From a virus: 64,000 nt of DNA. The DNA lies in IMG/VR virus record IMGVR_UViG_3300007352_000001, positions 124,001 through 188,000 of that record; one strand, written 5' to 3'. Made by a program: the position numbers and the translations under genes. Shown here one piece after another: positions 1-64,000 of this stretch (positions are counted from its first letter, which is position 1; each line of letters starts with the position of its first letter). The notes below the pieces were generated by a model. The model had not been told where the DNA came from, made no database searches, and worked only from the letters and a program-made list of their open reading frames with translations.

Positions 1-39
1 GCAAACCTGCGAATCGCGTGCCAGCACGATCGTGGTCAT
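1..39 (-). CDS. N-terminus of an HslV/proteasome-beta-like protein (partial)
   Basis: Only the first 13 codons lie in the window; the gene runs off the left edge on the minus strand. The visible start reads MTTIVLARDSQVC. A Thr-Thr-Ile-Val beginning followed by a short strand resembles the N-terminus of HslV and related Ntn-hydrolase protease subunits, where the threonine after Met is the nucleophile. This is a resemblance over 12 residues only. The ATG at 39 is the only ATG in this frame after the in-frame TAA at 70-72. No convincing Shine-Dalgarno is seen. Confidence 0.35.
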   Translation of the reverse strand, partial: MTTIVLARDSQVC

Positions 40-100
40 ATCGCGATTGACCGTCAGAGATCTACAGGTTTAGTCTCACAGCCTCTCCTCCCTCCGGCCA

Positions 101-148
101 GCCAATGCCCTCACGTGCTCTCGGGCGCGTGGGGGCATTGGCGTTTTC
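101..148 (+). terminator. Strong stem-loop, terminator-like
   Basis: Positions 101-115 pair with 128-142 in a 15-bp stem with one G-U pair and a 12-nt loop, followed on the plus strand by GTTTTC. No rightward gene ends here, so it may instead lie in the 3' region of the leftward small gene at 266-433, where it would have no U-tract. The 40-265 interval otherwise holds no supported gene. Confidence 0.5.
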
Positions 149-265
149 AGGGCTTGACCTCGCACGAGACACGCTGCTACCAGAGGACACGACAGGGGCA
201 ACCCAAACACACGTCGACCAACTGCACGCCGCCGTCGAGCCTCCCACTCGGCGGCGGTGCTGCAT

Positions 266-433
266 TTAGGGCCGGAAAATCGGCACTGGTCGGCGGATGT
301 CGGTGATGACACGAGCGATCTGCACGCGGTACTCCAGTTTGCACCGTGGGCACTCGATCTCGCCGCCGCCGTCGAGTAAGTGCGGCAGTTCTACGAAGGT
401 TCCACACCAGGGGCACTCGATCTTCGTCGCCAT
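266..433 (-). CDS. Small zinc-ribbon protein (55 aa)
   Basis: A 55-residue protein with two CxxC knuckles (CPWC at residues 7-10 and CPRC at 28-31), the layout of a small zinc ribbon. The start ATG at 433 has a good Shine-Dalgarno (AAGGAGA) about 5 bases upstream. Zinc ribbons of this kind bind nucleic acid or proteins; no specific role can be assigned. It is transcribed away from the glycosyltransferase genes, and the 205-nt space between 433 and 639 must hold divergent promoters, though I see no clear -35/-10 pair there. Confidence 0.75.
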   Translation of the reverse strand: MATKIECPWCGTFVELPHLLDGGGEIECPRCKLEYRVQIARVITDIRRPVPIFRP

Positions 434-638
434 GATCTCTCCTTCTGTCCCAAAAGACGTCGGACGGGCTGTGGATCTGACACCTCACTTCTCCATACGC
501 GGACGCGTGACGGCTTCTATGTCGGCTCCCGCGTGCCACCCCTCACCTACCTATTCCGGCCAGGAACGGGTTTTCGTGGAAGCGGCCAAAAGATTCTGGT
601 AGGGCAGGTGGCCGAGCGAGCGTGAAAGGGGTGTGCTG

Positions 639-1451
639 ATGGCGTCCGTGGCGGTGGGAATCGTCGGGTACAACGATCCTGGAATGCTTGGGCAGACGTT
701 GGACGCCGTCATGGCGACCGTCGCGTCCGATGTGCCGGTTTTCGTCTACGACGACGCGTCGTGGGCGGCGAACGTGCGGATGATCTCGCAGCGTCCCGAG
801 TCGAAGGTCTTCTTCGACAACCCGTGGGTGGATCCCAACAACCCGCCAGGCTTTTACCATGCGCACATCCCGAAGCTGTCGGTGATCGCGAGCCCAGTGA
901 ACCGTGGCTCCGCGTACGGCCGCAACGAGCTGTGGCACGCCGCGGAGTTCTACGGCATCGAGCGCATGGCGACGATCGACATGGACATGCGCGTGCATCC
1001 GGGCTGGTTGGACGCGCTCATGGGCGTGATGGACCGCCACGACGACTGCGGCATCTCCACCTTCACCTACTGCAACGATCACGGCGGGCGCTTCCCGGTC
1101 ACCCCGGCCGGCCAGGACCTGAAAGTCGCCGAGACTCCGTCGATGTGTTGGCTCGTGCGGATCGCGATGCTGAACGACTGTCTCGGGCCGGACACGGTCT
1201 GGGGCATGGACACGCGAATGGAGTTGTTCTCGCACGACTCTGAGTTCTCGCAGCGGATGAAGCGCTGCTCGCGCTGGCGTCAGTATCTGAGCCCGGAGCC
1301 GCTCATCAGCGAGTTCGTTCAGCACCACAGCGTGAAGACCGGCAACAGTGTCACCTCGGCCGAGGCCGCGGCGCGGCGGGAGCGCGACTGCAAGATCTGG
1401 GGCGAGATGAACGGCAAGCGCGGCTGGGAAGACGGCAAGACCGACGTGTGA
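639..1451 (+). CDS. Family 2-like (GT-A) glycosyltransferase
   Basis: A 270-residue protein with a GT-A glycosyltransferase pattern: an N-terminal beta-strand reading VAVGIVGYN, a conserved YDDAS segment near residue 33 that would bind nucleotide, and a DMDMRVHPG segment near residues 111-119 matching the DXD metal and nucleotide-sugar site followed by the conserved Hx-P-G-W-L. Such enzymes transfer a sugar from a nucleotide sugar; in phages the targets are phage DNA, capsid or host glycans. ATG 639 is preferred over GTG 633 because AAAGGGG is well spaced. It heads a rightward cassette with two more glycosyltransferases (2194 and 3982). Confidence 0.75.
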   Translation: MASVAVGIVGYNDPGMLGQTLDAVMATVASDVPVFVYDDASWAANVRMISQRPESKVFFDNPWVDPNNPPGFYHAHIPKLSVIASPVNRGSAYGRNELWHAAEFYGIERMATIDMDMRVHPGWLDALMGVMDRHDDCGISTFTYCNDHGGRFPVTPAGQDLKVAETPSMCWLVRIAMLNDCLGPDTVWGMDTRMELFSHDSEFSQRMKRCSRWRQYLSPEPLISEFVQHHSVKTGNSVTSAEAAARRERDCKIWGEMNGKRGWEDGKTDV

Positions 1452-1723
1452 GCCTTGTGGCCCGCCAACCCAACACCGCCGGCTGGCACCTCGTGTACAG
1501 CTCGTTCGACTCGCTGGAGAACCACCACAGCGACGCTGTGGTGCAGACCTGGGAGACTCTCTCGCTGTCGAGCCTCGCCGAGCATGCGCAGGCGCGCTCG
1601 ACCGCCACTGCGCGGTGGCGCTCCCTTCTCTCCCACCGGTACGCGGGCTGGGACGATACGCTCTACCCGCGTGACCCGAGACTCGTCTACGTCGACGATC
1701 TCGCGTTCATGAGCGGGGAATGA
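1448..1723 (+). CDS. Hypothetical protein (91 aa)
   Basis: GTG start overlaps the stop of the upstream glycosyltransferase (GTGTGA), a translational-coupling arrangement used all through this genome. The protein is 91 residues with mixed composition, tryptophan- and aspartate-containing C-terminus, and no recognisable domain. Support comes from the exact overlap at both ends: its TGA also overlaps the ATG of the next gene. Confidence 0.6.
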   Translation: MSLVARQPNTAGWHLVYSSFDSLENHHSDAVVQTWETLSLSSLAEHAQARSTATARWRSLLSHRYAGWDDTLYPRDPRLVYVDDLAFMSGE

Positions 1724-2091
1724 GCCGGCGCGCGATCGAGGACCGGCTCTTCAGGCCGGGGCAGGTCGGGTACGCGTCCCAGCGTTGCGGTGATTGCCGG
1801 CGACCGATCGCTGGCTTCGAGCCTCTGTACCATCGCGGCCAACGCATCTGCGTACGCTGCTATCTCCGTGCGGAGGCCGACTATTACGGCAGCGGACGCT
1901 GCGGCGGGTGCGAGCACTGCGGGTCGTTCGACTACGTGTTCACGCCGACAGCGCAGTACCCTAGCCGACCTGTCCCGATGACGTGCGAGGAGTACGAGGC
2001 TGGTGGTGGAGGTGGTTGTGGAGCGGCGGACAGCGATGTGGCGCATGTGCCCCGTGTGCCGGCTGAAGGTGCAGAACCACAAAGATGGTGA
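1720..2091 (+). CDS. Zinc-binding protein with three CxxC motifs
   Basis: A 123-residue ORF beginning with an ATGA overlap. The first 85 residues carry CGDC, CVRC and CGGCEHCG, a treble of CxxC knuckles typical of zinc-binding nucleic-acid proteins. The last 35 residues are glycine- and alanine-rich and look like another frame being read, because the next gene overlaps them. Either this gene genuinely overlaps its neighbour by about 55 bases or more, or it is shifted near 1995. The function is unknown. Confidence 0.55.
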   Translation: MSRRAIEDRLFRPGQVGYASQRCGDCRRPIAGFEPLYHRGQRICVRCYLRAEADYYGSGRCGGCEHCGSFDYVFTPTAQYPSRPVPMTCEEYEAGGGGGCGAADSDVAHVPRVPAEGAEPQRW

Positions 2092-2197
2092 AGAGGTCTT
2101 CGACCGCGGCTTCAAGCAGCTCGTGCACCGGCGCGCCTGCATGCACCGGTACCGACAGACACGACGCCGCGCTCGCAAAGGGAAGGAGCAACGATGA
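2036..2197 (+). CDS. Small basic zinc-knuckle protein
   Basis: A 53-residue protein starting MWRMCPVC, with CPVC near the N-terminus, another Cys near residue 36 and a very basic C-terminus (KGKEQR preceded by arginine runs). The frame is open from GTG 2003, so a slightly longer protein is possible. The stop overlaps the ATG of the GT-B gene (ATGA). It overlaps the 3' end of the preceding zinc-binding ORF in another frame. Likely nucleic-acid binding. Confidence 0.6.
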   Translation: MWRMCPVCRLKVQNHKDGEEVFDRGFKQLVHRRACMHRYRQTRRRARKGKEQR

Positions 2198-3180
2198 GGA
2201 TCGGAATGGGCGGGCACATCTACCCGCTACCACCGCGCGGCTACGGTGGCGTCGAGCGCGTCGCCGCCTGGTGGTGCGACGAACTCACGCGCCGTGGGCA
2301 CTACGTGCATATCTTCGGGCATCCCGACAGCTCGTGCGCGCACGACCGACTGACCCCCGCGTACGCGCAGCAACACGTCGATGGCTTCGGGCCGGCCTAC
2401 GCGCAGCTGGGCGACGACCTCGACCTGATTCACGACAACTCGGACTCGCACCCGTCACCGATGCGTTGGTGTCGGCCCGGCGGGGTCCAGCGACCCTTCG
2501 TGCACACCGTGCACGCGTGCGTCTGGCACCGCGGTAGTCCCTGCCCGGTCTTCCTTTCGCAGAACCAGGCGCGCTGGTTCGGTGCCGAGAACCCGGTGAT
2601 CGCGCACAACGGCTTCCCGACTGACGCGTTCACCGTCGAGACCAACAAGGAGGACTTCTTCCTCTGGTGCGGTTCGCTGCGGACCTGCAAGGCACCGGAG
2701 ATGGCGATCCAGCTCTGTGAAGAGACCGGCGAGCGCTTGAAGATCATCGGTCCGATCCAAGACGGCCGCTATCACCACTTCCCGCAGTCGTACCCGCGTG
2801 GGGGCCAGATCGAGTACTTGGGCGAGATGGGCGCGCAGCGCATGGAGTACTTCCGCAAGGCGAAGGGGTTCCTCTACACCTGCTCGCAGGACTGGATGGA
2901 GGGGATGTGCCTCGTGCTCTGCGAGGCGATGCTCTCCGGCACGCCGGTGATCGGCCTGGTGACACCGAACAACACCATCGTCGAAGAGGTCGTGCAGAAT
3001 GGGCTCGGTGGGTACGCGTGCAAGGACTACGAGACGATGCGCGGCGCGATCACCAACGGCCTCTACCGACTCTGCTCGCCGCAGGAATGCCGCGAGAACG
3101 GGGAGCGATTCTCGATCGAGCGCACCGTCGATCGCTACCTGCAGATCTACCAGGACGCGCTCGGCGGGAAGGTGTGGTGA
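2194..3180 (+). CDS. GT-B family glycosyltransferase (GT4-like)
   Basis: A 328-residue protein with the GT-B hallmark layout. The N-terminal domain begins with a Rossmann-type strand and a glycine-rich loop (PPRGYGGVERVA, residues 13-24), which in GT4 enzymes contacts the acceptor or the UDP-sugar. The C-terminal domain contains an E-x7-E signature within EGMCLVLCEAMLSGTPVIG (near residue 236), the catalytic and nucleotide-sugar-binding segment. The protein is slightly short for the family but appears complete. It sits between two GT-A enzymes, suggesting several sugars are added in sequence to a phage or host substrate. Confidence 0.8.
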   Translation: MRIGMGGHIYPLPPRGYGGVERVAAWWCDELTRRGHYVHIFGHPDSSCAHDRLTPAYAQQHVDGFGPAYAQLGDDLDLIHDNSDSHPSPMRWCRPGGVQRPFVHTVHACVWHRGSPCPVFLSQNQARWFGAENPVIAHNGFPTDAFTVETNKEDFFLWCGSLRTCKAPEMAIQLCEETGERLKIIGPIQDGRYHHFPQSYPRGGQIEYLGEMGAQRMEYFRKAKGFLYTCSQDWMEGMCLVLCEAMLSGTPVIGLVTPNNTIVEEVVQNGLGGYACKDYETMRGAITNGLYRLCSPQECRENGERFSIERTVDRYLQIYQDALGGKVW

Positions 3181-3458
3181 TGCCGATCGGACTCGAAGTC
3201 GACATGCTGCCGCAGGAGCGGTGGCCAGAAGCGCCGCCGCACATGCAGTACCTCGTCGAAAGAGAAACGCGCGATGGGGTGCCAACCGGAATCGGGTGGA
3301 ACACGTCGCTCGGTTACTTCGTGATCCAATCGTCCGGACAGGGTCCGTACCTCATCGCGCAGGAGCGACACACCGACGAACGCCTGACCAGCGCGTCGTG
3401 TTGCTGCCAGACGTGCATTGAGCAGGCGCGTCGCGCACTCGCCATGGAGGAACTGTGA
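3180..3458 (+). CDS. Hypothetical protein with a CCCQTC cluster (92 aa)
   Basis: ATG at 3180 overlaps the last base of the upstream stop. The 92-residue protein has a central strand-rich part and a Cys cluster (SCCCQTCIEQ) near residue 73 followed by a helix; the Cys pair could bind a metal. The longer open frame upstream of 3180 lies inside the glycosyltransferase and is not used. No family recognised. Confidence 0.65.
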   Translation: MPIGLEVDMLPQERWPEAPPHMQYLVERETRDGVPTGIGWNTSLGYFVIQSSGQGPYLIAQERHTDERLTSASCCCQTCIEQARRALAMEEL

Positions 3459-3574
3459 CGCTCCTGACTCGCCTGGCGCGGACGATCTGGTACAAGCTCG
3501 ACGGCATCGGGTGGGACGTCCCACACGGGCCGTTCACGCCGACGTGGCGTGAGGCCTGGGAGGAAGCGGAATGA
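3455..3574 (+). CDS. Very small tryptophan-rich protein (39 aa)
   Basis: A 39-codon ORF beginning with GTG at 3455, which overlaps the upstream stop (GTGA), and ending in an ATGA overlap with the next gene at 3571. The protein has five or so tryptophans and an amphipathic helix. Its precise fit between two coupled neighbours is the only evidence that it is a gene. Function unknown. Confidence 0.5.
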   Translation: MTLLTRLARTIWYKLDGIGWDVPHGPFTPTWREAWEEAE

Positions 3575-3795
3575 GCAGTTCCATGTACTACCGCCAGTGC
3601 GTGCTGCGGGCTGGCTGCGAACAGCAGGTGCGCTGGATCCCGGAGACCTTCGCCCGCGTCGGCAAGTGGATCGTCGTCAAGGAGGACGGCTCCAACTGGT
3701 GTGTGAAGGAAGTTGGTGCAATGCGCGTCAGCGAGGAGTACCTTGCCGAACACGAACGAGACCACCTGCACCAGCGGGAAGCCTCGGACGTGTAA
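3571..3795 (+). CDS. Hypothetical protein (74 aa)
   Basis: ATG at 3571 overlaps the previous stop. The protein carries a central basic beta-strand segment (VGKWIVVKEDG) and an acidic, histidine-rich C-terminal helix; a pair of spaced Cys residues near the N-terminus (QCVLRAGC) plus one near residue 44 is insufficient for a clear zinc site. Its TAA stop directly abuts the 5' end of tRNA-Phe, so it is the last coding gene before the tRNAs. Confidence 0.65.
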   Translation: MSSSMYYRQCVLRAGCEQQVRWIPETFARVGKWIVVKEDGSNWCVKEVGAMRVSEEYLAEHERDHLHQREASDV

Positions 3796-3868
3796 GGCGA
3801 GATGGCAGAGTTGGTCAACGCGCCGGTCTGAAAAGCCGGACATCTCGGTTCGATTCCGAGTCTCGCCA
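3796..3868 (+). tRNA. tRNA-Phe (anticodon GAA)
   Basis: Full cloverleaf: acceptor GGCGAGA/TCTCGCC, anticodon stem CCGGT-type helix closing the loop CTGAAAA (anticodon GAA), T-arm with GGTTCGATTCC and discriminator A. It begins at the base after the upstream stop codon. No CCA is encoded. Confidence 0.9.
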
Positions 3869-3888
3869 CTTGTTCGTGGAAGGGTTGT

Positions 3889-3963
3889 GGTGGCTGTAGC
3901 TCAGTTGGCTAGAGCGCGTGACTGTGGCTCACGAGGTCGAGGGTTCGATTCCCTCCAGTCACC
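3889..3963 (+). tRNA. tRNA-His (anticodon GTG)
   Basis: Cloverleaf with acceptor GTGGCTG/CAGTCAC (one G-U pair), anticodon arm CGTGA-CTGTGGC-TCACG giving anticodon GTG, and a canonical T-arm. A G at 3889 opposite C 3963 gives the extra G-1 expected of tRNA-His. 20 bases separate it from tRNA-Phe. Confidence 0.9.
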
Positions 3964-3981
3964 CTTCTTTCGGAGGTGGGG

Positions 3982-4722
3982 ATGGTGGACGTGGCGGTGA
4001 TCATGCCCGTGTACAACGAGCGGGCATGTCTGCATCAGGTGATCGAGGAGTGGGTCGCGCTCTTGAAGCCGCTCGACGGCGTGCTCGTGCTCTGTGATGA
4101 CGGCTCGACCGACGGCAGCGACGACGTCTGCCGAGAGTGGCAACGGCTCGAACCGCAGCACGTCGTCGCCCGACGGCACGAGAACGTCGGCCACGGGCCG
4201 ACCGTGTACTGGGGCTACCGGTACGCGCTCGACGAGCTGCGCGCGTGCTACGTCGCCCAGGCGGACTCTGACGGGCAGTTCCCCCCAGCCGGCCTCGACG
4301 AGCTGCTGAAGCACCGCCGTGGCGGTGTTGTGCTTGGCATCCGTCGGGATCGCCAGGACCCGCTGATCCGCCGGCTGCTCTCGAAGGCGATGCGCCGGAT
4401 GAACTATGCCCTCTTCGGGGTGTGGGTCGAGGACGCCAACTGCCCGGTGCGCGTCATCTGGTCGGGCTACCTCGAACGCGTACTGCCGATGATCCCCCCG
4501 ATGACGTTCGCACCGAACGTCTTGCTCTCCCTGCGCGCCGCGAAGGACGGCCGGCTCTTCACCAAGCCGATCCCCCACCGGCCGCGTGCCACCGGTACTG
4601 TGACCATCAACCGCCGCCTCCTCACGGTCTGCCTCCGCAACCTGGTCGAACTGCTTGCCTTCCGCCGTAACGGATTCCGTCGTGCGTTGGACGATCGTAC
4701 GCGCACTCAGCGTCGGCATTGA
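3982..4722 (+). CDS. Family 2 (GT-A) glycosyltransferase
   Basis: A 246-residue protein with a classical GT2 N-terminus: the strand VAVIMPVYNE, then LCDDGSTDGSDD (residues about 38-49) that binds the nucleotide, and AQADSDGQFPP (residues about 92-102) with the DXD-type metal site. The C-terminal part is short and basic with no clear transmembrane pair, so it is a dolichol-phosphate-mannose-synthase-like catalytic domain without the membrane tail. ATG 3982 is chosen for a GGAGG five bases upstream. It follows two tRNAs and ends the cassette. Confidence 0.85.
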   Translation: MVDVAVIMPVYNERACLHQVIEEWVALLKPLDGVLVLCDDGSTDGSDDVCREWQRLEPQHVVARRHENVGHGPTVYWGYRYALDELRACYVAQADSDGQFPPAGLDELLKHRRGGVVLGIRRDRQDPLIRRLLSKAMRRMNYALFGVWVEDANCPVRVIWSGYLERVLPMIPPMTFAPNVLLSLRAAKDGRLFTKPIPHRPRATGTVTINRRLLTVCLRNLVELLAFRRNGFRRALDDRTRTQRRH

Positions 4723-4954
4723 CAGCACCGAGTTCCGGCTGCCGTATGCGGTCGATCGCCTCGCCTCGATTCGTGATCAGTTCCGTCGCGCACAGGGCAT
4801 TCGCGATGGGCAGCACGTGCCGGCGTGGCAAGCCTACCCGTGGCTCGTCAAGCAGCGGCTGATCCGGCAGACGACTACCCCGATCATGAAGGTGCAGCTC
4901 GCCGTGCTCTGCACACGCCCGGTGGTCAAGCTGACCCCGGTAAAGCCATCATGA
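4682..4954 (+). CDS. Hypothetical basic protein (90 aa)
   Basis: A 90-residue ORF whose start lies inside the 3' end of the glycosyltransferase gene (GTG 4682; the frame is open from 4655). It is basic, tryptophan-containing and ends in a proline/lysine tail. It overlaps the leftward gene at 4926-5240 tail to tail by 29 bases. No family is recognised and the overlap upstream is larger than usual here, so confidence is moderate. Confidence 0.45.
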   Translation: MRWTIVRALSVGIDSTEFRLPYAVDRLASIRDQFRRAQGIRDGQHVPAWQAYPWLVKQRLIRQTTTPIMKVQLAVLCTRPVVKLTPVKPS

Positions 4955-5240
4955 AGCGGTGCACCGCCATCGTCCGGTGGTAGCCGCAGATCGAGCACTC
5001 GCGCAGGTCGGTGTTCGGCATCACGTGCGGCTCGACCACCACCCACTGCTCGGGGTGCTTCACCACGTTCATGAGACGCCGGGTCACTTCCAACCTGAAA
5101 TGCCCACCGAACCCCGAGGCTTTGAGCCAGCGCACGCCGTCGCGCTGCACGAGCATCAGCTCTTCGCGGAGCCCATCGACCACTGGGCGATAGAGCAGGG
5201 CGCCACGCTCTAGCGCAGCGACCAACTCCGCAGCGGTCAT
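4926..5240 (-). CDS. Hypothetical protein with C-terminal zinc-knuckle (104 aa)
   Basis: Leftward, ATGA-overlapped with the gene upstream of it (5237-5659). N-terminal half is helical; the segment ECSICGYHRTMAVHRF (residues about 81-96) has a CxxC plus two histidines, a possible single zinc site. It is the last gene of the leftward run that begins near 7732. Function unknown. Confidence 0.7.
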   Translation of the reverse strand: MTAAELVAALERGALLYRPVVDGLREELMLVQRDGVRWLKASGFGGHFRLEVTRRLMNVVKHPEQWVVVEPHVMPNTDLRECSICGYHRTMAVHRFMMALPGSA

Positions 5241-5659
5241 CCGGTAGGTGGGACGACGTGAAAGCCGGCGTCGCGCACGGCTCGATCGAAACGCTGGTAA
5301 TCGAGCGGGTGCGCATCGACGCCGCGCCGCGGGTCCGGATCCATCGGTGGGTCGAACGTCAGAGCTGCTCCGAACGCATGCGTGAACACCGCAATCATCG
5401 GCAGCGAGATCTGCTGCAGCGGCGTCCAGCGGAGCACATCGTGCGCGAGCGTCACCACGTGCCGGCGCTGTTCAGGCCAGCGATCGAAGGCGACGTTGTC
5501 CCGCACGGCAGCAAGGTGCGCCTTGGTGCGCTCGTAGTGGCCCGTCACGGCGTCCGGGACGATCGTCCGGTAGCCGCTCCACTCGTAGAGTTCGCCGAGC
5601 GCACGAGACAGTTCGCCCTGCGCGTCTTCCTCGGAATCGCTGAAGCTGTCGGCCATCAT
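5237..5659 (-). CDS. Hypothetical protein (140 aa)
   Basis: A leftward ORF with an acidic N-terminus (SFSDSEEDAQGE) and a mostly helical body. The start could be ATG 5659 or 5656; an AAAGGG lies about 10 bases upstream. It is coupled by ATGA overlap to the next leftward gene. No domain recognised. Confidence 0.65.
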   Translation of the reverse strand: MMADSFSDSEEDAQGELSRALGELYEWSGYRTIVPDAVTGHYERTKAHLAAVRDNVAFDRWPEQRRHVVTLAHDVLRWTPLQQISLPMIAVFTHAFGAALTFDPPMDPDPRRGVDAHPLDYQRFDRAVRDAGFHVVPPTG

Positions 5660-5692
5660 CCACACGCCCTTTCCCCACCAGCAGCATCGGTC

Positions 5693-6376
5693 TCAGTTCC
5701 CGTCCCAGTCCAAGATCCCGAGCCGCTTGTCAACCATCCACTGCGCTTCCGCGGAGAGCTGGGGGTAGTTCGAGGGGCGCTGCAACGCAGCCAGCGCGGA
5801 CGGGGACGGCGTGTGGTGCGTGACGAACTCCGGCAGGTGCTCCCCGACGATGAAGAGCGACGCCTGCGGGCTCACTTCCTCTGGCCGGCGGATGAACGAG
5901 GCCTGGCAGAGGTCGCCGTTCCAGTACGACCGAGCCTGCGCGATGTTCTCGTGGAGCCGCTGCTCGCCGGTGTTCAAGTCGCGCTGGTTCCAGATGATCA
6001 CGCGATCGAGATGCGGCTTGTGGAGCACGACGAAGTCGACGAGCTGGGGAATCGACCGCGGCTCGACCCACACCCGGTCATCATCGTGCCAGCGCCCGAC
6101 GACGGTGGCGTAGTCCGCGCCGGCATCGAACGCGGCCTGCACCTCCTCGTCGGTCGTATGCAGGCCCTTGGCGAGGATGCGCTTCCACGTCGACGCCTTC
6201 GCCTTCCGGACGAGGTCGAGGCTGCCGCCCCACCGAGCATCGGTGTGTACCGAGATGAGGTCCCCGTGCTGGTGCGCAAGGGCGAAGCGCTCCTCCCAGC
6301 TCTCAGGCGCCCGGAAGCCGAACGGGCTCATCGTCTTGACCTCAGCCACGAAGAGCGGCCGTCCCAGCCTGCTCAC
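5693..6376 (-). CDS. TrpC-like TIM-barrel protein (indole-3-glycerol-phosphate synthase fold)
   Basis: A 227-residue protein that follows the landmarks of indole-3-glycerol-phosphate synthase: FVAEVKTMSPFGF (catalytic Lys and the SP motif of strand 1), ISVHTDARWGGS (the SVLTD/FxGS segment), a strand with ILAKG in place of RKDF, AFDAGAD (the eAxxaGAD helix), IIWNQRDLNTG (the NNRDL motif of strand 7) and ASFIRRPEE with IVGEHL for the phosphate-binding end. Phage TrpC homologues are rare; the usual glutamate/lysine set is partly altered, so the substrate may differ. GTG 6376 overlaps the upstream stop (GTGA). Confidence 0.7.
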   Translation of the reverse strand: MSRLGRPLFVAEVKTMSPFGFRAPESWEERFALAHQHGDLISVHTDARWGGSLDLVRKAKASTWKRILAKGLHTTDEEVQAAFDAGADYATVVGRWHDDDRVWVEPRSIPQLVDFVVLHKPHLDRVIIWNQRDLNTGEQRLHENIAQARSYWNGDLCQASFIRRPEEVSPQASLFIVGEHLPEFVTHHTPSPSALAALQRPSNYPQLSAEAQWMVDKRLGILDWDGN

Positions 6377-6888
6377 GCGGCCTCCAGTGGCGGCGGTCCG
6401 CCGTACGAGTAGGCGCCCACATGGCCGTCGGGGAGTGGCCACTGGCGTCCGGACTGTTCATGGCTGATGCTGACGATGGTCGCGCGGATGTTGAAGAAGC
6501 GGGCGTCCAGATGCGCGCAGTTGAAAAACGTGCGCATTTCGTTGATCCACGGTTCGAGCTTCGCATGCGTGACCCGTCCCACGATCACACAGAAGGGCTG
6601 GAATGGCTTCAGCTCGTCGTACACACAGAACATCGACGGGACGGTGATCCGTCGCTTCAGACGGCCCTGACGCGGCCCAGGCGGGCCGAACACGTCGTGT
6701 CGTGGACAGACCGCAGCGACGCGATTCCCCATCCGCAGCAAAACCCGCCGCACCGCCCCGTGGTCTCGGCCGTGGCGGTCGACCCGCGGCAGTCGCTCCT
6801 GGTCCGTGCGGTACTTCACGTAGAGCGTGCACGAGCGGTTCTCGAACGACGACATGGGAGGCCAGCGGACCGTCCAGGACCGTCTCAC
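6373..6888 (-). CDS. Hypothetical protein (171 aa)
   Basis: A leftward ORF coupled on both sides by 4-base overlaps. GTG 6888 overlaps the stop of the membrane protein upstream; ATG 6855 is an alternative but lacks a Shine-Dalgarno. The middle is arginine-rich with hydrophobic strands (MFCVYDELKPFQPFCVIVG). No family recognised. Confidence 0.6.
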   Translation of the reverse strand: MRRSWTVRWPPMSSFENRSCTLYVKYRTDQERLPRVDRHGRDHGAVRRVLLRMGNRVAAVCPRHDVFGPPGPRQGRLKRRITVPSMFCVYDELKPFQPFCVIVGRVTHAKLEPWINEMRTFFNCAHLDARFFNIRATIVSISHEQSGRQWPLPDGHVGAYSYGGPPPLEAA

Positions 6889-7286
6889 CAGACCCAGCCA
6901 CCAGGCCAGGCGTAGCCGTAGTCGTAGACCCCAGGCTGCGGGCGGACGATGACGATGCTCGACCCGGTCGCCTCGCACGTCGACTCGCCCGGTGCGCACT
7001 GCACCGTTTCCAGCTGGCGGGTACGCCGGCCGTCAGTCACTGCCGCGGCACCTGGCGGCACCTGCACCACGCTGATCGGCGGCTGTGTCTGCAGGACCGG
7101 GAAGTACCCACAGCCGGTCGCAAACACGCCGAGGTAGATGATGCCAGCCACGACGGCGGCAATGCCGAACGGGTGATCTGTGAGCACGCTCCGCGCGACA
7201 GCGGCCCACGACGGCTCCTGGGGTAACGGTTCGTCTCGTCTGACGATGACCATCCGACCATCGACCCTCTTCCACTCGTGGCACAT
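6885..7286 (-). CDS. Single-pass membrane protein (133 aa)
   Basis: One transmembrane segment at about residues 39-61 (IAAVVAGIIYLGVFATG) follows a basic N-terminal domain, so the N-terminus should be cytoplasmic. The part after the membrane has four Cys residues that could form disulfides in the periplasm and ends in a glycine/tryptophan-rich tail. A GGGAGGG sits six bases before ATG 7286. Could be a spanin-like or superinfection-exclusion-type protein; the sequence does not decide. Confidence 0.65.
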   Translation of the reverse strand: MCHEWKRVDGRMVIVRRDEPLPQEPSWAAVARSVLTDHPFGIAAVVAGIIYLGVFATGCGYFPVLQTQPPISVVQVPPGAAAVTDGRRTRQLETVQCAPGESTCEATGSSIVIVRPQPGVYDYGYAWPGGWVW

Positions 7287-7313
7287 GCTGAGCCCTCCCG
7301 GCCGAGGACTCTA

Positions 7314-7598
7314 TTACAGGTCGGAAGATCCCTGCAACAGCAAAAAGACGCCCTCTGCGGCCAACGCGTTGGCCGTGACGTCCATCGTTGCGTCTTCGTA
7401 CCGATCATCCAGCCACTGCTGACCGCAGCCGTAGCAGATGCCGGCGGGGTAGGTGATCACCTGACTGACATCACCCCAGTAGATCTTGGACTGCGTCTCG
7501 TGGAACTCGGTGCTATCGCTCTCACCACAGTTCGGACAGCGGGCTCGCCGTGCCGCCGCTTGCTCCGCGGTTTCCAGATCCCCCGTGTCGAGCGACAT
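7314..7598 (-). CDS. Zinc-ribbon protein (94 aa)
   Basis: Leftward, start ATG 7598 overlaps the previous stop by one base (TGATG). Contains CPNCGESD at about residues 21-28 and CYGCGQQW at about 53-60, a clear paired-knuckle zinc ribbon. C-terminal half is acidic and helical. No specific role can be named. Confidence 0.65.
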   Translation of the reverse strand: MSLDTGDLETAEQAAARRARCPNCGESDSTEFHETQSKIYWGDVSQVITYPAGICYGCGQQWLDDRYEDATMDVTANALAAEGVFLLLQGSSDL

Positions 7599-7732
7599 CA
7601 CCAGGCGAGGAAGAGACCGCAGAGCATGCCGATCCCGAACATCACCCAGGACCGGTGCCGGACGTGCCACGGCTGCTGCGCTGGAGGTGGTGCCACCCGT
7701 AGCCGACGCGGGAAGTGCACGACCTGGTGCAT
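7598..7732 (-). CDS. Tiny membrane protein (44 aa)
   Basis: Starting at ATG 7732 the protein has a basic N-terminal half and one hydrophobic helix at the C-terminus (VMFGIGMLCGLFLAW). The open frame extends to 7816 but the added residues translate a repeat-rich hairpin, so the short form is preferred. A small holin-like or regulatory membrane peptide is conceivable; nothing shows it directly. Confidence 0.45.
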   Translation of the reverse strand: MHQVVHFPRRLRVAPPPAQQPWHVRHRSWVMFGIGMLCGLFLAW

Positions 7733-7784
7733 GCCTCGATCTAGCGCACTTCTCGGCCGTCCGTCCAATGGCCCATTGAAGGAG

Positions 7785-7819
7785 CCATTGAAGGGGGCAC
7801 TGTATGCGCCCTTCAATGG
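7785..7819. repeat. Inverted repeat with tandem CCATTGAAGG units
   Basis: CCATTGAAGGGGGC at 7785-7798 pairs with GCGCCCTTCAATGG at 7806-7819 with one mismatch, and a further direct copy of CCATTGAAGG begins at 7773. Lies upstream of the leftward tiny membrane gene. It could be a protein-binding operator or a hairpin in the leader. Confidence 0.6.
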
Positions 7820-7842
7820 CCCAATACAGACAAGGCAGCTCC

Positions 7843-7862
7843 CTCTGAGTATTTAGGCAAAC
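7843..7862 (-). promoter_or_regulatory. AAATACTCAGAG motif, copy 1 (late-promoter candidate)
   Basis: On the minus strand the sequence reads GTTTGCCTAAATACTCAGAG, pointing at the leftward genes from 7732. Near-identical motifs occur at 7980-8001 (minus) and 23714-23729 (plus). TAAATACTC resembles the TATAAATA late promoter core recognised by T4-type gp55 sigma factors; this is an analogy, not proof. Confidence 0.4.
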
Positions 7863-7979
7863 GCCTCGCTGCGCTCCCGCCTTCGGCTCCGCTCCGCTCG
7901 CAGGGGTTCTCCTGATGGCGCCAGGGGCGCGCAGCGTAAGCGTAGCGCCCCCGCGCCCTACATATGCTTTTTTTGTTCT

Positions 7980-8001
7980 CTCTGAGTATTTTTAGGCAAA
8001 C
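7980..8001 (-). promoter_or_regulatory. AAATACTCAGAG motif, copy 2 (late-promoter candidate)
   Basis: Minus strand reads GTTTGCCTAAAAATACTCAG followed by AG. It is a direct duplicate of the element at 7843-7862, 137 bases away. The 295-nt space 7733-8027 contains no gene: it holds these two motifs, the CCATTGAAGG repeats, a GC hairpin (GGGGCGC at 7924 with GCGCCCC) and a T7 run at 7968-7974. Confidence 0.4.
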
Positions 8002-8027
8002 AGGAGGGGGTGTGGGGGAACCGCCGG

Positions 8028-8705
8028 TCAGCCCCGTTTCGCGTCGAGTTTCGCCGTCAGCTCGACCTCGGCGGCGAGGCCGGCCGGGTCCGCGAACAGA
8101 TCGCGGAAGGCGGTCTTCGGCAGCGGGATCTCCTGCAGCATCTCGATGTACGGATCGACCGAAAGCCACCGGTCGCTGTCGATGATGGTGATCTGCAGCG
8201 CAGAGCGGAAGCTGAGCTTGGTCCGGGTGATCGCCTCCCACACCAGCCGGCGCCGACGCCATTCCGCCGCGGTGACGTCCTTGGGCCGGTCTGTGTGGTT
8301 CCAGTAGTCGAAGCGGGTCAGCTCCGGCATCTCGTCCATGAACGCGAACACGTCCTCGAACAGCCAGTCGCTGATCGGCCGGAGGTAGTGTGTGCGGCGA
8401 TGCTCGTGCACGATGACGTGGCAGTCGAAGTGGAAGGGGTTACGGCGCGGGGACTTCAGCTGGGCCAAGTACTGCTGCCGCACGAAGTCGTGGACGTGCT
8501 CTAGCCGCGCCATTTCTTCCCCGACCGTCTTCATACGCTCGACGATCTCGGGGAGGTTTGGTTTCAGCTCCCGTGTGAGGTCTTGGTAGAGCTTGCGGAG
8601 GATCGCCTGAGCGTACCGCTCGCCCTCGCGCTGGATCGTGCGCACGACTGACCAGAGTTGCCGGCTGTTGGTGAGACGGTAGGCTGGTGTGATCACCACG
8701 CTCAT
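8028..8705 (-). CDS. Hypothetical protein (225 aa)
   Basis: A leftward 225-residue, largely helical protein rich in Arg/Glu, with a HVIVHEHRRTH segment near residues 96-106. ATG 8705 has GGAG six bases upstream. It is the only protein gene between the tRNA-Thr and the motif-rich spacer. No domain recognised; charged helices and a histidine cluster suggest a nucleic-acid or metal-binding role but this is not shown. Confidence 0.7.
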   Translation of the reverse strand: MSVVITPAYRLTNSRQLWSVVRTIQREGERYAQAILRKLYQDLTRELKPNLPEIVERMKTVGEEMARLEHVHDFVRQQYLAQLKSPRRNPFHFDCHVIVHEHRRTHYLRPISDWLFEDVFAFMDEMPELTRFDYWNHTDRPKDVTAAEWRRRRLVWEAITRTKLSFRSALQITIIDSDRWLSVDPYIEMLQEIPLPKTAFRDLFADPAGLAAEVELTAKLDAKRG

Positions 8706-8724
8706 CGTCGTCTCCAGGAAGAAG

Positions 8725-8799
8725 AGCCCGCGGAGGGAGTCGAACCCCCGGCCCGCTGCTTACGAAGCAGCCGCTCTGGCCAGACTGAGCTACACGGGC
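8725..8799 (-). tRNA. tRNA-Thr (anticodon CGT)
   Basis: Reverse strand cloverleaf: acceptor GCCCGTG/CGCGGGC with one G-U pair, anticodon stem GCTGC/GCAGC closing loop TTCGTAA (anticodon CGT), T-arm GGGGGTTCGACTCCCTC. No CCA encoded. Confidence 0.85.
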
Positions 8800-8812
8800 G
8801 TGTGAAAGGGAG

Positions 8813-8884
8813 TGGGCTCGGCGAGAGTCGAACTCGCACCACTCGGCTTAAAAGGCCGATGCTCACCAACTGAGCTACGAGCCC
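8813..8884 (-). tRNA. tRNA-Lys (anticodon TTT)
   Basis: Reverse strand cloverleaf: acceptor GGGCTCG/CGAGCCC, D-arm GCTC...GAGC, anticodon stem TCGGC/GCCGA with loop CTTTTAA (anticodon TTT), T-arm with GTTCGACTC, discriminator A. Confidence 0.9.
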
Positions 8885-9109
8885 AGGGAAGGGCTCGCGT
8901 CATTTCAGCCGAGTCATCATGAGGGAAGGAAGGGGTACGCCTCCAAACCGCTGCCACCAGCCCGAGAACGGGAGCCTGACGCCCCGTCGCGTCGCATTAC
9001 TGCGCGCATCAGCTATCTGGTGGATTTGGCGCATCGTTCACCGTTCGGCGTTCAATCGTGCGATCAAGCAACCCTGCGCTTTGCGGCTATGAGCTTTTCG
9101 ATCCGTTGG

Positions 9110-9182
9110 GATCAAGTACGGGAGTTGAACCCGTTACCTTCTGGTTTCAGGCCAGACGCTCTACCAAATGAGCTAACTTGGG
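9110..9182 (-). tRNA. Degenerate tRNA-like sequence (predicted anticodon TGA)
   Basis: The reverse strand has a good D-arm (GCTC/GAGC), anticodon stem TCTGG/CCAGA and T-arm (ACGGG/CCCGT), but the acceptor CCCAAGT/ACTTGAT has two mismatched terminal pairs and the anticodon loop is CCTGAAA, with C instead of U at position 33. Anticodon TGA would mean serine, yet there is no long variable arm. It may be a decaying or repurposed tRNA. The 225 nt between tRNA-Lys and this element show no gene. Confidence 0.6.
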
Positions 9183-9232
9183 TATGCCACGCTTCTCTCG
9201 CTTCGCTGCCGAAGGCGTACCGCGGTCTCCTC

Positions 9233-9781
9233 TCAGTCGTCGATTGTGATCTTGGTCGTCGCGTTCAGGAGCGAGAGCTTGCCGTCGAGATCACCGAGCG
9301 TCTTCTCGATGGCCTCGATCTCGGCCGTCAGCTCCGACTCCTTGACGTTGATGATCACAGTCTCTTCCGGTTTACCAGCGCTCGTGTCGCCGGCCTGTAC
9401 GACCTGCCGCCCGCGCGCCTGGTTGCGCGTGTGCTGGATTGTCTGGAAGAGCTGCGCCAGGTACTGCTTCTGGCCCTCGGAGATCTCCCGGCGCCAGGTG
9501 AGCCACCCCGCCAGCGTGCGCGTCCGCTCGCCGAGTGTCAGCGTGACCTCTTGGTTCTTCGCCTGGACCGCGGTGCGGATCCGGATCACGCGCTCTTCGA
9601 GGTCGTTGATCGCCTGCCGCTCGCGCCGGATGAACTCGGCCGACCCGCCGTCGATGTCCTCCATCGGATCGCGCAACTGCCCGCCGCGTGCCAGGTACGG
9701 GATGATCGACTCGCGCTTCTTCCCGAGCCGGGCTTCGATCGTCTTGATCTCGGCCAGGGCCTCCGTGATCGTCGTCTCCAT
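9233..9781 (-). CDS. Coiled-coil protein (182 aa)
   Basis: Starts at ATG 9781 behind a strong AGGAGGAAGG. The protein is almost wholly alpha-helical with heptad-like repeats, two long coiled-coil segments (about residues 5-90 and 135-180) and a short central break. Glu, Lys, Ile and Gln dominate. It could be a scaffolding or tape-like accessory, but there are no structural genes beside it. No family recognised. Confidence 0.75.
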   Translation of the reverse strand: METTITEALAEIKTIEARLGKKRESIIPYLARGGQLRDPMEDIDGGSAEFIRRERQAINDLEERVIRIRTAVQAKNQEVTLTLGERTRTLAGWLTWRREISEGQKQYLAQLFQTIQHTRNQARGRQVVQAGDTSAGKPEETVIINVKESELTAEIEAIEKTLGDLDGKLSLLNATTKITIDD

Positions 9782-9795
9782 TTTTGCCTTCCTCC

Positions 9796-9981
9796 TCACA
9801 GGTCGAGCTTGCGGGGTGGCCGACTCTCGAACAGCTCCTGGAGCTTCACCGATTCCACCTCTCCGGAGGTGAAGGCGGCGCACACACGTTCGACCAATGC
9901 CCGCCCCGCAAGCCGCGCGGCGACGTCGTCCGTGCCGGGCACGCGCAACCGGACGACCAGTTGGTAGTTGTTCCCGTCCAT
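9796..9981 (-). CDS. Hypothetical protein (61 aa)
   Basis: ATG 9981 has GGAG four bases upstream; the open frame runs to 10020 but without a better start. A compact alpha/beta protein with a basic C-terminal tail. It is the first gene of the leftward block and must have its promoter in the 226-nt divergent region up to 10207, where I see only the rightward sigma-54-like element and a terminator hairpin. Confidence 0.6.
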   Translation of the reverse strand: MDGNNYQLVVRLRVPGTDDVAARLAGRALVERVCAAFTSGEVESVKLQELFESRPPRKLDL

Positions 9982-10060
9982 GAAGCTCCGTGGCGTAGCA
10001 GACCTCTTAGAAGTTGTCACGGTCTTTTGCCGGTGCTACGACAGGCGTCGAAAGTTTTCT

Positions 10061-10081
10061 CCCACTCGCGTGGGCGTTTTT
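10061..10081 (+). terminator. Rho-independent terminator-like hairpin
   Basis: CCCAC-TCGC-GTGGG followed by CGTTTTT on the plus strand. It lies upstream of the rightward sigma-54-like promoter and would insulate it from any upstream rightward transcription. Confidence 0.6.
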
Positions 10082-10152
10082 GGCTCTGGGGAGCATCTTA
10101 CTAGGTAGGGGACTTGTGGTGGCTTGCGGCGGGGGAGGGCGGAAGGTGCAGG

Positions 10153-10182
10153 TTGGCACGCTCTTCGCACCTTTGTACCGGT
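10153..10182 (+). promoter_or_regulatory. Sigma-54-type (-24/-12) promoter for the MoxR/VWA operon
   Basis: TTGGCACG at 10153-10160 and TTCGCACC downstream give GG (10155-56) and GC (10167-68) exactly 10 bases apart, as in -24/-12 promoters, followed by the conserved TTTGTACCGGT. Five more copies occur in the window. The gene follows after a normal leader containing GGAGGAAG. Confidence 0.75.
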
Positions 10183-10207
10183 AAGCCCTTAGCTGCGGAG
10201 GAAGCGT

Positions 10208-11425
10208 ATGCCAGATCAGAGTCTCAGTCTCGTCGAACTGCTCACCCGTTTCGCGAGGCTGGAGTACAACGTCCTCATGACGGGGCACACCGGCGTCGGC
10301 AAGACGACGGTGGGGCTCCACGTGTGCGAGCGCATCTGCTCGTACCAGGTGAAGTTCTTCAATGCGGCCATCATGGACCCGCAGGTCGAGCTGCTCGGGA
10401 TCCCGACCCCAGACCTCGACTTCGAGCGCCAGCGCGAGCGGATCTTGCGGGTGTTGATCGACTTCGGGTTGAAGGGGACCTTCCGGCCCTTGGAGAGCGA
10501 GACGCCGACCGAGACCTACTCGCGCGTCACGCAGCTGGTCGACACCGCGTTCGACCGGCCGAAGTCGCTGCAGTTCCTGCGCCCGAAGTTCATCGACGAG
10601 TGCGACGTGTTCTTCGTCGACGAAATCAACCGCGCCGAAGTGCAGACGCTGAACGGCATCATGGAGGCGATCCAGTTTGCCACGGTCATGGGCGATCGGC
10701 TGCCGCGCCTCAAGATGACCTGGGCGACGCGCAACCCCGACGGCGACGACATGGGCTACCACGTCCAGCGCATGGACCCGGCCTTGATCCAGCGGTTCCG
10801 GACCTTCGTCGAGGTCGACGCGCAGCCGGCGGTCGACATCCTCGTTGCGTGCGGGCCGATGCGCGAGGCAGTCGCTCGCAACCTGATCGAGTGGTACACC
10901 GCGCTGCAGGAGGGTGTGAAGCTGCACCTGCCGCCACGCCGCTTGGAGTACATCGGCAAGGCGTTCGAGGATGGGCTGCCGCTGGAGTTCGCCATCCCAC
11001 CGTTGGTCGACGTCACCAAGCTGCCGCTCAAGAATCTGGAGACCATGCTGCGCAGCGCGACCAAGTCGACGCTGGTCAGCAAGGATGACCTCTCGACGCC
11101 GGAGAAGCGCGCGGCCTTGATCGGGCGCATGAACGACGGCACGGCCAAGGGGCTCAGTGTCACCGTGCAGGTGCAGAAGATCCTCTCGCACCCGACGGTG
11201 AAGCTGCACAAGTTGATCGAGTACGTCGAGGTCGTCGAGGCGATGCGTTTGGAGACGCGTGTCGGTATGTGGGCCGCGATCGGCACGCGCCTGCTGAATC
11301 AGGTACCGGAGCCGGCCAAGTACGACTTCTCGCAGTTCGGTGCGCAGGAAGAGAGTGCGCGCCGTCTCTTCCGCGTCGCGATCCGCGACGGGTTCTACCA
11401 GGACGTGAAGCCGACGGACATCTGA
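10208..11425 (+). CDS. MoxR-type AAA+ ATPase
   Basis: A 405-residue AAA+ protein: Walker A GHTGVGKT at residues 26-33, Walker B VFFVDEINR at about 135-143 with the MoxR-typical DEINRA, sensor-1 WATRNPDGD near 177, and a PALIQRF sensor/arginine-finger segment near 191. MoxR ATPases work with von Willebrand factor A proteins to insert cofactors or remodel complexes. The next gene, overlapping by one base, encodes exactly such a VWA partner, so the two probably form one chaperone-like machine. Transcribed from the sigma-54-type promoter at 10153. Confidence 0.85.
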   Translation: MPDQSLSLVELLTRFARLEYNVLMTGHTGVGKTTVGLHVCERICSYQVKFFNAAIMDPQVELLGIPTPDLDFERQRERILRVLIDFGLKGTFRPLESETPTETYSRVTQLVDTAFDRPKSLQFLRPKFIDECDVFFVDEINRAEVQTLNGIMEAIQFATVMGDRLPRLKMTWATRNPDGDDMGYHVQRMDPALIQRFRTFVEVDAQPAVDILVACGPMREAVARNLIEWYTALQEGVKLHLPPRRLEYIGKAFEDGLPLEFAIPPLVDVTKLPLKNLETMLRSATKSTLVSKDDLSTPEKRAALIGRMNDGTAKGLSVTVQVQKILSHPTVKLHKLIEYVEVVEAMRLETRVGMWAAIGTRLLNQVPEPAKYDFSQFGAQEESARRLFRVAIRDGFYQDVKPTDI

Positions 11426-13005
11426 TGACCATCGACTACTCCAAGATCCACCTGACCGGTGGCAGCCAGCACGAGCTGTGGAAGATCTCCCGGCCGTGTG
11501 ACTGGCGCTGGCTGCCGCCGGGCTGGGATGACCCGCAGCGGGTCGCCTGGCGTCAGGAGCGCTTCGAGCAGGCGTTGGAGACGATTGACGCCGCTGCGGA
11601 GCACGACCTGTGGATGCAGCTGCGCTTCGCACAGCTCGGGACGCCGAAGTTCCAGGCGCTCCCGATGCCGACGACGGCCGTCGGCCTGCGCCCGAACGGG
11701 CAGATCGAGTACGTGTTCCACCCGCGCTTCTTCGATCTCTGCGAGCCGGAGCGCTTGGTGTTCTCGATCGTCCACGAGCGCTTCCACGTCGACCTCGACC
11801 ACCTGCGTCGCGGCATCGGCAAGCGGCGCAACTTGTGGAACATCGTGATCGACATCGTCGACAATGAGTACTGTCACGCACTCGGCTTCCTGCCGCCGGA
11901 GATTGGCCGCGACTACTGGTCAATCGAGAAGCTGCTGCCCGGCTTCCGTGGCCTTGGGGAGGATGTCGGGGCCGTGGCGGACTTCCGCACGGAGTTCGAC
12001 GCGACGCGCCTCTACGACTTCCTGTTGTCGATCATCGAGAAGATCACCCTGCCGCCGTTCGCCGCGTTCGCTATGGACATAGGGATCGGCATGCCGATCC
12101 CGGATGAGGATGCCGACGACGACGAGTCGATACCGGGTCCTGGCGGGTCGGACGAGGGCGAGGGCGAGGAGGACGACGATGAGGGGAACGATCTTGGTCC
12201 CCCAATCTCGTGGTCGGACGTCGAGGAGGACCCACAGGATCACAACGACTATCAGGACGACGTCGCGGCCAATGGCGGCGCCAACCCGTTTGGGGGTGGT
12301 GGTGGGGGTGCCGGCAAGGGCCGGGGAACCTTCGGCGACTCGATCATGCCGGCAGTGGCCAAGTCGCGTTCGCACACCTGGCTCGACAACTTGGCTGATC
12401 GCGTGCACGGCGAGGTTGTGCGTCGCGTCGAGAAGCAGTGGGCGATCCCGCCGCGTCGGCTGGTCGGGAGCGGACTCTACCCGCATGTGCTCCTGCCGTC
12501 AGTTCGCCGCACCATCGTGCGCACCAAGTCGGTGGTGCTGATCGGCGATTGCTCGGGCTCGATGGCCGGCGTGATCCCGAAGATGCTGCGCCTCTTCTCC
12601 GAGATGATCGACCACTTCACCAGCGGCCACATTCAGCGCAACCCGGTGAAGGTCGATTCGTACGCGTTCGACGATGGGGTGTACCACTGGCCGAAGGAAC
12701 TGATTCAGCGCGGCCGTGCTCCGCACTCCGGCGGGACCAACTTCCAGCGCGTGGCAAACTTCGTCGAGGGTCGTGACGTCACGCTGGAGTCCGGCCACGG
12801 CGGCGCTGGCATCCGCCTGCGGCAGCACCCCGACCTGGTCATCGTGGTCACCGACGGTGAGGATCGCGCGCCGAAGATCAAGTACCCGGACAACTGGGTC
12901 TGGCTCTGCGTTGAGGAGCAGGAGTACCCTGCCTACGTCAGGCGCGACACCAAGGGCATCGGGCAGGTCGTGATGTATGGCGACGTCTACGACGGTTCCT
13001 TCTGA
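11425..13005 (+). CDS. Putative metallopeptidase with C-terminal VWA domain
   Basis: A 526-residue protein of the metallopeptidase-VWA type (DUF2201-like). An HExxH zinc site is visible as HERFH at residues 117-121 followed by a conserved DLDHLRRG; a low-complexity acidic and glycine linker spans about residues 225-305; the C-terminal VWA domain has a MIDAS start DCSGSMAG at about 374-381 and a VTDGEDR segment near 473. Family members pair with MoxR ATPases. ATG 11425 overlaps the upstream stop by one base, giving tight coupling. Function in a phage is unknown; a host-complex remodelling role is an inference. Confidence 0.8.
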   Translation: MTIDYSKIHLTGGSQHELWKISRPCDWRWLPPGWDDPQRVAWRQERFEQALETIDAAAEHDLWMQLRFAQLGTPKFQALPMPTTAVGLRPNGQIEYVFHPRFFDLCEPERLVFSIVHERFHVDLDHLRRGIGKRRNLWNIVIDIVDNEYCHALGFLPPEIGRDYWSIEKLLPGFRGLGEDVGAVADFRTEFDATRLYDFLLSIIEKITLPPFAAFAMDIGIGMPIPDEDADDDESIPGPGGSDEGEGEEDDDEGNDLGPPISWSDVEEDPQDHNDYQDDVAANGGANPFGGGGGGAGKGRGTFGDSIMPAVAKSRSHTWLDNLADRVHGEVVRRVEKQWAIPPRRLVGSGLYPHVLLPSVRRTIVRTKSVVLIGDCSGSMAGVIPKMLRLFSEMIDHFTSGHIQRNPVKVDSYAFDDGVYHWPKELIQRGRAPHSGGTNFQRVANFVEGRDVTLESGHGGAGIRLRQHPDLVIVVTDGEDRAPKIKYPDNWVWLCVEEQEYPAYVRRDTKGIGQVVMYGDVYDGSF

Positions 13006-13927
13006 TCGCATCACGCCGGTCAAAGCGACCGGCACTTTCAAGCCGGCGCTGTGGAACGACCGCGCGTACGTCGCCGAGGAGAAGCTCGACGGTGTTCGCG
13101 CGGTCGTGTACGCCACTGCGGCCGGCGCTCGTGTCATGGTTGGCGAGCGCGACATCACCGCCCAGGTCCCGCACCTGGGCGTGTTGCACGTGCCTGGTCT
13201 CGTGCTCGACGGTGAGCTAGTGCAGAACGCGCTGAGAAGCCCCGAGACCGACCACGTGCCGGGGATCGGCTCGGCCTCAGTCACCGGGATCGTGAACAGT
13301 TCGCCCGGTCGCGCCATCGAGACGCAGAAGCGCGACGGGTTCCTCAAGTTCTATGCCTTCGACTGCCTGCATGTGGGGCGCGTGGGGCGACTCAACATGC
13401 GCACGCAGTCGTGGGAGCGCCGTCGCGCTGCCTTGGTCGACGTTCTGGCTGGGCTACCACGCCCGATTGGCGACAACTACATCGCCGTCCCGGTCGCTGT
13501 ACCGCCACTCACACGCGAGTTCTACCAACGCGTCGTGCTACTCGGGGGCGAGGGGGTGGTACTCAAGCACCGCGAACAGTCCTACACCGGCGTTGGGTGG
13601 GTGAAAGTGAAGTTCCGGACCACGTTGTCGGTAGTGATTGCCGGCATCAACCGTGACCGAGAATCGGTCGCCATCGCGGTCTACGAGGACGGCAAGCTCT
13701 CCTCGGTTGGTGATTGCGGGATCAAAAACACGCAGCTTCGTGCGCAGGCACAGTTGAAACCGCACACCTTGGTCGGTCGTGTGCTCGACGTGCAGGCGTA
13801 TGCGGTCAGTACCCGCGGCAAGCTGCGCAACCCGATCTGGGACCGTCTGCGGCCGGATCTCTTTCCGAAGGCGATCACGCGCGACAAGCTGATCGCGGAC
13901 TTCGAGCAGGCGGTGGAGCACGCGTAG
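12977..13927 (+). CDS. ATP-dependent DNA ligase
   Basis: A 316-residue nucleotidyltransferase with the ligase motifs in order: EEKLDGVRA (motif I; the Lys at about residue 36 is adenylated), LDGELV (motif III, about 77-82), FYAFDCL (motif IIIa, about 117-123), GGEGVVLKHR (motif IV, about 190-199) and GWVKVK (motif V). It seals nicks in double-stranded DNA in replication or repair. Size matches small viral ATP-dependent ligases with the core plus OB domain. The start overlaps the VWA gene by 29 bases. Confidence 0.88.
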   Translation: MATSTTVPSDRITPVKATGTFKPALWNDRAYVAEEKLDGVRAVVYATAAGARVMVGERDITAQVPHLGVLHVPGLVLDGELVQNALRSPETDHVPGIGSASVTGIVNSSPGRAIETQKRDGFLKFYAFDCLHVGRVGRLNMRTQSWERRRAALVDVLAGLPRPIGDNYIAVPVAVPPLTREFYQRVVLLGGEGVVLKHREQSYTGVGWVKVKFRTTLSVVIAGINRDRESVAIAVYEDGKLSSVGDCGIKNTQLRAQAQLKPHTLVGRVLDVQAYAVSTRGKLRNPIWDRLRPDLFPKAITRDKLIADFEQAVEHA

Positions 13928-14149
13928 ATGACAGGGACTGTGGTAGTGGGGTTGGTGGTGGCGGTGCTGCAGCTCGTGGCGTCGATTATCGCGATGGCTG
14001 CGGCCGTACGGACGGTTCGTGCCACGCGAGCAGTGAAGATCGAAGTCGATCGCTTGATGGTGATGCGCTCGGAGATTGAGCTGGTCCGCCTCGAAATCGA
14101 GAGCGAGCTAGCGATGCACTACCAACCGCCGGCCGCGCACCTGCACTAG
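13928..14149 (+). CDS. Small membrane protein with coiled-coil tail (73 aa)
   Basis: One N-terminal hydrophobic segment at residues 4-26 (VVVGLVVAVLQLVASIIAMA) followed by an amphipathic charged helix and a short His/Pro tail. ATG abuts the ligase stop codon. A topology with the helix in the cytoplasm is expected. The function is unknown. Confidence 0.7.
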   Translation: MTGTVVVGLVVAVLQLVASIIAMAAAVRTVRATRAVKIEVDRLMVMRSEIELVRLEIESELAMHYQPPAAHLH

Positions 14150-14227
14150 GCGCTTCCTCCACTCTCCGCTTGAGTCCACCAAAGGCCTGTGCCAGACTTC
14201 CCGACCGCAGGCGTAGGGAGGGTGGCG

Positions 14228-14866
14228 GTGGTGGAGCACGACGGTCGGCCACGTGATGGTCTCACGTATCGGTTGCCCATCGAGCAGATCCTGGCAGAGC
14301 AGGGTGCGGCGAAGCGCAGCCGCCTCTTCCGCCAGTACACCGATGCCACCTACGCGTGGATCGACGAGGACTTGGAGTTCTTGCGAGCGTTCGAGGAACT
14401 CCCGCAAGGTCAGGACGTCGGCGTGCTGCGCAACATCGCCAGCATGCGCGGCGCGGAGAGCCGGCGCGATCTCGAACGCGAGTATGATCGGCTGAAGCTC
14501 CCACACCAGTGGACCGTCAACTGCCTGTGCGTCGACGGTCCCATGCTGGCGCTCAACGAACGCGCGCTCGAAGCCTACATCGAGGCGAACTGCCCCATCG
14601 CCGTCGGACCGTTCCTCGACTACCTCTGGCGCAAGCAGTGGCGCATGGTCCCGACGCCGGAGTGGGAAGCCGTGGTCTACAACCAGTTGATGATCGGCTC
14701 GCGCCGCGTGTTCGTCCAGGACCAGGTCTACTACTTCCTCCTCCTCCCGGCGCCATACCTGATCGACGTGGGGTTCATCGAGTCTGCGGAGAAGCGTGAG
14801 GCGATCGTCTACGGGTGGTCGCCGATTGACTTGCCGCCAGTGACCTGGCAGCAAAAGCGCCGGTGA
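14228..14866 (+). CDS. Hypothetical protein (212 aa)
   Basis: The start GTG 14228 is chosen because GGAGG lies six bases upstream; the frame is open back to GTG 14189. Mixed alpha/beta sequence with many aromatic residues and no recognisable catalytic motif. Its stop is five bases before the ATG of the next gene, so both are probably co-transcribed. Confidence 0.65.
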   Translation: MVEHDGRPRDGLTYRLPIEQILAEQGAAKRSRLFRQYTDATYAWIDEDLEFLRAFEELPQGQDVGVLRNIASMRGAESRRDLEREYDRLKLPHQWTVNCLCVDGPMLALNERALEAYIEANCPIAVGPFLDYLWRKQWRMVPTPEWEAVVYNQLMIGSRRVFVQDQVYYFLLLPAPYLIDVGFIESAEKREAIVYGWSPIDLPPVTWQQKRR

Positions 14867-14870
14867 CGAG

Positions 14871-15248
14871 ATGCTTGACGAGGGGGGTCGTCAGTTCGCG
14901 CTGCATCGCGGCTTGCTGCAGTGGATTGAAGTCGTCGAGGATCGTGGCGACACCGTCGTGATCAACCATCCCCAGCGTGGGGAGATGGTCACGCCGCGCG
15001 AGCTGTACGAGTGGGATGTCGGTTCGCTCGACGAGTACTTGGATCGCCAAGTCGTGGTTGAGTCGCCGTTCGACAGCTCCGCGTTCGTCGTCGAGGCGTC
15101 CCCCATCGACTTGATCACGGACGGTGACGAGGACGAGCCGACTGCGCTGCGCGAAGCGTTGCCAGACGCCGCGTCGTACGAGCACCTCCTCTCGCCAACT
15201 GAGCGCCGCTTCATGGCGAAGGGGTGGACGATCATTCCCTTCAAATGA
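14871..15248 (+). CDS. Hypothetical acidic protein (125 aa)
   Basis: An acidic protein starting four bases after the upstream stop. Strand-rich N-terminal half (GDTVVINHPQRGEMVTP) could be a small SH3- or OB-like barrel; the C-terminus has a helix and a WTIIPFK end. No homology is recognised. Confidence 0.65.
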   Translation: MLDEGGRQFALHRGLLQWIEVVEDRGDTVVINHPQRGEMVTPRELYEWDVGSLDEYLDRQVVVESPFDSSAFVVEASPIDLITDGDEDEPTALREALPDAASYEHLLSPTERRFMAKGWTIIPFK

Positions 15249-15320
15249 GCTATTGCGAATGATGCTCAATGAGTAGCAAGAACGCTTGCGCAAGATGAGA
15301 TAATCAGTAGTATTTACAGG

Positions 15321-15344
15321 CGAGCATCAACCTGATAGTGCTCG
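15321..15344 (+). other. Stem-loop in the leader of the sigma-like gene
   Basis: CGAGCA (15321-15326) pairs with TGCTCG (15339-15344) around a 12-nt loop. It lies in the A/T-richer 145-nt gap before 15394, which also has GAGATAATC near 15296 that could serve as a -10 hexamer with TTGCGC upstream. Confidence 0.4.
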
Positions 15345-15393
15345 TCGTCCTGTCATCAACTCAAGGGTGCTGACGTGTGTGGGAGAGGGTTGC

Positions 15394-15945
15394 ATGGGAG
15401 AGTTGGATCGGGACGAGATTGCCGCGCGGTATGAGTACGTCCACGAGCAGCCGAACATCGTTCGCTACCTGGTAGCGCAAGCGATCGTTGCGCACCGCCG
15501 GAGTACGGTGCGCCTCGACGTCGACGACTACCTGCAAGCGGAGTTCCTCGCGTTGTGGGCGACGTGCCGTCGCATTGACCCGCGCGTCGAACTCGCGCGC
15601 TTCATCGGGTACTTGAAGGCCGCGTCCGCGGTTGCGATTCGTCAGGCGCAGCGCAAAGGCTTGCGTGAGACGCGCTTGCAGGATCCGTGGATCGAGGCGT
15701 TGAGCGACGTGGTGGCGGACGGGCGCCTCACCCCGGAGCAGCTCACGATCTACCGCGACCTGGTGCGCAAGCTCGGCTCCTTGGTGCGCGTGGAGCGAGA
15801 CCCGTACCTGGAACAGGTCTATGATGCGCAAGTGGCGCCGCTCTTTGGGGCCGCAGCCGGTCACCTACCAGGCACGAAGAAGCGGGTGCGACGACACGTG
15901 GGCCGGTTGCTGTCCATGGTCACGACGCTCACCGCGCAGCAGTAA
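15394..15945 (+). CDS. Sigma-70-like protein
   Basis: A 183-residue helical protein. Residues about 40-85 resemble sigma region 2: LDVDDYLQAEFLALW matches the (D)xxDlxQevFlklW helix that contacts RNA polymerase, followed by a basic helix suitable for -10 recognition. A basic helical C-terminus (KKRVRRHVGRLL) could act as region 4, though a helix-turn-helix is not obvious. It may be a phage sigma factor for a class of phage promoters. ATG 15394 is preferred over GTG 15367 because of GGGAGAGGG. Alternatives include any helical DNA-binding protein. Confidence 0.45.
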   Translation: MGELDRDEIAARYEYVHEQPNIVRYLVAQAIVAHRRSTVRLDVDDYLQAEFLALWATCRRIDPRVELARFIGYLKAASAVAIRQAQRKGLRETRLQDPWIEALSDVVADGRLTPEQLTIYRDLVRKLGSLVRVERDPYLEQVYDAQVAPLFGAAAGHLPGTKKRVRRHVGRLLSMVTTLTAQQ

Positions 15946-15954
15946 GGGCGGGGC

Positions 15955-17418
15955 ATGCTCGCGTTCAACTACGGACCGGTCTTCACTACCGCCGTAGGGA
16001 CCGAACTCGAACTCGGGACGGTGAGCCAGCTGCTCACGCCAGACCCCGAGCAGCCGAGCTTGCTCCTGGGCTCGTACCTGCCGACGGGGCTCTTGTCGCA
16101 CGTGTGCACGCGGCTCGACATGATCGACGTGCCGTACGTGCTGCACAACACGCCGGCCGAGGGCTCGATCTACGACGTGCCGCCGGACTACCTCGCCGGC
16201 ATCACCCTGCGCGAGGAGCAGCGGATGCTCATCCGCAAGGGGCTCTACCACCAGCGCGGGTTGATCGAGAGTCCGACCGGCAGCGGCAAGACCGAGCTGA
16301 CGTGCGCGATCGCGCAGTGGCTTGACGGGCGCGTGCTCGTCTTGGTGCCTGGTACCAACTCGCTGCACCAGACCGCGGCCCGCTTCAAGAAGCGGGGCCT
16401 CGATGACGTCGGCATGTTCGGTGACGGCAAGCGTGACCTGAACCATCGCGTCATCGTCGCGATCGTTGCCTCGGTCTACCAGGCGATCGGTCGGCGCAAG
16501 GCGGACGTGCTGCGGATTCTCTCTGAGTTGCAGGCGGTACTGCTCCTCGAATGCCACCACTTGCAGGCGATGACTTGGCAGACCGTCTGTCAGAACACCG
16601 AGGCGCCATACCGCCTCGGGCTTTCGGCGACGCTCTTTGAGAAGGGCTCACAGCCGACCACGCATGGCGACTACGCGCTGATCGGGCAGACCGGGCCGGT
16701 GGTGGCCAAGCTCCCCGACCATCTGCTCATGAACCGCGGCCACCTGGCGACGCCGTGGGTGCACACATTGCGGGTCTTCCAGCCCGAGCGCACCGACGAG
16801 CAGAAGAAGTGCGACAACTGGATCCAGCAGCAGCGCGAGTGCATCGTGCACAACAAGCCGCGCAACACCATGATCGTCCAAGTCGCGGCGCCGCTGGTGC
16901 GCGAGGGCTTCAAAATCCTCACGTTGGTGAACGTGCTCAAGCACGGTGACACGCTCGGGAAGATGGCCTCTGAGGCCGTGCGGCCGTTGGAGGTCCAGTT
17001 CTACCACGGCGGGTCGACGCTCGACGTCTACCGGGATGGGATCCGGGTGCGGCGCGAGAAGCTGCCGATCTACAAGCTGGTCGACAAGCTCGAAGCGGAG
17101 CCGGAGTTCTTCCTGATCGGCTCACCGGCCGTGAAGGAGGACGCGGACTTCCCTGGTGCCAACGTGCTCGTGGCGGCAGGAGCCGGCCGCGGGTACCGCG
17201 GCGTGATTCAACGCACCGGCCGCGTGCTGCGTGCGAAGCAAGGCACCAACATCGGCCACCTGGTCGACTTCAAGGACTACACCGCCTGGATGTTGAAGGC
17301 GCAGTCCGACGCGCGCCGCAAGACCTACGAGGCGCGTTACGCTGGTGCTGAGCGGTTGCGGTTCCTCGATCATCGGACGCCGGCTGACGTCGTGGAGGCG
17401 ATTCGGCACGCCGCGTGA
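15955..17418 (+). CDS. SF2 helicase, UvsW/DEAH-like with altered Walker B
   Basis: A 487-residue superfamily 2 helicase. Q-like LREEQRM before Walker A SPTGSGKT (residues 107-114); motif Ia LVLVPG; motif II reads LLECHH near residue 199 where DEAH/DECH is expected, so the first Asp is replaced by Glu; motif III LSATLF (222-227); motif VI QRTGRVLR (about 418-425). Such phage helicases (UvsW type) unwind branched recombination and replication intermediates. The D-to-E change could slow hydrolysis or be tolerated. Lies just upstream of the DnaB gene. Confidence 0.8.
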   Translation: MLAFNYGPVFTTAVGTELELGTVSQLLTPDPEQPSLLLGSYLPTGLLSHVCTRLDMIDVPYVLHNTPAEGSIYDVPPDYLAGITLREEQRMLIRKGLYHQRGLIESPTGSGKTELTCAIAQWLDGRVLVLVPGTNSLHQTAARFKKRGLDDVGMFGDGKRDLNHRVIVAIVASVYQAIGRRKADVLRILSELQAVLLLECHHLQAMTWQTVCQNTEAPYRLGLSATLFEKGSQPTTHGDYALIGQTGPVVAKLPDHLLMNRGHLATPWVHTLRVFQPERTDEQKKCDNWIQQQRECIVHNKPRNTMIVQVAAPLVREGFKILTLVNVLKHGDTLGKMASEAVRPLEVQFYHGGSTLDVYRDGIRVRREKLPIYKLVDKLEAEPEFFLIGSPAVKEDADFPGANVLVAAGAGRGYRGVIQRTGRVLRAKQGTNIGHLVDFKDYTAWMLKAQSDARRKTYEARYAGAERLRFLDHRTPADVVEAIRHAA

Positions 17419-17466
17419 TGACGAGAGGGTTCGGTCGATGACTGGGTTGACGTGGTGGAGGATGGG

Positions 17467-18873
17467 ATGGCCGATGCACCGCAGTATCCGTACGGTCCGC
17501 AGTTCCAAGACAAAGTCCTAGCGCTGATGATCCGCGAGCCGGAGTTCTTGCCGGCGCACGCGGGGATCATCCAGCCGAACTACTTCGACAGCGACATTCA
17601 CTCGTCGATGGCGCGCATTCTCCTCGACTACTACGAGGAGCGCGGGTACCCGCCGGTCGCCGACACGGTGAATATGCTGATCACCAACTACATCGAGGCG
17701 CACAAGGTCGAGAGCAGCCAGGGTCATCTCCTGCGTGATCTAGTGCCGGCGCTGCAGAAGGTCGACCTCGCCAACCGCGTCGACATCATCGAGGCCGTGA
17801 GCAACTTCGGCCGCAGCAAGCAGCTCGAACAGCTCTGCTTCCAGCTGACGCAGCGCTTGGCGAAGGGAGAGAAGCCGGACGACATCTGGGAACACATCGA
17901 CCGCTCGCGGACCACCGGCTCGGCCATCGGGGACATCGGCATGTACCTCGCCGACGCGTTGCCTGGCGCCCCGGAGTTGGTGCACGCCGACAACCTCTAC
18001 AGCGACATCGGGAAGATCTCGACCTACATCGGCCGACTGGACAAGCAGTTCAACAACGGCATGGGCCGCAAAGAGCTGGGCGTCATCATGGGCTACACTG
18101 GCTTCGGCAAGTCGCTGATGCTGGTGAACCTCGGCGCCGCGGCGCTCTTCCAGAAGCTCGGCGTGGTGCACTTGTCGATCGGCGAGCTGGAAGAGATCGA
18201 CCTCCTGGCGCGCTACGCCGCCCGCATCGCTGAGACCTCGATCAAGGACCTCGCGCGCCTCGAACAGGTGTCGGTGGCGCTCTATCAGCGCCGCATTGCC
18301 GAGATCATCCAGCTCTACGGCGGGCGCGGCTACGCCAAGTACTTCTCGCCCGGCACGAAGGTGGCGACGCTGCGTTCGTACCTCTCACGGCTGCGGTCGG
18401 AGAAGCACTTCGAGCCGCACCTTCTGGTGATCGACAACGCCGACGACCTGCGACCGTCCTCGGCCGCGTTTCAGGCCGAGTCGTCCTACGAGCACTTGGG
18501 CCAGGTCTTCATCGAGCTGAAGGCGCTCGCGCACGACTTCAACGTCGCCATCTGGTGCGACAGTCAGACCAACCGTTCTGGCAACAAAACTGACGTCGCT
18601 GACCTCGACGTCATCGCCGACTCGCACAAGAAGGCACGCAAGGCCGACATCGTCATCTCGGTGAACCAGAGCAAGCGCGAGCGCGAGCTGAGCGTGCTGC
18701 GCCTGGCGCTGGTGAAAGCTCGCCGGTACTCGCGCGCCGACTCGATCATCTGGTGCCGCGTCGACTACGAGCGGATGCTGGTCAAGGAGTGCGAGCGCCC
18801 GCCCGATGAGATCCTGAAGGCGCCGGTCGGTGCCCCGATTCCGCCAGAGTTCCTGCCGAACTTCCACCACTGA
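17467..18873 (+). CDS. DnaB-type replicative helicase
   Basis: A 468-residue protein. The N-terminal helical domain (to about residue 150) resembles the DnaB primase-binding domain; the RecA-like domain has Walker A GYTGFGKS at residues 209-216, a catalytic IGELEEID segment about 30 residues later and Walker B LLVIDNADDL near 319. It would form the hexameric helicase that opens the fork and recruits the primase encoded two genes downstream. ATG 17467 has GGAGG five bases upstream. It matches gp41/DnaB-type sizes. Confidence 0.85.
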   Translation: MADAPQYPYGPQFQDKVLALMIREPEFLPAHAGIIQPNYFDSDIHSSMARILLDYYEERGYPPVADTVNMLITNYIEAHKVESSQGHLLRDLVPALQKVDLANRVDIIEAVSNFGRSKQLEQLCFQLTQRLAKGEKPDDIWEHIDRSRTTGSAIGDIGMYLADALPGAPELVHADNLYSDIGKISTYIGRLDKQFNNGMGRKELGVIMGYTGFGKSLMLVNLGAAALFQKLGVVHLSIGELEEIDLLARYAARIAETSIKDLARLEQVSVALYQRRIAEIIQLYGGRGYAKYFSPGTKVATLRSYLSRLRSEKHFEPHLLVIDNADDLRPSSAAFQAESSYEHLGQVFIELKALAHDFNVAIWCDSQTNRSGNKTDVADLDVIADSHKKARKADIVISVNQSKRERELSVLRLALVKARRYSRADSIIWCRVDYERMLVKECERPPDEILKAPVGAPIPPEFLPNFHH

Positions 18874-18913
18874 GTTTCGCGTCATGTTTCATGTTTCACG
18901 TGACACGGTACGG

Positions 18914-19267
18914 ATGAACACCGACTGGGGAGTGGGGCGGCGCCGTCGACGGCGCGACGGGCTCTGTCCGAACTGTGCCGAGCGGCCTAACCAATCCAGC
19001 GGCTATTGCAAGCCGTGCAAGGCCGAGTACGCGCGACGGCGCCGCGCGCTCGGGAAGGGGCAGCGCTACGCCACCATGACCGCTGACCAGAAGCTGCGCT
19101 CGCGCGCTCGGGCGTACGCGCGGGTCTACCTGCGCCGCGGCAAGCTGCAGCGTGGCCCCTGCGAGCGCTGTGGTAGCGACCGGGCGCAGATGCACCACCA
19201 CGACTACACGCGCCCTCTGGAAATCTACTGGATTTGCAAGGACTGCAGGGAGGTGCAGGCCGCATGA
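18914..19267 (+). CDS. HNH-like zinc-binding protein (117 aa)
   Basis: Two CxxC knuckles (CPNC, CKPC) near residues 18-37 are followed by a basic helix and then CERCG, HHHDYTRPLEIYWICKDC near residues 86-113, the pattern of small phage HNH-type zinc proteins with a paired CxxC and HHHDY core. It may be a nuclease or only a structural zinc fold; the second catalytic histidine is not certain. Overlaps the primase start (ATGATG). ATG 18896 or similar upstream starts lack a Shine-Dalgarno. Confidence 0.6.
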   Translation: MNTDWGVGRRRRRRDGLCPNCAERPNQSSGYCKPCKAEYARRRRALGKGQRYATMTADQKLRSRARAYARVYLRRGKLQRGPCERCGSDRAQMHHHDYTRPLEIYWICKDCREVQAA

Positions 19268-20259
19268 TGATGGCAGAGAACGTCCTACGGCCGATGCTGT
19301 TCCGACAGCTCGGGGTGGAACTCGACGATGCGATCCAGTCGAACCGCGGAGTCGAGCTGCGCTTCAACTGCCCGTTTTGCGTCGAGCGAGGCGAGCCGCG
19401 ACCCGACAGCAAGTACCGGCTCTACGTGCACGTTGAGGATGATGATCGCTTCGGCGCGTACAACTGTTTCCGCTGCGGCAAGCGCGGCCGACTGGTCGGG
19501 AAGTTCGATCCCAACTGGAAGCCGCGCTGCGGTGGTGTGATCGACGAGGAGGTCGACACCAGCCGCTTCCACGTGAAGAAGCCATCACTGCCTGACCCGG
19601 TGCGGATGGTGGTCGAGCTGCCGAAGGACTACGCGCCGATCCTTCCGACGATGGAGGCCTGCCGCTACATGCTCGGCCGCGGGCTCGCGCTGGAGGACAT
19701 CGACTACTACCAGCTCGGCATCGCCCGCCGCCGCATCGTTTTCCCCGACTACTTGGACGGCAAGCTCGTCTTCTGGGTGTCGCGCAGCTACGTCGACGAG
19801 CATGGACCGAAGTACTTCAACGCGCCCGGAGTGCTCCGCAGTGAGCAGCTCTACAACCTCGGTCGCTGGCGCGCGGAACCTCGCGACCAGGTCGTGATTG
19901 TCGAGGGACCGATCTCCGCGATCGTCGCTGGCCGCGACGCCGTGGCGACCTACGGCAAGCAGATCACGCACGAGCAGATCACCTTGCTGCGCCAGATGGG
20001 CTGTGCGCGGTACTACGTTGCGCTCGACCCTGACGCGAAGGAGAACGCGCTCGGCCTCGCCAAGGCGCTCTACGGCCACGGAGAGGTGTACCTGGTCTCG
20101 ATGCCGAACCGAGAGGATCCGGCGTCACTCGGCCGCGAGCGCTTCCGCACGCACTACTTGCCGGCGGCGCTGCCGTACGACCTCTACAGCAAGGCGACGC
20201 AGATCCAGTACATGCTCGGTGCGACCGCGGTCGCGTCGGTCGTCTCGACCCACGCGTAG
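19264..20259 (+). CDS. DNA primase (zinc finger plus TOPRIM-like)
   Basis: A 331-residue DnaG-related primase. CPFC (about residues 37-40) and CFRCGKRG (about 68-75) form the N-terminal zinc finger that reads template; a helical linker follows; VVIVEGPISAI (about 212-222) is the TOPRIM glutamate strand and VALDPDAKENA (about 255-265) the DxD strand that holds catalytic metals. It makes RNA primers at the fork, together with the DnaB-type helicase two genes upstream. The start overlaps the previous stop by 4 bases. Confidence 0.8.
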   Translation: MMMAENVLRPMLFRQLGVELDDAIQSNRGVELRFNCPFCVERGEPRPDSKYRLYVHVEDDDRFGAYNCFRCGKRGRLVGKFDPNWKPRCGGVIDEEVDTSRFHVKKPSLPDPVRMVVELPKDYAPILPTMEACRYMLGRGLALEDIDYYQLGIARRRIVFPDYLDGKLVFWVSRSYVDEHGPKYFNAPGVLRSEQLYNLGRWRAEPRDQVVIVEGPISAIVAGRDAVATYGKQITHEQITLLRQMGCARYYVALDPDAKENALGLAKALYGHGEVYLVSMPNREDPASLGRERFRTHYLPAALPYDLYSKATQIQYMLGATAVASVVSTHA

Positions 20260-20268
20260 TCGCATGCA

Positions 20269-20305
20269 CGAACTTTTTTTCACCGCGCGAACTTTTTTCA
20301 TCGGC
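20269..20305 (+). repeat. Tandem direct repeat with T-runs before the polymerase gene
   Basis: CGAACTTTTTTTCACCGCG at 20269-20287 is repeated as CGAACTTTTTTCATCGGCG at 20288-20306. The pair occupies the only sizeable gap (95 nt) before the polymerase gene. The T6-T7 tracts are unusual in this GC-rich sequence and suggest a regulatory or bent-DNA site. Confidence 0.5.
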
Positions 20306-20354
20306 GCGTGGGCCGATTCCTCTTCGAGCGGCATCTATATCGGGTGAGGGTACG

Positions 20355-23300
20355 GTGGAGGTGGCGGTGTTGGTGGAGGGGCAAGGAGCACCCTTGGGGG
20401 TGGGGCCGTTGGCGCCAGGTGGTGGTGCGGTGGATGCGGATGCGTTTCGTGCTGCACGTCCAACGTGGCTTCCGCACGAGATTGAACGAGCATTGCTGTC
20501 GAAGCAGCGGTGTCAGTTCTGCCGTCTCGGGCGGGACAAGCGCACGGGGTTCGTGGCAGTGGCGTCCAACGGCTCCCCCTCTCCTCAGATCCTCATCGTC
20601 GGCGAGGCGCCCGGCGGCGATGAAGACCGACAGGGCATCGCGTTCATCGGACGAGCCGCAGAGCATGGGAAGATGCTCCTGCAAAATGCGGGCGTGCCGT
20701 TGAGTGCAGTCAGATTCACGAATACCACGCGCTGCTTCCCACAGGACGAGCACGGTTCACCACGCGAGCCGAACCTCTTTGAAGAAACGGCCTACTGTCT
20801 TGGGTACTTGTGGGAAGAGATCGACACCGTCCGCCCGAAGGTGATCGTCGCCTTGGGGAGCTACCCGGCGAGCATCCTCACCGGCGAGAAGACCGGCAGC
20901 ATCTCGAAGATGTCGGGGCAGCTACGCACCATCACGGTGCGCGGCCGAGAGTACCCGGTCATCATGTGCGTGCACTTCTCGGCCGACTTGCGCTCGCACT
21001 ACAAGTACTCCAACGCGATCACCGACGCGCTCGACACGGCGTGGAACCTCTGCCGCGAGATCGAGGTGCCGTGCACGACCGAGACGGTGAACGACACCAA
21101 ATCGGCGCTCGCGTTCTTGAACGAGTTGCTCGCCCGGTACGACGCCAAGGAGTTCGAGGCGGTCGCGTACGACTTGGAGTGGGACACTATTCTGCGCATC
21201 GGCAATGAGGCCGAGCGCGAGACGTACACGGACCTCTTCGATCCCGAGAAGAAGATCGTCATGGCGTCCTTCGCGTGGTCGAAGGATCGCGGCACGTCGA
21301 TCGTGCTGCACCACGACGAGAGCAAGGTCGACTGTGCGGTGGTCGAAGCGAAACTCCGCGAGGTCCTCAGCCGCGTTCCGGTGATCGCGCACAACTACCT
21401 CAAAGCCGAGGGGCCGTGGTCGGCGATGAAGCTCGGAGTGACGCCCGAGCTGCACTTCGACACCATGCTCGCGTCGTTCGTGTTGCGCACCAAGACGGCA
21501 AGCCACGGCCTGAAGGTGCAGGCGAGCCGGTGGCTCAAGTGGCCGAACTGGTCGAAGAAGCTCGACGCGGTGGTGGCGAGCCTGCCGGCGGATCGACGCA
21601 GCTACAAGCACGCGCCGCTCGACCTGCTCGGTCGCTACTCGGCCGTCGACCCCGCGGCGACTTGGGGACTCTACGAGGTCTACAACGAGCACCTCGCCGA
21701 AGCCGACCGTCTGCTGCAGCCGCTCGATCTGCTGCACCGAGCGTCGCGCACGTTCATGAGCGTCGAGCTGCGTGGCGCGTTCATCGACCTCGACGAGCAC
21801 GAGCGGCTGAAGCGCGACTACCCCGAACTCTTGAAAACCCAGATGAAACTGTTGGCCTCGTACCCGCAGGTCAAGCGCTTCGTAGACCGCCGGCAGGCGG
21901 ACATCGACAAGGCGATCGAGGGAACCAAACGCCGTCGCACACTCTTCGCGTTCAACCCCGGCTCGAACGAGCACGTCGGTGACGTGATCTACGGCGAGTT
22001 CCAGGCGCCGATCCCACAGCCGACGAAGAAGGAGCGCAAGAAGGTCGAGAAGGTGATCGGCTCTTCGCTCGACGCTGGCGATCAGATGATCACCACGCCG
22101 CTGCGTGTGCCGAAGCTCCCAGACTCAATCTGGATCGGCCCGCCCGACGGCTCGGTCGAGACCGCCGAGCGCGTGAAGATCGACAAGCAAAACTCTGGGG
22201 ACGGCATCACGCGCTTCCGCGCGCCGGTGCGATTCGCTCACCCGAGCCCGTTCTGGGTGTACCTCGGCCAACCGTCGACTTCGGATCTCTCGTTGCAGTG
22301 GTTGATGCGTGAGACACGCTGCAAGCCGTGCAAGGGCAGCGGCGAAGAGCAGGACGGGACGTGCCCGTCGTGTGGTGGGAGTGGGCGCCGCGGCGATCGC
22401 CGAATGCTCGCGAAGTTCCTGCAAGCCCACCGCGACTACAAGAAGATCGGCAAGATCAACGATGCCTACGTGCAGGCACTGCCGAAGTTCATCGTGCCGA
22501 ACACCAACCAGCTGGTGTTCAACTACCTCTTGCACGGCACAGACACGGGCCGTCTCGCCGCGCGCAACTTCGCGGTGCAGACCGTGCCGGCAAAGTCCGA
22601 CATCCGCCGGCTGTTCGTTTCGCAGTGGAAGGATCGCGGCGGGCTGATCGTCGGCATGGACCAGTCGCAGGTCGAAATGCGCGTCATGGCCTCGATTGCG
22701 CAGGACGACCGCTTCATCTCGTTCTTCTTCACCTGCTCGAACTTGGCGTGTGGGTACGTCGGCTCGCCGGCTGATTGCGGGACCTGCCCGAAGTGCGGCG
22801 CGAAGCTCGGCGGCGACATGCACCGGCAGGTCGCGTCCCAGGTGTTCCGTAAGGACCCGAAGGACGTCACTGATGGGGAGCGCAGCTCGGCCAAGACGAT
22901 CGGCTTCGGCATCCTCTACGGCCGCGGCCCGGCCTCGATCGCCGTCGCGACCGACAACACGATCGCGCAAGCCGAGGCGATGATCCGCGACTTCTTCGGG
23001 CAGTTCCCCGGCGTCGAGGCCTGGGTGAAGGCGCGCCATCAGGACTGTCTCGACTTCGGATACGTCATGTCGGCGTGCGGCCGGCGGTTGTGGCTCGAAG
23101 GGGCGGTCTGGAAGGACGGCGAACTGCAGCGCGACCGGCACGGCAAGATCGTTTATGTCAGCGACCAGTCGCTCGCGGGCGCGCAGCGCAAGTCGCAGAA
23201 CTACCCGATCCAGAGCGCGGCGTCGGACTTGACGCTCGAAGGCTTCCTGAATGCGTACGACGCGTTGGTCGCCGGCAACTTCCAGTCGCGACCGTGGGAG

Positions 23301-23687
23301 ACGACGCACGACTCGATCGAACTCGACGTCTACCCCGGCGAGTTGCTGTCCGTGATCAAGACGGTGCGCGAGGCGATGACGACCCAAGTGCACCAGACCG
23401 CGCCGTGGCTGCGCGTCCCGCTGGAGATGGACGTCGAGATCGGCGTGCGGTGGGACGGTGCGGTGAAGTGCAAGTGGATCAACGAGCAGACCAACACGAT
23501 GCGGGTCGTCGGCAAGAAGCTCTTCTACGACGACCTCGTCGAGCAGCTGCGCAAGGTCCACCAGGTTGATGAAGAGATCCTAAAGACGTTCGACGACCCA
23601 GAAGAGTTGAAGGGCGGTATCCGCAAGACCTACCAAGGTCGCAATGGCGGACTGCCGATGATCGACGCGCAGCTCACGATCCACTGA
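20355..23687 (+). CDS. Uracil-DNA glycosylase / DNA polymerase I fusion with zinc-ribbon inserts
   Basis: An 1110-residue three-part protein. Residues about 45-235 form a family 4 uracil-DNA glycosylase: CQFC iron-sulfur ligands, ILIVGEAPGGDEDRQG and TNTTRCFP. Residues about 265-455 look like the 3'-5' exonuclease: YDLEWDT, AHNYLKAEG, YSAVDPA. The polymerase palm carries motif A MDQSQVEMR (near 767), motif B SSAKTIGFGILYGRG (near 845) and motif C THDSIELD (near 984), where HDE is usual. Two Cys-rich inserts, CKPCKGSG...CPSCGGSG (about 655-680, DnaJ-finger-like) and CSNLACGY...CPKCG (about 793-815), interrupt the palm region. It is the phage replicase with built-in uracil removal. GTG start; GAGGG upstream. 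Confidence 0.88.
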   Translation: MEVAVLVEGQGAPLGVGPLAPGGGAVDADAFRAARPTWLPHEIERALLSKQRCQFCRLGRDKRTGFVAVASNGSPSPQILIVGEAPGGDEDRQGIAFIGRAAEHGKMLLQNAGVPLSAVRFTNTTRCFPQDEHGSPREPNLFEETAYCLGYLWEEIDTVRPKVIVALGSYPASILTGEKTGSISKMSGQLRTITVRGREYPVIMCVHFSADLRSHYKYSNAITDALDTAWNLCREIEVPCTTETVNDTKSALAFLNELLARYDAKEFEAVAYDLEWDTILRIGNEAERETYTDLFDPEKKIVMASFAWSKDRGTSIVLHHDESKVDCAVVEAKLREVLSRVPVIAHNYLKAEGPWSAMKLGVTPELHFDTMLASFVLRTKTASHGLKVQASRWLKWPNWSKKLDAVVASLPADRRSYKHAPLDLLGRYSAVDPAATWGLYEVYNEHLAEADRLLQPLDLLHRASRTFMSVELRGAFIDLDEHERLKRDYPELLKTQMKLLASYPQVKRFVDRRQADIDKAIEGTKRRRTLFAFNPGSNEHVGDVIYGEFQAPIPQPTKKERKKVEKVIGSSLDAGDQMITTPLRVPKLPDSIWIGPPDGSVETAERVKIDKQNSGDGITRFRAPVRFAHPSPFWVYLGQPSTSDLSLQWLMRETRCKPCKGSGEEQDGTCPSCGGSGRRGDRRMLAKFLQAHRDYKKIGKINDAYVQALPKFIVPNTNQLVFNYLLHGTDTGRLAARNFAVQTVPAKSDIRRLFVSQWKDRGGLIVGMDQSQVEMRVMASIAQDDRFISFFFTCSNLACGYVGSPADCGTCPKCGAKLGGDMHRQVASQVFRKDPKDVTDGERSSAKTIGFGILYGRGPASIAVATDNTIAQAEAMIRDFFGQFPGVEAWVKARHQDCLDFGYVMSACGRRLWLEGAVWKDGELQRDRHGKIVYVSDQSLAGAQRKSQNYPIQSAASDLTLEGFLNAYDALVAGNFQSRPWETTHDSIELDVYPGELLSVIKTVREAMTTQVHQTAPWLRVPLEMDVEIGVRWDGAVKCKWINEQTNTMRVVGKKLFYDDLVEQLRKVHQVDEEILKTFDDPEELKGGIRKTYQGRNGGLPMIDAQLTIH

Positions 23688-23713
23688 ACAAACCAAGCGC
23701 GAAGGGCGTGAAG

Positions 23714-23729
23714 TAAAAATACTCAGAGG
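23714..23729 (+). promoter_or_regulatory. AAATACTCAGAG motif, copy 3 (late-promoter candidate)
   Basis: TAAAAATACTCAGAGG lies 12 bases before the ATG at 23741 and points at that gene and the SSB gene. Same motif as 7843-7862 and 7980-8001 in the opposite orientation. Its A-rich core stands out in this sequence. Confidence 0.45.
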
Positions 23730-23740
23730 ATCCGTGGAGC

Positions 23741-24244
23741 ATGGCGCACTACCCAGTGAACGCGGAGCGGCTCAAGCGCTTCAAGACCTTCCATAAGGAC
23801 CTGCTCGAAGAGGTGAACGAGTGGTTGTCCGAACCGCTGCTCCGTGAGCTGCTGTCGGACGACGACCGTGAACGCTTCCGCTGGCTCCTCGTGGCGATGC
23901 GCGCCACGGACGCCACCTTGGACGACGACTTGAATGTCCAAGGTGACCTGGAAGTCGTGATCGCTTGGCTGCGCCCCAAAGTCGAGGAGGCCTACGCCAG
24001 AGAACAACAGTCACTAAAGGAGTGTGAGGGGAACATCCGGAAGCGGGCTCGTGACACGAGCAAGCCGGAATGGGTGGCGGACGCGACGGTGGAGGCGGAT
24101 CCGGAGGTCGTGCGGAAGCGAGACCGTGTGATCACGTACCGACGGCTCTACTCCATGCTCGACACCTTGAGCTACTCGCTCAAGCATCGAGCCGAAGTCC
24201 TTGGCCACCTCGTCCGGCGCGGCAACGAGTCCCGCCACACGTAA
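23741..24244 (+). CDS. Helical protein, possible recombination mediator (167 aa)
   Basis: An all-helical charged protein directly upstream of the gp32-like SSB gene. The C-terminal half (RLYSMLDTLSYSLKHRAEVL) and the position between polymerase and SSB recall UvsY-type recombination mediators, which load RecA/UvsX on SSB-coated DNA. This is context and helix pattern only. Preceded by the AAATACTCAGAG motif and GGAGC as Shine-Dalgarno. Confidence 0.55.
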   Translation: MAHYPVNAERLKRFKTFHKDLLEEVNEWLSEPLLRELLSDDDRERFRWLLVAMRATDATLDDDLNVQGDLEVVIAWLRPKVEEAYAREQQSLKECEGNIRKRARDTSKPEWVADATVEADPEVVRKRDRVITYRRLYSMLDTLSYSLKHRAEVLGHLVRRGNESRHT

Positions 24245-24299
24245 CACCACACCACAGGCTCCGTGTGGAGCCAAGCAACACACAGACGAGGAGTCAGCC

Positions 24300-25571
24300 A
24301 TGGCATGGCAAGTCAACCGTGAGAAGGCAGCCGAACGCGCCCAGGAGATCGAGCAACGGCAAGATCGAGCGGGTGGCAAGATCCGGTGGTTCAAGTGGCA
24401 GACCGGGCAGCCGGGCAATCTGATCCGCTTCATGCCGCCGGGGCCGGACGAGAACAAGCCGCCGTACATCCCCGACGCCGAGTTCGCGATGATCGTGTAC
24501 TCGCACAAGCGCGTGCCCGGTCTCGACAAGGACACGAACTTCCGCTGCGTCGGGAAGACCTACCCGTCGCAGGGGCCGTGCCCGAAGGAGATCTGCATGT
24601 GCGCGGCGATGCAGAATCTCAAGGATTTCATCGGGCAGAACAAGGAGCGCGAGGATCGCATCCTCGGCACCGGCCAGAACAAGTACTACCTCTCGAAGCA
24701 GTTCTGGACCAACTGCATCAACCGCAAGTCGATGCGCGTGCTCGACACGGCAAGCAACGAGGTCACTGAGCTGGTCGCGGGGCAGCAGCCGACGGACACA
24801 CAGGTGTTCGCGCCCGAGCTGATCGCACTGCCCGAGACTGTCTACAAGTGGGCGCTCACTAACCTCGACGTCGTCGGTGACTTCACCGATCCCAACACCG
24901 GGATGGACGCCTTCATCCTGCGCACCGGGACTGGCCGCGATACCAAGTACCAGACGATGACGCTGGTGCCGGATCGTCGGCCGATCGACGTCCCTGGCAA
25001 GATTCAGATGACGCTCGACGCGATGTACAACGTCGCTGACATCTTCAAGTACCCGGACGCGGCGACGATCGACAAGATGCAGGCGCACGTGCGCACGGTC
25101 GAACAGTTCCTCGGTCGCTCGCGCACCGACATGCCGATGACCGAGGGCTCGCAGCAGGCGGCGACCAACGGCATGGCGATGGGCGCCGGCCATCAGGCGG
25201 CGCAGGCGGTCGCCCCAGCAACTGCACAGATGCAGCCTGTGATGCAGCCTGCCCAGGCTACGGCCACGCCGGTGCAACAGCCGGTCCAGCAGCAGCCGGT
25301 GCAACAAGTTGCCCAACCGGCCCAGACGACGGCGCCAGCACAGACCACAGCACCGGGCACGATGAAGGTGAAAGACCAGATCGCTGGCATGCTGCAGGCG
25401 GCGCTCTCTGGTGAGGAGCCTGACTGCTACTTCCACCAAGTCATCGGGTGGAAGAAGTGCCAACTGTGTCCGTGGGAGGCGCCGTGCATGGACGCGACGC
25501 AGCGCGCGGAGAGCACCACGCCGCCGCTCGTCACGTTGGAGACGCGCAAGCGCATCCACGGCATCGCGTGA
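24300..25571 (+). CDS. gp32-like single-stranded DNA-binding protein
   Basis: A 423-residue protein resembling T4 gp32. The basic N-terminal segment has helices for cooperativity; the core contains NLIRFMPPG, then a Cys cluster (FRCVG, GPCPKEICMCAA) that could hold zinc, and KQFWTNCINRK, aromatic and basic residues typical of the DNA cleft. A flexible Gln/Pro/Ala linker occupies about residues 280-365, followed by a C-terminal segment with CQLCPWEAPC. It protects single strands and coordinates polymerase, helicase and RecA. A perfect hairpin GGCTCC-GTGT-GGAGCC lies in its leader at 24258-24273. Confidence 0.75.
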   Translation: MAWQVNREKAAERAQEIEQRQDRAGGKIRWFKWQTGQPGNLIRFMPPGPDENKPPYIPDAEFAMIVYSHKRVPGLDKDTNFRCVGKTYPSQGPCPKEICMCAAMQNLKDFIGQNKEREDRILGTGQNKYYLSKQFWTNCINRKSMRVLDTASNEVTELVAGQQPTDTQVFAPELIALPETVYKWALTNLDVVGDFTDPNTGMDAFILRTGTGRDTKYQTMTLVPDRRPIDVPGKIQMTLDAMYNVADIFKYPDAATIDKMQAHVRTVEQFLGRSRTDMPMTEGSQQAATNGMAMGAGHQAAQAVAPATAQMQPVMQPAQATATPVQQPVQQQPVQQVAQPAQTTAPAQTTAPGTMKVKDQIAGMLQAALSGEEPDCYFHQVIGWKKCQLCPWEAPCMDATQRAESTTPPLVTLETRKRIHGIA

Positions 25572-25574
25572 ACC

Positions 25575-26150
25575 ATGGAACAGTTCTGGGTACCGTTCCT
25601 CGGGGTACCTGAGAAGGTCCCCGAGGGATGGTGTCACTCCGGATGCGGTGGGAAAGTGAAAGAGGGAAACCATTATTGCCACGGCGGTTGCGCGAAACGA
25701 ATGCGAGTAATCTTCAAGTTCATCGAAGAGACCGGATGCCTTGAGGGGACGCGCGAACCTAGCACGTCTCAGGGTTACATGAAGGCGCCTGGCGGAAAGT
25801 ATCTCCACCACGTGGTGGCTGTGCATCACTACGGTGAGTTACCGCCAGGGTACGAGTGGGATCACTATTGTCAGAACCCGCGATGTGCGCGGCCTGATCC
25901 GGCTCATGTTCGGCCGCTTACGATGATCGAGAACAGAGGTCGCGTCCGCCCGCGGCGCATGCTCACTCAAGAGGAGATCGAAGAGATCAGGAATGACCCG
26001 CGCGGCGTCAGCGCAGCGGCCAAGCGGTTCGGCATTCAACTCTCGACCGCAAAACGAATCCGCGAACCTGGGTACTGTCCACCTTCGGACCGACCAGCTG
26101 GTGGGCGATTCAGTGGTCGACTCAAGTATCACCCCAACCTGCGCCCATGA
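25575..26150 (+). CDS. HNH homing endonuclease (free-standing)
   Basis: A 191-residue protein with an HNH_3-type core: HHVVAVHHYGELPPGYEWDH, then the CQNPRCARPDPAHVRPL segment, matching the Asp-His + N-x-x-C-x-N-P-x-H-L signature. The C-terminus has a helix-turn-helix-like tail (VSAAAKRFGIQLSTAKRIRE) as in I-HmuI-type enzymes. Such genes insert beside conserved phage genes and cut alleles lacking them. Its base composition is visibly more A/T-rich than its neighbours, consistent with recent arrival. Located between SSB and the 5'-3' exonuclease. Confidence 0.8.
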   Translation: MEQFWVPFLGVPEKVPEGWCHSGCGGKVKEGNHYCHGGCAKRMRVIFKFIEETGCLEGTREPSTSQGYMKAPGGKYLHHVVAVHHYGELPPGYEWDHYCQNPRCARPDPAHVRPLTMIENRGRVRPRRMLTQEEIEEIRNDPRGVSAAAKRFGIQLSTAKRIREPGYCPPSDRPAGGRFSGRLKYHPNLRP

Positions 26151-27094
26151 TGCCGTCGTTGCTCATCGTTGACGCGAACCACACCTTGCACCGGGTGATG
26201 AAGCAGCCGTCTGTCGCCGAGCTGAAGATGGGCGGCGTGTTCGGCTTCTTGCGCACGCTGCACCAAGTGCTTGGCCGGTATCCGTTCCGGCAGGTGGTCG
26301 CGTGTTGGGACGGTGGGCTCTCCACACGACGGCGTGCGCTGTGCCCAGAGTACAAGCAGCACCGAGATCCGCCCGAGCCAGGCTACCGAGAACGGTTCAA
26401 CCTGAATCGGGCGTATCTCTCCCAGCTCTTCGCGTTGCTGGGTGTTGGCGAGCTGCGCTTCGAGCGCCGTGAAGCCGACGACGTCATTCATCGGCTCCGA
26501 GAGCGCGTGCGGCTCCTGGATCCGACCGTGGCGGCAGTAGTGATCTCTGAGGACCGTGACTTCTTCCAGCTCGTGGACGAGGTCACGGCCCTCTACCTGC
26601 CGCGCAAGGACCGGTACGTCACTGTCAACTGCTTCGAGGAGCTGGCCGGCGTGCCGCGCGACCGGTTCCTGCTCTGCAAGTCAATCCTCGGGGATCGTGG
26701 AGACAACATCAGCGGCATCCCCGGCGTCGGGGAGGTGACCGCAAAGAAGATCGCGAACGCTGCCCCAGTCGCTGACGGTGCGCTGCTCGAAGAGCGGTGG
26801 GAACCGGTGCGCCAGTTCTGCGTCGAGTCGACCGACAAGCGGGTACGCAAGGCGAGCACGGCGTGGAACGTCGTTTATCGTAACTACCAGCTTGTGGCAC
26901 TCGACCTCGAACCGTTCACGCCACAGGAGTTGCTCGACATCGACGCGCTGATCACCGCGCCGCCAGAGGTCAATCTCGAAGGGGCTCGCTCATTGCTGAG
27001 CGCGATGGAGTTCCGCTCGATCATTGCCACGTTTGGTGACTGGGCCGAGCCGTTCAAGCGTCTGCGATCCGGGCCGTGCATCGTGACGTCGTGA
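26147..27094 (+). CDS. 5'-3' exonuclease (FEN/PIN-like, RNase H family)
   Basis: A 315-residue FEN-family nuclease: N-terminal LLIVDANHTLHRV with the first metal Asp, CWDGGLSTRR, EADDVI (about residues 107-112) with clustered acids, ISEDRDFFQL, and a helix-hairpin-helix GDRGDNISGIPGVGEVTAKK (about 184-203) that grips the DNA. It removes RNA primers and flaps. It replaces the exonuclease domain missing from the polymerase fusion. Overlaps the HNH gene stop by 4 bases. Confidence 0.88.
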   Translation: MMPSLLIVDANHTLHRVMKQPSVAELKMGGVFGFLRTLHQVLGRYPFRQVVACWDGGLSTRRRALCPEYKQHRDPPEPGYRERFNLNRAYLSQLFALLGVGELRFERREADDVIHRLRERVRLLDPTVAAVVISEDRDFFQLVDEVTALYLPRKDRYVTVNCFEELAGVPRDRFLLCKSILGDRGDNISGIPGVGEVTAKKIANAAPVADGALLEERWEPVRQFCVESTDKRVRKASTAWNVVYRNYQLVALDLEPFTPQELLDIDALITAPPEVNLEGARSLLSAMEFRSIIATFGDWAEPFKRLRSGPCIVTS

Positions 27095-27104
27095 AGGTGT
27101 GGGG

Positions 27105-27665
27105 ATGTGGAAGTCGATGCGTGGGATCGTCATCGGTGCGGTCATCGGCGCCGTGACGCTCGTTCTGCAGGATCATCTCATGCGGCTCATCTACGCGACC
27201 GAGGAAGCCGTCCTCGATACGGTTGCAGCACTGTTCGCCGATGATGAGCGATCGGATGGAGGCAGCCAGATCGCGATCGTGGACGATACGTACGAAGAGC
27301 CGACACCTCACGCGAACCCAATGACCGAGTTTGGCGGGACGATGCACCTCTTCGCTGATGGTGCCGTGCTCTCGAAGGAATCGCCGGGCTGTGCCCTGAC
27401 GACCTACAACGGCACGAACCTGCCGTATCGCGCGCTCAACTGCTCGCCGGGGGCTGGACAGGCGTTGTGGCAGCTTCCGTGGCCGGTTGGGGACGACTTC
27501 ACCTACCGCGTGCACTACTCGACGGCGACGACGGACGTTAAGGCTTGCAAGTGGAACGTGGCGGCGCTGCCGGACCACGGCACGGCCGTCGTGTCGGTGA
27601 GCCTCAACCGTGACTCGACGACGACCACGGACTGCTCGCTCCGTAGCCTGGAGATTCGCTACTGA
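27105..27665 (+). CDS. Membrane-anchored or exported protein (186 aa)
   Basis: A basic N-terminus (MWKSMRG) and hydrophobic segment (IVIGAVIGAVTLVLQ) form a signal anchor; the rest is an extracytoplasmic-type domain with four Cys residues and many Thr/Ser strands, which suggests a beta-sandwich with disulfides. ATG 27105 is favoured over GTG 27099. The last base overlaps the next ATG. Function unknown; could sit in the host envelope. Confidence 0.65.
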   Translation: MWKSMRGIVIGAVIGAVTLVLQDHLMRLIYATEEAVLDTVAALFADDERSDGGSQIAIVDDTYEEPTPHANPMTEFGGTMHLFADGAVLSKESPGCALTTYNGTNLPYRALNCSPGAGQALWQLPWPVGDDFTYRVHYSTATTDVKACKWNVAALPDHGTAVVSVSLNRDSTTTTDCSLRSLEIRY

Positions 27666-28120
27666 TGTACCAACAAGTGCAAGCTGACCTCTGGTCGTAC
27701 CCGGCCGACTGGCGAGTCGTCACGACTAATGGCTTCACGCGCAAAGACGGCACCGCCGTCATGGGTCGCGGCATCGCGGCGCAGGCGCGCACGAAGTACC
27801 CCGAGCTGGAGCGCAAGCTCGGCTTGCAACTGCGCGTCACCGGAAACGTCGTCTACGTCTTCCCCGAGTACAAGATCATCACGTTGCCGGTGAAGCCGAC
27901 GCGTGGGCCGGACGGCACGCCCGGCTTCATGGTCGCGGCCGATCCCATCCTGATCGGGGAGAGTCTTGTACAACTCGTGCGACGGAACCTGGACGGTGTG
28001 ATCGCCATGCCGCGGCCAGGATGTGGCAACGGCAAACTGGATTGGGCCACACAGGTCAAGCCGATCTGTGACCTCGTGCTCAAAGACGACCGCTACGTGG
28101 TGGTCGATTGGGAGGAGTGA
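27665..28120 (+). CDS. Macrodomain (ADP-ribose-binding) protein
   Basis: A 151-residue protein with macrodomain features: the N-terminal strand and loop VVTTNGFTRKDGTAVMGRGI (the N-G-xx-M-G-xG ADP-ribose loop), KYPELERKLG, and a second loop MPRPGCGNGKLDW where phosphates bind, then helix VKPICDLVL. Macrodomains remove or bind ADP-ribose and ADP-ribose-1''-phosphate. In a phage that also encodes NAD salvage (41749-44344) and an RNA ligase (36740), this fits handling ADP-ribose produced by host defence or by tRNA-splicing-type repair. Overlaps its upstream neighbour by one base. Confidence 0.8.
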   Translation: MYQQVQADLWSYPADWRVVTTNGFTRKDGTAVMGRGIAAQARTKYPELERKLGLQLRVTGNVVYVFPEYKIITLPVKPTRGPDGTPGFMVAADPILIGESLVQLVRRNLDGVIAMPRPGCGNGKLDWATQVKPICDLVLKDDRYVVVDWEE

Positions 28121-28123
28121 GCG

Positions 28124-29209
28124 GTGGCAGTGAAAGCGGTCAAGAAACGAAAGGCCGGCAGCACCAAAACGGCCGACGGGTTCCAGGCGTTGCTGAAAGA
28201 CCTGCGCGAGAACATGGAGGAGGGTGCAGTGCGCCTGGCCTCTGAGGGGTTCGACTCTGACGTGAAGATGTGGATCCCGACCGGGTTCACTCAGCTCGAC
28301 GTCCTGCTGAAGGGCGGGATCCCGGTTGGACGCATCGTCGAGATCTACGGCCGGGAAGGTAGTGGGAAGACGACGCTCGCTACGCAGATCATGGCGAGCT
28401 GTCAGCGCATGGGCGGCGTGGCGATCCTCCTCGACTCGGAGTCGAAGTTCTACCCCGAGCGCGCCAAGCTCATGGGCGTCGACTTGAACCAGTTGCTCAC
28501 GGTGCGCGCCAACACGGTCGAGAAGGGGTTCGCCTACATCCTGCAGATTCTGCCGAAGGCACGCGAGCACATGGCGGCTGACTTGCCGGTGGTGGTGGTG
28601 TGGGACACGATCGCCTCTGCGCCGACAGAAGCGGAGTTCGACGCGCAGACTGAAGGCGACGACCCGTTCAAGCGCGGCATGATGGAGAAGCCGCGCATCA
28701 TCAAGCAGGCGATGCGGGTCGGCGCGACACTGCTCAGCCAAACCCAAGTCTCGCTGGTGCTGATCAACCAGATCATGGAGACGCAGCACGGGGACCGGCC
28801 ACCGGGCGGCACTGGTATCCGGCACCAGACGTCAGCGCGCATTCAGATGTACCGCACCGGCGAGGAGGGGGCTGAGGTCTCGTTGCAGGCACGCATCCGC
28901 AAGCTGCAGCTCGACGGGCCGCAGTCCGGCACCGACCGCGTCGACCTCGTCATCCGCCCACACGGCGGCGCCGACCACGTCTCGATGTTGGAGTACCTCG
29001 CGACGCAGAAGGCGTGCGCCGAGATCACCAAGAGCGGCGGTTGGTACACGATCGGGTTCAACGGCACCGACCACAAGGCACAGCGCTCGACCATCGAGCA
29101 GAAGGTCATGGAAGTCGACGGCTTGTCTGACTTCTTGAAGGACCGGACAACCTTCTACATGCTCGGGATGGCTGGGTACGAGCAGTGGAAGCAGATGCAT
29201 TCGCGGTGA
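28124..29209 (+). CDS. RecA/UvsX-type recombinase
   Basis: A 361-residue RecA protein: Walker A GREGSGKTT at about residues 76-84, the LLDSE catalytic region near 104-109, Walker B PVVVVWDT near 159-166, and an L2-like QVSLVLINQ near 208-216. It is slightly longer than T4 UvsX core domain and of the bacterial RecA type around the P-loop (GRIVEIYG). It drives strand exchange for recombination-dependent replication with the SSB and possible mediator upstream. GTG start four bases after the macrodomain stop. Confidence 0.88.
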   Translation: MAVKAVKKRKAGSTKTADGFQALLKDLRENMEEGAVRLASEGFDSDVKMWIPTGFTQLDVLLKGGIPVGRIVEIYGREGSGKTTLATQIMASCQRMGGVAILLDSESKFYPERAKLMGVDLNQLLTVRANTVEKGFAYILQILPKAREHMAADLPVVVVWDTIASAPTEAEFDAQTEGDDPFKRGMMEKPRIIKQAMRVGATLLSQTQVSLVLINQIMETQHGDRPPGGTGIRHQTSARIQMYRTGEEGAEVSLQARIRKLQLDGPQSGTDRVDLVIRPHGGADHVSMLEYLATQKACAEITKSGGWYTIGFNGTDHKAQRSTIEQKVMEVDGLSDFLKDRTTFYMLGMAGYEQWKQMHSR

Positions 29210-29213
29210 CGGT

Positions 29214-29747
29214 ATGCGATACGGAGGATTGCGGTTGCTGGTGCCGCCGCCTACTGACGAAGTGCGCCGAGGGGAACGGCAGTTGCTCCTGGCAATGATG
29301 GACGACGCGCAAACGTGTCTGCGTACGGCGATGACGAACTCCCGCACGTTCTGGGACACCTACGTGTGGATGTACGACCGCAGGTGCTCGGCGCCGTTCT
29401 CCTTCGAGGATACCTGCATCTATCTCCGGCTCGATCCGGAAGCAGTCCGCGATTGCCTGCGCCGCGACTTGCAGCGGCGGTTCCCGAACGGCATCCCACC
29501 GCTCTACGACGAGGACCCGCATGAACAACGTGCCCGAGCCGCTCGCGCCGGGGGTGATGCTCAAGCTCTTTCGTCCCCCAAACCCCAAAACCCAGCAGAT
29601 GGGGTTCGAGATCATCGTGTCCGATCAGAACGACAACGAAGCCGTGCAGCGGCTGAAGCAGCTGGCCAGCGAGATCCGGGGACTCGCCGACCCAGCCTAG
29701 CTGGCACGGCTCCTGCACGTTTGTACCGGTTGGAGGTCTACCAGTGA
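29214..29747 (+). CDS. Hypothetical protein, C-terminal part doubtful
   Basis: The first 100 residues look like a genuine globular protein (aspartate, tryptophan and arginine helices). From about residue 103 the translation becomes Arg/Ala/Gln-rich and coincides with a better-looking overlapping frame (29521-29700). Its TGA at 29745-29747 overlaps the next GTG, which argues the long version may be real, but the composition argues otherwise. Possibly a frameshifted fusion with the nested gene. Confidence 0.5.
   Translation: MRYGGLRLLVPPPTDEVRRGERQLLLAMMDDAQTCLRTAMTNSRTFWDTYVWMYDRRCSAPFSFEDTCIYLRLDPEAVRDCLRRDLQRRFPNGIPPLYDEDPHEQRARAARAGGDAQALSSPKPQNPADGVRDHRVRSERQRSRAAAEAAGQRDPGTRRPSLAGTAPARLYRLEVYQ
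29521..29700 (+). CDS. Small protein (59 aa) nested in the preceding ORF
   Basis: ATG 29521 opens a 59-residue frame with a proline-rich start and an amphipathic C-terminal helix (EAVQRLKQLASEIRGL), protein-like in composition. Its stop is immediately followed by the sigma-54-like promoter, the expected end of an operon. It lies entirely within the 3' half of 29214-29747 in another frame. Confidence 0.55.
   Translation: MNNVPEPLAPGVMLKLFRPPNPKTQQMGFEIIVSDQNDNEAVQRLKQLASEIRGLADPA
29701..29730 (+). promoter_or_regulatory. Sigma-54-type promoter
   Basis: CTGGCACG begins at 29701; GG (29703-04) and GC (29715-16) are 10 bases apart, followed by TTTGTACCGGT ending at 29730. GGAGG follows at 29732-29736, then GTG 29744. 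One of six copies. Confidence 0.75.
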
Positions 29748-30571
29748 CGATCCGAGAGACGCTTACGGAGCTGGGGGAGGACATCATTCCCCAGCTGGAG
29801 GCGGTCGCCGGCCAGCATATCGAGCCGACCTACCTGACACAGTTCATGGACACGGTGCTGGGCGTCGACGAACCGTTCAGCCCGGACTACGTCCGGGCGA
29901 TCGTTCTCTTCACCATGCAGGTGCCGGGCGTGAAGCCGGCCTGCTACTACGCCGTGTCGAAGTTCTTCACCGACAACGGGTTCAAGGTGCGCATGCAGCG
30001 CACCAAGGGAAAGGGCAAGGCGAATCAGCCCGTCGAGAACACCAAGGCGGTGATGATCACGCCCGCCGCCGCGGCCGAGGAGCAGGCGCAGCGCGACGCG
30101 GCGATCGCCCAGCTCGATCAGGCTGGCCAGGACGCTGCCGCGGCGATCGCTGCTGCAGCTGCCGCCGCGGCGTCCGGTGCCCCGGCCGATCCGAACGCGC
30201 CACCGGTGGAAGGCGTCGAGGTCGAGGACCAGACGCCGAAGAAGCCGACGCCAACGTTCTGCGTCGAGGACGTGTTCTCCTACGCTGGCAGTGTGGCCGA
30301 CGAGGGCTTTCTCACGCTCGCCGAGGGCAGCAAGCAGATCAAGATCAAGCACAGCGTTACCGTGAACCCTGGACGGATCCAGCGCTTGCTGACGACGCTC
30401 GGCACGCAGGGGAAGAAAGCCGGCACGGTGGTGTACGAGACACACGAGTTCCCGCCGGCTGTCTCAGAGAGCGCTGGCACCGGCGCGCCGTCAGGGCACC
30501 GGTTGCGCCGGCTCGTGAAGTGGTACACTGATCAGAACCTCGACGTCCCGGATGGCGTCGCAGCAGAGTGA
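29744..30571 (+). CDS. Hypothetical two-domain protein with Ala-rich linker (275 aa)
   Basis: Two globular parts (about residues 1-105 and 160-275) joined by an alanine-rich linker (residues about 107-145). No catalytic motif stands out. It has its own sigma-54-type promoter and a good Shine-Dalgarno, so it may be abundant; an internal-head or DNA-binding structural role is possible. It is followed without a gap by tRNA-Trp. Confidence 0.7.
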   Translation: MTIRETLTELGEDIIPQLEAVAGQHIEPTYLTQFMDTVLGVDEPFSPDYVRAIVLFTMQVPGVKPACYYAVSKFFTDNGFKVRMQRTKGKGKANQPVENTKAVMITPAAAAEEQAQRDAAIAQLDQAGQDAAAAIAAAAAAAASGAPADPNAPPVEGVEVEDQTPKKPTPTFCVEDVFSYAGSVADEGFLTLAEGSKQIKIKHSVTVNPGRIQRLLTTLGTQGKKAGTVVYETHEFPPAVSESAGTGAPSGHRLRRLVKWYTDQNLDVPDGVAAE

Positions 30572-30643
30572 GCGGCGGTCGGTTAGTCGGTAAACCACGA
30601 GACTCCAAATCTCGGACCGGGGGTTCGATTCCCTCCCGCCGTG
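30572..30643 (+). tRNA. tRNA-Trp (anticodon CCA)
   Basis: Cloverleaf with acceptor GCGGCGG/CCGCCGT (one G-U at the end), anticodon stem CGAGA/TCTCG and loop CTCCAAA (anticodon CCA), T-arm GGGGGTTCGATTCCCTC, discriminator G. Begins at the base after the upstream stop. Confidence 0.88.
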
Positions 30644-30685
30644 CTCTGAGGTCGCAGCTGATGATGTGGTGTGGTGGAGGTGTGG

Positions 30686-31264
30686 ATGCGCGTTCAGAGC
30701 GGCAAGGCCAAGGGCCGTCGTCTCCAGGCGACGGTCGCTGAGGCTCTTTCACGGACACATGGCCTGACGATCGAGGCCGTCCCGCCGACGAAGCCGGGCG
30801 CGCGTGAGCACGGCGCGACCTACGTCGGCGAGTTCAAGCAGCCTGACCTCCGCGTCAAGCGGATGGGCGAGGCGGGCGCCGACGTCGTGCTCTTGTCACA
30901 GCGCGCCGTTGACCGCGTCGCGCTGCAAGACACCAACGGCGTCTGGCACCCGGTGTGGTTCGAGTGCAAGAACCGTGAAGGGTGGCAACTCGATGCCCAC
31001 TTCTGGAACGCTGGACGGCTCGCGATCCTCGATCGCGCTTTCGAGCAGACTGCGGAGCGTCCAGAGGAGTACGTGCCGATCGTTGTGCTCTCGCGCAATC
31101 GGCACCCGCCGCTTGCAGTGCTGCCGGTGGAGGTACCGTTCCGCTTGCGCCTGCCGGCAAATCTGCTAGACGGCACGCCAAGCCTTATGCTACCACTCCC
31201 GACCGTTTCTGTGGTGGTGTTGTTGGACCAGCTCGTGCCGTACTTCGGGTACGGCCGACCCTAA
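30686..31264 (+). CDS. PD-(D/E)XK nuclease, Holliday-junction-resolvase-like
   Basis: A 192-residue protein with an N-terminal KGRRLQATVAEAL segment, ADVVLLS (the metal-binding Asp), then WFECKNREGWQ with the E-x-K catalytic pair of the PD-(D/E)XK fold and a further strand YVPIVVLSRNR. This arrangement is found in a common phage endonuclease family adjacent to recombination genes. It could resolve branched DNA or degrade host DNA. ATG 30686 is chosen for GGAGG seven bases upstream; GTG 30671 is possible. Confidence 0.7.
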   Translation: MRVQSGKAKGRRLQATVAEALSRTHGLTIEAVPPTKPGAREHGATYVGEFKQPDLRVKRMGEAGADVVLLSQRAVDRVALQDTNGVWHPVWFECKNREGWQLDAHFWNAGRLAILDRAFEQTAERPEEYVPIVVLSRNRHPPLAVLPVEVPFRLRLPANLLDGTPSLMLPLPTVSVVVLLDQLVPYFGYGRP

Positions 31265-31281
31265 CCTGTGCGGAGGAGAAC

Positions 31282-32376
31282 ATGGCGGAAGCGGACGTCA
31301 GGGTTGGTGGTGTACGCGTCACGTTCCATCGAACGGTGCGCGTCCCGAGCAAGCGTGGCGATGGGACGCCGAATCAACTGCCGGCGAGTCTCGGGAGCTT
31401 CGGGCTCTACCCGGTGACGAGTCTCAAGCAAGCGCCGAAGCACTGGAAGCGGGAAGGCGCCTACGTGCTGCCGATGCATGGCCATGAAGCGATGTGGCTC
31501 GGTTTCGCACCGCCGGCCAAGCCGCGCGCGATGGTGATCGGCACCGGCATGGTGAACGCGGTCACCGGTGACACGCTCAGCAACGAGCTGTCGGGCGACA
31601 AGCAGAACTATGTCGTGGTGCCGCCGCAGCCGTGGATCGACGGCTTCAAGCTGAAGGGCAAAGAAGAAGTGCGGCAGTTCGTCGCCGCGGTGATGGGCGA
31701 CGGCGAGACCGCTGAAGAGCAACTCACCGGCAAGGCCGAGTTCGGCGGCATCCAGCTCGGCGTGTTCGAGCCGAAGATCGAGCTGATCCCGGTACACATG
31801 CCAGGCGCGGTTGGCGGCGCCGGCTGGATGGCGAACGAGGCGGCGTACAAAGCGTCGTCAGGTATTCTGCGCACGTGTAGCTTCAACGCCTCGACGACGC
31901 CGACCATGTCGTCGGCGCGTGGCATGTCGTCCGGGCCACCGCGGGAAACGAAGACCTCTGGCGGTATCATCGGTGCCTCAGCGGCCGACGCGCCGATCGG
32001 CATCTACAACGTCACTGACGTCAGCGAGATGGGCCTCGGCGGTGGCGGGACCATCGCGCAGAAGATCTACGACGATCCGTACCTCGACGGGAAGACGGTC
32101 GCCGAGGTGTGGTCGGCACAGCCGACCGACAAGGCGTGGATTTACATCGTGCACGCCAAGGACTGGGAGCTGCTGACTGGCAACAAGGCGCCCGCCTCGC
32201 CGATCACGTACCAGACCTACCAGGAACACGGCTATCCGTGGTTCGGACTGGCCGACGGCACGTGGGCCGACGAGGGCGGCAGCGACGCCTTCGAGCAGAT
32301 GGCGGGCGTCGGCGGCAACCCGTCGGCGGTGCACGTCGAGCCGCAGCCGAATCCAGACACGAAGGGAGTCTGGTAG
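31282..32376 (+). CDS. Conserved-type hypothetical protein (364 aa)
   Basis: A glycine- and proline-punctuated 364-residue protein with an HGHEAMWLGF segment and a QPWIDGF segment; the pattern EAMWLGF...PRAMVIGTG...QPWIDGF recalls a widespread bacterial protein family of unknown function whose members share a (Q/H)xEAMWLSF stretch. No transmembrane segment. GGAGGAGAAC is directly before ATG 31282. It heads the membrane-stress-like module (31.3-41.7 kb) and ends at the structured region at 32378. Confidence 0.65.
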   Translation: MAEADVRVGGVRVTFHRTVRVPSKRGDGTPNQLPASLGSFGLYPVTSLKQAPKHWKREGAYVLPMHGHEAMWLGFAPPAKPRAMVIGTGMVNAVTGDTLSNELSGDKQNYVVVPPQPWIDGFKLKGKEEVRQFVAAVMGDGETAEEQLTGKAEFGGIQLGVFEPKIELIPVHMPGAVGGAGWMANEAAYKASSGILRTCSFNASTTPTMSSARGMSSGPPRETKTSGGIIGASAADAPIGIYNVTDVSEMGLGGGGTIAQKIYDDPYLDGKTVAEVWSAQPTDKAWIYIVHAKDWELLTGNKAPASPITYQTYQEHGYPWFGLADGTWADEGGSDAFEQMAGVGGNPSAVHVEPQPNPDTKGVW

Positions 32377-32377
32377 A

Positions 32378-32533
32378 CCAGCCAGACGGAGATCCCGGTC
32401 GTGGCGGGGTTCAGACCGCTTCGGAGTCTGGCTGGGGCGCACGCCCAGAGCGGCTCTGAAGAGCCTGGTGGTTCCAGTCCAGAGGGCTGGTGAGGCCAGG
32501 CGCCAAAATACCGGTCGCGTGTGCGGCGACCGG
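32378..32533 (+). ncRNA. Highly structured intergenic RNA candidate
   Basis: CCAGCCAGAC (32378-32387) pairs perfectly with GTCTGGCTGG (32426-32435). Further perfect hairpins follow: GGCTCT-GA-AGAGCC (32452-32465), CCAG...CTGG (32474-32490) and CCGGTCGC...GCGACCGG (32511-32533). Five helices in 156 nt between two genes point to a folded RNA (leader, small RNA or guide scaffold) rather than a simple terminator; no U-tract follows. The whole 191-nt gap lacks a gene. Confidence 0.5.
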
Positions 32534-32567
32534 CTAACCTGTGGACTGAGTGGGGGAGGTGCATCAA

Positions 32568-33506
32568 ATGCGTCGACTGTGGTGGGTAGTCGCATTCGCA
32601 TTGGTGCTGCTGTTCGGCAGCATCGTCTTCGCCGGGCCGTCGAGCAGTCGCAGCGGTGGTGGGTTCGGCAGTTCGTCGCGTAGCGGGAGCTACAGCTCGC
32701 CCTCGCGCAGTGGGAGCGGTGGATTCGGGCGTTCGGCGCCAAAGGCAGCACCACCCGCTCGCGCGCCGTCGAGTGGTGGCTTTGGATCGTCGAAGCCAGC
32801 CGCACCGTCCGCACCAAAGGCCGCACCGCCAAGCAGTGGCGGATTCGGCTACAGCTCGAAGCCGAAGCCAGCTGCACCGCCACCGGCCGCAAGTAACAGC
32901 GGCAGTGGTGGGAGTCGTAACAGCAGCGGGTGGTCAGGTGGATTCGGGTCGTCAGCCAAGTCGGCAGCCGTCGGCGCCGCGGCTGGAGCTGCTGCAGCCT
33001 CCGCAGCGGGTGGGGATTCTGGGAGCACAGCGAGTGATCCTGCCACAGCACCAGCTGCGAAGCCGTACGGTGGATTCGGCGAGTCGGCGCCCAAGGCGGT
33101 CTCGGCGCAGAAGGCCACCGACCGCGCGCTGACGCAGATGGTCGGCAAATCGGGCAAGACCTACACGACCTCGCAAGAGGCTGAGGCGGATCTGCGCGCG
33201 AAACTCGCCACGGCCAAGCTGCCGACGGAGCCCGCCGATCGTCCCGACTTCGTGCCGTCGAGTTATTCGACGTCGGGACGCAACTACACGATCATCTTCC
33301 ACGACGGCGGGTACGGGTACTGGCGCGACGATGGGTTCTGGAACCCGTTGCCGGCCGAGGCGTACATCATCCGGGCGGCGCACTTAGCGGCGTACGGCTA
33401 TCAGCCGTCGGTGGTGATCAGCGGCGGCTCGGTGATCATCTTGGTCGCCGTCTTTCTGGTCGTGGGAATCGTCATCGCAATCATCATCTACCGCATCGTG
33501 CAGTGA
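32568..33506 (+). CDS. Exported low-complexity protein with C-terminal membrane anchor (312 aa)
   Basis: A signal peptide (RRLWWVVAFALVLLFGSIVFA) is followed by about 150 residues of Ser/Gly/Pro/Ala repeats built on GGFGSS and SGGFG units, a small folded region (FHDGGYGYWRDDGFW) and a C-terminal transmembrane helix (VIILVAVFLVVGIVIAIII). It should sit across or at the host inner membrane with a flexible extracytoplasmic stretch. ATG 32568 has GGAGGT seven bases upstream. It starts the gene set that includes PspA and flotillin homologues. Confidence 0.7.
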   Translation: MRRLWWVVAFALVLLFGSIVFAGPSSSRSGGGFGSSSRSGSYSSPSRSGSGGFGRSAPKAAPPARAPSSGGFGSSKPAAPSAPKAAPPSSGGFGYSSKPKPAAPPPAASNSGSGGSRNSSGWSGGFGSSAKSAAVGAAAGAAAASAAGGDSGSTASDPATAPAAKPYGGFGESAPKAVSAQKATDRALTQMVGKSGKTYTTSQEAEADLRAKLATAKLPTEPADRPDFVPSSYSTSGRNYTIIFHDGGYGYWRDDGFWNPLPAEAYIIRAAHLAAYGYQPSVVISGGSVIILVAVFLVVGIVIAIIIYRIVQ

Positions 33507-33518
33507 GAGGAGGGCAAC

Positions 33519-34100
33519 GTGGCACTACGAGCAGACCAGTTCCAACAGTTCTCAGCAGGCGATCTTCTCGTCCTGCGTGACATCCATGCCATGGAGGCGA
33601 CCGGCCAGGCCGAGTGGTCGACGCCGATCAAGACCGTGCGGCGTTGGCGCTGCCAGGGCGGACAGCTTCGGTACACTCTGGCTGAGATCGCGTACGAGGA
33701 CGCGCGCCTCGCGCTGATCATCAAAGAGGTTGGGGATGCCGCCGATCTCGTGGTCGGCCGCGTCTGGTCCGAGTACGTCGCGTCGACGCCGGACACAAGC
33801 GTACTGAACCTCTGGACGCCGAACGGCCGGCACATCGACTTCAGCCCAACGATGCGCGTGCAGATCGAGAACGAGGCCGTCGACTACGACCGGCTGCCCA
33901 ACTTCCCATTCTGGGATGCGCAACTGGAAGGTACGACGGACGAACCGTCTGCGATCTGCGAATACCGCGCGACGAAGGCCGAGCCGAGTGCGTGGAATCG
34001 CAACGCGCTGGTAGAGTACTCGCCGCTGGGCGGGCTCACGACGTTGTGGCTCGGCTGGGACATCAACCCGCGCGACGTCGACATGCTCGACCAGCGCTGA
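33519..34100 (+). CDS. Hypothetical beta-rich protein of the PspA-linked module (193 aa)
   Basis: A GTG-start protein with GAGGAGGG ahead of it. It is strand-rich with conserved-looking tryptophans (RRWRCQGGQLRYTL, RVWSEYVAS, LVEYSPLGG). In bacteria, DUF4178/YjfK-type beta proteins are encoded next to PspA homologues; this gene is in that position, but I cannot confirm the family by eye. Confidence 0.6.
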   Translation: MALRADQFQQFSAGDLLVLRDIHAMEATGQAEWSTPIKTVRRWRCQGGQLRYTLAEIAYEDARLALIIKEVGDAADLVVGRVWSEYVASTPDTSVLNLWTPNGRHIDFSPTMRVQIENEAVDYDRLPNFPFWDAQLEGTTDEPSAICEYRATKAEPSAWNRNALVEYSPLGGLTTLWLGWDINPRDVDMLDQR

Positions 34101-34133
34101 TCGCAACATCACATCAACGAGGAGGGCATGGGA

Positions 34134-34838
34134 ATGCGGCTACTCAATCGACTCAAGGACATCGTCACCGCGGTGCTCGATCAGCGCGTGCAGGAGGCCG
34201 AGTCGCAGAACGCTGGCGCGCTCGCGCAGCAAGACATCGGCCGGCTCGAAGAAGCCCTGCGCGAGTCGTCCGGCGCTGTTGCCTCACTGGGCGCCGAAGT
34301 GCAAGCACAGGCCGACCTGGAAGCGGAACTGCGCGGGGAAGTACAGCGCTGGCACGACGTCGCCAAGATCGAGGCCGAAGCCGGGCACGACGACACAGCG
34401 CGCCAGGCGCTGCAGCGCAAGCTCGACGCCGCGGCCGAACTCCAGGCGGTCTCGACCGGCTACGCGGCGTTGAAGGAACGCTTCGAGACGGCCAAGGGGC
34501 GCGTGCTGGAGAATGCCGAGCGTCTCCAGCAAGCGAAGTCGCGCGTCCGCACCGCCGTCGCGCGTGACCAGGCCGAGCAAGCAACCGCCGCGGCTGATCG
34601 CGCGTTCGGTGACCTCGGGGATCACGAAGACCTCTTCCAGCGCATCGACGTGATGGAGGATCACATCGAGCGTCGCGAGCGCACCAACGAAGAGGCGCGC
34701 AAGCTGGCCGATCAGATCGCCGGCAAGGATCTCCTCCGTGCGGCCGATCAGACGGCGCGCACGCGGGCGGTCGAGGACGAGCTGGCGGCGCTCAAGACCC
34801 CGCCGCCGGCCGCACCGGCGAGTTCACCGACTGCCTGA
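34134..34838 (+). CDS. pspA: PspA/IM30-family coiled-coil protein (copy 1)
   Basis: A 234-residue protein of the PspA/Vipp1 (ESCRT-III-like) type: N-terminal amphipathic helix (MRLLNRLKDIVTAVLDQ), then about 190 residues of continuous charged coiled coil with the QALQRKLDAAAEL hairpin typical of the family and a short Pro/Ala tail. PspA proteins bind stressed or remodelled inner membranes. ATG 34134 is preferred (GGAGGG seven bases upstream). A second copy lies at 38275. Confidence 0.75.
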   Translation: MRLLNRLKDIVTAVLDQRVQEAESQNAGALAQQDIGRLEEALRESSGAVASLGAEVQAQADLEAELRGEVQRWHDVAKIEAEAGHDDTARQALQRKLDAAAELQAVSTGYAALKERFETAKGRVLENAERLQQAKSRVRTAVARDQAEQATAAADRAFGDLGDHEDLFQRIDVMEDHIERRERTNEEARKLADQIAGKDLLRAADQTARTRAVEDELAALKTPPPAAPASSPTA

Positions 34839-34844
34839 GCAGCA

Positions 34845-36071
34845 ATGCTCGAAGACACTACAACCGGCGGCGCGGACCCTTCGCGCTCAGCCCTAGCTGA
34901 GTACCGTCGCCACAAGGTGACACGAGGCGATCTTCACCCGCCGCATGCGTACCAGCCGGTTGTAGAGGGGGAGGGTGGCGCATCCACCCTCCCCCGTCCT
35001 TCGGAAGGGAGTGAAACAGGACCAGCTCTTGGCCAAGTCAATCGCACCCAAGCCGTGCCGCTCGTGTACGTCACTGGGGAGGAGCGCAGGCAGCTGCTGC
35101 GCTACGCGTATATCGCTGCGCGGTTCGGCAACCAGCTCCTCACGTCCCAGTACGCGCAGTTCACCGCCCGACAGCAGATCGCGGCGCTCGCCGAGCAACA
35201 CCAGGTGCCTGAGAAAGAGCTGCTGAAGGCGTGGACGGTCTATCGGGACTTCGCCGACGAGCTGTCAGGCTACGTCCGCGATGCCGTGCAGCGGGAAGTG
35301 CAAGGGATCTGGAAGCGCCTTTTCAAAGACATCATGGCTGGCCGGCAGACGCTGGCCTGTTTCAGGATGCACCGGGCGCTCTCGATCCGCGGGCGCGGTG
35401 TCACGCTGTTCAAGGACCAGGACAGTGCGTACCACTTCACGTTCCGCTTCGGGCCACGGTCGGGTGCGCCGACCCAGCTCTCAGTGTACATGGACACGTT
35501 GTGCCGCAATCCGTTTCTCGAAGCGTTGCTCGACAAGCTGATCGACGGCACCACGTACGAGATCACTCACGCGACGATTCGGATCCCACGCACCGGCAAC
35601 AAGCTGAAGGTGCTGCTGGGTTACCGGAAACCGGCTGTCGCGCAGCTGGTGCATGAGACGCGAGCCTTGGTCGCGCTCGAAGCGGGCGTGCTCGTTGTGC
35701 GCTGCGGCTCGACCATGATGACGCTTGGGGACCGTGTCTACCGCCTCCGTGAGATGAAGCTCCACCTCGACGGGATCCAGCGGCGCTTGCGCGCCACGCT
35801 CAATCGTCGCAGCCGGCGTGGGGAGTATCGCCGCCAGCTCGCACACGCGCAGAGCTTCGAGGAGTGGGCGCGGACTCCACTGCATCAGCTAAGCAGTGAG
35901 ATCGTCACGTGGGCACAGCGAGCCGGGGCCGGCCAACTCGTCTATATGATGCCGAGCACGGCCGACCTGCCCTGGGCGACGCTGCATCAGCAACTGGAGT
36001 ACAAGAGCGCTGAGCACGGCATGCGGTACGAACGAAGAGAGACGAAAGTTGAAAAGTCTGACGAGCCGTAG
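34845..36071 (+). CDS. TnpB/Cas12f-like protein with inactivated RuvC (TldR-like)
   Basis: A 408-residue protein whose central and C-terminal parts follow TnpB/Cas12f: REVQGIWKRLFKDIMAGRQT and CFRMHRALSIRGRGVTLFK match the wedge segment, KLKVLLGYRKP precedes RuvC, ALVALEAGV replaces the RuvC-I GxDxG, REMKLHLDGIQRRLRATLNR is the bridge-like helix, GQLVYMM replaces the RuvC-II (I/V)xxE, and LHQQLEYKSAEHGMRY matches the LxxKAxxxGI helix. The protein ends there, so the zinc finger and RuvC-III Asp are absent. It should bind DNA/RNA but not cut. The first 70 residues span a 12-bp hairpin and may be untranslated. No transposon ends are seen. Confidence 0.7.
   Translation: MLEDTTTGGADPSRSALAEYRRHKVTRGDLHPPHAYQPVVEGEGGASTLPRPSEGSETGPALGQVNRTQAVPLVYVTGEERRQLLRYAYIAARFGNQLLTSQYAQFTARQQIAALAEQHQVPEKELLKAWTVYRDFADELSGYVRDAVQREVQGIWKRLFKDIMAGRQTLACFRMHRALSIRGRGVTLFKDQDSAYHFTFRFGPRSGAPTQLSVYMDTLCRNPFLEALLDKLIDGTTYEITHATIRIPRTGNKLKVLLGYRKPAVAQLVHETRALVALEAGVLVVRCGSTMMTLGDRVYRLREMKLHLDGIQRRLRATLNRRSRRGEYRRQLAHAQSFEEWARTPLHQLSSEIVTWAQRAGAGQLVYMMPSTADLPWATLHQQLEYKSAEHGMRYERRETKVEKSDEP
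34967..34995 (+). other. Perfect 12-bp hairpin in the 5' part of the TnpB-like ORF
   Basis: GGGGGAGGGTGG (34967-34978) pairs with CCACCCTCCCCC (84-95) around CGCAT, followed by CCTTCGGAAGG (34998-35008) and AGTGAAACAGG. Such structure is atypical of coding DNA and suggests an RNA element preceding the TnpB-like protein. Confidence 0.55.
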
Positions 36072-36125
36072 CAACAATCGTTGAGCCGGCTCGCACGGGG
36101 CGGGCCATTGTGGAAGGAGTGAGCA

Positions 36126-36737
36126 ATGATGCGGATCAAGATCGGTGAGGGTGACGAGGCCGACGACTACGGCGTCGGGTTCGGATACCAGGAGAAGCGG
36201 CGCGGCCGGACGCGGAAGCAGGGCGGAACCCCGCACTTGTCGGTCACAACGACGGCGATCGTCCAGCTGCCCAAGCGGTTCCAGTTTGCCGATGTGTTCG
36301 GCGTCGGGCCGCACCAGACGGACGAGGACGGCACTCTGCGCGGGGTCGTGACGATCCACGATGACGAGGGTGACCCGACGTTGACGGCCGAGGAACGCGC
36401 CAAGCACGCGTTCGTGGTCGAAGTCGTGCAACCGAAGGGCAAGGACGAGGCGCTCGATCGCGTCATGCTGATCGCCAGAACACGGTGCCACTCAGTGGCG
36501 GACGTCTACGATCGCGGCCGTGGCCGGCGCGGGGCGTTGCGCCGAGTGCTGACCGGGTTCAAGCAACTGCTTCCTGACGTCTATCTCGCCAAGGGCGATC
36601 GCCGCAGCGTACTCGCCAAGCAGATCTGGGCGATGTACTTCGACCGCACGCGGGACGGCGTCGAGTTTGGCATGCGCGGCCCGTTTCTGAAGACGGACAA
36701 GAAAGAGGCTGTGCTGGATCCCGCTCCTTTGGAGTGA
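36126..36737 (+). CDS. Hypothetical protein (203 aa)
   Basis: Starts with ATG 36126 behind AAGGAGTGAGCA. Glycine/aspartate-rich N-terminus, strand-rich middle, a basic helix (RRGALRRVLTGFKQL) and no recognisable catalytic site. Lies between the TnpB-like protein and RtcB. Its leader (36072-36125) contains a CAACAAT/ATTGTGG imperfect stem. Confidence 0.65.
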   Translation: MMRIKIGEGDEADDYGVGFGYQEKRRGRTRKQGGTPHLSVTTTAIVQLPKRFQFADVFGVGPHQTDEDGTLRGVVTIHDDEGDPTLTAEERAKHAFVVEVVQPKGKDEALDRVMLIARTRCHSVADVYDRGRGRRGALRRVLTGFKQLLPDVYLAKGDRRSVLAKQIWAMYFDRTRDGVEFGMRGPFLKTDKKEAVLDPAPLE

Positions 36738-36739
36738 CC

Positions 36740-38167
36740 ATGTCCTTGAAGTACCGCGCAGAGTTGCACGGGACGAACCACTACGTGTTGCCGCGCATCG
36801 GCACGATGCGGTGCGACGTGCACGCGTTCATGTCCCCAGAGCTGTACACGATCAGCGACGAAGGCACCTGGCAACAAGCCTTCGACGCTGCGTCGTACCC
36901 GAACGTGCGCGGAGTCTACCTGATGCCCGACTGCCATCTCGGGTACGGCATCCCGGTTGGCGGTGTAGTTGTCACCGACGGCGTGATCATCCAGTCGGGG
37001 TCGGGGTACGACATCTCATGCGGTGTCATCTACATGCGCTTGCCGGGAGTCACCGCAGCCGACGTCGTTGACTGGGAGCGCCGGCTGCGATGGGTGCGGG
37101 AAGTCGAGCTGCGGGTGGCCACTGGTGTCGGCCGGCACCGCCCGAAGCTCGCCCCCAAGATCACTGGTCGGATGATCGCCGAGGTCTTGCTCCACGGTGC
37201 CAAGCCCTTGGGCGTGTCGGCCGACGTGTGCGAGCGGCAGTTCATCCAGGTCGACGAGAAGCACTTCGACTCACAGCGGGTCGAGCGCGCCATCGAGCGT
37301 GCTGGCGACCAGCTTGGCTCGGTCGGCGGCGGCAACCACTTCATCGAGCTGCAGGTGGATCGAGACACCGGTGAGGTGTGGGCGATGGTGCACTGTGGCA
37401 GCCGCGGCTTTGGTTGGCAGACGGCCAACCACTTTTTCTTCGCGGGCGCGGAAGCGCGCGGCCTGCCGAAGAACCGGCGCGAGTCGTCGTGGCTGTACGC
37501 CGACGAAGAAGTCGGGAAGCAGTATTGGGCGCATCACAACGCGGCGGCGAACTACGCGATCGCCAACCGGCACATGATCGTCGAAGGCGTGCGCGAGGCG
37601 ACGCAGGAAGTGTTCGCGGCGAGCCCAGAGGTCTACTTCGAGATCTCGCACAACCTCGTGCAAGACGAGCGCGTGCTCGTGCCTGGTGCGGACGGCTCCT
37701 ACGAGTTTGTGCGTGGGTTCGTGCACCGTAAAGGCGCGACGCGCGCCTTCCCGGCACACCACCCCGATCTCGTCGGGACGAAGTGGGAAGAGACTGGGCA
37801 CCCGTGTCTGATTCCAGGCTCGATGCTCGACGGAGCTGCGATCTTGTTCCCGACCTTCCGCACGGTGGAGAGCGGGTTCTCAGTCAACCACGGCTCGGGT
37901 CGTGCCGTGGCGCGTGGACAGGCCAAGCGAGATCTCGAACCGCTGCAAGAGGACATCGACACCGAAATGCGGACGATCCGCCGCACAGTCGGCCCCGACC
38001 GGGTCGAGATCGTGGGCATTGTTGGCAACACAGCGAAGACGCCACTCGATGAGTGCGGACACGTCTACAAGAAGCTCGACCAGGTTGTAGGATCGCTGGT
38101 TGATGCCGGCGTGGCCACCGTTAGTGCGCGACTGTATCCCGTGGCGAACTTGAAAGGGACGGACTGA
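36740..38167 (+). CDS. rtcB: RtcB-type RNA-splicing ligase
   Basis: A 475-residue RtcB: MPDCHLGYGIPVGGV (about residues 62-76) with metal-binding Asp/Cys/His, GSGYDISCG (about 91-99), QLGSVGGGNHFIEL (about 193-206), HCGSRGFG, and the C-terminal HGSGRAVAR (about 386-394), whose His accepts guanylate. RtcB joins 2',3'-cyclic phosphate ends to 5'-OH ends, the products of anticodon nucleases, so it can repair tRNAs cut in anti-phage defence. ATG 36740 follows GGAG; the stop of the preceding gene overlaps GTG 36734. Confidence 0.92.
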   Translation: MSLKYRAELHGTNHYVLPRIGTMRCDVHAFMSPELYTISDEGTWQQAFDAASYPNVRGVYLMPDCHLGYGIPVGGVVVTDGVIIQSGSGYDISCGVIYMRLPGVTAADVVDWERRLRWVREVELRVATGVGRHRPKLAPKITGRMIAEVLLHGAKPLGVSADVCERQFIQVDEKHFDSQRVERAIERAGDQLGSVGGGNHFIELQVDRDTGEVWAMVHCGSRGFGWQTANHFFFAGAEARGLPKNRRESSWLYADEEVGKQYWAHHNAAANYAIANRHMIVEGVREATQEVFAASPEVYFEISHNLVQDERVLVPGADGSYEFVRGFVHRKGATRAFPAHHPDLVGTKWEETGHPCLIPGSMLDGAAILFPTFRTVESGFSVNHGSGRAVARGQAKRDLEPLQEDIDTEMRTIRRTVGPDRVEIVGIVGNTAKTPLDECGHVYKKLDQVVGSLVDAGVATVSARLYPVANLKGTD

Positions 38168-38274
38168 CGCTGGGCCTTGCTCGTGGTGGGGTGAGGTCCG
38201 GTTCTGCCCGAGGCGGTTGGTGTTGGGAAGAGCGCCAGCCGTCTCGGGTTCCACCGAGTGAAAGGAGGAGGGCG

Positions 38275-38937
38275 ATGGCTGTTCGTGATCGGGTACACCG
38301 ATTGGTCACCGGTGCGTTTCATCAGATGATCTCTGCGATCGAGAACCAGGCTCCAGATGCCGTGATGGAGCAGGCGATTCGCGAGGCTGACGAGGCAACC
38401 GAGGAAGCTCGCAGTGAGTTGGCGCAAGTGCTGACGCGACAGCATTTGGCGTCGTCGCGTATCGCACGCGATACGGACGCGCTGCGCGCACTGGACGCGC
38501 AGGTGCAGTTGGCTCTGAAGGAGAAACGAGAGGACCTCGCGCGCGAAGCAGTCGCGCGGCAACTGGACCTCGAAGCGCAACTGTCGGTCGTGCAGGAGGC
38601 GGCGGATCACGAAGCGCATGCACGCGCTGACCTCGAACGCATGATCCTCGCGCTCGATGCCCAGCGGCGAGAGATGCGCGAGGAGTTGGCAGCGTTCCGC
38701 GCTCAGCAGGACCGGGCCGTTCCAGGCGTTGACGCACCACCGATGGGTGGCGTCACGGGGACCGTCGCGGAGCAGCGGGCTCGCCGGGCGAAAGAAGTGT
38801 TCGGCGATGTCATGAGCCGGCAGACGAATCTCCCGCGGCCACTCGGGTCCACCAGCAAGCTCCAAGAGTTGGCGGACCTGGAGCGGACACATCGGATTGA
38901 CGAACGACTCGCTGCTGCGAAGGCACAGCAAGGTTAG
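38275..38937 (+). CDS. pspA: PspA/IM30-family coiled-coil protein (copy 2)
   Basis: A 220-residue, almost wholly helical protein: an N-terminal amphipathic helix (RDRVHRLVTGAFHQMISAIE), then the PspA-like DAVMEQAIREADEATEEARSE segment and a long coiled coil (EDLAREAVARQLDLEAQL). The Ala/Glu/Arg heptads match copy 1 at 34134 in kind but not closely in sequence. Directly followed, two bases later, by a YqiJ-like membrane protein and a flotillin, the same order as in bacterial pspA-yqiJ-yqiK-like clusters. Confidence 0.75.
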   Translation: MAVRDRVHRLVTGAFHQMISAIENQAPDAVMEQAIREADEATEEARSELAQVLTRQHLASSRIARDTDALRALDAQVQLALKEKREDLAREAVARQLDLEAQLSVVQEAADHEAHARADLERMILALDAQRREMREELAAFRAQQDRAVPGVDAPPMGGVTGTVAEQRARRAKEVFGDVMSRQTNLPRPLGSTSKLQELADLERTHRIDERLAAAKAQQG

Positions 38938-38939
38938 CC

Positions 38940-39626
38940 GTGACTTCCTTCACCTTCCTGCTGCAGGCGGGCGTGTGGCCGTTCACGGCAAGCCTGTCCT
39001 TGGTCGTGGTGCTCGCGATCTTGGAGTTCATGACGTACGTGGCAGGCCTTGGTGGAATCACGCATGCATTCGAGCACGCCTTTGGTGTCGATCTCGATGG
39101 CGACTTCGACATGGCGCACCCAGATTTCTCTCACGGGGGCGTCTTCGTAAAGGCCGTGAACTGGGCGCGGGTGGGAGAACTTCCACTGTCGATCTTACTG
39201 ATCACGTGGTGGTTCCTCTTCGGCATCGTGGGGGTGGGGGCACAATACGCGTCGTCGATCGTGCTTGGTGGTGCCACGATGCCGTTTTGGATCGTGGTCT
39301 GGCCAGTGATGGCCGTGTCGATTGGCGCGTACCGAGGGTGCGCGCGGATCTTTGTGCGGGTCTTGCCGACTGATGTCGAGACGTACGCGGTCGAGCCGTC
39401 GTCGTTCGTCGGAAGGACGGCAACTGTGGTCATGGGTACGGCGACCGTGACCGCCCCTGCTCAAGCTCGCTTGGTGGATCAGTACGGGAACGCGCACTAC
39501 GTCATGGTCGAGCCGAGCGATCCAGAGCAGGCGTTCGCGCCTGGTGCCACCGTGCTGCTTGTTGAACAAAACGACGCGGTATTCCGCGTTATCAACCCGC
39601 CGAGCGCACTGTTACTCGGCACGTGA
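38940..39626 (+). CDS. YqiJ/NfeD-like membrane protein with OB-fold tail
   Basis: A 228-residue protein with hydrophobic helices at about residues 5-35, 78-105 and 112-130 and a C-terminal soluble beta domain (VGRTATVVMGTATVTAPAQA, then strand pairs) that fits the OB-fold of YqiJ/NfeD proteins, partners of flotillins. The short loops carry a His/Asp-rich segment (FDMAHPDFSHGG). GTG start two bases after PspA copy 2. Expected to be in the inner membrane next to the flotillin encoded downstream. Confidence 0.75.
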   Translation: MTSFTFLLQAGVWPFTASLSLVVVLAILEFMTYVAGLGGITHAFEHAFGVDLDGDFDMAHPDFSHGGVFVKAVNWARVGELPLSILLITWWFLFGIVGVGAQYASSIVLGGATMPFWIVVWPVMAVSIGAYRGCARIFVRVLPTDVETYAVEPSSFVGRTATVVMGTATVTAPAQARLVDQYGNAHYVMVEPSDPEQAFAPGATVLLVEQNDAVFRVINPPSALLLGT

Positions 39627-39639
39627 TGGGGGAGAGCTG

Positions 39640-41436
39640 ATGGAAGGTTTGATCGGAATCGGGATGGTGGTCGCAGTCTGCATGGCCGGGCTGGGTGCGA
39701 TTGCCTTCATGATGTCGCGGCTCTACGTGCGCGCCACGCCCGAGTGGGCACTGGTCCGCAGCGGCTACCGCGGCAAGAAGGTTGTGATCGACGGCGGGTG
39801 CTTCGTCCTGCCGGTCTACCACGAGATCCAGCGGGTCAACATGAAGACGGTGAAGCTCGCCGTCACGCGCCAGCAGCGGGACTCGTTGATCACCAAGGAT
39901 CGGCTGCGCGTCGATGTCATCGTGGAGTTCTACGTCCGCGCCAAGCCGGACGCGACGGCGATCCCGGAAGCGGCTCGGACGCTCGGGGAGCGCACCGCCG
40001 ACCAAGCGGCGCTCAAGGATCTCATCGAGGGCAAAGCGGTCGGCGTGCTGCGTGCGGTTGCGGCGCGCATGACGATGGCAGAGCTGCACGAGGACCGGGC
40101 GAAGTTCGAGCAGGAAGTGCTGAACGGCGTGCAGAAGGACCTGACGAAGAACGGCCTCGAACTGGAGTCGTCGGCGATGACGCACTTCAACCAGACGGCC
40201 AAAGAGTTCTTTGTCGCCGAGAACGCCTTTGACGCCGAAGGGCTCGCAATGCTCACCGCTGCGGTCGAGCAGCGTCGGCAAGAGGTGAACAACATCGAGG
40301 TGACCACGCGCGTGGCGATCGAGACGCGCAATCTCGAAGGGCAGCGGCGATCGTTGCAACTCGCGCAGGATACGCAGGAGGCGATGCTGACTCAGCAGCT
40401 CGCCATCGAGACCGCCACTGCGCAGCGCAAACGTGAGATCGCACAACAGCAGGCAGAGCAGGATCGGCTGGCGCAAGAGGCGCAGATCGCCGCGCAACAG
40501 CAAGTGCAGCTGGCGTCGGTCGAAGCCGAACGGACTGTGCAAGAGGCGAAGGCGCAACAGCACGCCGCCGTGCAACAGGCGCAGATCGCTTCAGAGCGGG
40601 CGGTGAAGGTGGCCGACGAACAGCGCCAGCGTGATGTGGCGGTGGCGGCTGAGGAACGTCAGCGTGACGTGGAAGTGGCCAAACAGGAGCGCAACATCAA
40701 GGTGCAGACCAAGAGCGAGGAGCTGTCGGGTGCCACGGCCAGTGCTGAACGCGCTCGTGCCGAGGCGGTCGTAGCCGAGCAGCAGGTCATCACGGCCCAA
40801 GCGGTGGCCTCCGCGGATCGTGAGAAGCAAGTGGCGGTGATCGCGGCTGAGCGCGAGGCACAGCAGGGGGCGGTCGGCCTGGTGGTCAACGCCAAGGCGC
40901 ATGAGGATGCCGCCGCACACGAGGCCGCAGCTGTCATGGTGAGAGCGACGGCGGATACCGACGCCAAGCGCCTCGCCCTGGAGATCGCGGAGCGTGACTT
41001 CGCGGTCCGCGCCACGGGCACGCGGCTCTTGCACGAGTCCGAGAACGTGCTCGGGCAGTCGGCGATGGACTTGCGGCTGCGCCTGGCCCTGGTCGAGCAC
41101 GCCGCGGCGATGATCACTGCGGCCGGCAAGCCGGTCGAGCACATCAAGGATCTGCGGGTCATTGCCGTGCAGGGCATTCCGGGGCTGGCGGGGCCGTTGC
41201 CGGTGAACGGCGACGGCTCTACCGTTGCCAACGGCACTGGGCACGACGCCGGATTGCCCGACCAGATCGTCAATGCGGCCCTGCGTCACCAGGCGCTCGC
41301 GCCGCTGGTTGGGCTGTTGATGGGGGAGATCGGCATCGACCCCACGACCATGAATGGCATTGCTCGCCCTCTGACTGACATGGCGGTGGCGCGGCCCGCC
41401 CACCCAGCGAACGGAGATGCCCGAGCGTCGAGCTAA
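39640..41436 (+). CDS. Flotillin (YqiK-like)
   Basis: A 598-residue protein: one N-terminal transmembrane segment (IGIGMVVAVCMAGLGAIAFMM), a PHB/SPFH domain at about residues 25-230 (EWALVRSGYRGKKVVIDGG through the TKNGLELESSAM segment), a long Ala/Glu/Gln coiled coil (about 230-470) and a C-terminal segment with GSTVANGTG. This is the layout of YqiK/FloA-type flotillins, which oligomerise on the inner membrane and organise microdomains. It ends a set starting with PspA and YqiJ-like proteins, a remarkable cargo for a phage. Confidence 0.85.
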   Translation: MEGLIGIGMVVAVCMAGLGAIAFMMSRLYVRATPEWALVRSGYRGKKVVIDGGCFVLPVYHEIQRVNMKTVKLAVTRQQRDSLITKDRLRVDVIVEFYVRAKPDATAIPEAARTLGERTADQAALKDLIEGKAVGVLRAVAARMTMAELHEDRAKFEQEVLNGVQKDLTKNGLELESSAMTHFNQTAKEFFVAENAFDAEGLAMLTAAVEQRRQEVNNIEVTTRVAIETRNLEGQRRSLQLAQDTQEAMLTQQLAIETATAQRKREIAQQQAEQDRLAQEAQIAAQQQVQLASVEAERTVQEAKAQQHAAVQQAQIASERAVKVADEQRQRDVAVAAEERQRDVEVAKQERNIKVQTKSEELSGATASAERARAEAVVAEQQVITAQAVASADREKQVAVIAAEREAQQGAVGLVVNAKAHEDAAAHEAAAVMVRATADTDAKRLALEIAERDFAVRATGTRLLHESENVLGQSAMDLRLRLALVEHAAAMITAAGKPVEHIKDLRVIAVQGIPGLAGPLPVNGDGSTVANGTGHDAGLPDQIVNAALRHQALAPLVGLLMGEIGIDPTTMNGIARPLTDMAVARPAHPANGDARASS

Positions 41437-41749
41437 GGTCGTTCGTGTCGGTGACCACAGTAGTGCGTCGGCGATCTCGATTGCGGTGATGGGGCTGGCT
41501 CTCAAAGAGCAGCCCCTCACCAACGTCGAGCTGCAATACCTGCGCGAGCAGTCTGGGATCACGATCGACACGATGGCGAACGTGGTGTGTTTGACACCAC
41601 GGACTGTGCGTCGAATCGAGGACGGCAGATCAAAGCTGGCGTACGCCGCTGAGGCGCTCTGGCGCCTCGCTGCCGTTCACTGGTTCGCGGTCCGTGCAGA
41701 ACGATTCATCCTCTACAACCGACCCGCATCGAGACGGAGGGCTTCGTGA
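41417..41749 (+). CDS. Helix-turn-helix regulator (XRE-like, 110 aa)
   Basis: Residues about 35-75 (ELQYLREQSGITIDTMANVV and RTVRRIEDGRSKL) form an XRE-type helix-turn-helix. The start overlaps the flotillin stop. It could control the membrane module or the NAD genes that follow. The ATG of the next gene overlaps its stop. Confidence 0.65.
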   Translation: MPERRAKVVRVGDHSSASAISIAVMGLALKEQPLTNVELQYLREQSGITIDTMANVVCLTPRTVRRIEDGRSKLAYAAEALWRLAAVHWFAVRAERFILYNRPASRRRAS

Positions 41750-43137
41750 TGTGGCGCATCAACCCGATCCTGTGCACGGACAGCTACAAGCACACGCACC
41801 ATCCGCAGCTGCCACCGGACGCCGAGGTCTTCTTCTCGTACTTCGAGGCGCGTGGTGGCGACTACCCAGCCACCAACTGGTTTGGGTTGCAGGCGATCAT
41901 CCAGGAGCACCTCATCGGTGAGGTCATCACCGACGAAGACATCTACGAGGCGCGCGACGTCGCCCGCTTCCTGCACGGCGGTGAGGATTACTTCAACATC
42001 GACGGGTGGCGGCGCATTGTGGGCGACCACGGCGGCAAGTACCCGGTGCGCATCCGCGCGGTACCCGAAGGCACCTGGGTGCCGACCTCGAACGTGCTCT
42101 ACACCATGGAGAACCGCGACAAGAAGCTGCCGTGGCTGAACAGCCACTTGGAGACCATGTGCGTGCAGTCGTGGTACCCGATGGGCGTCTCGACGCTGAG
42201 CGGTTTCCTGAAACCGATCTTTCAGCGGTATCTCGAACAGACCGGATCGCCGGAACTGCTCCGGACGAGACTCCATGACTTCGGGATCCGTGGCACAACC
42301 TGCATGCACCAAGCGGCACGCGGCGGTGCTGGGCACCTCGTGCACTTTGATGGCACCGACAACTACCCAGCGATGTTGCTGCTGCGCGACTTCTACGGCG
42401 GCAAGCTCTACGGCTCGTCGGTGCCGGCCGCGGAGCACTCGACGATCACGTCGTGGGGTCCTGAGCGTGAGCAGGATGCGTACGAGAACCTCCTGCGCCA
42501 ATACCCGCGCGGACTGGTCGCCCTGCCGACTGATTCGTACAACACGCTGAAAGCGATCCACATGTTGACTGTGACTCTGCGCGACTTGGTGGAAGCGCGC
42601 GACGGCGTCTTGGTCATGCGGCAGGACTCCGGTGACCCGAGTGAGACGATGCGCCAGGTCTTGGCGGTCGCCGGCCAGAACGCCGGGTACCACCTGAACG
42701 ACAAGAGCTACCGAGTGTTGAACCCGAAGTACCGGGTCCTGCAATCTGAAGGCGTGAATCGCGCCGAGATCAACCAGATGCTCTGGCTCCTCACCAACAA
42801 CACCTGGTCGATCGACAACATCGTCTTCGGCATGGGCGGTGCGCTTCTGCAGAAGCTCGATCGCGACACGTCTTTCTGCGCGTGCAAGTGCTCGTGGGTC
42901 GGGCTCTCTGACGGAACGGGCCGCGACGTCTACAAAATGGCGCCCGGCAAACGTTCCAAGCGCGGCCGACTGAAGCTCGTCGAACAGAAGGGCGAGCTGA
43001 CCACGGTCCGGCAGGAAGAAGCTGGCAAGGATCTCCTGGAGGACATCTACGACTGCGGCCAGCTGCTCAACCCGTACACCTTCGACCAGGTGCGAGCGAA
43101 CGCCGAAGCGTCTTGGCGTCCGCGGTGGGCGCACTGA
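41749..43137 (+). CDS. nadV: Nicotinamide phosphoribosyltransferase
   Basis: A 462-residue NAMPT/NadV: N-terminal NPILCTDSYKHTHHPQLP, FDGTDN near residue 200, HSTITSWG near residue 228, VMRQDSGDP (the PRPP-phosphate strand), IVFGMGGALLQKLDRDT (the phosphate-binding loop), all in the order of human NAMPT and NadV. It makes NMN from nicotinamide and PRPP. Together with the NMN adenylyltransferase encoded at 43412 it completes a two-step NAD salvage route that matches the NARP2 anti-defence pathway. Start GTG 41746 is an alternative. Confidence 0.92.
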   Translation: MWRINPILCTDSYKHTHHPQLPPDAEVFFSYFEARGGDYPATNWFGLQAIIQEHLIGEVITDEDIYEARDVARFLHGGEDYFNIDGWRRIVGDHGGKYPVRIRAVPEGTWVPTSNVLYTMENRDKKLPWLNSHLETMCVQSWYPMGVSTLSGFLKPIFQRYLEQTGSPELLRTRLHDFGIRGTTCMHQAARGGAGHLVHFDGTDNYPAMLLLRDFYGGKLYGSSVPAAEHSTITSWGPEREQDAYENLLRQYPRGLVALPTDSYNTLKAIHMLTVTLRDLVEARDGVLVMRQDSGDPSETMRQVLAVAGQNAGYHLNDKSYRVLNPKYRVLQSEGVNRAEINQMLWLLTNNTWSIDNIVFGMGGALLQKLDRDTSFCACKCSWVGLSDGTGRDVYKMAPGKRSKRGRLKLVEQKGELTTVRQEEAGKDLLEDIYDCGQLLNPYTFDQVRANAEASWRPRWAH

Positions 43138-43415
43138 TGGAGCTGAACGACACCACCTGGGTGCTGATCGGTGTGCCAGAGGCGCTCACCAAACTCGCTC
43201 CGGACGTCCACTGGTCACAGACCCACGTCTGCTGCACGTGCGGCGAGCGGCTCTACACCAACGAAGAGATGCGCGGGATTCTCGCCAGCGCCGACCATCA
43301 CATCCACACCGTGTGCTTTCGCTGTGGGCTGAGTCTTGCAGAGAAGCACAAGGATGACGTCGCGATCGAGTGGGTTGAGGAGATCGCGGAAGGCATGAAA
43401 GGGCCACTGCAATGA
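43137..43415 (+). CDS. Small zinc-binding protein (92 aa)
   Basis: CCTCGERL (residues about 32-39) and CFRCGLSL (residues about 60-67) form a LIM- or ribbon-like zinc site with intervening His residues; acidic C-terminus. Overlaps NadV and the next gene by one and four bases, so it is within the NAD operon. Function unknown. Confidence 0.6.
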   Translation: MELNDTTWVLIGVPEALTKLAPDVHWSQTHVCCTCGERLYTNEEMRGILASADHHIHTVCFRCGLSLAEKHKDDVAIEWVEEIAEGMKGPLQ

Positions 43416-44344
43416 CGGACATGCAGCCAGTCGAAGAGAGCGGTAGTCGTAGCGTCGGGATCGTGATCGGCCGCTTTCAGGCCCACGCGTTGCACCATGT
43501 GCACCGCTCGCTGATCGAGTATGTCATGGGGCAACACAGCCGCGTCGCGATCTTCCTGGGGGTCGCGCCGATCCCCGGCACGCCGCGCAACCCGCTCGAC
43601 TTCGAGACGCGCAAGCGCATGCTGCAGGACGTCTGGCCGGACCTGCCGGTGCTCGATCTGCACGACCGCCCGACCGACGACGAGTGGAGCCAACTGCTCG
43701 ACGAGCGCGTGCGCTCGCTCTATCCGACGCAGAAAGCCGTGCTCTACGGTGGGCGCGATTCGTTCATCAGTCACTACACCGGCCGGTTGCCGGCGCGTGA
43801 GCTGGAGCCGGCAACGTACGTAGCCCAAGTCTCAGCCACGCAGCTGCGCCAGCTTGCGGCCTCGGGCGTGGCGGCGTCAGAGGACTTCCGCCGCGGCGTG
43901 ATCTTCGGGGTCCACAACCGTTACACGCGCACCGCGATCCCCGCCGTCGACATCGCTGTGGTTCGTGGGGAGGAGCAGGTACTGCTCGGCCGCAAGCCGC
44001 ACGAGACCGGCTGGCGTTTCCCTGGCGGCATCGTCGAAGACGACGAAACCTACGAGCAGGCCGTGCTGCGGGAGTTGCGCGAGGAAGCCGGTGCGCTCGA
44101 CGTCGAGGACCTCCACTACTTGGCGAGCTTCAAGGTCGATGACTGGCGCTACCGCGGTGAAGCGATGGGCATCATGACCGCCTTCTATCGCGCGACGTGG
44201 GTCGCCGGTACGCCGCTGCCGGGCGATGATCTCGCCGAGGTCCGTTGGGCGGGGCTCGTGTCGCTCACGCAGGAGGAGATCGTCCCGTCGCACTGGCCCT
44301 TGGTGCAGAAGCTCTGGTACCCGCCGACTCGGACGGAACGCTGA
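43412..44344 (+). CDS. Bifunctional NMN adenylyltransferase / Nudix hydrolase
   Basis: A 310-residue fusion. N-terminal domain: IGRFQAHALHHVH (about residues 19-31) corresponds to the GRFQPxHxGH signature of NadM/NadR-type adenylyltransferases; ISATQLRQ-like SATQLRQ (about 144-150) matches the ISSTxIR motif. C-terminal domain: a complete Nudix box GGIVEDDETYEQAVLRELRE plus EAG (about 204-226). This domain combination is known (cyanobacterial NadM-Nudix). It converts NMN and ATP to NAD; the Nudix part may remove ADP-ribose or damaged nucleotides. Second step of the salvage route. Confidence 0.88.
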   Translation: MTDMQPVEESGSRSVGIVIGRFQAHALHHVHRSLIEYVMGQHSRVAIFLGVAPIPGTPRNPLDFETRKRMLQDVWPDLPVLDLHDRPTDDEWSQLLDERVRSLYPTQKAVLYGGRDSFISHYTGRLPARELEPATYVAQVSATQLRQLAASGVAASEDFRRGVIFGVHNRYTRTAIPAVDIAVVRGEEQVLLGRKPHETGWRFPGGIVEDDETYEQAVLRELREEAGALDVEDLHYLASFKVDDWRYRGEAMGIMTAFYRATWVAGTPLPGDDLAEVRWAGLVSLTQEEIVPSHWPLVQKLWYPPTRTER

Positions 44345-44793
44345 TGGCACGCCCCAGCTGGGACGAGTACTTCATGACGATCACGCGGCAGGTCTCGGAG
44401 CGCTCGACCTGTACGCGGGCGAAGGTGGGGGCGATCATCGTCCGTGACCGCAACATCCTAGCGACCGGCTACAACGGCTCTCCGTCCGGAGCCCCACACT
44501 GCCTCGATGTCGGCTGCTTGATGTTCAAGACGATCGACCCTGACGGCACCGAGGACGAGTACTGCTTCCGCACGATCCACGCGGAGATGAACGCGCTCAC
44601 GCAGGCGGCGAAGCATGGCTCGACAGTGCGCGACGCCGACCTCTACTGCACGCACTCGCCCTGTTACCACTGCTTCAAGGTCCTGATGAACACGGGGCTG
44701 CGGCGGATCTTCTACGTGAAGCCGTATCGGCTGGAGTCGATCGCCGAGCTGCGGCAGGTGGCGCCGGTTGAACTCGTTCCCATCCTGCTATGA
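44344..44793 (+). CDS. dCMP deaminase
   Basis: A 149-residue zinc deaminase: CTRAKVGAIIV, GYNGSPSGAPHC, TIHAEMNAL (zinc His and catalytic Glu, residues about 78-86) and THSPCYHCFKVL (zinc Cys pair, about 104-115). It yields dUMP for thymidylate synthesis. No thymidylate synthase is in this window. One-base stop/start overlap with the NadM gene. Confidence 0.9.
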   Translation: MARPSWDEYFMTITRQVSERSTCTRAKVGAIIVRDRNILATGYNGSPSGAPHCLDVGCLMFKTIDPDGTEDEYCFRTIHAEMNALTQAAKHGSTVRDADLYCTHSPCYHCFKVLMNTGLRRIFYVKPYRLESIAELRQVAPVELVPILL

Positions 44794-45062
44794 GTAGATG
44801 GGATCGGCGGTACATTGCCGCCCTCTGCGTCGTCCTAGCCGCGCTGGCGGGCTTTGCCGGCGCACAGCTCTCCTCGACCCCCAATGTCGTCTGCATCTGC
44901 CAGAAACGCCCCATTGCGTCCTGGGCGGCAATGCACGGCACACACACGAAGTTCACGTGCACTGTGATGGTGCCAGAGGGCGGGCTGCTCGTCCACGCGG
45001 ACTGTCTCTACGTCAACACGCACGAGGTCGTGAGGGAGTTCCGAGTCGATCGCCGACCGTAA
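44790..45062 (+). CDS. Exported small protein (90 aa)
   Basis: N-terminal signal or anchor RRYIAALCVVLAALAGFAGA followed by a Cys-containing extracytoplasmic domain (CICQKRP, TCTVMVPEG, HADCLYV) likely with two disulfides. Overlaps the deaminase stop by 4 bases. Function unknown; could act at the host envelope. Confidence 0.65.
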   Translation: MSRWDRRYIAALCVVLAALAGFAGAQLSSTPNVVCICQKRPIASWAAMHGTHTKFTCTVMVPEGGLLVHADCLYVNTHEVVREFRVDRRP

Positions 45063-45144
45063 CGGCCGGCCTCGTGTGGAATAAGCACTTGACCACGCGA
45101 TAAAACTTCGTCACCATCACGGCCGGATAGAGGAGGTGGTGGTG

Positions 45145-45297
45145 ATGGCGGAAGATCGACTCGTCGAGATCCGCGACGAGAAGGACCAGCTCGTGGGCTA
45201 TCGGTGCCCTGTCTGCAGTCGGTACTTCGGACTGCAGGAGCAGGTCCAGGCGCAAGGGTGCCTGGCCTCGCATCGCGAGCTGCTTGTCGAAGGCTGA
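45145..45297 (+). CDS. Tiny zinc-finger protein (50 aa)
   Basis: ATG 45145 follows AGGAGGTGGTG. The 50-residue product has an acidic N-terminus, RCPVCSRYF and later a Cys and His (GCLASHREL), the spacing of a C2-CH finger. The gap before it (45063-45144) has no gene and includes an A/T-richer TTGACC...GATAAAA stretch that could be a promoter. It overlaps the next ORF by 14 bases. Confidence 0.65.
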   Translation: MAEDRLVEIRDEKDQLVGYRCPVCSRYFGLQEQVQAQGCLASHRELLVEG

Positions 45298-46039
45298 ATC
45301 TAGCCGCTCGCCGTTGGTCGAGGCCGTGTTCGCCCCGTTCGAGCGGGCGGCGGCGTTCGAGGCCTTCAACCACTGGCAGCAGACGCTCGCTGCGTCGGCG
45401 CTTGACCAGGCTGTGCAGCTGGCGCTCCCGTGCGTCGGCTTCGCGTACCGGATCCTGTTCCTGCAGCAGGCGCGGATCCGCAAGCTCGACCCGATGACGC
45501 GCGACGAGTTACTGGCCGGCGGCGCGGCTGAGGTGTTCGAGCGCTTGCGAAACAAGCGGGATTTTGTGGGCGACGCCGACGCGTACGAGCGGTACCTCGT
45601 CGCCACCGCTCGCCGGCTGATGTCTGGCATGTGCCCGCGGCCGGAGGTCCTCGACTACGACGTGTCGAGCCTCTGGCACCCGATGGGACGCGTCCGTGAC
45701 ATCCGCGACGTCGAGTATCAGCTGCTGTTGGAGAAGCTACCCACGCTTCTGTGGCGCTACTTCCGTGACCAGTGCCGCCTGGTGGGCTCCGAACGCCACG
45801 CCGCGGCGGATGTGCTGCGCCGAATGCTGAGCGGCCGTGGGCTCGGGCTCATGCGGTTGAAACAACAGTTCCGAGTCCTCGATCCGGACTTCATTGTGAA
45901 CTACGTCCTCGTGCTCGTGCGCCGGTTCCTCTACGAACTACGTGCCGAGTACGGGCGCATTGTTGAGGTGCCGACGGAGTGGGCGCCGGTGTGGGGTGGT
46001 GGTGGCGGCGGTGATGGCAGCCGAACAACTGGTCGGTGA
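45284..46039 (+). CDS. Helical protein, possible sigma-like factor (251 aa)
   Basis: Starts at TTG 45284 (GTG 45326 is an alternative). The protein is helical, with YERYLVATARRLM near residues 102-114 and basic C-terminal helices, reminiscent of small phage sigma factors of the T4 gp55 type, which are encoded near structural genes. I cannot assign regions 2 and 4 with confidence. The glycine-rich end overlaps the next gene by 26 bases. Confidence 0.45.
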   Translation: MSKAESSRSPLVEAVFAPFERAAAFEAFNHWQQTLAASALDQAVQLALPCVGFAYRILFLQQARIRKLDPMTRDELLAGGAAEVFERLRNKRDFVGDADAYERYLVATARRLMSGMCPRPEVLDYDVSSLWHPMGRVRDIRDVEYQLLLEKLPTLLWRYFRDQCRLVGSERHAAADVLRRMLSGRGLGLMRLKQQFRVLDPDFIVNYVLVLVRRFLYELRAEYGRIVEVPTEWAPVWGGGGGGDGSRTTGR

Positions 46040-46379
46040 CGACGCGCTGAGCATCATCGACCCGGAAGTCCGGCGCCACTTCCCCATCTTCATGGCGCTG
46101 CTCTTCCAGCGGGTGCAGCGCACACTCTTGCCGGAGATCCTCGACATCTTCGGTGAAGAGGCGTTCCTCAAGTTCATCGACGTCTTCGCCGGTACCACGA
46201 TCACGGTGCCGGACCGGACCGTGCTCACCAACCTAGTCCGCGACGCCGACATCTACGCACGGCTGCAGGAAGGGGAAAGCACCGAGGCGCTCGCCAACAA
46301 GTACGGCATCACCCAGGAAGCCGTGCGCTGGATCCATCACCAGGTGAAGCGCGTGGCCGTAGAGGCGATCACGCCATGA
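46014..46379 (+). CDS. Helix-turn-helix protein, Mor-like (121 aa)
   Basis: Helical N-terminal half and a C-terminal helix-turn-helix (ARLQEGESTEALANKYGITQ then EAVRWIHHQVKRV) like Mor/C activators, with the preceding FAGTTITVPDRTVL segment also seen in that family (dimerisation beta). Likely DNA-binding and directly upstream of the terminase genes; it could activate late transcription or act as a small terminase. ATG 46014 follows the GGTGGTGGCGG run. Overlaps by 4 bases with the next gene. Confidence 0.6.
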   Translation: MAAEQLVGDDALSIIDPEVRRHFPIFMALLFQRVQRTLLPEILDIFGEEAFLKFIDVFAGTTITVPDRTVLTNLVRDADIYARLQEGESTEALANKYGITQEAVRWIHHQVKRVAVEAITP

Positions 46380-47026
46380 CCAAGGCTTCTCCTCCCCCGA
46401 CTCCGAGCAACGTCGTGCCTATCGCGGGCAAGGGACGCCGTCGGAAGAAGGGCGCTGCTGCCGCGGCCCCACCACCACCGCCGGCTCCACCGCCACCAGA
46501 GCCGTCACAGGGCAACCTGAACAACATCGCTGGCTGGGTCGGACGTGACAGTGCCGATGTCGGTATGGCCGGTCCGTCGTTCCAATCAGTGGTGAAGAAC
46601 GGCCGCGACGAGATGGTCGTGATTCAGCTCGCGTACGCGCGCCACGTCGTCGCCAACCGCCTGCCTGGGCTGGTGAGTCTCGCCGGTCGCGTCGAGCAGG
46701 CGCTGATGAAGAAGCTCGACGGGAAGCTCGAAGACTTCGACGTCAAGCAGCTCTGGGGCATGCTCGGACTCACGCAGAAGCACATCGAGGCGTCGATGGC
46801 GGCGGTTCAGGTCGTTGTTGACGGGCCGAAGCCGATCATGCCGCCGCTCGATGATCCCAACCCGAGCGCCTCGCGGCAGCTCGCTGCCAACCTCCCCGAG
46901 CGCAGCCGTGAGCGCATGCGCCGCTTGATGCAGTACCTTGCGACCGCCGCCGAGCAGTTCTCGGACGACGAGCGTGCGGCGACTGCCCGCCCGATCACTG
47001 ATGATCCTCCAACCAACCCAGGATGA
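46376..47026 (+). CDS. Possible terminase small subunit or packaging accessory (216 aa)
   Basis: N-terminal 55 residues are Pro/Ala/Lys-rich and flexible; the remainder is helical with a DNA-binding-like basic segment (RSRERMRRLMQYLATAAEQF). Its place, four bases overlapped with the upstream HTH gene and 26 bases with the terminase gene, fits a small terminase subunit, but no helix-turn-helix is obvious. The call is from context. Confidence 0.5.
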   Translation: MTKASPPPTPSNVVPIAGKGRRRKKGAAAAAPPPPPAPPPPEPSQGNLNNIAGWVGRDSADVGMAGPSFQSVVKNGRDEMVVIQLAYARHVVANRLPGLVSLAGRVEQALMKKLDGKLEDFDVKQLWGMLGLTQKHIEASMAAVQVVVDGPKPIMPPLDDPNPSASRQLAANLPERSRERMRRLMQYLATAAEQFSDDERAATARPITDDPPTNPG

Positions 47027-49052
47027 GCAGCGGCTGCTCGCGCGTGTGCTTGATGAAGCGAAGCATCACGACCGGATCTTCTTCAACGCGCTCTCTGACC
47101 ACGAGCAGCAGGCCGCGCTAGCGATGCTTCGCGAGTTGCGCCTGCAGGGCAACTCGCCAACGCTCGATCAGTTCTGGGAGATCGACTACGAACGCCGGCC
47201 GTTGACGGTCGCGCAGTTCTTCGACGACCCGTACCACTGCGGGAAGTTCTTGCACGAGAACCTCTACGACGTCTGGCGACAGGATATGCAGGACGTCGTC
47301 GAGGGGCACTGCATCGAGTGGATCTTGGCCGGCGCCATCGGCGTGGGGAAGACCACGGTCGCCATGGCGTTCATGCTCTACATGATCCAGCGTCTGCTCT
47401 GCATGCGCGACCCGTGCGGGTACTACAAGACGCCGGCCGGCATCGTCTTCGCGTTCTTCTCGATCATCGTGCACCTCGCCAAGTCAGTCGAGTACAACAT
47501 CCTCACCACCGAGTTGCTCGACTCTGAGTTCTTCCGCTCGCTGACCGCTGTCGACGAGGACAAGCGGCGCACCGAGCAGAACGCCGTGCTCCTCTTCCCG
47601 AAGAACATCAAGTTCGCCTTCGGGTCGAAGGCCGTCCACACCCTCGGCCAGAACGTCTACGCCGGGGTGATGGACGAGGTGGCGTTCGCCGGAGGCACCG
47701 AGAACTCGCAGATGGTCACGCTCTACAACAACGTCCGGCGCCGCATGGAGTCGCGTTTCATGGACGAGCAGAGCGAGGACCAGCCGGGCGTGCTCTGCAT
47801 CGTGTCGTCGGCCAACCGTGAGGGTGACTTCCTCGACACCCACATCAAGGCGCACCGTGACGACCCCATGGTGCACATCAGCACCTACGCCCGCTGGCAC
47901 GTGAAGCCGTTCCCTGGCCCGTGGTTCCGCGTCCAGGTTGGTGACAAGCTGCACGCCTCGCGCGTCCTCGACGTCGTCGAGGAGAGCGTTGACCGTAAGG
48001 GTGAGCGCAAGGTGGTGCCACAGTCCGAGCCTGCCCTGGGCGCCAACGTCGTCGAAGTGCCAGCGCAGTTCTACCAGCAGTTCGTCGAGGACATTGAAGG
48101 CGCCTTGCGTGACATTGCCGGTGTCTCGATCTTCACCTCGAACCCGGTGTTCCCACACCGCGAGAAGATCTACGCCTGCGCCACCGACGAGCTGCCCTTC
48201 CCATTCACCGTCGACGAGCCGCGGGTGCACATTCACTCTGACATCGAGCTGGAGCACGTGTTCAAGAAGGAGGCGCTCTTCAAGTGCGTCGATCCCTTCC
48301 GCGATGTTTGGCAGATCATTCGCCACCCGGCGTCGCCGCGGTTTGTTCACGTCGACCTTGGGCTGAAGCACGACTCGTGCGGCATCGCGATCTGTCACAT
48401 CGCGGGTGTGAAGACCGTCACGCGTCTCGACAACCAGGACAAGGCGCACCAGGAGGTCGCTCCAATGGTCGAGTTCGACCTGGTGGTGCGCATCCCGCCG
48501 ACACCGAACTCCGAGATCGACATCGCCAAGGTGCGCTCGTTCATCTTCTTCTTGATCAAGCTCGGGATGCCGGTGCAGTTCGTCAGCTACGACGGCTTCG
48601 CCTCCGAGGAGTCGCTGCAGGTGTTCGTGAAGGCGTCGATCGAGGCCAAGCGCATCTCGGTCGACAAAGACCCGGCCGCATACCTCTCGCTCAAGTCGGC
48701 GATCATGGAGGAGCGGGCGCGGTACTACGGGTACGAGCCGATGATGCGCGAGCTGGCGCAGCTGCAGCGCGTCGACCCCAAGCCAGGCACAATCATGTGG
48801 CACCGCAAGTTCAAGATCGACCACCCGCCGAAGGGCTCGAAGGACGCCTCCGACGCCGCGGCCGGCGCGTGCTACATGTGCGTGACCAGCAAGTTCGCCG
48901 AGACGCAGCTGCTCTCGCCGGAGGTCCTGGCCGGCGCCAAGGAGGCCTTCGGCAAGCCGCCGCTGCAGATACCGGCTGAGCCGATTAGCTGGGCCATCCG
49001 CGACCACGACGAGGCCGACGTCATCGCCAAGTACCTCGATGGTGGATTCTGA
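47001..49052 (+). CDS. terL: Terminase large subunit
   Basis: A 683-residue terminase: ATPase domain with Walker A LAGAIGVGKTTVAM (about residues 110-123), Walker B VYAGVMDEVAFAGG (about 217-230) and a motor motif SSANREGDF; nuclease domain with HVDLGLKHDSCG (about 450-461), YDGFASEESL (about 529-538) and SDAAAGACYM (about 618-627), the three acidic clusters of the RNase H fold. It cuts concatemers and pumps DNA into the head through the portal encoded at 49591. ATG 47001 overlaps the upstream gene by 26 bases. Confidence 0.9.
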   Translation: MILQPTQDEQRLLARVLDEAKHHDRIFFNALSDHEQQAALAMLRELRLQGNSPTLDQFWEIDYERRPLTVAQFFDDPYHCGKFLHENLYDVWRQDMQDVVEGHCIEWILAGAIGVGKTTVAMAFMLYMIQRLLCMRDPCGYYKTPAGIVFAFFSIIVHLAKSVEYNILTTELLDSEFFRSLTAVDEDKRRTEQNAVLLFPKNIKFAFGSKAVHTLGQNVYAGVMDEVAFAGGTENSQMVTLYNNVRRRMESRFMDEQSEDQPGVLCIVSSANREGDFLDTHIKAHRDDPMVHISTYARWHVKPFPGPWFRVQVGDKLHASRVLDVVEESVDRKGERKVVPQSEPALGANVVEVPAQFYQQFVEDIEGALRDIAGVSIFTSNPVFPHREKIYACATDELPFPFTVDEPRVHIHSDIELEHVFKKEALFKCVDPFRDVWQIIRHPASPRFVHVDLGLKHDSCGIAICHIAGVKTVTRLDNQDKAHQEVAPMVEFDLVVRIPPTPNSEIDIAKVRSFIFFLIKLGMPVQFVSYDGFASEESLQVFVKASIEAKRISVDKDPAAYLSLKSAIMEERARYYGYEPMMRELAQLQRVDPKPGTIMWHRKFKIDHPPKGSKDASDAAAGACYMCVTSKFAETQLLSPEVLAGAKEAFGKPPLQIPAEPISWAIRDHDEADVIAKYLDGGF

Positions 49053-49088
49053 GGAGTTGCGCATGGGGTGTGGAGCTGACACTCTGAC

Positions 49089-49181
49089 GCGGGACAGTGG
49101 CCGAGTCCGGCTGAAGGCACCAGTCTCGAAAACTGGCGACGGCGCAAGTCGTCCGAGCGTTCAAATCGCTCCTGTCCCGCC
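49089..49181 (+). tRNA. tRNA-Ser (anticodon CGA)
   Basis: Acceptor GCGGGAC/GTCCCGC, anticodon stem CCAGT/ACTGG with loop CTCGAAA (anticodon CGA), a long variable arm (GACGGCGCAAGTCGTC) as in serine tRNAs, T-arm GAGCGTTCAAATCGCTC. Lies between terminase and HU-like genes. Confidence 0.85.
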
Positions 49182-49191
49182 TTCCCAGGAC

Positions 49192-49218
49192 CGGGAGGAG
49201 TCCCACGGGCTCCTCCCG
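49192..49218 (+). other. 9-bp perfect hairpin after tRNA-Ser
   Basis: CGGGAGGAG (49192-49200) pairs with CTCCTCCCG (49210-49218). Positioned after tRNA-Ser and before ATG 49245; could end the tRNA transcript or mask a ribosome site. No U-run follows. Confidence 0.5.
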
Positions 49219-49244
49219 TGTCCAACCTGGCGACGAGGGTGGTG

Positions 49245-49586
49245 ATGTCACACCGTAACCTCGTCGTCCGCCGTCTCGCTCGGGAGACGAACATCTCGCT
49301 GGAGGTCGCGCAGCAGCGCTACGCCGAGCTGTGCACCGTCATGCAGCAGCTGCTCGTTGAAGGATGCGACGTGCGTCTCACCGGGATCGGGAAGATCGTC
49401 CCCGATCATCACCCGGCGCCGCATCGCGCGATTGTGCGCTTTGTCGCCGGCAAGGGCCTGCGGGCTGCCCTGCGACAGATCTTGAAGCCTACCGAGTGGG
49501 AGAAGGATCCATTCAGCTCGACCGAAGGCATTCGTGGTATAGACCAGACTTGGGCTGCGGTGGTGGGCCGCGAGCACGGAGGGTAG
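49245..49586 (+). CDS. HU/IHF-like DNA-binding protein (113 aa)
   Basis: ATG 49245 behind GAGGGTGGTG (the frame is open from 49218). The core VVRRLARETNISLEVAQQRY, the GCDVRLTGIGKIVPDHHPA segment and APHRAIVRFVAGKGLRAALR correspond to the HU/IHF helices, the beta-arm base and the final helix. The usual R-x-G-R-N-P arm tip is altered to HPAPHRA. It would bend or coat DNA, possibly during packaging, given its place between terminase and portal genes. Confidence 0.7.
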   Translation: MSHRNLVVRRLARETNISLEVAQQRYAELCTVMQQLLVEGCDVRLTGIGKIVPDHHPAPHRAIVRFVAGKGLRAALRQILKPTEWEKDPFSSTEGIRGIDQTWAAVVGREHGG

Positions 49587-49590
49587 GCGG

Positions 49591-51240
49591 ATGGCGTGGT
49601 GGCAGGAAGTGCTCCAACAGCTGTACCAACGGCCGCAGATCGACGGGCCGGCGATCGGCGATGAACTCAGTCCGATCGGTGCGTTCTACGCGCACCAGAT
49701 GCAGCTCGGCAGCCAGCGCATCAAGAAGTACAAGGACTACACCGACATGGCTGCCGACACGCTCATCTCGGGCGCGCTCGACATCTACGCCGACGAGGTG
49801 ACGCAGTACGATCGTGTCCAGGGCTCCTCGATCTGGCCGGTGGCAAAGAACCGCCAGGTCGGCCAGGCGCTGCGCAAGCTCCTCGACAACATCGAGGCTG
49901 AGCAGTACTTGCACGGGCTCGCGCGCTACCTGTCGTGCATGGGCGACAACTTCGTCCACCCGCTCTTCTCATCGCAGACTGGCGGCATCGTCGGCATGGA
50001 GTTCGTCGACGCCGAAGACGTCGAGCGCATCGTCGACAAGTTCAACCGCCTGGTTGGCTTCCGCTACGGCGGGCAGCGCAAGCTCCTCGACCCGTGGTCG
50101 TTCATCCACTTCCGGATTGTCTCGCGTACGCAATCGGTGAAGCTCGGTGGTGGGATCTACGGCACCTCGATGCTGGAGAACGCGCGCAAGACGTGGCGGC
50201 AGCTGACGCTGCTCGAAGATGCGCTGGTCGTCTACCGCCTCGAACTTGGAGGCCGGCACCGCGTGTTCTACATCGACGTCGGCAACACGCCGTACGAACG
50301 CGCGCTGCGCATCGTGCGCCTCTACAAGCGCGAGTTTGGCAAGCGTCAGTACTACAACCCGCAGTCGGGCGAGTGGACCTCGCGCTTCAACCCGCTGCAC
50401 CTGACCTCCGACATCTTCTGGCCGGTGCGCAAGAACTCCGAGTCGCGCATCGACTACCTCGGCACCGACCCGAACGTCGCCTCGATCGTCGACATCGACT
50501 ACTTCCGCAACAAGCTCTTCGCCGCGCTCAAGATCCCGAAGGCCTACTTGGGCGGCGACGAGTACAGCTCGACACGCTACGGCCTGTCGCAGATCGACAT
50601 CCAGTTCGCGCGCACGGTCAAGCGGTTGCAGCGCGCGATCAAGCAGGGCTTCTACCGCATGGGCCAAGTGCACCTGAAGCTCTGCGGCATCAACCCGCTC
50701 GATCCGATGAACGACTTCGACCTGGAGATGGCGATCATCTCCACGCTCGATCAGGAACAGCGGATCATGGCCATGGACCTCTCGATCCAGCTGGCCGCGA
50801 AGCTGAAGGACCTCGGCTTGGCGATCGGCATCCCCGAAGACCAGCTGAACTCCTACATCGCGCGCCACATCCTCGGTCTCTCGCCGCACGACCTGCGCAT
50901 CATCGGACAAGATCCGGAGGTGATCCCGCAGCCGGGGCAGCTCACCTCGGGCGTGAACGGCGAGGATGCACACGGCTCGCTGGTGACCGAAGCGTTCCAG
51001 TTGCTACGCGAAGATCCGGAGATCGACCGCATCACGCGGCTGCTGCGCTACCAGACGGGGGCGGACGAAGAGGACCGTTTCCGCAAGGGCGCCAACCGGT
51101 TCAGCCTCGAACAGCTGCAGCTCCTCGAACAGGACCGCCAGTTCGAGGCCCAAGAGCGCATGCACGACCCGAACGTCGACGACAACGTGAAGTCGTACGA
51201 GGCTGGGGAGGAACCTAGTCCACCACGTCGACAGCCGTAA
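49591..51240 (+). CDS. Portal protein (T4 gp20-like)
   Basis: A 549-residue portal. Features: YTDMAADTLISGALDIYADE near residues 50-69, the KLLDPWSFIHFRI wing segment, an IYGTSMLENARKTW helix, NSESRIDYLGTDPNVASI and the DIDYFRNKLFAALKIPKAYLG stem segment (about 300-320), the conserved landmarks of T4-type portals. It forms the dodecameric ring at the capsid vertex, docking terminase. ATG 49591 follows GGAGGGTAGGCGG. Downstream genes run the other way, so the head operon continues outside this window or elsewhere. Confidence 0.82.
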   Translation: MAWWQEVLQQLYQRPQIDGPAIGDELSPIGAFYAHQMQLGSQRIKKYKDYTDMAADTLISGALDIYADEVTQYDRVQGSSIWPVAKNRQVGQALRKLLDNIEAEQYLHGLARYLSCMGDNFVHPLFSSQTGGIVGMEFVDAEDVERIVDKFNRLVGFRYGGQRKLLDPWSFIHFRIVSRTQSVKLGGGIYGTSMLENARKTWRQLTLLEDALVVYRLELGGRHRVFYIDVGNTPYERALRIVRLYKREFGKRQYYNPQSGEWTSRFNPLHLTSDIFWPVRKNSESRIDYLGTDPNVASIVDIDYFRNKLFAALKIPKAYLGGDEYSSTRYGLSQIDIQFARTVKRLQRAIKQGFYRMGQVHLKLCGINPLDPMNDFDLEMAIISTLDQEQRIMAMDLSIQLAAKLKDLGLAIGIPEDQLNSYIARHILGLSPHDLRIIGQDPEVIPQPGQLTSGVNGEDAHGSLVTEAFQLLREDPEIDRITRLLRYQTGADEEDRFRKGANRFSLEQLQLLEQDRQFEAQERMHDPNVDDNVKSYEAGEEPSPPRRQP

Positions 51241-51643
51241 GGCCTTCTGTGAGGGCGAGTCGGGAAGAGCCCCCGACTCGCCACCGCGCGACGACTGTGA
51301 CGTCGATTGGCCGCGCATAGAACGTCTCACCACCTGGTTTGGTGAAGTACGTCTCCAGTCGGACGAAGCCGGCATTGAGGGCGACAATCCACACGGTGCG
51401 CCAGTCGTTCTTCTCCGGCTCAACGCGAATGACGGTGGAGCTAGTCGGGCTCAGGAGGTAGTTGACGATCGCGTCCTCGGCGATCTCTGACCTGAGTAGG
51501 TACTTCTTTCCCAGCTCCAGGCACGCCACGCGCGCTGGGATCACTCCATGCAACTGGTGAGCGGCGCAGCGGGCTTGATCGAGTCGCTCTTGAGCGCGCC
51601 GAAACTTACGCTCCCGCCGCGACGAGCGCGACACCGTCGCCAT
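51215..51643 (-). CDS. Hypothetical protein (142 aa)
   Basis: A leftward gene overlapping the portal gene end by 26 bases (tail to tail) and its upstream partner by 38. Basic helical N-terminus (RRERKFRRAQERLDQAR) and a strand-rich C-terminal half. Last gene of the leftward block. Function unknown. Confidence 0.65.
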   Translation of the reverse strand: MATVSRSSRRERKFRRAQERLDQARCAAHQLHGVIPARVACLELGKKYLLRSEIAEDAIVNYLLSPTSSTVIRVEPEKNDWRTVWIVALNAGFVRLETYFTKPGGETFYARPIDVTVVARWRVGGSSRLALTEGLTAVDVVD

Positions 51644-52703
51644 CCTCTTCGTCCTCGATTAGGCCGTGGTGCTTGCTCGGCTCGATGTTCACCGGCGACG
51701 CGCCGGCTCGCAGTTCGAGTCGCCGCGTCCGCTTGCCCGAGTTGACGTGCGCGAGCATCAAGTGGAGCAGGAGATCACGAGCCTTGCCGCTGCCGCCGGA
51801 GACGCGGCTGACGGTCGGGTCGGCCGTGTTGAAGAGTTTCAACTTCTTCACGATGTCGGTCTCGACCACGAGCTGCTCACCGCGCCAGAAGTTGGTGTGC
51901 CGGCTGAACAGCATGGCCACGCACTGCAGGAAGGTGAGCCGCATGTGCACCGCCCCTTCCTTGAAGGTGATGCAGCGCACGCCCCAGGCCTGGTCGACAA
52001 CGTCGAAGAAGGTGACGACATTCTTGCGCAAGGTCTGCCGCGTGATCCGGCGCTGCACCTTCTGCAGGCCGGGCGCCAGGTGCGACAGGCTCATGTGCAG
52101 CACGCCGCCCAGGTGGCCGTGCAAGAAGCCGACGATCTTCAAGTAGGCCATCGCCGATAGGAGGTGGTCGCGCTGCATGCGCTGCGTCCAGCAGATCCGG
52201 TTCTTCATCGAGAAGTCACTGTCGAAGGTCAGTCGGTGCAGCATGTCGATCGCCTCGTTGCTCTCGCACATGTTGCGCGCCAGCACGTTCGGCGAGAGCT
52301 TGTTGCGATCGACGTTCAGGATCCGGAACCGCTCGCGTTCCCAGTCCTTCGTCGTGTCGAAGTGCACGATGCAGCCGACACGCGGCACGCCGCCTTTCTG
52401 CATGAAGAAGCGCGCCGCCGAGGTCCGCTGCAGGCCGTCGATGATGAAGATGTCGTCCGGCAGATAGAACGCGCCATCGCGTTCGGTGTACCGCTGCCCG
52501 CGCATGCCGAGTTCGATGTCCGGCACGCGACCGCCAGTCTCGAACGCCTTCAGCAGCTTGGTGATCTGCGCGATCGGTAGGACTTCGCGCTGGTAGTCGT
52601 CAACCTTCAGCTCGTTGAGCGACTTCGGGTCCACCTCACCGCGCAGAACGATGTCGTGCCCGTTCTCGGCGAGCGCGCCGTTGATGATCTTGACACTGGC
52701 CAT
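51606..52703 (-). CDS. ParB/DndB-like DGQHR-type protein
   Basis: A 365-residue protein. Residues about 33-85 show the ParB-nuclease-like/DGQHR pattern: DDYQREVLPIAQITKLLKAF, VPDIELGMRGQ, DIFIIDGLQRTSAARFFM; the D-G-L-Q-R in place of DGQHR is the signature. DndB-type proteins regulate phosphorothioation and related ParB folds bind CTP or DNA. In a phage it may be a decoy or regulator of host Dnd defence, or a phage control protein. ATG 52703 is chosen for GGAGG eight bases upstream. Confidence 0.65.
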   Translation of the reverse strand: MASVKIINGALAENGHDIVLRGEVDPKSLNELKVDDYQREVLPIAQITKLLKAFETGGRVPDIELGMRGQRYTERDGAFYLPDDIFIIDGLQRTSAARFFMQKGGVPRVGCIVHFDTTKDWERERFRILNVDRNKLSPNVLARNMCESNEAIDMLHRLTFDSDFSMKNRICWTQRMQRDHLLSAMAYLKIVGFLHGHLGGVLHMSLSHLAPGLQKVQRRITRQTLRKNVVTFFDVVDQAWGVRCITFKEGAVHMRLTFLQCVAMLFSRHTNFWRGEQLVVETDIVKKLKLFNTADPTVSRVSGGSGKARDLLLHLMLAHVNSGKRTRRLELRAGASPVNIEPSKHHGLIEDEEDGDGVALVAAGA

Positions 52704-52718
52704 CCCCACATCCTCCCA

Positions 52719-53243
52719 TCAGTTGGCACCCTGGATCACGTCGACCATGTTGGTGCGCATGCGACACGGATACGGAACTCCATCGACCCGGCATTGGATC
52801 CAGGCGGTGTTCGAGTGGCCTGGAGCTTTGCCGCGGACGTCGAGGCCGAAAGCGACGCCGGAACCGCTGACAGGCGCGGGGCAGACAAAGCGCAGTTGCG
52901 CTTCCATGACCCACGTCTTGCCGTCCTGGACCCAGGACTGTCCGCCGAGGTCCGTCGTGCTCGCGTCACAGCCGGCGAACATGCCGACCGGGTGCACGGC
53001 CAGGAACTCGACGAGTGCGCGATCCAGCTGAATGATCAGCTCGATCCGCTGCAGAGGTGGCAAATCGACCGCCCCGTAGTAGAGGGTGCCAATCTCACCA
53101 ACTGCGATGGTGATCGGTTGGACTGGGTCCGTGACGACGGCTGATGCCGTCATGCCTACCGCGGCGCGCGGAACGGCCTTGGGAACGGCTGCGCTACAGC
53201 CGGCCACCACCCCGCACACCAACACCACCAACCAACCACGCAC
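52719..53243 (-). CDS. Lipoprotein (174 aa)
   Basis: Signal peptide with lipobox VVAGC (WLVVLVCGVVAGC), so the mature protein starts at Cys 16 and is lipid-anchored to the host envelope. The body is strand-rich with four Cys residues. Phage lipoproteins often block superinfection or act as outer-membrane spanins, but length and content here do not decide. Confidence 0.7.
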   Translation of the reverse strand: MRGWLVVLVCGVVAGCSAAVPKAVPRAAVGMTASAVVTDPVQPITIAVGEIGTLYYGAVDLPPLQRIELIIQLDRALVEFLAVHPVGMFAGCDASTTDLGGQSWVQDGKTWVMEAQLRFVCPAPVSGSGVAFGLDVRGKAPGHSNTAWIQCRVDGVPYPCRMRTNMVDVIQGAN

Positions 53244-53288
53244 GGTCGGTGGGCTAGCATACTTCTGCCCGACTTGTCGAGCAGCTGG

Positions 53289-53774
53289 CTACTCGTCGTC
53301 CTCGTCGTGTCGGCTCGGGCGTAGGGTCTGTTCGATCAGGTACTTCACCCGGCCCTTGTGTTTCTCGGCTATCAGGGGCTCGCCGCCCACGCCGACGCCG
53401 ACCAGCGACTGCATGATAGAATGCACCTGCCGCGACGCTTTCCGCTCAGCCTTCTGTCGCTTGGCTTCGCGATCGGACTCCCAGCGCAAGATGTCAGCGG
53501 GTTCGATCCCACAAGCACGAATCAGGTTGTTGACGATGGCCAGGACGGTGCGCGCATCTTCCTTGCCGAGCAGGTTGTAGAGGTAGGCCTCACTGAAAAA
53601 CGGTGCGTCCTCGTCGCCTTTCGCGTAGCCTCTGCTCTTCGAGAAGAAGCCGGCGTGCGGGCGATCTTCCAGCTTCACCGTGAACAGCTGGCTGATCGCA
53701 CGCTTGAGCGTGCGGCTGCAGACGTGCGTGAGGCGCTGCTTGCACCGGTCGCAGCGGATGCTCAGTTGTTCCAT
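53289..53774 (-). CDS. Zinc-knuckle protein (161 aa)
   Basis: N-terminal IRCDRCKQRL then HVCSRTLKRAISQLF gives a possible zinc site (CxxC + HxC), followed by a helical domain with a basic region (SDREAKRQKAERKASRQ) and an acidic tail. Leftward, with the next gene 3 bases upstream. Function unknown. Confidence 0.65.
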   Translation of the reverse strand: MEQLSIRCDRCKQRLTHVCSRTLKRAISQLFTVKLEDRPHAGFFSKSRGYAKGDEDAPFFSEAYLYNLLGKEDARTVLAIVNNLIRACGIEPADILRWESDREAKRQKAERKASRQVHSIMQSLVGVGVGGEPLIAEKHKGRVKYLIEQTLRPSRHDEDDE

Positions 53775-53777
53775 GCG

Positions 53778-54266
53778 TTACCTCCGAAGTTGAAACACGA
53801 CAGGGAAACGACTGCGCGAGACGCCGTCGGCGTAGGTCACCGCCGACTCCTCGTCGAGGAAGAGACGGTGCGTGGCGAGCGCGGGCTTGCGCTCGTCGAG
53901 GCAGAGGATGACGAAGCCGGCTGGACGGTCGTGTTTCTTGATGCGATCGACGGGGATGGCCTGCCCTTCGCGCTGGTGGCGTTCGTAGGCGATCCGACAC
54001 TCGCGGATCGCGAAGAGCGTCATCTCAGGATAGCCGGCACGGCGGTAAGCGCGCAGCCGCACGTAGTCGTCGTGCCCGTCGAGCTGGGTCTGGCAGTTGT
54101 CGCAGATTCGCTGACGCTTCCCGAGATGAACGCGCCGGCTGCTGCACGACGTGCACACGGGCTCACCACAGTGCCCGCACGTGCCGACGGGCTGGTAGTA
54201 GTCGAACCCGGCCGGCGCGCGGCACCCTTGGTTGACCACTGTGCAGGAATCGAAGTCTCCGCTCAT
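53778..54266 (-). CDS. Zinc-finger protein (162 aa)
   Basis: Two zinc modules: CGHCGEPVCTSCSS (about residues 30-43) and CDNCQTQL near 55, then HH-rich region, a helix and a strand-rich C-terminus. The Cys arrangement resembles a FYVE/RING-like or treble-clef finger. Overlaps the upstream gene's stop by 4 bases. Function unknown. Confidence 0.65.
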   Translation of the reverse strand: MSGDFDSCTVVNQGCRAPAGFDYYQPVGTCGHCGEPVCTSCSSRRVHLGKRQRICDNCQTQLDGHDDYVRLRAYRRAGYPEMTLFAIRECRIAYERHQREGQAIPVDRIKKHDRPAGFVILCLDERKPALATHRLFLDEESAVTYADGVSRSRFPVVFQLRR

Positions 54267-54547
54267 GTGCGCAGCTTGCTGAACGGCAACGGCCCGTCGC
54301 TCTCGCCGAGAATCGCGTTCAAGGCGTAGATCACGTACTCCTCGGCCTCGCGGACCGTCGCGTGCGCGTCGTACCGCGCGCGGTTCCAGAAGGTCTCGCG
54401 GACGTCATGCGGCACTGCGGCTTGCCAGAAGGTCGCCCAAGTGTCGAGCTGTTCGCAGTAGAGGCGCCACACGAGCGCGAACTCGCCGCGCGGAAGCTCG
54501 TGCAACGGTCGTGGTGGTGTACCACCGGTCCAGGCGATCGTGTTCAT
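54263..54547 (-). CDS. Hypothetical protein (94 aa)
   Basis: ATG 54547 overlaps the stop of the gene upstream (ATGA). Helical with aromatic residues (ALVWRLYCEQLDTWATFW). No domain recognised. The much longer frame is a shadow. Confidence 0.65.
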   Translation of the reverse strand: MNTIAWTGGTPPRPLHELPRGEFALVWRLYCEQLDTWATFWQAAVPHDVRETFWNRARYDAHATVREAEEYVIYALNAILGESDGPLPFSKLRT

Positions 54548-54981
54548 ACGGTCCACGTTTCCAGCGGCGTGACGGCGCCGGGCTTGAAGATCAGCGCGTC
54601 CTGTTGCTCGTAGTCGAACTCGTACCAGGCGTCGTCGCCGGCCTTGGCGACCTCGGCTTTGATCCGCCGGCTGCCGCCATCGCTGACTTTGAGAGACAGT
54701 CCCTGACCGCCGACCCGCACGGCGACGTGGAACCGCTTCACCAACTTGGGCGTGGCGACCTCGATCTCGTCGACGCGGGTGAGGATGCGTGTTGGCTCCG
54801 GTGGGCAACTCCAGTGCGGCCGGGCGACACGCGCCCCGTCGGCATCGTTGAGCGGCGTGAGTCGTTCGGTGGACGGGTCGGATAGGTTCAGCGAGCCCCA
54901 GACCTGCACCCCGCCACGCTTCTCGATCCACTGGCGGATCAGTTCCGCGTTCGAGGCCTTGATGCGGTATCGTTCGCTCAT
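54544..54981 (-). CDS. Hypothetical protein (145 aa)
   Basis: A leftward beta-rich protein with an N-terminal IRQWIEKRGGVQVWGSLN segment; no catalytic motif. Coupled by 4-base overlaps on both sides. Function unknown. Confidence 0.65.
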   Translation of the reverse strand: MSERYRIKASNAELIRQWIEKRGGVQVWGSLNLSDPSTERLTPLNDADGARVARPHWSCPPEPTRILTRVDEIEVATPKLVKRFHVAVRVGGQGLSLKVSDGGSRRIKAEVAKAGDDAWYEFDYEQQDALIFKPGAVTPLETWTV

Positions 54982-55391
54982 GTTGGGGTGCCTCCTCCAA
55001 GCTGCGGACGCAGCTCGTGGCGAATGACGTTGTACACGCTGAGCAACTCAGAACGGCGCGGCTTGCCGGTGCGATAGCGTTCCAGCTCGTCGAAGAGTCG
55101 CAGGAGCAGGACACGCTGGCGATTGGTGATCACGGTTCGCTGCCGTCGGTGTCGGCGTTGCCTGAGTGCTGTGCTCGCGACTTTGGCGATCTCCGTAACG
55201 CCTGCGTCGAAGACCTCGAACTCGCGCGCCATGTCATCGAGCACGGTCCGCGCGATGCGTTGCGGCGACGTGTGGCCACCTTCCCAGCGGTTCACCGTCG
55301 CGAACGAGACGCCGACTCGCGCTGCGAACTCTTCCTGGGTCAGGTCGAGGCGAGCCCGGAGTCTGAGCACCAGCGTTTTGTAGTCGGGCAT
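54978..55391 (-). CDS. XRE-family transcriptional regulator (137 aa)
   Basis: Clear XRE helix-turn-helix in residues about 10-50: LDLTQEEFAARVGVSFATVN then RWEGGHTSPQ. A basic C-terminal helical region follows (RQRRHRRQRTVITNRQ). Likely regulates phage or host genes by dimeric operator binding. ATG 55391 overlaps the Mom-like gene stop by one base. Confidence 0.8.
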   Translation of the reverse strand: MPDYKTLVLRLRARLDLTQEEFAARVGVSFATVNRWEGGHTSPQRIARTVLDDMAREFEVFDAGVTEIAKVASTALRQRRHRRQRTVITNRQRVLLLRLFDELERYRTGKPRRSELLSVYNVIRHELRPQLGGGTPT

Positions 55392-56191
55392 CACGCTGCC
55401 AGGCGGTCGATCTTCGGGTAGGGCAAGCTCGTCGGCAGGCGCTTGCGATCGGCCTTCTGGAAGGCCCAGGCGTACTTGTGGTTGCCGACATGGCGCAACG
55501 GGCGGGTGAGCAGCGCCAGGTGCGTCTGGAGCCACGCGAGACGCTCCTGCGCATCCTCCGGGGCCTTCGGCGCGCCGAACGCTTCCAGGATCTCGGCCGA
55601 GTAAACCCAGCCCTGCTCGCCCGCGCGGATCTTCTGGATCGCGCGATCGCTGAACACGGTGCCGTTCGGCAGGATGCGCAGCGTGCGCGCCGTGCCGCGA
55701 CCGAGGTAGACGCCATTGGACGCCTGGTAGATCGTACCGACGTGGCCGGGAAAGATGGTCTGCCCTTCGTCGTCGGTGCGGGCGATCGGGTCGGAGAACG
55801 ACACGACGCCGCGCAGGCCTTCACCACGCAGCTGCTCGAAGCAGCGCGCCAGGAACCAGGTCTCGCCGTTGCCGGCGACGTTGTCGAGGAGCACGAAACG
55901 GCCCAGCTCGACCGATTCCTTGGCCTCGCCGGGGAACACCGAGGTCAGCACCTTGTTCGAGCACGGGTGGCTGAACACTGCCACGCCGGCCAGGTCGCCA
56001 CCGCGGTAGAGCCCGAAGCGGAAGCGGGCCGCGGGGTAGGTCGCCGAGTAGTGGTGTTGGACGACGAAGGCCTTGGCGACGCGGTCGGTGTCGATTGCGG
56101 CGACCTCGAACTCGGCCGTGTTGATGGTCTCACCAGCCGGGCGGTAGGTGTCCCGGCGGTCACGCCAGCGCTGGTTCACGGTGGTCAGCAC
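55391..56191 (-). CDS. Mom-like GNAT acyltransferase (DNA modification)
   Basis: A 266-residue protein following phage Mu Mom: FVVQHHYSATYPAARFRFGL, AGVAVFSHPCSNK, ELGRFVLLDNVAGNGETWFL, VVSFSDP, and GTIYQASNGVYLGRG. The conserved His-Tyr, the E-L-x-R-x-x-x-x-D and the F/YxDP + G-x-x-YQA-x-N segments are characteristic. Mom modifies adenines in DNA and protects from restriction. The N-terminus is extended by about 40 residues. GTG 56191 is preferred because of GGAGG; the frame opens at GTG 56212. Confidence 0.75.
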   Translation of the reverse strand: MLTTVNQRWRDRRDTYRPAGETINTAEFEVAAIDTDRVAKAFVVQHHYSATYPAARFRFGLYRGGDLAGVAVFSHPCSNKVLTSVFPGEAKESVELGRFVLLDNVAGNGETWFLARCFEQLRGEGLRGVVSFSDPIARTDDEGQTIFPGHVGTIYQASNGVYLGRGTARTLRILPNGTVFSDRAIQKIRAGEQGWVYSAEILEAFGAPKAPEDAQERLAWLQTHLALLTRPLRHVGNHKYAWAFQKADRKRLPTSLPYPKIDRLAA

Positions 56192-56385
56192 GGGCGGAAG
56201 TCCTCCAGCCACGAGGGGCCGAAGTTGTTGCGGACACGCTGCAGGCTCGCCGCCAGGTCGCCGACGTCGAGCCCTTCGCGGCGGTAGTTGCCGCTGAGCC
56301 AGGCGTTGCGGATGGCTGCCTTGTACTCTCTGCCGAGAAGGTTGCGCGCCCGCTCGACGGCCGCTCGTGCTTCCTGTTCAGTCAT
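56185..56385 (-). CDS. Small helical protein from a leaderless transcript (66 aa)
   Basis: ATG 56385 lies exactly 14 bases after the GC of the sigma-54-type element at 56386-56415, so the transcript would have almost no leader. The protein is helical and charged (EQEARAAVERARNLLGREYK). It immediately precedes the Mom-like gene, perhaps as its regulator. Function unknown. Confidence 0.7.
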   Translation of the reverse strand: MTEQEARAAVERARNLLGREYKAAIRNAWLSGNYRREGLDVGDLAASLQRVRNNFGPSWLEDFRPC

Positions 56386-56415
56386 ACCGGTACAAAGGTG
56401 CGAGAACTATGCCAA
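56386..56415 (-). promoter_or_regulatory. Sigma-54-type promoter
   Basis: Minus-strand TTGGCATAG...TCTCGCACC then TTTGTACCGGT. GG to GC spacing is 10. ATG 56385 follows directly. The upstream part overlaps the 3' end of the 56407-56580 gene. Confidence 0.75.
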
Positions 56416-56580
56416 CGTGTACGTGTGGCCTTTGGTGGCGCTCACGTACTTGTCGGCGCCGTACCATTTGACATGGTCGATCTCACCGTCGTCCGAGACG
56501 ATGGTGGACCAGTGGGCCACCGTGTCGACCTTGAAGCGTTTCCTGTCCCCGTCACGGACTAGGGTGTCACCGGGTCGCAC
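56407..56580 (-). CDS. Small protein, SH3-like beta barrel (57 aa)
   Basis: A 57-residue protein, start GTG 56580 with GAGGGGCGCC ahead. Alternating strands (RKRFKVDTVAHWSTIVSDDG, HVKWYGADKYVSA) suggest a small SH3-like barrel. Its start overlaps the 3' end of the frameshifted zinc-ribbon gene. The longer frame beyond 56580 is a shadow. Confidence 0.6.
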   Translation of the reverse strand: MRPGDTLVRDGDRKRFKVDTVAHWSTIVSDDGEIDHVKWYGADKYVSATKGHTYTLA

Positions 56581-56991
56581 GGCGCCCCTCAAACCACCGT
56601 GCCCACCTCGGTAGCTTGGCCTTGATCCCGTCCAGCTGCTCATGGATTCGCGTCTCGTCACCGCGTCCGTGGTCGGCCGCGTCGTAGCAGAGCAAGCAGT
56701 AGAGCCCGAGCTGCCGCAGGACGGTGATCTTCCGTTCCTCCCCGGCGGTGACGTCAGGCCAGAGTCGGGTGACTGCCAGACGGAGGGCGGACTTGCGGTG
56801 GTACTTGGCGAAGTTTCCTGCCGTGCCACAATGCTCGACCGCTGCCGCGTCCGGGTTGCGGAGGGTGTGTACGTGGCGCTCGAACTCCGGCCGGCACGTG
56901 GCGCACAGCAAGTCGGCTTCAGCGGCGCGCTCGCGGCAGTGATGACAGCGTTGGGCGTACGGGATCGGGTTCGGTTCGGTTCGTAGGGCAT
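56567..56991 (-). CDS. Zinc-ribbon protein with apparent frameshift near its start
   Basis: A protein with CHHCRERAAEADLLCATCRP (two CxxC knuckles) and CLLCYDAADH further on. The coding frame has no ATG, GTG or TTG nearer than 57160, deep inside the upstream gene, but a good start, ATG 56991, sits one frame away: its translation begins MPYEP and would run into the N-P-I-P-Y-A-Q-R-C-H-H-C frame if one base shift occurred in the (CGAAC)3 repeat at 56972-56986. So either a programmed -1 slip, an assembly error or a pseudogene. The span given has a length not divisible by three for that reason. Confidence 0.55.
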
Positions 56992-56996
56992 CACGA

Positions 56997-57431
56997 TCAC
57001 CGGCGAGCGCAGGACGGCGCAGCGGCCTTGAGGCCGGCGCGATCGAGCGCCTCGTCCACTGCTTCCTTGCGACTGCGGCAGAAGGTTGAGGACATCTTGT
57101 CGCCGATGGTGGCGGTCCAGTACCCGCCCCGTCGGCGCCAGACTGCGCCGACGTCCCCACCGTCCGAGAGGATCCGATAGCTGCTCGGGCCGTCGTACTT
57201 GAACGTGATCATCGTCACCTTGCCGAGGGTCAGCACCACGCGATCGCCCGGCTTCGACAGCCGCAGCGCGCGGCGCATCATCGCCAACGCACTCTTCGCC
57301 GCCGGGGCCATGCTCAGGTGAGTCTCTTCGAGCGTGAGCGGGTTGCGTAGGAAGTAGTGCCCGTTCTCGTGCCGGCCCAGCGTCAGGCCGTGCGAGAGTG
57401 CGAAGGCGACCGCGGTCTTGTGCATCTGCAT
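56997..57431 (-). CDS. Hypothetical protein (144 aa)
   Basis: A basic protein with an N-terminal helix, a central hydrophobic strand region (DRVVLTLGKVTMITFKYDG) and a Cys near the end. Start ATG 57431 has AAGGG upstream. Same leftward operon as the genes from 58286. No domain recognised. Confidence 0.65.
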   Translation of the reverse strand: MQMHKTAVAFALSHGLTLGRHENGHYFLRNPLTLEETHLSMAPAAKSALAMMRRALRLSKPGDRVVLTLGKVTMITFKYDGPSSYRILSDGGDVGAVWRRRGGYWTATIGDKMSSTFCRSRKEAVDEALDRAGLKAAAPSCARR

Positions 57432-57443
57432 GGTGAGTGCCCT

Positions 57444-58286
57444 TCACTTCGCCTTGCGCTGGATCTTCGGCCAGCGGGTCTTGTCGCGCGCGATCGCCTT
57501 CTCGTCGTCGACGTTGGACGCATGCTTGGTAGCCAAGGCGAGGGCGACCAGGTCGGCGCGATCGGCGTGGCTAGAGCGTATGCGCGGCGCGTCCTCACGA
57601 TCGGTCTGCTCGTTCCAGTAGTCGACGTCGCGCAGCTCGCGGGCCAGATCCTCGTACGCGGACCGCTCGGTGTTGTAGAGCACCCAGCCCTTGACGGGGT
57701 GAAGGACGGCCTTCGCCAGCTTCTCGGCGCGCTTGGTATCGCGCTCAGCCTTGCGGGCTTCCTTCGCTTCACGCGCCTCGCGGCCGACGCGCCCCTCGCC
57801 CCAGAACTTCGAGGCCGGCGCCGACGGGAAGCAGACGGTGCACATCGTCTCGCCGTATTCCTTGACCGCTTCCTCTTCGGTCGCGCCGGAGAGGGTGAAC
57901 ACCCATGAATACTGCGTGGTCGGGAAGCAGGTCGAGCAGCCGCGCGTGCTGTGGACGTGGCCGTTGCCGTTGGTGACCAGGTAGAAGCGTGACCAGGGGC
58001 GCCGCGCGTATTCCTCGTGCAGCGGCGCCGCCGCGGCGCGGGCGGCATCGCGCTTGCGCGTGTACGCGGCGACCTCGGCTTCCGCCTCATCGAGTCCATG
58101 GAACCGGAAGTCCGGGCCGTACCTGTCGGGATGCCGCTCGTGCAGTAGCTTCGAGTCCTCCAGCAGGCGCTCGACACGGTTGGTCAGGTAGGACAGCCGG
58201 AAGATCGCGTCGTACTCGATCCCCACCAGGCGGGCCAACTCGGTGTCGATCTCGACCGGCGTCTGCGTGCTGAGTGGCTTCGACAT
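57444..58286 (-). CDS. Zinc-knuckle protein from a leaderless transcript (280 aa)
   Basis: Residues about 120-155 carry CSTCFPTT and TMCTVCFPSAP, a paired-knuckle module found in many actinophage and other phage proteins of unknown function; the flanks are coiled coil (EAREAKEARKAERDTKRAEK). ATG 58286 follows the sigma-54-type element directly, with exactly 14 bases from its GC. No Shine-Dalgarno; the frame opens at 58316 but that part is promoter. Possibly abundant early or middle protein. Confidence 0.7.
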   Translation of the reverse strand: MSKPLSTQTPVEIDTELARLVGIEYDAIFRLSYLTNRVERLLEDSKLLHERHPDRYGPDFRFHGLDEAEAEVAAYTRKRDAARAAAAPLHEEYARRPWSRFYLVTNGNGHVHSTRGCSTCFPTTQYSWVFTLSGATEEEAVKEYGETMCTVCFPSAPASKFWGEGRVGREAREAKEARKAERDTKRAEKLAKAVLHPVKGWVLYNTERSAYEDLARELRDVDYWNEQTDREDAPRIRSSHADRADLVALALATKHASNVDDEKAIARDKTRWPKIQRKAK

Positions 58287-58316
58287 ACCGGTACAAAGGT
58301 GCGAAGAGCGTGCCAA
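58287..58316 (-). promoter_or_regulatory. Sigma-54-type promoter filling a 30-bp gap
   Basis: The whole intergenic gap (30 bases) is the element: minus-strand TTGGCACGC, TTCGCACC, TTTGTACCGGT, then ATG. Identical over TTGGCACGCTCTTCGCACC to the copy at 10153. GG to GC spacing is 10. Confidence 0.8.
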
Positions 58317-58946
58317 TCAGTCCCCCAGGAACCTGTTGCGATTGTCCATGGGGATGAGGGCGCCGTGCCCAGCGTCGACGATTGCTTGGTAGAGTCGCCT
58401 AGCACCTGCTTTGAGGTGTGCGACTTGTACCGGGTCGATGTGGGCGAGCCAGTGAACCTGGTCGACGGTGTAGCTGGCTGGATGACTCGCCGGCAGCTGC
58501 AGGACGTCGTTCAGTACCTTGCGTAGATCGTGCGCGACCTTCAGCGGCTTCCTTGGGTCGTCAGGCTTCGCCACTGGCGGCTTGAGCCCTTGGCGGAAGA
58601 GTGCCTGGCGAAGTGCGTTGCCGCCGAAGTCGTAGTGATCCGACCGGCCGACGTAGATGTACGGCGCCGCACTCTCGAACACCCAGCGTGTCGGGTCATA
58701 GACGCGACCGTCTGGAAGGTCGATCCAGCCGTGGTTCGAGAACGGCCGGCCCGTGAAGATGTTCCCTTCGGCGATCGGGCCGTGCCAGATGCCGTACGAG
58801 AGCTGTGAACGTGCCGGCAGAAGCTCAGAACGAAAGACCTGTGACGCAACCTGGTAGCAGTGACCAGGCCATCCTTCGACCGGCCAGTTGATCAGGGCGG
58901 CAACGGTCCGCACGTCGAGTGCGCGTTTGCTGAGACGAGTCGGCAT
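58317..58946 (-). CDS. Hypothetical protein (209 aa)
   Basis: An alpha/beta protein with GWPGHCYQVASQVFRSE at about 24-40, then SNHGWIDLPDGRVYDPTRW at about 69-87, suggestive of a catalytic Cys-His-Asp arrangement (transglutaminase/papain-like), which I infer only from the Cys-His-Asp order. It is preceded by its own sigma-54-type promoter. Function unknown. Confidence 0.65.
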   Translation of the reverse strand: MPTRLSKRALDVRTVAALINWPVEGWPGHCYQVASQVFRSELLPARSQLSYGIWHGPIAEGNIFTGRPFSNHGWIDLPDGRVYDPTRWVFESAAPYIYVGRSDHYDFGGNALRQALFRQGLKPPVAKPDDPRKPLKVAHDLRKVLNDVLQLPASHPASYTVDQVHWLAHIDPVQVAHLKAGARRLYQAIVDAGHGALIPMDNRNRFLGD

Positions 58947-58950
58947 CTAT

Positions 58951-58978
58951 CGGGACAAAGGTGCGAGAGGTATGCCAC
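58951..58978 (-). promoter_or_regulatory. Sigma-54-type promoter (leftward of a divergent pair)
   Basis: Minus-strand GTGGCATAC...CTCGCACC, TTTGTCCCG; GG to GC spacing 10. ATG 58946 is 16 bases after the GC. Diverges from the copy at 59004-59033; the two share about 80 bases. Confidence 0.65.
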
Positions 58979-59003
58979 CGATCGCGTCGATCTGCTAGAG
59001 GAG

Positions 59004-59033
59004 TTGGCACAATCCCTGCACTTTTGTCCCGGT
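59004..59033 (+). promoter_or_regulatory. Sigma-54-type promoter (rightward of a divergent pair)
   Basis: TTGGCACAA, CCTGCACTT, TTTGTCCCGGT ending at 59033, followed at once by ATG 59034 (14 bases after the GC). GG to GC spacing 10. Confidence 0.75.
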
Positions 59034-59201
59034 ATGGATGCATTGACCGCTGAGTTGTTGGAGGCCGCAAAGCAGGTGTTCGAGTCGACCACTGAGTGCC
59101 GGCACGGCCACTGGTTGGTGCCGAATGCAGCGGTGCGTCGCCTGGTCGTCGCGACTGAGGCCCTCGATCCAACCTGGCGCCCGGCCTCGGAGGAAGCGTG
59201 A
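59034..59201 (+). CDS. Small protein from a leaderless transcript (55 aa)
   Basis: A 55-residue helical protein (DALTAELLEAAKQVFES) with one CRHGHW segment. No Shine-Dalgarno because the ATG abuts the promoter element. Its stop overlaps the next GTG. First gene of the rightward block ending past 63994. Confidence 0.65.
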   Translation: MDALTAELLEAAKQVFESTTECRHGHWLVPNAAVRRLVVATEALDPTWRPASEEA

Positions 59202-59419
59202 GCAACGTCCCCATCAAACCGTTCAACGATCGCCAGGCGATCGCGTACGCCGACCGCATCGAGAGCGGTGGAGTCGTCGTCATCATCTGCAACCGGTGCC
59301 GCGGCGAGGTGAAGCGGCACAAGGTGAAGCCGACACTGGCGAAGCTCGTGCTGTCGCAGTGGAACCTCGACAACGGCGGTTTCCCACTCGCCGCGTGCCA
59401 GCGGTGCAAGGAGCGTTGA
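59198..59419 (+). CDS. Zinc-ribbon protein (73 aa)
   Basis: CNRC and CQRC knuckles around residues 31-34 and 67-70 with Lys/Arg-rich strands between, giving a zinc ribbon. GTG 59198 overlaps the previous stop by 4 bases. Function unknown. Confidence 0.65.
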   Translation: MSNVPIKPFNDRQAIAYADRIESGGVVVIICNRCRGEVKRHKVKPTLAKLVLSQWNLDNGGFPLAACQRCKER

Positions 59420-60045
59420 TGCCCAAGGTCAGAGAGACGGACATTCTGCACGAAGCCGGCGACTACTGGGTGAAGCGAGTGGCCAGAGGATTCGAGGTGT
59501 ACCGAAACGGCCTGACCCACGCCGTGCGTGTCGCGAGCGTCGGCGACGGCCCCGGCCCGCGCCTTGGCATTGAGCGAGCGAAGGCCGAGGCTGATCGTCT
59601 CTATGCGACAGACTTCGTCGCCACTGCGCAGCGCATCGCCACCGAGGCCCACGCCGGCCAGACCAGAGCGTTCGGCCCCCAGGCCGGGCAGCCGTACATC
59701 ATCCACCCCACCGCGGTCGCCGGCCGCTTCCAGGATGATCCTGTCAAGCAAGCGATCGGTTGGCTGCACGACACCGTCGAGGACACGGCCAAGACCGATC
59801 ATCCGGTAACCTTCGACGACCTCCGTGCCGCCGGTTTGCCCGAAGAGGTCGTCACTGGCGTAGACGCAATGACGCGCCGTCAGGGCGAGGCGTACCACGA
59901 CTTCGTCGTGCGCTGCTCGCGACATCCGCACGCGCGGCACGTGAAGCTCGCCGACCTCGGCGACAACATGGCCACGTTGCCCGAGGGGCACGGGCTCAGG
60001 AAGCGGTACGTCAAGGCGCTCGTGCTGCTCGCGGAGGCCGAATGA
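59419..60045 (+). CDS. HD-domain hydrolase, SpoT/Mesh1-like
   Basis: A 208-residue protein; residues about 70-200 follow the (p)ppGpp hydrolase (RelA/SpoT HD) pattern: AHAGQTRAFGPQAGQPYIIH with metal His and P, WLHDTVEDT (about 116-124) with the HD pair and following E-D, VVTGVDAMTRRQGEAYHDF, and VKLADLGDNM with a second metal Asp. It would hydrolyse alarmones, countering starvation signals or toxic synthetases. N-terminal 60 residues are a strand-rich extension not found in Mesh1. ATG 59419 overlaps the upstream stop by one base. Confidence 0.75.
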   Translation: MPKVRETDILHEAGDYWVKRVARGFEVYRNGLTHAVRVASVGDGPGPRLGIERAKAEADRLYATDFVATAQRIATEAHAGQTRAFGPQAGQPYIIHPTAVAGRFQDDPVKQAIGWLHDTVEDTAKTDHPVTFDDLRAAGLPEEVVTGVDAMTRRQGEAYHDFVVRCSRHPHARHVKLADLGDNMATLPEGHGLRKRYVKALVLLAEAE

Positions 60046-60191
60046 GACCGCGCAAGTGTCCACGATGCAACGGTCGACTGGCTCTGCTTGGGGCGACGGC
60101 TGGATCGCAGAAGCGTTGGTACTGCACCACGCGCGGCGGCTGCGGCCACGTGTGGAGTCGTGTCGACGGCAAGTGGGTCGCGTTGTCATGA
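60042..60191 (+). CDS. Tiny zinc-ribbon protein (49 aa)
   Basis: A 49-residue protein with CPRC at residues 6-9, and CTTRGGCGHVW near 28-38, a classic zinc ribbon. ATG 60042 overlaps the HD gene stop by 4 bases, and its own stop overlaps the next start. Transcription-related or DNA-binding role possible. Confidence 0.7.
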   Translation: MRPRKCPRCNGRLALLGATAGSQKRWYCTTRGGCGHVWSRVDGKWVALS

Positions 60192-60424
60192 CCGAGCTGC
60201 AGCGCCGTGCGCTGGCTCGCGCGATCAAGGCGTATCCCGAGTCGATCATCGCGACCGGCTCTGGTGACCGAGTGACGCTGGCGTCACTCCACACCAGAGG
60301 GTTGCTGACGCGCACTGTGCGACGCGAGGCGCGCCAGGAAGCGGACCGGGCGTACGCGTACAAGGCATCCGACCTCGTCATGGAAGAGTGGCGCGCGATC
60401 TGCGCAAGAAAGGCGGCACCGTGA
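60188..60424 (+). CDS. Hypothetical basic protein (78 aa)
   Basis: ATG 60188 (ATGA overlap). Helical and basic with an N-terminal LQRRALARAIKAYPESI helix and strand. It resembles no family I know. Coupled to the next gene by a 4-base overlap. Confidence 0.6.
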   Translation: MTELQRRALARAIKAYPESIIATGSGDRVTLASLHTRGLLTRTVRREARQEADRAYAYKASDLVMEEWRAICARKAAP

Positions 60425-60996
60425 AGATCACCAACACTTCACTGTATCTCACCAGGAACCTGCGACGGATCGTCGCCCGCGTCGCGGCCGAGGAGCTGAC
60501 GTCCGAGCAGCGTGCCGGCATCATCTCGGTGCGCTTCGAGACGCGGAGAGGGTCACGGAAGGGGCCGTGCACGAGCGTCGCAGTCGGTCGCACCGACAAC
60601 AAGACCGCGCGCTGTGCGGTCAGCCTGCCAGAGCAGAGCACGGAGCCGGAGTACGTCGCCGTCGCCCTCGCCCGCGCCTTCGCCGAAGCGAAGGGAGTGA
60701 GCCAGCGGCAGATGCAGGAAGTGAAGCGCTACGGCTTCAAGACCGGCTGGCACACCTTCTACTCGTCAGTGGTCGACATCCCGATCACGAAGCGAGCGCC
60801 GCGTATCAAGGCGCGGCCGACGTCGTTCGCCAAGCTCGTGCACGGGAAGCAGAACGCCGAGGCACGCGTGCGCGAGTGGGAGCGCAAGCAGAAGCTCGCT
60901 ACGACCAAGTTGAAGGTCTGGCGCGCGAAGGTGCGTTACTACGATCGGAAACTGGAGAAGCGCAGGCCGAAAGAGGAGGCCGGTGCCACGGCCTGA
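60421..60996 (+). CDS. Hypothetical basic protein (191 aa)
   Basis: GTG 60421 overlaps the previous stop. The first 120 residues are alpha/beta; the final 70 form a basic helix (RVREWERKQKLATTKLKVWR) that would bind nucleic acid. No catalytic motif. Last gene before the 349-nt gap at 60997-61345. Confidence 0.65.
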   Translation: MKITNTSLYLTRNLRRIVARVAAEELTSEQRAGIISVRFETRRGSRKGPCTSVAVGRTDNKTARCAVSLPEQSTEPEYVAVALARAFAEAKGVSQRQMQEVKRYGFKTGWHTFYSSVVDIPITKRAPRIKARPTSFAKLVHGKQNAEARVREWERKQKLATTKLKVWRAKVRYYDRKLEKRRPKEEAGATA

Positions 60997-61085
60997 CCCA
61001 CCTGCCGCCAGAGGTTAAAACAACACCGCGCTTTTGTAACAGCACCGGGCCGGAGGCTGGCGCTGAGCATGCCGACGCGATATAG

Positions 61086-61170
61086 GACCGGGGGCTGATA
61101 GGCCCCGTGCCGGTCACCTGCCCGGTGACCTTAACCGCCCCGCACGTCCTGCCCGGACGCCGGGGCGGTT
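61086..61170 (+). other. Triple-hairpin element with overlapping pairings
   Basis: Hairpin 1: GACCG+GGGGC with GCCCC+CGGTC (61086-61115). Hairpin 2: GGTCACC-TGCCC-GGTGACC (61112-61130), which shares bases 61112-61115 with hairpin 1, so the two exclude each other. Hairpin 3: AACCGCCCCG/CGGGGCGGTT with inner CGTCC-TGCCC-GGACG (61133-61170). Hairpins 2 and 3 carry the identical loop TGCCC closed by C and G. Looks like a switch or attenuator ahead of the helicase operon, or a binding site for a protein. No gene lies in 60997-61345. Confidence 0.55.
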
Positions 61171-61175
61171 CACGT

Positions 61176-61205
61176 TTGACAACGCGACAAGATCTGGGGT
61201 ATGCG
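61176..61205 (+). promoter_or_regulatory. Sigma-70-type promoter candidate
   Basis: TTGACA at 61176-61181 and TATGCG at 61200-61205 with an 18-base spacer, just beyond the triple hairpin and 140 bases before the helicase start. The repeated CTTCTAG(T/C)GGG at 61216 and 61246 downstream may be operator half-sites. Confidence 0.4.
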
Positions 61206-61345
61206 ACGCATCACCTTCTAGTGGGAGACGTCTCACGACCGATGCCTTCTAGCGGGGACCGGTGGGGTGGCGCTGGGCGCTGGCCAGTAATCCTGGACGT
61301 TGACCGGCGCCGCTCCTCGGTGATGCGGTTGGATGTGGTGGGGTG

Positions 61346-62695
61346 ATGACGGAGCAACGACTCTCGGCGGACCAGCAGCTAGCCGCTGATACGGTGATGA
61401 CGCGACCGGGTCCGTTCTTCCTGACGGGCGCCGCAGGCACCGGCAAGAGCTATGTCATCAACCACTTGCGTCGCACCGTGCGCGGCGTCGCGGTCTGCGC
61501 GATGACTGGCATGGCCGCGCAACTGATCCGCGGCCGGACGCTGCACTCGTACGCCTCGATCCATCCGCGTCATGGCGTCGTGCCATCGCACAAGGCCGTC
61601 GAGCGCGTGCAGGCGACGAACCTGCTCATCATCGACGAGATCTCGATGGCGGACGTGAACCTGTTCATGCAGTTGCACTCGCGCTTCGATGCCTGCGAGT
61701 GGGTGCCGAAGGTGCTGATGGTCGGTGACTTGATGCAGCTGCCGCCAGTCGAGGGCGATCAGCTGATCAACTCGCCCTGGTGGCCGGAGGTCACGACGCT
61801 CGTGCTCACCGAGCCGCACCGCCAACACGAGCAGCACTTCATCGACGTGCTGAACGAGATCCGCGTCGGGCACGTGACCTCGAACGTGTTGAGCTTCCTC
61901 GCCGAGCGTTACGTCGACCGGCTCCCGGAAGATTGCACGCAGCTCTACGCGCACCGGCGCTCGGTCGACGACGAGAACACCCGCCGTCTGGATGCCTTGC
62001 CGGGGCAACCAACGCGCTTCGACTGGCAGGTGTACGGCGCGGGGCACTCGCGTTTCCGCACGCGGCAGGAAGAGAAAGACTTCCTCGCGCGCTTCGTGCA
62101 GCCTGATCGCGTCCGCTTCCCGGTCGAGCTGTTCGTGAAGGAACATGCGCGCGTCGTGCTGCTCACCAACGCCGACGAGTGGCGCAACGGTTCAACTGGT
62201 GTCGTGACGCAGATCGGTGAGGACTTCCTGCGTGTGCGACTTGACTGGAATGGTCGAGAGGTATCGGTTGGCCGCACCAATGAGGAAGTGTATCACGACG
62301 ACGACAAGCCCGTGGCGTACGTCCGACAGTTGCCAGTGCGGCTTGGGTGGGCGCTCACGGTGCACAAGGCACAGGGGATGACGATCGACCGCCTGGGCGT
62401 CGATTTGAATGGTCACTTCGCGCCTGGCCAGACGTACGTGGCGCTCAGTCGCGCGGCGACGTCGAGCGGGCTCTTCGTGACGGGGAAGTTGCAACGCTTG
62501 CAGGTGAACCAGTTCGCGCGAGCGATCGAGGAGATGTCGCGTCGCTTGCATGATGAGCGGATGGCTGCCGGCGTGGCCGGGGTTGTGGTTGATGAGGAGG
62601 ATGAGGATGTCGGCTTCTTTGGAGGAAGCACGCCAGTTTCGCGCATCAGTTTCCGCTGCCGCGGTCCTCGCGTGCGACTCGACTGCGTCACCTGA
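61346..62695 (+). CDS. SF1 DNA helicase, Dda/Pif1-like
   Basis: A 449-residue superfamily 1B helicase: LTGAAGTGKSYV (Walker A, about residues 27-38), TGMAAQLI (motif Ia), LLIIDEISMAD (motif II, about 92-102), VGDLMQLPPVEGD (motif III), and C-terminal ALTVHKAQGMTIDRL with YVALSRAAT (motifs V-VI, about 337-375). T4 Dda-type enzymes move 5'-3' and help start replication and strip proteins. The C-terminal 50 residues run into another frame's gene. ATG 61346 follows a GTG (61343) with GGTGGGG ahead. Confidence 0.85.
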   Translation: MTEQRLSADQQLAADTVMTRPGPFFLTGAAGTGKSYVINHLRRTVRGVAVCAMTGMAAQLIRGRTLHSYASIHPRHGVVPSHKAVERVQATNLLIIDEISMADVNLFMQLHSRFDACEWVPKVLMVGDLMQLPPVEGDQLINSPWWPEVTTLVLTEPHRQHEQHFIDVLNEIRVGHVTSNVLSFLAERYVDRLPEDCTQLYAHRRSVDDENTRRLDALPGQPTRFDWQVYGAGHSRFRTRQEEKDFLARFVQPDRVRFPVELFVKEHARVVLLTNADEWRNGSTGVVTQIGEDFLRVRLDWNGREVSVGRTNEEVYHDDDKPVAYVRQLPVRLGWALTVHKAQGMTIDRLGVDLNGHFAPGQTYVALSRAATSSGLFVTGKLQRLQVNQFARAIEEMSRRLHDERMAAGVAGVVVDEEDEDVGFFGGSTPVSRISFRCRGPRVRLDCVT

Positions 62696-63023
62696 CGCGC
62701 AGATCGCCCAGGTTCTCGCCGCCGTGCTCGCGGCGGTGCCCAACGAGGTGAAGCCGCTCGGCGGCGACGTCGCCGACCACGATCTGCATCCGTTGATCGT
62801 CGCGGCCGTGAACGACTTTGCCGGGTACTTGAGCACTCAACCGGACTTCCACGTTGGGGAGACTCGTCACCCTGAACCGCTCATCTTGCGCATGAAAGAG
62901 TGGATGGAGAAGCGCGAGCTGCGCGACACTGCGTGGTCCGGCGATTGGTTCTCGGTGCTGCCGAAGCGCACGATTGAGCTGTACCTGCTCGTCGCGATGC
63001 TCCAGGCCCGCAAGCTCGCATGA
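62607..63023 (+). CDS. Hypothetical protein (138 aa)
   Basis: ATG 62607 lies inside the helicase gene (89-base overlap) behind GAGGAGG at 62594-62600, six bases away. Mostly helical with a tryptophan-containing centre (TAWSGDWFSVLPKR). Overlaps the next start by 4 bases. Function unknown. Confidence 0.6.
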   Translation: MSASLEEARQFRASVSAAAVLACDSTASPDAQIAQVLAAVLAAVPNEVKPLGGDVADHDLHPLIVAAVNDFAGYLSTQPDFHVGETRHPEPLILRMKEWMEKRELRDTAWSGDWFSVLPKRTIELYLLVAMLQARKLA

Positions 63024-63994
63024 TCGGCTCGGTCATACTCGAAGGATTCCAGGGACACATCAGCAGTCACCTGGAGTTCAGCCCAGGCGTCAACGTCGTT
63101 GTGGGTGAAGGCGACGTCGGCAAGACGGCGGTGATGCGCGCAGTGCGTTGGGCGTTGGAGAACCGCCCAGCGGGGGACGGCTTTGTCTACCGCGGTTCGA
63201 GGAAGAAGCTCCCTTGTCGGGTGACGATCAAGACAGCGCGTGGCGACACCATCATCCGTGAGCGCAAGCCGAAGAACCGCTACGTGGTGAACGAGACCGA
63301 GTTCACGACTGTCGGTCGCACCGTGCCCGACGAGGTACGTGCCGTTCTCGATCTCCAACCGATCAACGTGCAAGGCCAGTTGATCGGACAGTACTTCCTC
63401 GTGCTTGACAGCCCTGGGGAGATCTCACGCTACCTGAGTGACCTCTACCACTTCGATGCGGCGACCGTGGCGAGCCAGCAGCTGAAGGAAGGTGCCCACC
63501 GCGCGACTCGGCAACAGCAGGATCTCGTCACCAAGCAGCACCAGCTGACGCAAACGCTCACGGCGTACGAGCCGCTCAGCGAGCTGGAGGCACCGATTGA
63601 ACTGGCCGAGCAGTCGATCGCGGAGGTCGAAGAGGCGAAGCAACAGCAAGTGCGCTTGCAGACCTTGCTCAATCAGTTGGACACTGCTGAGCAGGACGCG
63701 GCGGTTGCCGCGCGCCTCGCGCAGCAGGACACGTCTCGCTTGACGCAGTACGCCACCTTGCTCGACTCCACGCTCACGCGACGCACGCAACTGGCCGAGC
63801 AGCTACAGCGGTTGCAACGCAGCCGACAACAGGCTGCGACGCAGACAACAGCCGTCGAGCAGGCGTCGCGCAACGTCACCGAGGCCGTGATGAAGTACGA
63901 AGAGATTCTACGCCGCACTGCCACGTGTCCGACGTGCCTGCGGCCGATGTCGGAAGACGTCGTCTCGCACATGGTGCACGAGGTAGCAGCGTGA
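63020..63994 (+). CDS. Rad50/SbcC-like ATPase, N-terminal half ending at a zinc hook
   Basis: A 324-residue protein: the ABC-type N-terminal lobe (IGSVILEGFQGH, then Walker A GEGDVGKTAVMRA at about residues 30-42), a Q-loop-like FLVLDSP segment, a long coiled coil (about 155-300) and a CPTC zinc hook at residues 303-306, then a short end. T4 gp46/Rad50 would continue from the hook with a second coiled coil and the signature/Walker B lobe, which are missing here; GTGAAGCCC overlapping the stop at 63990 may begin another gene carrying them. It partners a Mre11/gp47 nuclease in DNA-end processing. Confidence 0.7.
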   Translation: MIGSVILEGFQGHISSHLEFSPGVNVVVGEGDVGKTAVMRAVRWALENRPAGDGFVYRGSRKKLPCRVTIKTARGDTIIRERKPKNRYVVNETEFTTVGRTVPDEVRAVLDLQPINVQGQLIGQYFLVLDSPGEISRYLSDLYHFDAATVASQQLKEGAHRATRQQQDLVTKQHQLTQTLTAYEPLSELEAPIELAEQSIAEVEEAKQQQVRLQTLLNQLDTAEQDAAVAARLAQQDTSRLTQYATLLDSTLTRRTQLAEQLQRLQRSRQQAATQTTAVEQASRNVTEAVMKYEEILRRTATCPTCLRPMSEDVVSHMVHEVAA

Positions 63995-64000
63995 AGCCCG

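What the first reader, a model, noticed from the sequence alone, without database searches (positions are those of the whole stretch)
34845..36071. Phage-encoded TnpB/Cas12f-like protein with dead, truncated RuvC: possible RNA-guided repressor (TldR-like)
The protein shows the TnpB/Cas12f landmarks, but the RuvC-I aspartate position is ALEAGV, the RuvC-II glutamate position is LVYMM, and the protein ends just after the LEYKSAEHGMRY helix, before the zinc finger and RuvC-III. No transposon ends are visible. TldR proteins are TnpB descendants with the same losses that act as guide-RNA-dependent repressors, several of them carried by phages. Family resemblance is established knowledge; the TldR role here is inference.
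Basis: partly seen in the sequence, partly recalled or inferred. Interest (0 to 1): 0.92.

Follow-up and report, generated by a model that had tools for sequence, protein, structure and literature searches.

The report
Phage dead Cas12f with candidate RNA
A very large bacterial virus carries a CRISPR-type (Cas12f) protein that has lost its DNA-cutting parts but kept the fold that grips guide RNA and DNA, and just before the gene lies a strongly folded RNA that could be its guide, so the virus may use it to switch genes rather than cut them; this role is inferred, not shown.

Summary
The ORF at 34845-36071, in a 241-kb jumbo-phage record, encodes a TnpB/Cas12f homologue that is almost certainly nuclease-dead. 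The RuvC-I Asp is Glu, the RuvC-II Glu segment is deleted, and the chain stops before the zinc finger and RuvC-III. The next gene starts 55 nt later, so this is not a frameshift. An AlphaFold2 model (pLDDT 81) matches AsCas12f best (Foldseek E 1.7e-14) and also the solved natural dCas12f-gRNA complex (9n9c, 4e-13). TnpB matches are weaker (2e-7), so Cas12f is the nearer relative.

Two corrections. Coding probably starts near 35055; the upstream 34856-34997 looks non-coding and folds into a cloverleaf plus a 12-bp hairpin (z -6.8; second most structured of 79 intergenic gaps). And no gRNA-like structure lies downstream, where TldR guides sit.

No sigma70 region-2 match, CRISPR array or guide target was found in the record. 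No close relative turned up in any collection searched, so covariation could not be tested.

Best reading: an exapted, non-cutting Cas12f RNP acting as an RNA-guided DNA-binding regulator, with the upstream RNA as candidate guide. Family and nuclease loss are shown; RNA partner, target and repression are inferred.

The parts
35055..36071 (+). Probable coding region of the dead Cas12f-like protein (338 aa from GTG 35055; the open frame extends back to ATG 34845)
   Evidence: Profiles, codon score start, AlphaFold2 model and Foldseek
35679..35681 (+). RuvC-I position: Glu (GAA) in ALEAGV where 33 of 34 aligned proteins have Asp (AsCas12f1 D225)
35931..35957 (+). RuvC-II region (GQLVYMMPS): the segment with the catalytic Glu (AsCas12f1 E324) is deleted
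35994..36071 (+). Last conserved helix (LEYKSAEHGMRY) and the C-terminus; no zinc finger, no RuvC-III
34856..34997 (+). Candidate structured RNA: 11-bp stem closing a multi-hairpin loop (34858-34966) and a perfect 12-bp hairpin (34967-34995)
   Evidence: z -6.8, 0 of 500 shuffles; second of 79 gaps; hairpin is the longest perfect one in the window
34998..35054 (+). Stretch between the structured RNA and the probable start; where a 3' guide or a leader would lie (inference)
   Evidence: position only; no match in the phage beyond chance; SD-like GGAAGGGAG at 35004-35012

Best explanation
A jumbo phage carries an exapted Cas12f-family protein that kept the RNA/DNA-gripping body (wedge, REC and RuvC core folds) but lost all three catalytic RuvC motifs and the zinc finger. 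Most likely it binds a structured RNA, for which the element directly upstream (34856-34997) is the best candidate, and uses it to occupy DNA without cutting, so as to block or redirect transcription during infection. Shown: family, fold (by model) and loss of catalytic residues. Supported but not proven: that the upstream segment is a structured RNA. Inferred: that the protein binds it, that it carries a guide, that the target is DNA, and that the result is gene regulation.
For: Profile matches to Cas12f and TnpB; all three catalytic motifs lost where 33 of 34 aligned proteins keep them; model with pLDDT 81 whose best PDB matches are Cas12f-gRNA-DNA complexes, including natural dCas12f-gRNA 9n9c with the same truncation; pI 10 with 53 K+R against 35 D+E; intact frame with coding bias; structured RNA in the adjacent 5' gap. 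By established knowledge, non-cutting relatives (TldR, PMC13418256; Cas12m, PMC10442227 and PMC11013384) regulate or silence by RNA-guided DNA binding.
Against: No RNA partner, guide or target could be identified: no guide match in the phage, no CRISPR array, no 3' gRNA. The RNA has no homologue, so no covariation test, and structured gaps are not rare in this phage (10 of 79 with z below -4.8). Known TnpB/TldR guides lie 3' of the gene, and related loci are more structured there than upstream. Structure may be only a terminator or leader.
Confidence: 0.42

Rival explanations
1. Decoy or dominant-negative: the dead protein sequesters guide RNAs of host TnpB/Cas12f systems, or pairs with host Cas12f into inactive dimers, and so protects the phage (an anti-CRISPR-like role).
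For: Phage setting; no guide, array or target of its own found; Cas12f is known to work as a dimer (general knowledge; two protein chains in the solved complexes).
Against: Very diverged from known host Cas12f/TnpB (at most about 20% identity), which does not suit mimicry; a structured RNA of its own is adjacent.
Confidence: 0.17
2. RNA-binding autoregulator: the protein binds the upstream leader of its own mRNA and controls its own operon; no guide and no DNA target.
For: The structured element lies in the probable 5' leader; other gaps in this cassette have structured leaders too (38168-38301).
Against: The retained fold includes the parts that hold the guide-target duplex; no precedent known to me.
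Confidence: 0.15
3. dCas12f-sigma-E-like activator: the protein recruits RNA polymerase to guide-matched promoters with a sigma factor.
For: Closest solved protein with the same truncation is natural dCas12f (9n9c); that it works with a sigma-E factor is recalled from memory.
Against: No PF04542 match anywhere in the record and none of the flanking genes looks like a sigma factor. A very diverged phage sigma, or a host one, could be missed.
Confidence: 0.08
4. A decaying remnant of a TnpB/Cas12f gene with no function.
For: Truncated, highly diverged, and no relatives found.
Against: Intact 338-codon frame with normal codon bias, a confident compact model, and a tightly spaced next gene 55 nt on.
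Confidence: 0.12

Closest known systems
Natural nuclease-deactivated Cas12f (PDB 9n9c, 9n9m; 365 aa)
   Same: Cas12f fold, chain ends at the same place before zinc finger and RuvC-III; Foldseek E 4.2e-13, TM 0.51 both ways; profile alignment to chain residue 363 of 365
   Different: About 16% identity; no sigma factor found here; phage setting; candidate RNA upstream
Cas12f1 (AsCas12f1, type V-F / V-U3)
   Same: Best structural match (8j12, 1.7e-14) and best PADLOC family
   Different: Catalytic D225/E324/D401 and zinc finger lost; no CRISPR array
TldR (TnpB-like nuclease-dead repressor; PMC13418256)
   Same: TnpB superfamily, nuclease lost, several carried by phages, no transposon ends seen
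   Different: Nearer to Cas12f than to TnpB; no 3' gRNA; lytic-type jumbo phage rather than prophage; no linked target gene recognised
Cas12m (type V-M; PMC10442227, PMC11013384)
   Same: Cas12 effector that silences by binding DNA without cutting it; weaker fold match (8hhm, 6.6e-7)
   Different: Much larger, CRISPR-associated, not truncated in this way

Membership tests
TnpB/Cas12f superfamily | Sequence profile match over most of the protein | tested here: met
   NF040570 1.7e-8, PADLOC Cas12f 2e-9
TnpB/Cas12f superfamily | Wedge, REC and RuvC-core fold | tested here: met
   AlphaFold2 pLDDT 81 and Foldseek to Cas12f; model made with Cas12f/TnpB rows, so not fully independent
Cas12f (type V-F nuclease) | RuvC D-E-D triad | tested here: not met
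   Glu, deletion, absent
Cas12f (type V-F nuclease) | CRISPR array | tested here: not met
   No spaced repeats of 16 nt suggesting an array in the 241-kb record
TldR | TnpB descent with inactivated RuvC | tested here: inconclusive
   Inactivation met; descent leans to Cas12f; no tree was built
TldR | gRNA encoded at or just after the 3' end of the gene | tested here: not met
   z about 0, 54 nt to the next gene
TldR | Guide matching the promoter or gene that is repressed | tested here: inconclusive
   No match in the phage beyond chance; host unknown
TldR | RNA-guided DNA binding and repression | not testable with these tools
   Needs RIP-seq, ChIP-seq or a reporter
dCas12f-sigma-E | Truncated nuclease-dead Cas12f | tested here: met
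dCas12f-sigma-E | Adjacent ECF sigma factor (definition recalled from memory) | tested here: not met
   Flanking genes are PspA, RtcB and unknowns without hits; no PF04542 in the record

The most novel reading that the evidence does not exclude
A self-contained RNA-guided DNA-binding module of a lytic-type jumbo phage: a dead Cas12f whose natural single guide RNA is encoded directly 5' of the protein, rather than 3' of it (TnpB/TldR) or in a CRISPR array (Cas12f), used to reprogramme host or phage transcription during infection.
Probability: 0.27. Interest if true: 0.88.

Novelty: new variant of a known kind. Interest (0 to 1): 0.62.

Why it matters
Natural non-cutting descendants of TnpB and Cas12f are the known RNA-guided transcription regulators outside CRISPR defence, and few are described. 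A lineage in a jumbo phage, without a sigma partner or array and with an upstream candidate RNA, would be another independent exaptation. It would suggest that such phages use RNA-guided gene control, and would offer a small (338 aa) DNA-binding protein.

Tried and rejected
Close relatives of the protein: none in viral contigs, genome contigs, phages, plasmids, or 798 genomes of two bacterial phyla; the few weak hits there were short, most with stops inside, and the one opened (L267) is a chance frame overlapping unrelated genes.

Kin phages by RtcB, DNA polymerase, portal and the neighbouring unknown gene: only distant ones (portal at most 33% identity; RtcB 53%). One of 28 such records has a TnpB, over the family cut-off.

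Zinc ribbon at record position 237878 (PF07282 E 1e-4): a 74-aa frame 78 kb away next to a lysozyme-like gene; judged a generic zinc ribbon, not the missing half.

Guide targets in the phage: matches at chance level. Rfam: nothing credible.

First z-score for the RNA (-8.7) came from 25 shuffles and is an overestimate. With 500 shuffles and tuned ends it is -6.8; with a fixed 150-nt tile it is -5.6, tenth of the 60 refined tiles. A coarse 40-nt tiling cut the hairpin and hid it; fine tiling ranks the gap second of 79.

Alignment A4 misplaced RuvC-I and was not used. The paper on dCas12f and sigma-E was not found in the library; what is said of it beyond PDB titles is from memory.

Full report
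WHERE IT IS. The window is bases 124001-188000 of a 241,426-base virus record. Gene content is that of a T4-supergroup-like jumbo phage: T4-type portal, UvsX-like recombinase, DnaB-like helicase, DNA polymerase, and seven tRNAs in the window. It is an orphan lineage: the best portals in IMG/VR are about 30% identical and no DNA polymerase or neighbour-gene relative was found by pattern scan.

THE PROTEIN. The ORF 34845-36071 matches guided_TnpB (E 1.7e-8), phrog_506 transposase (1.8e-5), and PADLOC Cas12f PDLC01699 (2e-9) and Cas12u3 (1e-7). It scores poorly against ordinary phage TnpBs (8 bits with a 39-sequence profile). Pfam's TNB domain is seen only in its first third, and weakly. So the protein belongs to the superfamily and leans to the Cas12f1 (V-U3) side.

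LOSS OF THE NUCLEASE. In an alignment with 33 proteins (viral, archaeal, AsCas12f1, TnpB) the three catalytic columns are D, E and D in 33 of 34. Here they are Glu, a deletion, and absent. The chain ends after the helix LEYKSAEHGMRY, and the next gene starts 55 nt downstream, so zinc finger and RuvC-III are truly missing.

STRUCTURE. AlphaFold2 with that alignment gave mean pLDDT 81.2 and pTM 0.64. Foldseek against the PDB puts AsCas12f first (1.7e-14), then OsCas12f; at 4.2e-13 comes the natural dCas12f-gRNA complex 9n9c, the solved protein with the same truncation (TM 0.51 both ways); TnpB follows at 2e-7. The alignment given to AlphaFold held Cas12f and TnpB proteins, so the model is supportive rather than independent.

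THE START AND THE UPSTREAM RNA. Codons 1-60 of the ORF do not look coding: the codon score is about 0 to -0.8 per 15-codon block against mostly 0.2-1.0 later, and GC by codon position is 0.76/0.58/0.57 against roughly 0.67/0.44/0.84 in the phage's genes. A codon-score gene caller starts the gene at GTG 35055. There is no good Shine-Dalgarno at that codon, and an SD-like GGAAGGGAG at 35004-35012 has no start codon at the right distance. The start is therefore uncertain, and translation from ATG 34845 is not excluded. The region 34856-34997 folds into an 11-bp stem closing a multi-hairpin loop, followed by a perfect 12-bp hairpin: -80.4 kcal/mol, z -6.8, 0 of 500 shuffles as stable. Among 79 intergenic gaps of at least 110 nt it ranks second, level with the tRNA-Ser gap. 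Ten of the 79 gaps have z below -4.8, so a structured gap next to this gene is suggestive, not decisive. No Rfam family matches credibly. The element is single-copy in the phage, and a covariance model found nothing credible in the other loci or in 32 other records. Without homologues, covariation could not be tested.

WHAT IS NOT THERE. No guide-RNA-like structure at the 3' end of the gene. In 56 Cas12f/TnpB loci, mostly viral, the 3' end was the more structured side (41% with z below -2, against 17% upstream), so an upstream RNA would be unusual. No CRISPR array in the record, no sigma70 region-2 match, no guide match in the phage beyond chance, and no inverted-repeat transposon ends around the gene (no search for a TnpA transposase was made).

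HOW IT LIKELY WORKS. Established knowledge: Cas12f and TnpB bind a structured RNA and use its guide to open DNA; the RuvC site only cuts. Natural relatives that lost cutting act by RNA-guided DNA binding (TldR, PMC13418256; Cas12m, PMC10442227 and PMC11013384). From anatomy the most economical reading is an RNA-guided, non-cutting DNA binder, with the adjacent upstream RNA as first candidate for its guide. Shown: family, modelled fold, loss of nuclease. Supported: a structured RNA upstream. Inferred: binding, guide, target, repression. Rivals are a decoy against host Cas12f/TnpB, an autoregulator of its own leader, a sigma-dependent activator, and a remnant.

MEMBERSHIP. It is a member of the TnpB/Cas12f superfamily. 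It is not an active Cas12f. It should not be filed as TldR, because the 3' gRNA was tested and not found, nor as a dCas12f-sigma-E system, because no sigma factor was found. It may still work like either. Novelty: a new variant of a known kind.

Noticed in passing
window 34128-34838 and 38191-41436: A membrane-stress cassette around the gene: a PspA/IM30 protein (PF04012 4.9e-12), by eye a second PspA-like protein (about 38275-38937), an NfeD/YuaF-like membrane protein and a flotillin-like protein. Unusual for a phage.
   Followed up: partly
window 41746-44344: Nicotinamide phosphoribosyltransferase (phrog_448, 3e-122) followed by a cytidyltransferase/NUDIX protein: looks like an NAD salvage pathway, of the kind phages use against NAD-depleting defences (the link to counter-defence is from general knowledge).
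   Followed up: no
window 36734-38167: RtcB RNA ligase (PF01139 7e-81) directly downstream; 53% identical homologue in a 376-kb viral contig (L003).
   Followed up: partly
window 38168-38301: Another strongly structured gap (z -5.9) with a long hairpin, ahead of the second PspA-like gene; terminator or leader.
   Followed up: no
window 51254-51282: 11-bp perfect GC-rich hairpin just after the portal gene, without a T run: this phage may use such hairpins as terminators, a caution for reading the 34967-34995 hairpin as part of a guide RNA.
   Followed up: no
record 237878-237976 (L001 1501-1599): Small zinc-ribbon frame (74 aa) that rings the TNB model at E 1e-4, next to a lysozyme-like gene; probably generic.
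   Followed up: partly
record 227451-227600 and 208301-208450: The two most structured tiles of the whole record (z -7.3 and -6.7) lie inside predicted genes; unexplained.
   Followed up: no
L205 3197-3357: Downstream of a viral Cas12f/TnpB-type gene a segment folds with z -9.1 (60 shuffles); possible omega RNA or terminator.
   Followed up: no
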